Of a stretch of 15,579 nt of DNA, positions 1 through 15,579 are shown piece by piece. The DNA comes from an uncultured candidate division Zixibacteria bacterium (GTDB lineage: Bacteria > Zixibacteria > MSB-5A5 > GN15 > FEB-12). A model generated the notes under the pieces. It saw only the letters and a program-made list of their open reading frames with translations, made no database searches and had not been told where the DNA came from. The stretch spans positions 1-15,579 of the forward strand of contig CAJVYT010000050.1 in assembly GCA_913009765.1 (NCBI GenBank), read 5' to 3'. Position 1 is the stretch's first letter, and every line of letters begins with the position of its first letter. The translations under genes and the position numbers were made by a program.

Positions 1-123
1 AATAGGACATGAGTACTAAAGTGTAGTGTTTTGATTTTTTTTTTTTTTCTTTCGTTTTTTTTTTTAATGATACGGCGACCACCGAGATCTACACTCTTTC
101 CCTACACGACGCTCTTCCGATCT
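1..123. other. Illumina P5 adapter plus T-rich read-through tail (artefact)
   Basis: Bases 66-123 match the 58-nt Illumina TruSeq universal (P5) adapter, from AATGATACGGCGACC to the final GCTCTTCCGATCT. Bases 1-65 are low-complexity and T-rich, as expected when a read runs past the adapter end (poly-A on the other strand). None of this is genomic. Genomic sequence starts at 124. The minus-strand reading frame that runs into the adapter gains a false C-terminus (about residues DRKSVV). Confidence 0.97.
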
Positions 124-512
124 AAAATATCCTGACCGATTTCATTAAAATGTCTGAGAGTATCAGAATAAAATTTCACCCAAAAATGAGAATTCTTAAG
201 CATCCCGGGTTGTTCATATCTCTGAAATTCTTCACTGTCTTGCTTGGCAGCATCAATCTTTTGATTCAGATAAGATACAAATTCCGACTTAAAAGAATTG
301 TCGGCAAGCTGTTCACACAAGACAGGTGATAAGCCAATAGTGAGTTTAGGTGAAATACCCTCATCTATAAGCTCATGCAGAATTCTTATAATCGGAAGAT
401 AGGTCTCGCCGGCAGCTTCACACAGCCAGTCAGTTCCATGAGGCCATCGTCCATGAGAGAGTACATAGGGAAGATGGCTATGGAGAACAAATGCAAATGA
501 TCCTTGAGACAT
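124..512 (-). CDS. GH57 family glycoside hydrolase / 1,4-alpha-glucan branching enzyme, N-terminal fragment
   Basis: This is the N-terminal 129 residues of a glycoside hydrolase family 57 protein; the rest is lost at the contig edge. Residues 6-40 carry the family's first conserved region: FAFVLHSHLPYV, then WPHGTDWLCEAAGETYLPI. This form is typical of bacterial GH57 alpha-glucan branching enzymes, which make alpha-1,6 branches in glycogen-like polymers in the cytoplasm. The ATG at 510-512 directly follows the TAA of the upstream DUF3467 gene, and a GAGGAG ribosome-binding site lies inside that gene's last codons, so the two are translationally coupled. Family membership is clear. Branching activity rather than amylase or another GH57 activity is inferred, because the catalytic Glu/Asp regions are missing. 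Confidence 0.85.
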
Positions 513-842
513 TTATTTCTCCTCGTCTTGTTGACCGTTATTTTCAAAACCGATAGATTTGGATGGTTTGTCTATTGAACCGTAGGTTTTAATTTCACCA
601 AACTGTTTTTCGTATTTTTTCAAATTATCTGCCAATGCCTTCTGTAAGAGTTTTGCATGCATTGGGGTCATAATAATTCTTGCCAATACTTTTGACTTAG
701 GCATTCTAGGCATTATACGGGCAAAATCTATGATAATCTCGGTGGGCGAGTGTATCAGCATTGCCAAATTAGCATAGATTCCCTCAGCTTCTTTTTCGCC
801 AAGCTCAATATTGAGTTGTTGTTGTGGTTGTTGTTGGTTCAT
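513..842 (-). CDS. DUF3467 domain-containing protein
   Basis: A 109-residue protein that I recognise as DUF3467. A Gln-rich leader (MNQQQPQQQ) precedes a compact domain, residues about 10-85, containing GIYANLAMLIHSPTEIIIDF and RIIMTPMHAKLLQKAL, the characteristic family segments. The biochemical role of the family is unknown. There is no signal peptide or membrane segment, so it is probably cytoplasmic. It is the first gene of a minus-strand pair, and its TAA touches the ATG of the GH57 gene, giving zero spacing. The start at 842 has an AAAAGG-like ribosome-binding site upstream on the minus strand. The C-terminal tail (about residues 95-109) is polar and probably disordered. Confidence 0.85.
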   Translation of the reverse strand: MNQQQPQQQLNIELGEKEAEGIYANLAMLIHSPTEIIIDFARIMPRMPKSKVLARIIMTPMHAKLLQKALADNLKKYEKQFGEIKTYGSIDKPSKSIGFENNGQQDEEK

Positions 843-887
843 CTTTTGACCTTTTATATTAGTGTGTTATTTTTCTTTTCTATTCAC

Positions 888-916
888 TTGTTATAAGTAA
901 TCCATTTTAATATATT
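888..916 (+). promoter_or_regulatory. Predicted promoter of the heptose kinase gene
   Basis: TTGTTA at 888-893 (-35) and TATATT at 911-916 (-10) are separated by 17 bp. The predicted start of transcription, about 923, lies just ahead of the kinase gene. The same -10 sequence and spacing recur before accC and the dCMP deaminase gene. The 10-mer ACTTGTTATA (886-895) overlaps the -35. Confidence 0.5.
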
Positions 917-961
917 CTCAACCTAAGTCAATTGAATTATGATGAATTTGGAAAGATAAAA

Positions 962-1975
962 ATGCCGATTAAAGCGGAAAGAATTGCCGAATTAACAGAT
1001 AAAATAGGAAATGCCAAAATTCTGATACTTGGCGATATAATGCTTGATGAATATCTATTTGGGCAGGTCAACCGAATTTCTCCTGAAGCACCGGTTCCGG
1101 TTGTTGAGGTTACTTCTGACCGTTTTTTACTTGGTGGTGCTGCCAATGTAGCCGCTAATATCAGAAAACTTGGAGATAAACCGCTTTTACTCGGAGTTGT
1201 CGGTCTTGATGAAGCGTCAGTGAAACTGACTCACCTTTTGAAATCTAAACAAATAAGTTCAGATTATCTTATAAATGATGACAGTCGCCAAACGACACTC
1301 AAAACCCGCGTGATGGCAGGAAATCAACAGATTGTCCGTTATGATCGTGAAAACTGTTATGAATTAAATAACGATACCGAAAAGAAAGTTTTTGCTAAAT
1401 TTGAATCTGTCATAAATGAAATTTCTGCAGTGATAATTTCTGACTACGGCAAAGGTGTTATTTCACTTTCACTTCTTGAAAAAGTTATTGCAATGTGTCG
1501 GGACAAAAATATTTTTGTCGCTGTCGACCCGAAAGAAACTCACTTTCATAATTACAAAAATGTTTCTGTTATTACTCCGAACCATCACGAAGCAGGTTTT
1601 GCTTATGGGCAGCGAATTACATCCGAAAAAGAACTGCTTGAAGTCGGCAACGGACTGCTTGAAAAATTGCAGGCACAGTCAATTTTAATTACTCGAGGAC
1701 CTGATGGTATGTCATTGTTTCGAGAGAATAGTGAACCAACTCATATTCCTACTTTTGCCAAAAAAGTATTCGATGTTACCGGAGCAGGTGATACAGTGAT
1801 TGCGACTTTTGTTTCATCTGTGTGTGCAGGAGCAGAACTCTCAGAGGCAGCTATTATTGCCAATGCCGGAGCAGGGATTACTGTCGGTGAAGTCGGTACC
1901 GCATCGGTTACACCGGAACTGCTCAAACAGGAACTATATCGTAATATCAAAGATGGTAATTTAGTCAAAAACTGA
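962..1975 (+). CDS. rfaE1: D-glycero-beta-D-manno-heptose-7-phosphate kinase (RfaE1/HldA type)
   Basis: A PfkB/ribokinase-family kinase of 337 residues. It phosphorylates heptose 7-phosphate at C1 on the way to ADP-heptose for LPS inner core. Family marks are GDIMLDEYLFG and NRISPEAPVPVVEV (residues 24-50), the FLLGGAANVAANI substrate-loop region (55-68), SDYGKGV, and the PfkB signature DVTGAGDTV near 271-279 with the catalytic Asp about residue 277. A longer TTG start at 932 is possible. I chose ATG 962 because GGAAAG at 950-955 gives a proper ribosome-binding site, and no such site precedes 932. The adenylyltransferase gene follows 9 bp later. In E. coli both activities are fused in HldE; here they are separate proteins. 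Confidence 0.9.
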   Translation: MPIKAERIAELTDKIGNAKILILGDIMLDEYLFGQVNRISPEAPVPVVEVTSDRFLLGGAANVAANIRKLGDKPLLLGVVGLDEASVKLTHLLKSKQISSDYLINDDSRQTTLKTRVMAGNQQIVRYDRENCYELNNDTEKKVFAKFESVINEISAVIISDYGKGVISLSLLEKVIAMCRDKNIFVAVDPKETHFHNYKNVSVITPNHHEAGFAYGQRITSEKELLEVGNGLLEKLQAQSILITRGPDGMSLFRENSEPTHIPTFAKKVFDVTGAGDTVIATFVSSVCAGAELSEAAIIANAGAGITVGEVGTASVTPELLKQELYRNIKDGNLVKN

Positions 1976-1984
1976 TTTACGTGT

Positions 1985-2452
1985 ATGAAAAAGAATCTTC
2001 TAAAAAAAACTCAGCTTCCAAAACTTTTAAAAAAACTCAAAAGACAAAAACAAAAAATAGTTTTCACCAATGGTGTGTTTGATATTTTGCATCGAGGGCA
2101 TGTTGAATATCTTGCCAAAGCAAAATCTTTTGGTGATGTTTTGATACTCGGTCTTAATTCCGATGCTTCAGTACGTCGACTCAAAGGGAAGAACCGCCCC
2201 ATTAACAAGCAGATTGATAGAGCAATAGTTTTGCTTGCTTTGGAATCGGTCGACTATGTTATTATATTTTCTCAAGATACTCCTTTAAAACTTATAGAGT
2301 CTATAAAGCCGGATGTACTTGTCAAAGGTGCCGATTACAAAATTACAGAAATTGTCGGCAGTGAGTTTGTGTTGTCGCATGGCGGAGAAGTTAAGAGAGT
2401 TAAGCTTACCAAAGGTCGTTCGACCAGCAATACAATTAAAAAAATAAAATAG
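1985..2452 (+). CDS. rfaE2: D-glycero-beta-D-manno-heptose 1-phosphate adenylyltransferase (RfaE2/HldC type)
   Basis: A 155-residue nucleotidyltransferase of the cytidylyltransferase-like superfamily. It attaches AMP to heptose 1-phosphate to give ADP-heptose. It shows VFTNGVFDILHRGHVEYL with the catalytic HxGH motif as HRGH (residues 36-39), the GLNSDASVRRLKG segment, VLVKGADY, and the C-terminal nucleotide-binding GRSTSNTI (144-151). The Lys-rich N-terminus (about 25 residues) is extended compared with the HldE domain. No clear ribosome-binding site precedes ATG 1985, so translation probably depends on the kinase gene that ends 9 bp upstream. Together the two genes complete two late steps of the pathway. 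No gmhA or gmhB isomerase/phosphatase gene is in the window. Confidence 0.92.
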   Translation: MKKNLLKKTQLPKLLKKLKRQKQKIVFTNGVFDILHRGHVEYLAKAKSFGDVLILGLNSDASVRRLKGKNRPINKQIDRAIVLLALESVDYVIIFSQDTPLKLIESIKPDVLVKGADYKITEIVGSEFVLSHGGEVKRVKLTKGRSTSNTIKKIK

Positions 2453-2462
2453 CTATTACAGT

Positions 2463-2487
2463 GTTCAGGCATGTCTGAATCTTTTTT
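2463..2487 (+). terminator. Rho-independent terminator after rfaE2
   Basis: A short hairpin, TTCAGG-CATG-TCTGAA (2464-2479, with one G-T pair), is followed by C and six T (2482-2487), 11 nt after the stop codon of the adenylyltransferase gene. The stem is short, but the position and T-run fit. Confidence 0.6.
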
Positions 2488-2505
2488 AAACAGAAATCTT
2501 AGAGA

Positions 2506-2523
2506 AACTATAGTTTTATAGTT
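2506..2523. promoter_or_regulatory. Palindromic operator candidate at the cytochrome-porin promoter
   Basis: A perfect inverted repeat, AACTATA-N4-TATAGTT. Its last two bases are the first two of the -35 hexamer TTGACA (2522-2527), so a bound protein would block RNA polymerase. The regulator is unknown. Confidence 0.4.
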
Positions 2524-2551
2524 GACAGAGGGTTATGTTTTTTGCTATTTA
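2522..2551 (+). promoter_or_regulatory. Predicted sigma70-type promoter of the cytochrome-porin gene
   Basis: A consensus -35 TTGACA (2522-2527) and an extended -10, TG-C-TATTTA (2543-2551), are 18 bp apart. It would give a leader of about 120 nt ahead of ATG 2681. The promoter lies downstream of the rfaE2 terminator, so the cytochrome gene is an independent unit. Confidence 0.55.
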
Positions 2552-2680
2552 GATAAAAAATGAGCAATAAGGTCTTATTACTATTAGGTAAGATTTAAAC
2601 TATTAATAAATAAGGAGATAATAAATAATAAAGAGAAGCAGGGAGACAATTAATAACAAAAGTAGTTAAGGAGTAAATGG

Positions 2681-3946
2681 ATGAAAGAACATCTAATGAA
2701 AATTATGGTACTAACAGGAATCGCAATTCTGTGTTCTTTGGTAGTTATCCCAGTAGAGCAGATTGAGGCTATGCCTAATTTTGCCCGTCAGTATGGAACA
2801 ACTTGTTCTCATTGTCATACCATTGTGCCACGTTTGAATCGTACAGGATATGAGTTTAGAAGAGCCGGATATAGAATGCCGAGTGAAATTGGAGAAATTA
2901 GAGAATTTGAGAAAAATCGTGATGAGTTTGATTATACTTCAGGAAATTATTTTGCTGCTCGTCTCCAAATGAACGCTTCTTATAAATCAACAGATATGGG
3001 TTCAGGTCCAACAACCGATGTTTCTAAAATTGAGTTTAAAGAGTTTACCTTGTATCCACTTACAGGTGGTTTTTTAGGTAATTGGGCTTCATTGGCTGAA
3101 ATTAGTGGTTCAACTGATGAGTTAGAAGTAGAAAACGGATATTTGCGTTACGTAACCGGAGATGATAATACTTTCTGGCAAGTACGCGGTGGCTTATTCC
3201 ACCCATTTGAAGGTTATGGTGCTTCTGACAGACCTCTTGGTTTGTCTCGTCCTTTAATTCAATCACAGAAAACTACTAACTCCAACGGAGACGTGAATGG
3301 ATGGCACCCTTGGGGATTTGACCAAACAGGTTTAGAAGCCGGTGTGTCTCATCAGAATTCTTCTATCTCTTTTACTGTTCTCAACGGTCTTATGGATAAC
3401 GCAGAAGACCCGGCTCAGGGCGGTGCTTTGAGCAAATCTGCCGGAAGTCCTACTGAAAACAGTATGGATTTTCAGGTTTTTGCCAATCAGTTTATCGGTA
3501 CTATAAATGCTGCCGTTTCTGCTTATTATTATAACGGTCGGATTGCACTTAGTCCAAGTGATACTATTCCTTTGGCACAGAACGATTTCCAACGCTATGC
3601 TGTATATATAACTATTCCACTCAATACGGCTCAACTGATGGGTGCTTATTCAGGTGGATCTGATACTTATACCGCGACAGATGCCAGCATAAACAATTCG
3701 GGTATGTTTATCGAGTTGGACAATTACTTTAGTCCTAAATTTGGTTCTGGGATCCGTTATGATTCCTTTGACCCTTCTGATATTGCTGACAATGATGTTT
3801 CTTCGGCATTTTCTGTGTTTGCAAATGCTCCATTAAACAATGGTGTACAGTTTATTGTTGAATACAAATATATGAAAACAGAGATGGGAGCAAACCCTGA
3901 CAAAACAACAAATTCTATTAACTTGAGATCTATTTATATTTTCTAA
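2681..3946 (+). CDS. Fused mono-haem cytochrome c / outer-membrane porin (Cyc2-like)
   Basis: A 421-residue secreted protein with three parts. A signal peptide covers about residues 1-30 (cleavage probably after IEA). A short haem-binding segment follows, MPNFARQYGTTCSHCH, with the CxxCH site at residues 42-46, then PRLNRTGYEFRRAGYRMP. The remaining 340 or so residues alternate polar and hydrophobic stretches rich in Gly, Asn, Ser and aromatics, as in a beta-barrel. It ends NLRSIYIF, with the terminal Phe typical of outer-membrane proteins folded by BAM. A single N-terminal haem plus a barrel of this length, and the FARQxG-CxxCH-P-L order, match fused cytochrome-porins such as the iron oxidase Cyc2. 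The donor or acceptor cannot be read from sequence, and porins of this class also occur outside known iron oxidisers. AAGGAG at 2668-2673 fixes the start. Single-gene unit with its own promoter and terminator. Confidence 0.75.
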   Translation: MKEHLMKIMVLTGIAILCSLVVIPVEQIEAMPNFARQYGTTCSHCHTIVPRLNRTGYEFRRAGYRMPSEIGEIREFEKNRDEFDYTSGNYFAARLQMNASYKSTDMGSGPTTDVSKIEFKEFTLYPLTGGFLGNWASLAEISGSTDELEVENGYLRYVTGDDNTFWQVRGGLFHPFEGYGASDRPLGLSRPLIQSQKTTNSNGDVNGWHPWGFDQTGLEAGVSHQNSSISFTVLNGLMDNAEDPAQGGALSKSAGSPTENSMDFQVFANQFIGTINAAVSAYYYNGRIALSPSDTIPLAQNDFQRYAVYITIPLNTAQLMGAYSGGSDTYTATDASINNSGMFIELDNYFSPKFGSGIRYDSFDPSDIADNDVSSAFSVFANAPLNNGVQFIVEYKYMKTEMGANPDKTTNSINLRSIYIF

Positions 3947-3977
3947 GTTAAAAACTATTTTGATTTTGATGTAACTT

Positions 3978-4007
3978 AAAAGCCTATCCATTTGTGGATA
4001 GGCTTTT
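3978..4007. terminator. Strong, probably bidirectional terminator after the cytochrome-porin gene
   Basis: A perfect 13-bp stem, AAAAGCCTATCCA-TTTG-TGGATAGGCTTTT, starts 31 nt after the stop codon. The A-run on the left and T-run on the right would end transcription in both directions. Confidence 0.9.
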
Positions 4008-4100
4008 ATTGTTGAGTCCATATAGCACAACAATATAAATATTATGTTCTAAAAGAAAAATGAAAATTTGGTTGTTTTGTCCAGCCTGTTTTATGGGGGG

Positions 4101-4368
4101 ATAGATTTGTCGGACTGTTGGATGCTAAAGCTGATAGGAAAACAAACAATTTGAGAATTCATAAAAAATGCAATAAAAAAAGCCGCTGTCCGTTCATCAC
4201 GGGAACCGAAGCGCCCATGACGGGGGAGGGAAGTTAGGACAACGGCGATATCTTATTTTTAATATATAACAAGTATCAAAATCTATTTGTCATAGATTTG
4301 TCTAAATTATAGACAAATTCTAACTGTTTAATTCTATGCAAAACCATAAATTAAAGGCAGACAAATAG
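4101..4368. repeat. Cluster of five ATTTGTC / GACAAAT heptamers
   Basis: Direct copies of ATTTGTC lie at 4105-4111, 4285-4291 and 4296-4302; inverted copies lie at 4312-4318 and 4360-4366. Two nested dyads result: ATTTGTCTA-N5-TAGACAAAT (4296-4318), and CTATTTGTC (4283-4291) with GACAAATAG (4360-4368). The 11-mer ATAGATTTGTC occurs at both 4101-4111 and 4292-4302. This looks like a multi-site operator. Confidence 0.55.
4175..4246 (-). ncRNA. Candidate structured small RNA with intrinsic terminator
   Basis: On the minus strand an outer stem, GCCGTTGTCC (4246-4237) with GGACAGCGGC (4191-4182), pairs over 10 bp with one G-U, then runs straight into seven T (4181-4175). Inside is a second hairpin (4221-4196) of about 10 pairs closed by a C-UUCG-G tetraloop, and a C-rich single-stranded stretch, TAACTTCCCTCCCCC. 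On the plus strand the outer stem has a C-A mismatch and no T-run, so the minus strand is favoured. A possible promoter is TTGATA (4279-4274) and TAAGAT (4255-4250), 18 bp apart. I match it to no known RNA family. No gene follows on this strand before the bidirectional terminator, so it is not an obvious leader. Confidence 0.5.
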
Positions 4369-4425
4369 TACGTAAATATAATACGAGAGTCAATAGAAAA
4401 TAGTTGTTTTTATAACTTTTTTTAG

Positions 4426-4438
4426 GTGAAACTTTCAC
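4426..4438. promoter_or_regulatory. Perfect palindrome GTGAAA-C-TTTCAC abutting the dCMP deaminase promoter
   Basis: A 13-nt perfect dyad ends one base before the predicted -35 (4439-4444) of the deaminase promoter. An operator is plausible; the binding protein is unknown. Confidence 0.35.
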
Positions 4439-4467
4439 TTTTCATTTACAAAAAACAGATGTATATT
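4439..4467 (+). promoter_or_regulatory. Predicted promoter giving a near-leaderless dCMP deaminase mRNA
   Basis: TTTTCA (4439-4444) and TATATT (4462-4467) are 17 bp apart. The -10 ends only 8 nt before ATG 4476, so transcription would start at or next to the start codon. This fits the absence of a ribosome-binding site there. Confidence 0.4.
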
Positions 4468-4475
4468 CAGCTATT

Positions 4476-4976
4476 ATGAAAACTAAAAGAACAGATTATA
4501 TCAACTGGGATGAGTATTTTATGGCGATTGCTCAACTTTCTGCCAAAAGGTCCAAAGACCCCTCTACCCAAGTGGGTGCCTGCATAGTAAATAGCAAAAA
4601 GCGGATAATCGGTATCGGGTATAATGGTTTTCCTATCGGATGCTCAGATGACCTGCTTCCTTGGGATAGAGAAGGTGACTATTTAGAGACCAAATATCCG
4701 TATGTTTGCCATGCCGAGATGAACGCTATAACAAATTCCTCAAATAAAATGCAGCTTGAGGGAGCGGCGATTTATGTTTCTTTATTCCCCTGTAATGAGT
4801 GTGCAAAACTGATTGTCCAAGTCGGTATCAAAGAGGTTGTTTTTCTTTCGGATAAATATGCTGATGCCGATGTTTTTAAAGCATCTCGCAAAATATTTGA
4901 TATGGCGGGGGTCAGACTCAGGCAGTTAGTACCGAAGACAAAAGAAATTCTACTCAAATTGAATAATAATTTATAA
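4476..4976 (+). CDS. Deoxycytidylate (dCMP) deaminase
   Basis: A zinc-dependent cytidine/dCMP deaminase family enzyme of 166 residues that converts dCMP to dUMP for thymidylate synthesis in the cytoplasm. The zinc and catalytic residues are complete: CHAEMNAI (residues 78-85; His79 ligand, Glu81 proton shuttle) and PCNECAK (105-111; Cys106 and Cys109 ligands). Upstream, [17 protein letters not shown] and [15 protein letters not shown] are the usual dCMP deaminase segments, which separate it from tRNA adenosine or riboflavin deaminases. Length is normal for the ComEB/Dcd type. No ribosome-binding site precedes ATG 4476; the sequence AGCTATTATG there is shared with the TPR gene start at 10013. 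The gene stands between the regulatory region upstream and glnA downstream, which has its own promoter. Confidence 0.92.
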
Positions 4977-5001
4977 GTTTTAAATTTATGTAATATTATT
5001 A

Positions 5002-5029
5002 TTGTGTTTCATTCTTTATAGATTATAAT
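5002..5029 (+). promoter_or_regulatory. Predicted glnA promoter
   Basis: TTGTGT (5002-5007) and a consensus TATAAT (5024-5029), 16 bp apart, would start transcription near 5036, leaving a leader of about 46 nt before glnA. I see no clear nitrogen-regulator operator here. Confidence 0.5.
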
Positions 5030-5081
5030 AGTCGCTTATTAGGAAAAAAGAAATTGTATATATTCGACTGAGGAGCCAAAA

Positions 5082-6407
5082 ATGACCAAAACAAAAGAAG
5101 ATATTTTAAGGATGATCGACGAAGCAGGTGTTCGCTACATCAGGCTTTGTTTTACAGATATTTTAGGACAAATAAAAGGGATGTCTATTACTCGTTCTGA
5201 AATAGAACAAGTTATGGATGAAGGGCAGGGATTTGATGGGTCATCAGTTGAAGGTTTTGCACGTATTGAGGAATCAGATTTGATGGCTATGCCGGATCCT
5301 CGAACTTTTCGTATTATTCCGTGGGAAATAGCCGGTGAAAAAGTTGCGATGATGTTCTGTGATATTACCTATCCTGACGGTACTCCCTATGCAGGCGATC
5401 CTCGCTGGGTTCTCAAAAAGAATCTACAAAAACTTGAAGATAAAGGCTGGACATGTTTTGTCGGTCCAGAACTTGAGTATTTCTATTTTGAAAATGACAG
5501 TGAACCAAAAACCATAGATAAAGCCGGATATTTTGACTACGGAACGGTTGATAAAGGAACCCAAGTCCGAAAACGTACGGTCAATGCTCTTGAGGCAATA
5601 GATATTCCGGTCGAATGTTCACATCATGAAGTTGCCCACTCTCAGCATGAAATTGATTTAAAATATCAAGAGGCACTTGTTATGGGTGACTTTGCACAAA
5701 TTTATAAATTCATTGTCAAAGAAATTGCTTTGGAAAATGGTCTCTATGCGACCTTTATGCCAAAACCTATATTTGGACAAAACGGTTCCGGTATGCATTG
5801 TCATATTTCTCTTTTTGAAGGGGACAAAAATCTGTTTTTTGATAAAAAAGGCGAATACAATCTCTCGAAAATAGGACGTCAATTTACCGCCGGTGTTCTA
5901 AAATATATTAAAGAATTTACTCTCATTACAAACCAGTGGGTTAATTCGTACAAACGCTTAGTTCCCGGATATGAAGCACCGGTTTATATAGGTTGGGGAC
6001 GACGTAACCGTTCATCTATGATTCGGGTGCCTATGTATCGTGTCGGTAAAGAAAAAGCGACCCGTATAGAACTTCGTTCGCCCGACCCGGCTGCCAACCC
6101 ATATCTTACATTTACGATGTTATTAGCAGCAGGAATGAAAGGTATCGAAGACCAGTTAGAACTGACAGCACCTATTGAAGATAATATTTTTGGTATGACA
6201 GATCTGGAAAAAGCTGACTTACATATTGATACTCTTCCTAACTCACTTGAAAATGCTATTGTTGCATTTGAAAATTCCGAACTTGCCAAAGAAACTTTGG
6301 GCGAACATATCCATGCCAAACTTATTGAAAATAAAAAATTGGAATGGGATGAATACCGTATTCACGTCAGTCAATTTGAAAACGACAAGTATTTAGGTAT
6401 GTTATAA
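5082..6407 (+). CDS. glnA: Type I glutamine synthetase (GSI-alpha-like)
   Basis: A 441-residue glutamine synthetase joining ammonia to glutamate with ATP; cytoplasmic dodecamer in this family. Visible motifs: the beta-grasp N-domain with FDGSSVEGFARIEESD (residues 51-66), metal ligands in GPELEYFYF (Glu130, Glu132), the ATP/glutamate region NGSGMHCHISLF (234-245), the flap-containing KRLVPGYEAPVYIGW (291-305, Glu298), and RIELRSPDPAANPY (328-341). Length is about 30 residues below adenylylated GSI-beta enzymes, and the tyrosine adenylylation loop near the C-terminus is absent. Control is therefore more likely by feedback or transcription than by adenylylation (inference). GAGGAG at 5070-5075, 6 nt before the ATG, fixes the start. 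It is a single-gene unit, with a TetR gene 247 nt further on. Confidence 0.96.
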   Translation: MTKTKEDILRMIDEAGVRYIRLCFTDILGQIKGMSITRSEIEQVMDEGQGFDGSSVEGFARIEESDLMAMPDPRTFRIIPWEIAGEKVAMMFCDITYPDGTPYAGDPRWVLKKNLQKLEDKGWTCFVGPELEYFYFENDSEPKTIDKAGYFDYGTVDKGTQVRKRTVNALEAIDIPVECSHHEVAHSQHEIDLKYQEALVMGDFAQIYKFIVKEIALENGLYATFMPKPIFGQNGSGMHCHISLFEGDKNLFFDKKGEYNLSKIGRQFTAGVLKYIKEFTLITNQWVNSYKRLVPGYEAPVYIGWGRRNRSSMIRVPMYRVGKEKATRIELRSPDPAANPYLTFTMLLAAGMKGIEDQLELTAPIEDNIFGMTDLEKADLHIDTLPNSLENAIVAFENSELAKETLGEHIHAKLIENKKLEWDEYRIHVSQFENDKYLGML

Positions 6408-6447
6408 GTAATAGCTTTCAAGCAATTATTTTGTAAAAAGAATAGCA

Positions 6448-6477
6448 TGTCAGTCCGCCGAGGCGGAATTCCTGACA
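6448..6477. repeat. REP-like GC-rich palindrome after glnA
   Basis: A two-part dyad: inner TCCGCC-GA-GGCGGA (6454-6467) within outer TGTCAG (6448-6453) and CTGACA (6472-6477). It is much more GC-rich than its surroundings and has no T-run after it, so it is not a standard terminator. It shares GGCGGAA and CTGACA with the element at 9832-9882, which suggests a dispersed intergenic repeat family. Confidence 0.5.
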
Positions 6478-6506
6478 ATTAATGAATAACACTCCTACAT
6501 TCTTTG

Positions 6507-6539
6507 ATGTATTGGTGCTGTAATACATTGTTATACAAT
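6507..6539. promoter_or_regulatory. Overlapping dyads upstream of the TetR gene
   Basis: ATGTATT (6507-6513) pairs with AATACAT (6522-6528), and this runs into a second palindrome, ATTGT-TAT-ACAAT (6527-6539). It may be an operator or simply a hairpin between glnA and the TetR gene. A weak promoter follows: TTGAAA at 6583-6588 and TATATA at 6608-6613, 19 bp apart. Confidence 0.25.
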
Positions 6540-6624
6540 CAATTAAATAGATATGTGGTTTAAATGAAATATCTCTTGTAAATTGAAACAAAAGTATTAT
6601 ACTTACGTATATAAAATAACTGAC

Positions 6625-6641
6625 GGTCATATAGTTTGACC
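6625..6641. promoter_or_regulatory. Candidate TetR autoregulatory site
   Basis: The inverted repeat GGTCA-N7-TGACC ends 13 nt before the TetR start codon. Its core holds TATAGT, also present in the palindrome before the TonB receptor (7300-7314) and the one at the cytochrome promoter (2506-2523). Confidence 0.35.
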
Positions 6642-6654
6642 TGATTGGCTGTAA

Positions 6655-7281
6655 ATGGGTATTTCTGAAAGAAAAGAACGAGAAAAACAAAGAAGAATTA
6701 AAGAAATAGTAGATGCTGCTGAGTTGATCTTTTTTTTAAAAGGGTTTAAAAATGCGACTATGGATGAAATCGCACAACAAGCAGAATTGAGCAAAGGAAC
6801 TTTGTATCTCTATTTTAAAAGTAAGGATCATCTATATTCCCAAATAATACAGCGAGCGTGTAGGATACTGTACAATAGATTTGTAGAAGCAGCAGCAAAA
6901 GTCAAACTTGGGGTGGATAAGGTAAATGCCATCGGAGAAGCTTACTACCAATTTTATCTTGATGAGAAAGACTATTTTAATGTAATGATGAGTTTTGAAA
7001 GCAAAGATATACCTATAGAAATTTTTGTATCAATGAAAGCTGATGAAGATTGTGACCCTCATATTGTCTTAATTGAGAGTATAAAAATTGGTGTAGAGGA
7101 CGGTTCTATAAGAAAAGATATTAAACCTAATGAAACTGCTATTATTTTATGGGCTTTTACCACCGGCTTGATGCAGTTAACTTCTCAAAAAAAAGAATTA
7201 TTAGAAGAAGGTTATAATATAGATATTAAGGATATTATTCAACTGGCAGATAAAATAATGAACTACGGAATAAAAGCATAA
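6655..7281 (+). CDS. TetR/AcrR family transcriptional regulator
   Basis: A 208-residue one-domain-plus-ligand-pocket regulator. The N-terminal DNA-binding region is typical: RIKEIVDAAELIFFLKGFKNATMDEIAQQ, then AELSKGTLYLYFKSKDHLY, with the helix-turn-helix at about residues 35-55. The C-terminal half (60-208) is helical and variable, as expected for ligand binding and dimerisation; its ligand cannot be read. No good ribosome-binding site precedes ATG 6655, but the protein begins at the normal distance from the helix-turn-helix. The TonB-dependent receptor gene lies 118 nt downstream on the same strand, making it the likeliest target. Palindromes at 6625-6641 and 7300-7314 are the candidate operators. 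Confidence 0.9.
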   Translation: MGISERKEREKQRRIKEIVDAAELIFFLKGFKNATMDEIAQQAELSKGTLYLYFKSKDHLYSQIIQRACRILYNRFVEAAAKVKLGVDKVNAIGEAYYQFYLDEKDYFNVMMSFESKDIPIEIFVSMKADEDCDPHIVLIESIKIGVEDGSIRKDIKPNETAIILWAFTTGLMQLTSQKKELLEEGYNIDIKDIIQLADKIMNYGIKA

Positions 7282-7299
7282 TATTTTTTTTAAACAACT

Positions 7300-7341
7300 A
7301 TGACTTATAGTCATTAAATTAAACGTCTTACATGATAAGAC
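7300..7341. promoter_or_regulatory. Two palindromes before the TonB receptor gene
   Basis: ATGACT-TAT-AGTCAT (7300-7314) and GTCTTA-N5-TAAGAC (7325-7341) sit in the short gap after the TetR gene. Both are perfect dyads of the size that TetR-type dimers bind. I find no convincing promoter hexamers here. Confidence 0.4.
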
Positions 7342-7399
7342 TGTTAGTATGGGAAATAAGATAAATATAAGAATTTATAATAATTATAACGGAGAAGTA

Positions 7400-9775
7400 A
7401 TGAAACAAATTGGTCTTATTATTTTATGTTTGCTGTTTACTGTGTCAGTAAGTGCAAATGAAAAATCACAAACTGTGAAAGGTCGTATTATTGATTCTCA
7501 GTCTCACTATCCCATTATAGGAGTTACAGTTTTTGTTGTCGGTTCTGATCCGGTGATAGGTAATATTTCTGATGTGGAAGGTTACTACAAACTGTCAAAA
7601 GTGCCACTCGGCAGGATAACCATTCAATTTAGCTCAATAGGTTTTGAACCGATAACGTTGAGTAATATTTTAGTTTCATCAGGGAAAGAAACAGTTATAG
7701 ACGTAGCATTAAAAGAAGATGTTATTATTATTGAACCAGTGCGAGTTGAAAGCGAAGTCGATAAGTCTGCTTCAAATAATGAAATGGCAGCTGTCAGTTC
7801 TAGAGGTTTTAGGGTTGAAGAAACCGGTCGTTATGCCGGGAGTCTAAATGATGTTTCTCGCATGGCAATGAACTTTGCCGGAGTCAGCGGTGCCAATGAT
7901 GCAAGAAATGATATAATTATTCGTGGTAATTCACCTTTTGGGCTTCTATGGGTATTAGAAGGTCTTTCGATACCAAACCCAAATCATTTTGGTTCGCTTA
8001 GTTCAACCGGCGGTCCGGTCAGTATGCTGAATAATAATGTCCTAAAAAAATCCGATTTTCTTACCGGGGCATTTCCGGCAGAATACGGTAACGCTTTGTC
8101 CGGAGTCTTTGATTTAAAAATGAGAAATGGTAATAATGAAAAACGAGAGTATATGCTTCAGTCCGGTTTAAATGGTTTTGAAATAGGCTTAGAGGGACCG
8201 ATTTCTACGAAATCAAAATCTACATATCTGATAAATTATCGGTATTCTGTTTTAGGTTTAGTGGATAAACTCGGTCTTGATTTAGGAACCGGAACTGCCG
8301 TGCCGTATTATCAGGATATATCATTCAAGTTTAATTTCCCCTCTACTAAATTAGGCCAATTTACTCTCTTTGGAGTAGGTGGAATCAGTAATATAGATCT
8401 CTTAACAAGTGACAAAGATGAAATTGAAGATAATAATTTATATCCGTTTGATGATCTTGATGTTCGTTACCAAAGTAAAATGGGTGTAGTAGGATTGAGT
8501 CATGTTATTTTTTTATCAAAAGATGCTTTTTCAAAAACTACCCTTGGTATTTCAGGTATAAATACAGAAAATAAAATGGATACAGTTTTCAGAAGTTCTC
8601 AAAACGAAGTGCTTGATATTCAGCCATATTATAGTGAAGATGAAACCCAGTTAAAATATACTCTTGATAATAAACTGGTAAAAAAATTCAATGCTAAAAA
8701 TGATATTTCACTTGGCTTTACATTCGATATATATGATTTAGACCTTCGGAATAAATCATTGTCAGAATTTAATGTTTATCAAAAGAGTAACTTTAATGGG
8801 ACAACAACCCTTTTTCAAACGTATGCCCAATGGCAGTATCGGATAAATAGTAAACTTACTCTGTTTCCCGGAATTCATTATCAATATTTATTTTTAAACA
8901 GTTCGTCAAAACTTGAACCGCGTTTCGGAATGCAGTTTAAAGTAAATGAAAGACAAAAATTTTCTATTGCTTATGGCAGACATAATCAGATGCAGGGCTT
9001 GAATAATTATTTCAGAGAGACAGTTTTTTCTGATGGTTCTGTTATACAAACAAATAAGAATCTTTATTTTACCACAAGCGAACATTATGTCTTCGGATAT
9101 GATAACAATCTTTCTGAAAATTTGCGGTTAAAGATTGAAACATATTATCAACGTATTTCAAATATACCGACAGAAATAGATTCGTCTTATTTTTCTATGA
9201 TAAACAGTGGTACTGATTTTTATATGCCTGACAAAGATTCACTTGTAAACGAGGGAACCGGTCATAATATCGGGGCTGAAATAACCTTGGAGAAGTTCTT
9301 AAGCAACTCATATTATTTCTTGCTGACAACATCTGTTTTTGACTCAAAATATAAAGGAAGTGACGGAATAGAACGAAACACAGTTTTTAACGGCAATTAT
9401 GTTATAAATGGGTTGTTGGGCAAAGAATTTAAAATGGGTGCCTACAATGCTCTTTCGTTTGATATAAAATTCACTGCTGCAGGCAACAGAAGATATATCC
9501 CGATTGACTTAGATCAGTCTCGTTTAGTAGATACCGCAATATATAAGTTTGATCAATCTTATGAAAACCAGTATAAACCTTATTTCCGTTCTGATTTTAA
9601 AGTTACTTACAGAAAAGAGTCTTCAAGGTTTACACAGGAATGGGTATTAGATATTCAGAACATAACGGATTATAAGAATGTCTATCTTGACAGATATGAT
9701 TCTAAAAATAACACTATCAGAACTTCGTATCAAATGGGTATTTTTCCCATTATACAATACAGATTATTATTTTGA
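7400..9775 (+). CDS. TonB-dependent outer-membrane receptor with carboxypeptidase-regulatory-like domain
   Basis: A 791-residue outer-membrane receptor. Order: signal peptide 1-19 (MKQIGLIILCLLFTVSVSA), a carboxypeptidase-regulatory-like fold at about 26-104 (VKGRIIDSQSHYPIIGVTVF, then YYKLSKVPLG), a plug domain at about 140-245 (IIIRGNSPFGLLWVLEGL; AEYGNALSGVFDLKMR), then a large beta-barrel to the C-terminal Phe (IIQYRLLF). Such proteins import large or scarce ligands using TonB energy. The ligand is unknown, and no SusD partner is present in the window. A longer frame begins at ATG 7349, but GGAGAAG (7391-7397) and the start of the signal peptide point to ATG 7400. The TetR gene upstream and two palindromes suggest repressor control. 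Confidence 0.88.
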   Translation: MKQIGLIILCLLFTVSVSANEKSQTVKGRIIDSQSHYPIIGVTVFVVGSDPVIGNISDVEGYYKLSKVPLGRITIQFSSIGFEPITLSNILVSSGKETVIDVALKEDVIIIEPVRVESEVDKSASNNEMAAVSSRGFRVEETGRYAGSLNDVSRMAMNFAGVSGANDARNDIIIRGNSPFGLLWVLEGLSIPNPNHFGSLSSTGGPVSMLNNNVLKKSDFLTGAFPAEYGNALSGVFDLKMRNGNNEKREYMLQSGLNGFEIGLEGPISTKSKSTYLINYRYSVLGLVDKLGLDLGTGTAVPYYQDISFKFNFPSTKLGQFTLFGVGGISNIDLLTSDKDEIEDNNLYPFDDLDVRYQSKMGVVGLSHVIFLSKDAFSKTTLGISGINTENKMDTVFRSSQNEVLDIQPYYSEDETQLKYTLDNKLVKKFNAKNDISLGFTFDIYDLDLRNKSLSEFNVYQKSNFNGTTTLFQTYAQWQYRINSKLTLFPGIHYQYLFLNSSSKLEPRFGMQFKVNERQKFSIAYGRHNQMQGLNNYFRETVFSDGSVIQTNKNLYFTTSEHYVFGYDNNLSENLRLKIETYYQRISNIPTEIDSSYFSMINSGTDFYMPDKDSLVNEGTGHNIGAEITLEKFLSNSYYFLLTTSVFDSKYKGSDGIERNTVFNGNYVINGLLGKEFKMGAYNALSFDIKFTAAGNRRYIPIDLDQSRLVDTAIYKFDQSYENQYKPYFRSDFKVTYRKESSRFTQEWVLDIQNITDYKNVYLDRYDSKNNTIRTSYQMGIFPIIQYRLLF

Positions 9776-9831
9776 TGAATTATAAAGTTTATTAGGAGAG
9801 ACAAACACTCTCGTCTGACCCTTTAGTGGTT

Positions 9832-9882
9832 CTGACATCTGTTGGCGGAAATACTAAATATTTCCGCCCTACAAAAACTGAC
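9832..9882. repeat. Palindromic GGCGGAA intergenic element
   Basis: A perfect 10-bp dyad, GGCGGAAATA-N5-TATTTCCGCC (9844-9868), is flanked by CTGAC at 9832-9836 and 9878-9882; two more CTGAC copies lie at 9814-9818 and 9902-9906. It resembles the element at 6448-6477 in its GGCGGAA core and CTGACA edge. The rest of the 237-nt gap (9776-10012) shows only a small GAGAG/CTCTC hairpin and the TPR-gene promoter. Confidence 0.5.
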
Positions 9883-9976
9883 CTACTAAGTTTGTGGAGA
9901 CCTGACCTGAGCTACTTTTGCTAAAAAGACAGCCTCAATGCCCTATCGCTACATTTTCAAATATTTTCATTCTCAC

Positions 9977-10005
9977 TTGCTTTTTTTACTGTTCTGTGTT
10001 ACATA
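9977..10005 (+). promoter_or_regulatory. Predicted promoter of the TPR/pepP/accB/pilT unit
   Basis: TTGCTT (9977-9982) and TACATA (10000-10005) are 17 bp apart. The -10 ends 7 nt before ATG 10013, so the message would be close to leaderless, as predicted for the dCMP deaminase gene. Confidence 0.35.
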
Positions 10006-10012
10006 AGCTATT

Positions 10013-10669
10013 ATGTTTGATATGGATAAGGATGAAACAACCAGTACAACCACTCAATTAGCCAAAATTGGATACTGGTCGGCACAAGCATCGCTTTTTC
10101 TTACAGAAGAAAAATATTCCAAAGCGGTTGCACTCTGTAAAGAAAATCTGCAAGGGAACACATCGCCTCTGTCGGCTCGGTTTATTTATGCCAAGGCTCT
10201 TTACCATGCGGGGCAGGTTGAATCAGCCGAACAGCAGTTGAATATTATTTTATCAAATGATTCTGAACATATAGCAGCACTTAAATGTCTTGCCGATATA
10301 AAATTTCAACAAGGTGACCGGTTTGGTTCTATGTCGTTGTATGAACAAATACTTTCGTTAGACCCATATTGTACAATATTGTATTCTCCGATTGAAAAAA
10401 AGAAAGAGCAGACAACGACAACAACAATTACGTTAAAACGTCAAAAAGAGACAACAAAAGAACACTCCAAAAAAGATTTGCGAAAGGTTTTAATATATAC
10501 CGAGACTGTTGGTGATTTATATTTACAGCAGGGGTTTCCCAGACTTGCCGAAGAGGTCTTTGCCCACTTACATAAAAAAAGCAAAAACCCGCGTTTTGCC
10601 GAAAAACTTTCGCTTGCCCGGGAAAATATAAAAGAGAAGGAACATCATCATGTCAAAAATACGGATTGA
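10013..10669 (+). CDS. Tetratricopeptide-repeat protein
   Basis: A 218-residue protein without signal peptide or membrane segment. TPR-like helical pairs cover about 24-120 (SLFLTEEKYSKAVALCKENL; ARFIYAKALYHAGQVESAEQQL; ALKCLADIKFQQGDRFGSMSLYEQIL). A charged Thr/Lys-rich linker follows (127-157, with a run of five Thr), then one more repeat, TETVGDLYLQQGFPRLAEEVFAHL (163-186). TPRs mediate protein-protein contacts; no specific role can be assigned. It overlaps the aminopeptidase gene by 20 nt, so the two are co-transcribed and probably coupled. The shared operon with pilT makes a link to the pilus machinery possible but unproven. No ribosome-binding site is visible before ATG 10013; ATG 10022 is an alternative. 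Confidence 0.75.
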   Translation: MFDMDKDETTSTTTQLAKIGYWSAQASLFLTEEKYSKAVALCKENLQGNTSPLSARFIYAKALYHAGQVESAEQQLNIILSNDSEHIAALKCLADIKFQQGDRFGSMSLYEQILSLDPYCTILYSPIEKKKEQTTTTTITLKRQKETTKEHSKKDLRKVLIYTETVGDLYLQQGFPRLAEEVFAHLHKKSKNPRFAEKLSLARENIKEKEHHHVKNTD

Positions 10670-11723
10670 TGAAATAAAGAAAAATTTAGTTAAAGAAAAT
10701 CTCGATGGACTTATAGTGACACATGCTGATTTTATTCGTTATCTGACAGGCTTTACAGGTTCTGCAGGTATTTTAGTTATTACAGCAAAAACAGCCGACT
10801 TTATAACTGATTTTCGCTATAAAGACCAAGCATCCAAACAAGTCAAAGGTGCCAAAGTTCTAATTCATACAGGGGATTATATTGCTGCTTTAAAAGATTC
10901 TCCAAAATTGAACAAACAAAATATGCGTCTTGGGTTCAGTGGTTCTTTTATTACCGTTGCTGAATTAAACAATCTAAAAAGTAATTTTCCGAAAGCACTT
11001 TTTGTCGATGCTGACACATTGACCAATGAGCTGGGATGGGTAAAAGATAAAGATGAACTCGCATCTATCACAAAAGCGGTCGAGATTTCTGATTTGGCAT
11101 TTGAACGTATTCTCAATATGGTAGCTCCGGGGATTCGTGAATCGGAACTTGGTGCTGAGTTGGAATATCAAATGCGAATGCTCGGGTCGGAACGTCCTGC
11201 ATTTGAAACAATCATTGCTTCGGGATATCGTTCGGCGTTACCGCATGGGCTGGCATCGAAAAAGAAAATTAAAAAAGGTGAGTTTATCACATTTGATTTC
11301 GGGGCAACCTATAACGGATATGTTTCAGACATGACTCGTACTATTGTAGTTGGCAAAGCAACGACCCGTCAGAAAAAAATCTACAATTTAGTTTTAAAAT
11401 CACAAAAAGCCGGAATTCGTAAGATTAAAGCCGGAGTCAGTGGAAAAGCAGTTGATAATACCTGCCGAAAAATTATTACTAATGCCGGATATGGCAAGAA
11501 TTTTGGGCATGGAACCGGTCATGGTATAGGATTTTTTGTGCATGTCGGTCCGAGGCTTTCAGGTTTATCCGAGGATAAGTTAAAGGCGGGCAACGTAGTA
11601 ACGGTAGAGCCGGGTATCTATATCTCCGGTTGGGGGGGAGTACGAATTGAAGATGATGTCGTTGTGACAAAAAACGGTGGAAAAGTTCTTAATATCTCTC
11701 CAAAAAACTTGTTGGAAGTCTAA
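10650..11723 (+). CDS. Xaa-Pro aminopeptidase / aminopeptidase P family (M24) metallopeptidase
   Basis: A 357-residue cytoplasmic metallopeptidase that removes N-terminal residues before proline or splits Xaa-Pro dipeptides. The creatinase-like N-domain spans about 1-130. The pita-bread catalytic domain follows with all five expected metal ligands: Asp216 (ITFDFGA), Asp227 (YVSDMTRT), His291 (FGHGTGHGIG), Glu320 (VTVEPGIY) and Glu334 (GVRIEDDV). Length fits short bacterial PepP/PepQ-like (YpdF/YqhT-type) enzymes; aminopeptidase versus dipeptidase cannot be decided. AGAAGG at 10635-10640 supports ATG 10650, inside the end of the TPR gene. In many bacteria a gene of this family precedes efp and accB-accC; here accB follows after 94 nt and no efp is present. 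Confidence 0.9.
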   Translation: MSKIRIDEIKKNLVKENLDGLIVTHADFIRYLTGFTGSAGILVITAKTADFITDFRYKDQASKQVKGAKVLIHTGDYIAALKDSPKLNKQNMRLGFSGSFITVAELNNLKSNFPKALFVDADTLTNELGWVKDKDELASITKAVEISDLAFERILNMVAPGIRESELGAELEYQMRMLGSERPAFETIIASGYRSALPHGLASKKKIKKGEFITFDFGATYNGYVSDMTRTIVVGKATTRQKKIYNLVLKSQKAGIRKIKAGVSGKAVDNTCRKIITNAGYGKNFGHGTGHGIGFFVHVGPRLSGLSEDKLKAGNVVTVEPGIYISGWGGVRIEDDVVVTKNGGKVLNISPKNLLEV

Positions 11724-11817
11724 GACGAATTTTTTATTATAGAGAGTTATTTAAAGAAAATTGTAATGGTAAATTAAATCTCTATGGGTCGGTTAACCAC
11801 TTGTAGGTGAGGATTAC

Positions 11818-12300
11818 ATGAACGAAAATTATATTAAAAAGCTGATAAAGCTTGTTGAAGAATCAGAGATAGAATCACTTGAAGTTTCAAGTTGGGGCAG
11901 AAAAATTCGTATAACTCAAAAATTGAATGCATCAGCAAATGGACAAGCTGCTGTTCAAACAGTTGTACAACCAATGGCGGTTGCTCCTACTGCTCCGGTG
12001 GCAGTACCTGCAGCCTCAGCACCCACTGCGGAAGCGGTACCTGTGGAAAACGATAAGCTTATTCCGGTTGTCTCGCCGATGGTAGGAACTTTTTATACTG
12101 CCCCATCTCCGGATGCTGACCCGTATGTGTCGCTAAATCAAAAAGTCACAAACGGTCAGGTCGTATGCATTGTTGAAGCGATGAAATTGATGAATGAGAT
12201 TGAAGCGGAAGCAAGCGGTCGAATTGTAAAAATACTTGTAGAGAACGCACAGCCTGTCGAGTATGGACAGACTATGTTTTTAATTGACCCTGAAGGGTAA
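11818..12300 (+). CDS. accB: Biotin carboxyl carrier protein of acetyl-CoA carboxylase
   Basis: A 160-residue biotin carrier that shuttles CO2 between biotin carboxylase and the carboxyltransferase in the first step of fatty acid synthesis. The N-terminal segment (1-35; [18 protein letters not shown]) is the usual AccB dimer/AccC contact region. An Ala/Pro/Val-rich flexible linker covers about 38-76. The biotinyl domain covers about 80-158, with the biotin attachment site EAMKLMNEI, Lys123, and the thumb-like segment around [22 protein letters not shown] at 11805-11812 gives a strong ribosome-binding site. It is followed 29 nt later by pilT instead of by accC. Confidence 0.96.
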
Positions 12301-12329
12301 ATAGTTACCAACAACGGAAAGGGAATTCC

Positions 12330-13484
12330 ATGACTTTAAAACAGATGCTGGTTGATATGCTCGGGCGGAACGCTTCCGATCTGCATATCAGAGTTGGAAT
12401 TCGTCCGCATGTTCGTGTCAACGGACAGCTTGAGCAGATTGCCACCGAACCGGTTACAATCGACTTGATGGAACAGATAATATCTCAAATTTTAAATGAT
12501 AAACAGCGGGAACGGTTCCTACGTAAGAATGAAATGGATCTTGCGTTATCGGTTGCAAAATTAGGTCGATTTCGTATCAATCTTTTCCGACAACGTGGAA
12601 CTGCCGGTATAGCAATTCGTGCGGTGAACACTACTATCCCATCATTTGAAGAACTGCATCTTCCTGAATCAGTAAAAAAGATGGCAAAAGAGCGCCGCGG
12701 ACTTATGATTATTACCGGTACAACCGGTTCAGGTAAATCAACCACAATGGCAGCACTTATTGAAAATATGAACTCCACCCGTACTGACAATATTATTACC
12801 GTCGAAGACCCTATTGAATATATTTACAGAGATAAAAAATCTATTATCGCACAGCGAGAAGTTGGAGGAGATACCGAAACCTTTGCGTCGGCACTTCGTC
12901 ATGCTTTCCGTCAGGATCCTGATGTCATTTTAATCGGTGAGGTTCGTGATCTTGAAACTATGTCGATTGCTCTGACTGCTGCCGATACAGGACATTTGGT
13001 AATCACTACTTTGCATACGATGAATGTTGTGGAAACTATCACACGTATTATATCATTTTTCCCGCCTCATCAGCATCAGCAGATTCGTCTGCTTTTGGCA
13101 GGTACTCTGAAATCTATTGTTTGTCAAAGGCTTTTAACAAGAGGTGACCAACCGGGGCGGGTTCCTGCTTTGGAAATTATGTTTAACTCCGGTGCTGTCA
13201 AAGAGTGTATTATTGACCCTGAAAAAACAGCAGAGATTCCTGAATTAATGGAACAGGGAAGAGTGCAGTACGGCATGCAGTCTTTTGACCAGTCAATTAT
13301 GGATTTACATAAAGAAGGTCTGATTTCGTTTGAAGAAGCGATGCATCATGCGACCAATCCTGATGATTTCGATTTGCGTCTTCGCGGAATTACCGGCTCT
13401 TCCGAACGGTGGCAGGGTGGTGGCGATTCCGAGCAAGGAGAAACGAATTCTATTGATTCAGATACCGGTTTTCAGAAGTTTTAA
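12330..13484 (+). CDS. pilT: Type IV pilus twitching-motility ATPase PilT
   Basis: A 384-residue GspE/PilT-family hexameric ATPase that powers pilus retraction at the cytoplasmic base of type IV pili. Motifs in order: N-terminal ASDLHIRVG (15-23), Walker A GTTGSGKST (130-138), Asp box TVEDPIEY (157-164), Walker B DVILIGEVRD (198-207), and His box ALTAADTGHLVITTLHT (214-230). No N-terminal PilB/GspE-type extension is present, so it is PilT-like. The segment where PilT carries AIRNL reads AVKECI (289-294), and the tail (about 350-384) is longer than the usual 344-residue PilT and polar. GGAAAGGG (12316-12323) is the ribosome-binding site. No other pilus genes are in the window. The gene sits between accB and accC. 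Confidence 0.93.
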   Translation: MTLKQMLVDMLGRNASDLHIRVGIRPHVRVNGQLEQIATEPVTIDLMEQIISQILNDKQRERFLRKNEMDLALSVAKLGRFRINLFRQRGTAGIAIRAVNTTIPSFEELHLPESVKKMAKERRGLMIITGTTGSGKSTTMAALIENMNSTRTDNIITVEDPIEYIYRDKKSIIAQREVGGDTETFASALRHAFRQDPDVILIGEVRDLETMSIALTAADTGHLVITTLHTMNVVETITRIISFFPPHQHQQIRLLLAGTLKSIVCQRLLTRGDQPGRVPALEIMFNSGAVKECIIDPEKTAEIPELMEQGRVQYGMQSFDQSIMDLHKEGLISFEEAMHHATNPDDFDLRLRGITGSSERWQGGGDSEQGETNSIDSDTGFQKF

Positions 13485-13511
13485 AAATATTTTTTTAGTC
13501 AAAATTTCAGG

Positions 13512-13543
13512 GGTCAGTCCGTACAGATGGACTGACCTTTTTT
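13512..13543 (+). terminator. Rho-independent terminator after pilT
   Basis: A perfect 9-bp stem, GGTCAGTCC-N8-GGACTGACC (13512-13537), is followed by six T (13538-13543), 28 nt after the pilT stop. It separates the accB-pilT unit from accC. Confidence 0.9.
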
Positions 13544-13596
13544 AATGGTTATCTCTGAAGTTATGTTTAAGGCATAAATTGCTTATAGAAATTGAC

Positions 13597-13618
13597 ACTT
13601 GTTTATCTTATAACAAGT
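13597..13618. promoter_or_regulatory. Palindrome ACTTGTT-N8-AACAAGT upstream of accC
   Basis: A 7-bp perfect dyad lies about 50 nt upstream of the predicted accC -10. A consensus TTGACA (13592-13597) overlaps its left end, but no -10 stands at the right distance from it. The right arm contains TATAACAAGT (13609-13618), a 10-mer also found at 4265-4274 and, inverted, at 886-895. Candidate operator for accC. Confidence 0.35.
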
Positions 13619-13668
13619 TAGCCATGAAAATATGGGGTGAAAATTAATAAAAAAATGCTCAATATTGG

Positions 13669-13697
13669 TTGTGAAAAACTGCTCTTTCCTATATATT
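13669..13697 (+). promoter_or_regulatory. Predicted accC promoter
   Basis: TTGTGA (13669-13674) and TATATT (13692-13697) are 17 bp apart, giving a start near 13704 and a leader of about 47 nt before the TTG start codon. The terminator upstream makes a separate promoter necessary. Confidence 0.5.
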
Positions 13698-13750
13698 CCC
13701 AAATTAAATGAATTGTAAATTTATTGTGCGACATAAATAAAGGATTGCCC

Positions 13751-15130
13751 TTGTTTACAAAAATTTTGATAGCCAATCGCGGTGAGATTGCTCTGCGGAT
13801 AATCCGAGCATGTAAAGAATTAGGAATAAAGACTGTAGCTGTCTATTCAGAAGCTGACCGAGATGCCCTGCATGTTCGCTTTGCCGATGAAGATGTCTGT
13901 ATCGGTCCGGCATCACCAACTGAATCATATCTTGATATGCAGCGGATAATTGCCGCTGCTGAAGTAACCAACGCCGATGCGATTCACCCCGGTTACGGAT
14001 TTCTCGCCGAAAATGCTGACTTTGCCGAAGTATGTGAGTCATGTGATATAAAATTTATTGGACCAACTCCTGCACAAATACGTCAACTTGGTGACAAAGT
14101 GAATGCCAAAGAATTGATGGAAAAAGCTGGCGTTCCCTGTACTCCAGGGTCTGACGGTATTGTCGCAACTTATGATGATGCTGTCGTGATTGCCGAACAA
14201 ATCGGATATCCGGTTATTCTCAAAGCAGTTTCCGGTGGAGGCGGTAAAGGGATGAGAGTTTGTAATGATAAAGCTGAACTTGAACGAGGGTTCCATTTGT
14301 GTACTACCGAAGCAGCCAACTCATTTAATAATCCTGATTTATATTTAGAAAAATTTATTATTGGACCTCATCATGTAGAGATTCAGATTATCGGCGACAG
14401 TCATGGAAACTACTTCCATTTTGGTGAACGTGACTGCTCTATCCAAAGAAGACATCAGAAACTTATAGAAGAAACACCTTCGCCTCTTATGACCGATGAC
14501 TTACGGAAACGAATGGGAGAAGCTGCTGTACGTGGTGCTAAAAAGGTCGGCTATCAAGGTGTCGGTACTATTGAGTTTTTAGTAAATGAAGACCGTGAAT
14601 TTTATTTTATGGAAATGAATACTCGTATTCAGGTAGAACATCCTGTTACAGAAGAAGCATTTGAAGTTGATTTGATTCAAGATCAAATCCGTGTTGCTAT
14701 GGGAGAAGAGCTTACCTATAAACAGGAAGATATTGTGCATAAGTGGGCTGTTATTGAATGCCGTATTAATGCAGAAGATGTCGAAAAAGATTTCCGTCCT
14801 ACTCCCGGCAAATTGACTGCCCTGCATGTGCCGGGTGGACCGGGTGTGCGGGTTGACAGAGCGGTATACACCGGTTATATGATTCCGCAGTATTATGATT
14901 CTATGATTGCGAAGCTGATTGTTAAAGCACGGACTCGTGAGCTTGCAATTATAAAAATGAGAAACGCTTTGAAAGAATTTATAATTGAAGGTGTTCCTAC
15001 GACAATTCCATTCCATGAAGAGATTTTTGAACACCCCGATTTTATTAAAGGTGATTACAATATAGCATTCTTGGAGACACGGTTCAGACAAAAAAAAATA
15101 TCTCAAGAAGAAAAAAAGGAAAACGTTTAA
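13751..15130 (+). CDS. accC: Acetyl-CoA carboxylase, biotin carboxylase subunit
   Basis: A 459-residue ATP-grasp enzyme that carboxylates the biotin on AccB using ATP and bicarbonate. Motifs: N-terminal [20 protein letters not shown], the Gly-rich loop GGGGKGMRV (about 162-170), [20 protein letters not shown], and [15 protein letters not shown] with the catalytic Arg/Glu of the family. Length is slightly over the usual 445-450. No ATG lies near the family start. I place the start at TTG 13751 ([12 protein letters not shown]) because AAAGGA at 13739-13744 sits 6 nt before it; TTG 13745 and TTG 13724 would add residues not usual in AccC. It is separated from accB by pilT and a terminator. gcvH follows after 34 nt, probably in the same transcript. 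Confidence 0.95.
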
Positions 15131-15164
15131 ATTTAATAAACTACAATAAATAATTGAGGAATAT

Positions 15165-15521
15165 ATGAATATACCATCAGAACTCAAATACACAAAAGAA
15201 CATGAGTGGGTCCGCATTGAAGACAAAATTGCGACAATAGGAGTCACAGATTATGCACAAACTGAATTGACCGATATTACTTTTTTTGAACTTCCGGAAA
15301 TTGGACGGGAAGTGAAACAAATGGAAGAAATCGGTGTTATAGAAACATCAAAGGCTGTTTCAGAAATATATTCTCCGGTCAGTGGAAAAGTTATTGAAGT
15401 GCATGCTGCATTAGATGATACGCCGGATACTTTGAATTCAGATCCCTATGGTGAAGGATGGCTGGTGAAAATTGAAATCTCTGATGAAGCTGAAGTGGAA
15501 CAATTATTGTCTGCTGATGCG
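15165..15521 (+). CDS. gcvH: Glycine cleavage system H protein, C-terminally truncated by adapter
   Basis: The lipoylated shuttle protein of the glycine cleavage complex, carrying the methylamine group from the P to the T protein. It has the standard H-protein opening (YTKEHEWVRIEDKIATIGVTDYAQTELTDI) and the lipoyl site ETSKAVSEIYSPVSG with Lys63, then DPYGEGWLVKIEI. 119 residues are genuine; the family usually has about 127, so only the last 8-10 are missing. The following residues in the open frame (RSEEHTSELQSH) are translated adapter. GAGGA at 15156-15160 is the ribosome-binding site. No gcvT or gcvP is present; they could lie beyond the cut. H-like proteins also serve in lipoate relay, so the role rests on the family call. 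Confidence 0.93.
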
Positions 15522-15579
15522 AGATCGGAAGAGCACACGTCTGAACTCCAGTCACACTGATATATCTCGTATGCCGTCT
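15522..15579. other. Illumina TruSeq P7 index adapter (artefact)
   Basis: AGATCGGAAGAGCACACG at 15522 starts the TruSeq index adapter, followed by the index bases ACTGATAT and then ATCTCGTATGCCGTCT. Genomic sequence ends at 15521. Confidence 0.98.

What the first reader, a model, noticed from the sequence alone, without database searches (positions are those of the whole stretch)
2681..3946. Single-haem cytochrome fused to an outer-membrane barrel (Cyc2-like)
The sequence shows a signal peptide, one CxxCH within FARQYGTTCSHCH, and a long barrel-like remainder ending in a Phe beta-signal. The order and motif match fused cytochrome-porins; the best-known member, Cyc2, oxidises Fe(II) at the cell surface. 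Finding one here, alone and under its own regulated promoter, suggests the organism moves electrons across its outer membrane. The substrate is not known, and membership of the wider family does not prove iron oxidation.
Basis: partly seen in the sequence, partly recalled or inferred. Interest (0 to 1): 0.75.

Follow-up and report, generated by a model that had tools for sequence, protein, structure and literature searches.

The report
Divergent Cyc2-family cytochrome-porin
The gene encodes an outer-membrane pore with one haem fused to its front end, a member of the known Cyc2 family that can carry electrons between dissolved iron outside the cell and carriers inside; it belongs to a poorly studied branch whose function, iron oxidation or the reverse, is still untested.

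The parts
2681..3946 (+). CDS of the Cyc2-family monohaem cytochrome-porin (421 aa, P0001)
2668..2673 (+). AAGGAG ribosome-binding site, 7 nt before the ATG
   Evidence: sequence
2681..2770 (+). signal peptide, residues 1-30 (...VEQIEA|MPNF)
   Evidence: sequence read by eye; helix 2-21 in model; no signal-peptide program run
2768..2836 (+). Cyc2-defining motif AMPNFARQY...CSHCH...PRL (residues 30-52); haem site CxxCH at 2804-2818
2771..2905 (+). cytochrome domain, residues 31-75; aligns with Sideroxydans Cyc2
   Evidence: hhalign prob 97.7, E 1.9e-12; BLASTP 20 of 45 identical
2954..3940 (+). 16-stranded beta-barrel, residues 92-420
3200..3322 (+). loop between strands 5 and 6 (third outward loop, porin constriction loop), residues 174-214, with clade signature HPFEGYGASDRP...RP (3200-3253) and invariant His174, Glu177, Asp183
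3977..4008 (+). intrinsic-terminator-like hairpin after the gene
   Evidence: -21.8 kcal/mol, z -6.5; the pattern scan did not list it

Best explanation
The gene encodes a secreted, haem-bearing outer-membrane porin of the Cyc2 family. Shown or strongly predicted: signal peptide, one c-type haem site, a 16-stranded OprP/Omp32-like barrel, and a long, highly conserved loop between strands 5 and 6. Inferred: the small haem domain plugs the periplasmic mouth of the pore; a dissolved metal ion, most likely iron, enters from outside as far as the conserved loop (His174, Glu177, Asp183), where it is held close to the haem; one electron crosses between ion and haem and is exchanged with a soluble periplasmic cytochrome c. 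In relatives the next partner is a cytochrome b/Rieske complex or an NrfD-type complex, so the electron probably meets the quinone pool. The likeliest net direction is Fe(II) oxidation (about 0.5), because every characterised Cyc2 does that, but the direction is not shown. The stated confidence covers the whole statement; for family membership alone it is about 0.95.
For: Motif matches the published definition. 277 proteins at E<=1e-3, own included. 16 strands with pLDDT 92.6, and OprO/OprP/Omp32 as structural neighbours; Keffer et al. report OprO/OprP for Cyc2PV-1. The Sideroxydans Cyc2 model (pLDDT 81.2) lists 18 strand pieces, 16 strands if three adjoining pieces are counted as one, and also has a long loop between strands 5 and 6. 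Profile match of the cytochrome domains E 1.9e-12. Loop 174-214 holds 11 invariant columns of 41 against 11 of 289 in the rest of the barrel (Fisher p 7.6e-6, computed after the loop had been noticed). The loop signature is kept even in four loci whose FAR motif is altered (L005, L006, L010, L015). Cytochrome b within 5 kb in 10 of 28 genomes; by my arithmetic about 0.2 expected. NrfD within 5 kb in 4 of 28. Small c-type cytochromes of one cluster in 10 of 39 sequences compared (38 loci and the window). Cytochrome c assembly family in 28 of 28.
Against: The barrel does not align with Cluster 1 Cyc2 even by profiles, so function may have changed. The Cyc2 literature calls Cluster 3 function 'most uncertain', and FeGenie lists it as possible iron reduction too. 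Relatives occur in lineages known for Fe(III) reduction (a Geobacter MAG and Anaeromyxobacter isolates; Geothrix; their physiology is recalled). The excess of invariant columns in the matching loop of the Sideroxydans group is weaker: 10 of 47 against 37 of 314. His174 is missing in 5 of 57 clade rows. In 16 of 28 genomes neither cytochrome b nor NrfD was found within 5 kb. No electron-transfer partner lies in the 15.6-kb window. No coordinates were available, so the distance from haem to His174 was not measured.
Confidence: 0.55

Rival explanations
1. Electron exit: the same protein is a single-haem outlet. Quinol electrons pass through a cytochrome b/Rieske or NrfD-type complex and a periplasmic cytochrome c to the haem, and leave to soluble Fe(III) or another dissolved acceptor that enters the pore.
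For: In relatives the linked genes are of quinol:cytochrome c oxidoreductase type (cytochrome b within 5 kb in 10 of 28 genomes, NrfD in 4 of 28), with COX1 nearby in 0 of 28. The family occurs in Geobacter, Anaeromyxobacter and Geothrix lineages. FeGenie lists Cluster 3 Cyc2 as 'possible iron reduction' and reports it in iron reducers.
Against: bc-type complexes are thought to run backwards in known iron oxidisers (recalled). 0 of 28 for COX1 is no depletion, as only about 0.2 would be expected by my arithmetic. The three biochemically tested Cyc2 oxidise iron.
Confidence: 0.3
2. Detoxification or sensing: the porin oxidises leaking Fe(II) or senses redox state without conserving energy.
For: The gene stands alone with no respiratory partner among the window genes annotated. 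A detoxification role for Cyc2 is mentioned in PMC8446621.
Against: Relatives are repeatedly linked with respiratory complexes. Solitary cyc2 genes also exist in Acidithiobacillus (PMC10654088).
Confidence: 0.12
3. Not an electron conduit: an ordinary porin with a chance CxxCH.
For: Barrel resembles ordinary anion-selective porins.
Against: CxxCH is invariant in 120 of 120 relatives gathered by homology, and the flanking P32, F34, A35 and R36 are kept in at least 90% of them. The 79 of 79 of the tree rows add little, since 48 of them were picked by a pattern holding CxxCH.
Confidence: 0.02

Closest known systems
Cyc2 Cluster 1 (Sideroxydans lithotrophicus P0130 as stand-in; Mariprofundus Cyc2PV-1 characterised, PMC8406198)
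   Same: Signal peptide, one CxxCH, [A]XPXFAR[QK][TY] and PXL motifs, cytochrome domain alignable; its model has a barrel of 16 strands by my count and a long loop between strands 5 and 6.
   Different: Barrel sequence not alignable; loop signature differs (query HPFEGYGASDRP; Sideroxydans type E.LNTGA..HK..G...QH); separate in both trees. That P0130 is Cluster 1 rests on its organism (Gallionellaceae), not on the Cluster 1 HMM.
Cyc2 Cluster 3 (Cyt572 and many uncharacterised homologues, PMC7029218, PMC8406198)
   Same: By elimination the likeliest published cluster; taxa reported for Cluster 3 overlap (Geobacter, Acidobacteria).
   Different: Cluster HMMs and reference sequences were not on hand, so assignment is inference; Cyt572 itself was not compared.
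FARQTG/NNNPTVQD-type cytochrome-porins (L039, L040, L046, L047, L050, L054; perhaps Cluster 2)
   Same: Same cytochrome motif and size; found in the same genomes as query-type genes in G004, G012 and G026.
   Different: Own loop sequence (NNNPT in 5 of 6, NNMPT in 1) and own clade.
OprO/OprP and Omp32 porins
   Different: 9-14% identity; no haem domain.
MtrAB/MtoAB porin-cytochrome complexes
   Same: Electron passage through an outer-membrane barrel (literature).
   Different: 26 strands and a separate decahaem protein; here one fused haem.

Membership tests
Cyc2 fused cytochrome-porins (as defined in PMC8406198) | AXPXFAR[Q/K][T/Y] upstream of the haem site and PXL downstream | tested here: met
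   A30-M-P-N-F-A-R-Q-Y38, CSHCH 42-46, P50-R-L52
Cyc2 fused cytochrome-porins (as defined in PMC8406198) | single CXXCH and at least 365 residues | tested here: met
   one CxxCH, 421 residues
Cyc2 fused cytochrome-porins (as defined in PMC8406198) | fused 16-strand porin resembling OprO/OprP | tested here: met
Cyc2 fused cytochrome-porins (as defined in PMC8406198) | match to a FeGenie Cyc2 HMM | not testable with these tools
   HMMs not held; Pfam and NCBIfam gave 0 families for the query
Cyc2 fused cytochrome-porins (as defined in PMC8406198) | Fe(II) oxidation by the haem | not testable with these tools
   needs purified protein
Cyc2 Cluster 1 (neutrophilic iron oxidisers) | groups with Gallionellaceae Cyc2 in a tree | tested here: not met
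   query clade of 57 rows apart from P0130 and kin: SH-aLRT 99, 96/84 in the careful tree of 62 rows; long branches were warned of
Cyc2 Cluster 3 | groups with Cyt572 and Cluster 3 references | not tested
   no reference sequence of Cluster 3 in hand
Outer-membrane porin | signal peptide, barrel, C-terminal aromatic residue | tested here: met
   barrel by model; signal peptide and terminal Phe read in the sequence

The most novel reading that the evidence does not exclude
The query clade is a functionally distinct branch of cytochrome-porins in which the constriction loop itself completes the redox site: invariant His174 is the second haem ligand or, with Glu177 and Asp183, a metal dock directly over the haem. 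The branch forms a single-haem conduit exchanging electrons between soluble extracellular iron and the quinone pool through cytochrome b/Rieske or NrfD-type complexes, able to run in either direction, and each Cyc2 branch has its own loop signature that predicts its substrate.
Probability: 0.2. Interest if true: 0.7.

Novelty: new member of a known kind. Interest (0 to 1): 0.4.

Why it matters
Cyc2 is used as a marker gene for microbial iron oxidation, yet much of the family has not been tested, and its uncertain part is the one reported as commonest in marine sediments and in a deep mine. A loop signature and a recurrent quinone-linked neighbourhood offer a way to sort the family into functional classes and to choose members for biochemistry; the clade includes cultured Anaeromyxobacter and Geothrix relatives. 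If the clade exports electrons, some 'iron oxidation' calls in metagenomes would be wrong.

Tried and rejected
Pfam and NCBIfam on the query: no family at E up to 10. Pfam on 34 aligned relatives: Porin_O_P in 3 of 34 (best 5.3e-07), BBP2 in 2 of 34 (best 4.3e-05), OMP_b-brl in 3 of 34 (best 0.011); magnetochrome in 6 of 34 at no better than 0.027 and a few others weaker were taken as noise. PDB by sequence: three weak hits at E 0.13 or worse, rejected. Single-sequence scan of genome contigs: no relative; with alignment A1, 38 loci, none titled Zixibacteria. Plasmids by tblastn: 3 records, only the N-terminal cytochrome part, E 0.1-0.9; two of them served as comparison rows. Organism by biotin carboxylase against 24 genomes: best 63%, undecided; by PilT: of the 120 hits listed, 17 carry an organism name, 14 of them Zixibacteria at 76-86% identity, one each FCB group (83%), Calditrichaeota (79%) and 'bacterium' (84%). 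Rfam: one match far below its gathering score, rejected. tRNAs: none. Sigma-70, sigma-54 and repeat scans for a regulated promoter: near chance, or nothing in the upstream gap. Measuring haem-to-His174 distance: not possible, no model file is laid in the box. Paper searches on Cyc2 with alternative complex III or Rieske, Anaeromyxobacter, AlphaFold, Cluster 3 and Zixibacteria, and the first one: several papers in the listing name both Cyc2 and alternative complex III (listing only), so a link of the two is not new in itself. I saw no description of the loop signature in the passages read, but I read passages of ten papers only (sections 11 and 12 of one), figures are not held and supplements could not be read. 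PMC12442345 held none of the terms sought.

Rows dropped before counts: 28 of the 38 loci were handed to (left out: L018, L020, L022-L024, L030, L032, L035, L037, L038). The 32 query-type places are matches to A1 above about 90 bits, with pieces of one gene merged; left out were the low-scoring divergent copies, among them one in G021 about 3.5 kb from a cytochrome b gene, and one further piece on G021 C53. For one search all 54 cytochrome b rows were entered, but only 12 of the NrfD rows and 6 of the COX1 rows; the contig names of the other rows were compared with the query-type contigs by eye and none that lies within 5 kb was seen. The tree used 25 of the 119 other listed relatives, 5 of the Sideroxydans kin, and 48 ORFs of the loci; ORFs under 350 aa, near-duplicates, and loci whose motif the pattern missed (L005, L006, L010, L015) were not in it; these four were looked at by a script afterwards. 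The careful tree left out 17 of the 79 rows (long or near-identical ones); in it the order of the other Cyc2 groups is unresolved (33/8).

Full report
WHAT IS THERE. The ORF at 2681-3946 (+) encodes 421 residues with a ribosome-binding site AAGGAG at 2668-2673. Reading the sequence: a signal peptide to Ala30, then MPNFARQYGTTCSHCHTIVPRLNRTGYEFRRAGYRMP with one CxxCH, then a long remainder ending in Phe. Keffer et al. (PMC8406198; I read sections 11 and 12 and passages) define Cyc2 by AXPXFAR[Q/K][T/Y] upstream of CXXCH and PXL downstream, a minimum of 365 residues, and a fused porin. The protein meets each of these.

THE CONSTRICTION LOOP. Strand 5 ends at 173 and strand 6 begins at 215. In a 16-stranded porin with periplasmic ends this is the third outward loop, which in classical porins folds into the pore (general porin knowledge). 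It is the most conserved part of the barrel: 11 invariant columns of 41, against 11 of 289 in the rest of the barrel and 8 of 45 in the cytochrome domain (the comparison was made after the motif had been noticed). The signature is G-x-F-H-P-F-E-G-Y-G-A-S-D-R-P. His174 is invariant in 120 of 120 rows and is the only His, Met, Cys or Lys invariant outside CxxCH; Tyr125 and Tyr284 are invariant too. In the wider clade of 57 tree rows His174 is kept in 52, Glu177 in 52, Gly178 in 57, and Asp or Glu183 in 57; the five without His174 are the two genes of L016, L032, L033 and L034. Four loci whose FAR motif is altered (L005 FGR, L006 TNFAR, L010 FSR, L015 FTR) still carry the loop signature, so in this clade the loop is at least as well kept as the published cytochrome motif. 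The 22 rows of other Cyc2-type groups lack it: the Sideroxydans group carries its own invariant Glu182 and His204 in the matching loop of its own model (mean pLDDT 81.2; there 10 of 47 loop columns are invariant against 37 of 314 in the rest, a weaker contrast), and six FARQTG-type rows carry NNNPT or NNMPT. That this loop holds the metal or the haem is inference: no model coordinates were available.

PLACE IN THE FAMILY. BLASTP to the Sideroxydans lithotrophicus protein P0130 (found) aligns, beyond noise, only the cytochrome domain: 20 of 45 residues. Profile comparison gives probability 97.7 and E 1.9e-12 over 84 columns, and nothing in the barrel. In a tree of 79 rows the query sits in a clade of 57 (SH-aLRT 99) apart from 12 canonical rows and 10 of a third group; the program warned of long branches, and a careful rebuild of 62 rows kept the clade (96/84; without its outermost rows 100/98 for the query's own ten-or-so-row neighbourhood and others less), while the order of the other groups stayed unresolved. 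The nearest rows are P0002 (85% identity), P0004 and a Gemmatimonadetes MAG (62%). The 38 loci found with the alignment come from Acidobacteriota, Ignavibacteriota, Bacteroidota, Myxococcota (among them two Anaeromyxobacter isolates), a Geobacter MAG, Nitrospirota, Bdellovibrionota, Eisenbacteria, a Gallionellaceae MAG, Elusimicrobiota and others. Several of these genomes hold further Cyc2-type copies; the Gallionellaceae one holds both a gene of the Sideroxydans type and a query-type gene. By elimination the published Cluster 3 is the likeliest home, but its HMM and references were not on hand.

NEIGHBOURS IN RELATIVES. Comparing all ORFs of at least 90 aa in the 38 loci and the window, the recurrent neighbour clusters are, by the Pfam match of one member each, cytochrome b (11 of 39), histidine kinase (11), Rieske (10), small c-type cytochrome (10), response regulator (9), and 4Fe-4S (6), NrfD (6), molybdopterin-type (5) and four-haem proteins (4) that together resemble alternative complex III. 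Counted over 28 whole genomes with family models: cytochrome b (PF00033) occurs in 25, and lies within 5 kb of a query-type gene in 10 (G002, G005, G013, G015, G016, G017, G023, G025, G026, G028), 0.5 to 2.4 kb away; by my arithmetic (54 hits, about 109 Mb, 32 query-type places) about 0.2 would be expected. NrfD occurs in 23, near in 4 (G013, G016, G020, G021). So 12 of 28 have one or the other and 16 have neither within 5 kb. COX1 occurs in 27, near in 0; with about 0.2 expected, zero shows lack of linkage, not avoidance. By contrast the rus operon of Acidithiobacillus puts cyc2 beside the cox genes (PMC10654088, passages). Many contigs are short, so the linked counts are lower bounds. The Pfam cytochrome c assembly family occurs in 28 of 28; one Bdellovibrio MAG has a ResB-like gene right beside the query-type gene. 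For the query's nearest kin the only neighbourhood at hand is the 3.4-kb L001, with a lamin-tail-domain protein upstream and no redox gene seen.

THE WINDOW ITSELF. None of these partners was found in the window. Upstream are PfkB and cytidylyltransferase domains (HldE-like), downstream a dCMP deaminase and glutamine synthetase. A strong hairpin at 3977-4008 (z -6.5) follows the gene. No regulated promoter can be shown. No whole genome is held. The PilT protein of the window is most like unnamed proteins (90-98%); of 17 listed hits with an organism name, 14 are Zixibacteria (76-86%), one FCB group (83%), one Calditrichaeota (79%) and one just 'bacterium' (84%), so the organism is probably Zixibacteria-like; biotin carboxylase against 24 relative genomes did not place it (best 63%).

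WHAT IS ALREADY KNOWN. PMC8478452 (passages) reports from FeGenie that Zixibacteria MAGs at a deep mine have genes for iron oxidation and reduction, and that the iron-oxidation genes at most sites there are Cyc2 Cluster 3; whether the Zixibacteria genes themselves are Cyc2 is not said in the passages I read. PMC9769843 (passages) describes mtrAB in Zixibacteria. FeGenie (PMC7005843, passages) lists Cluster 3 Cyc2 as 'probable iron oxidation and possible iron reduction' and notes it in iron reducers. PMC8446621 (passages) calls the function 'less clear' in taxa without experimental evidence, Acidobacteria among them, and PMC8406198 calls Cluster 3 'most uncertain'. PMC9040806 (passages) discusses Cyc2 as a candidate in manganese oxidisers, so iron need not be the only substrate. 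So a Cyc2-type gene in such an organism is no surprise; what may be new is the loop signature and its contrast between branches.

HOW IT PROBABLY WORKS. Shown by computation: family motif, barrel, loop conservation, linkage in relatives. Inferred from the literature and anatomy: haem domain as a periplasmic plug and dissolved iron entering the pore (both proposed by Keffer et al. for Cyc2), one-electron exchange at the loop, and onward transfer by a periplasmic cytochrome to a quinone-linked complex. Direction undecided: oxidation about 0.5, export about 0.3, other 0.2.

VERDICT. A correct and well-read observation; a new member of a known kind, in a branch whose function is open. Interest 0.4.

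Noticed in passing
window 111-123 (-) and 15522-15534 (+): Exact copies of the Illumina adapter core near both contig ends, giving a spurious protein tail (...RSEEHTSELQSH) on the last ORF; the bases outside them are probably adapter-derived, though only the 13-base core was tested (adapter sequence recalled).
   Followed up: partly
window 4175-4246 (-): Strong G+C-rich hairpin on the minus strand followed by seven T (-31.8 kcal/mol, z -4.5), with no minus-strand ORF of 80 aa or more listed beside it and no Rfam match: possibly a small RNA with its terminator.
   Followed up: partly
L016 (Bacteroidetes MAG WY3.bin23) 9923-16393: Two different Cyc2-type genes in one locus, pointing towards each other, with cytochrome b/Rieske-cluster genes beside one and Fe-S/NrfD-cluster genes beside the other.
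   Followed up: partly
L014, L024, L029, L035 upstream of the cytochrome-porin gene: A gene of the histidine kinase cluster and a 459-510 aa protein of the response-regulator cluster (NtrC-like by size, not tested) lie upstream in the same direction (in L024 with two genes between), hinting at two-component control in these relatives.
   Followed up: no
L043, L044, L045, L048, L049, L051, L052, L056, L057, L058: A third group of cytochrome-porins with the haem motif but yet other sequences at the loop position; very diverse, no function assigned.
   Followed up: no
L005, L006, L010, L015: Relatives with an altered Cyc2 FAR motif but an intact loop signature; a search that demands the published motif would miss them.
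   Followed up: partly
window 6655-9775: A TetR-family regulator next to a TonB-dependent-receptor-like protein with a CarboxypepD_reg domain.
   Followed up: no
L008 4206-5855: ResB-like cytochrome c maturation gene directly after the cytochrome-porin gene in a Bdellovibrio MAG.
   Followed up: partly
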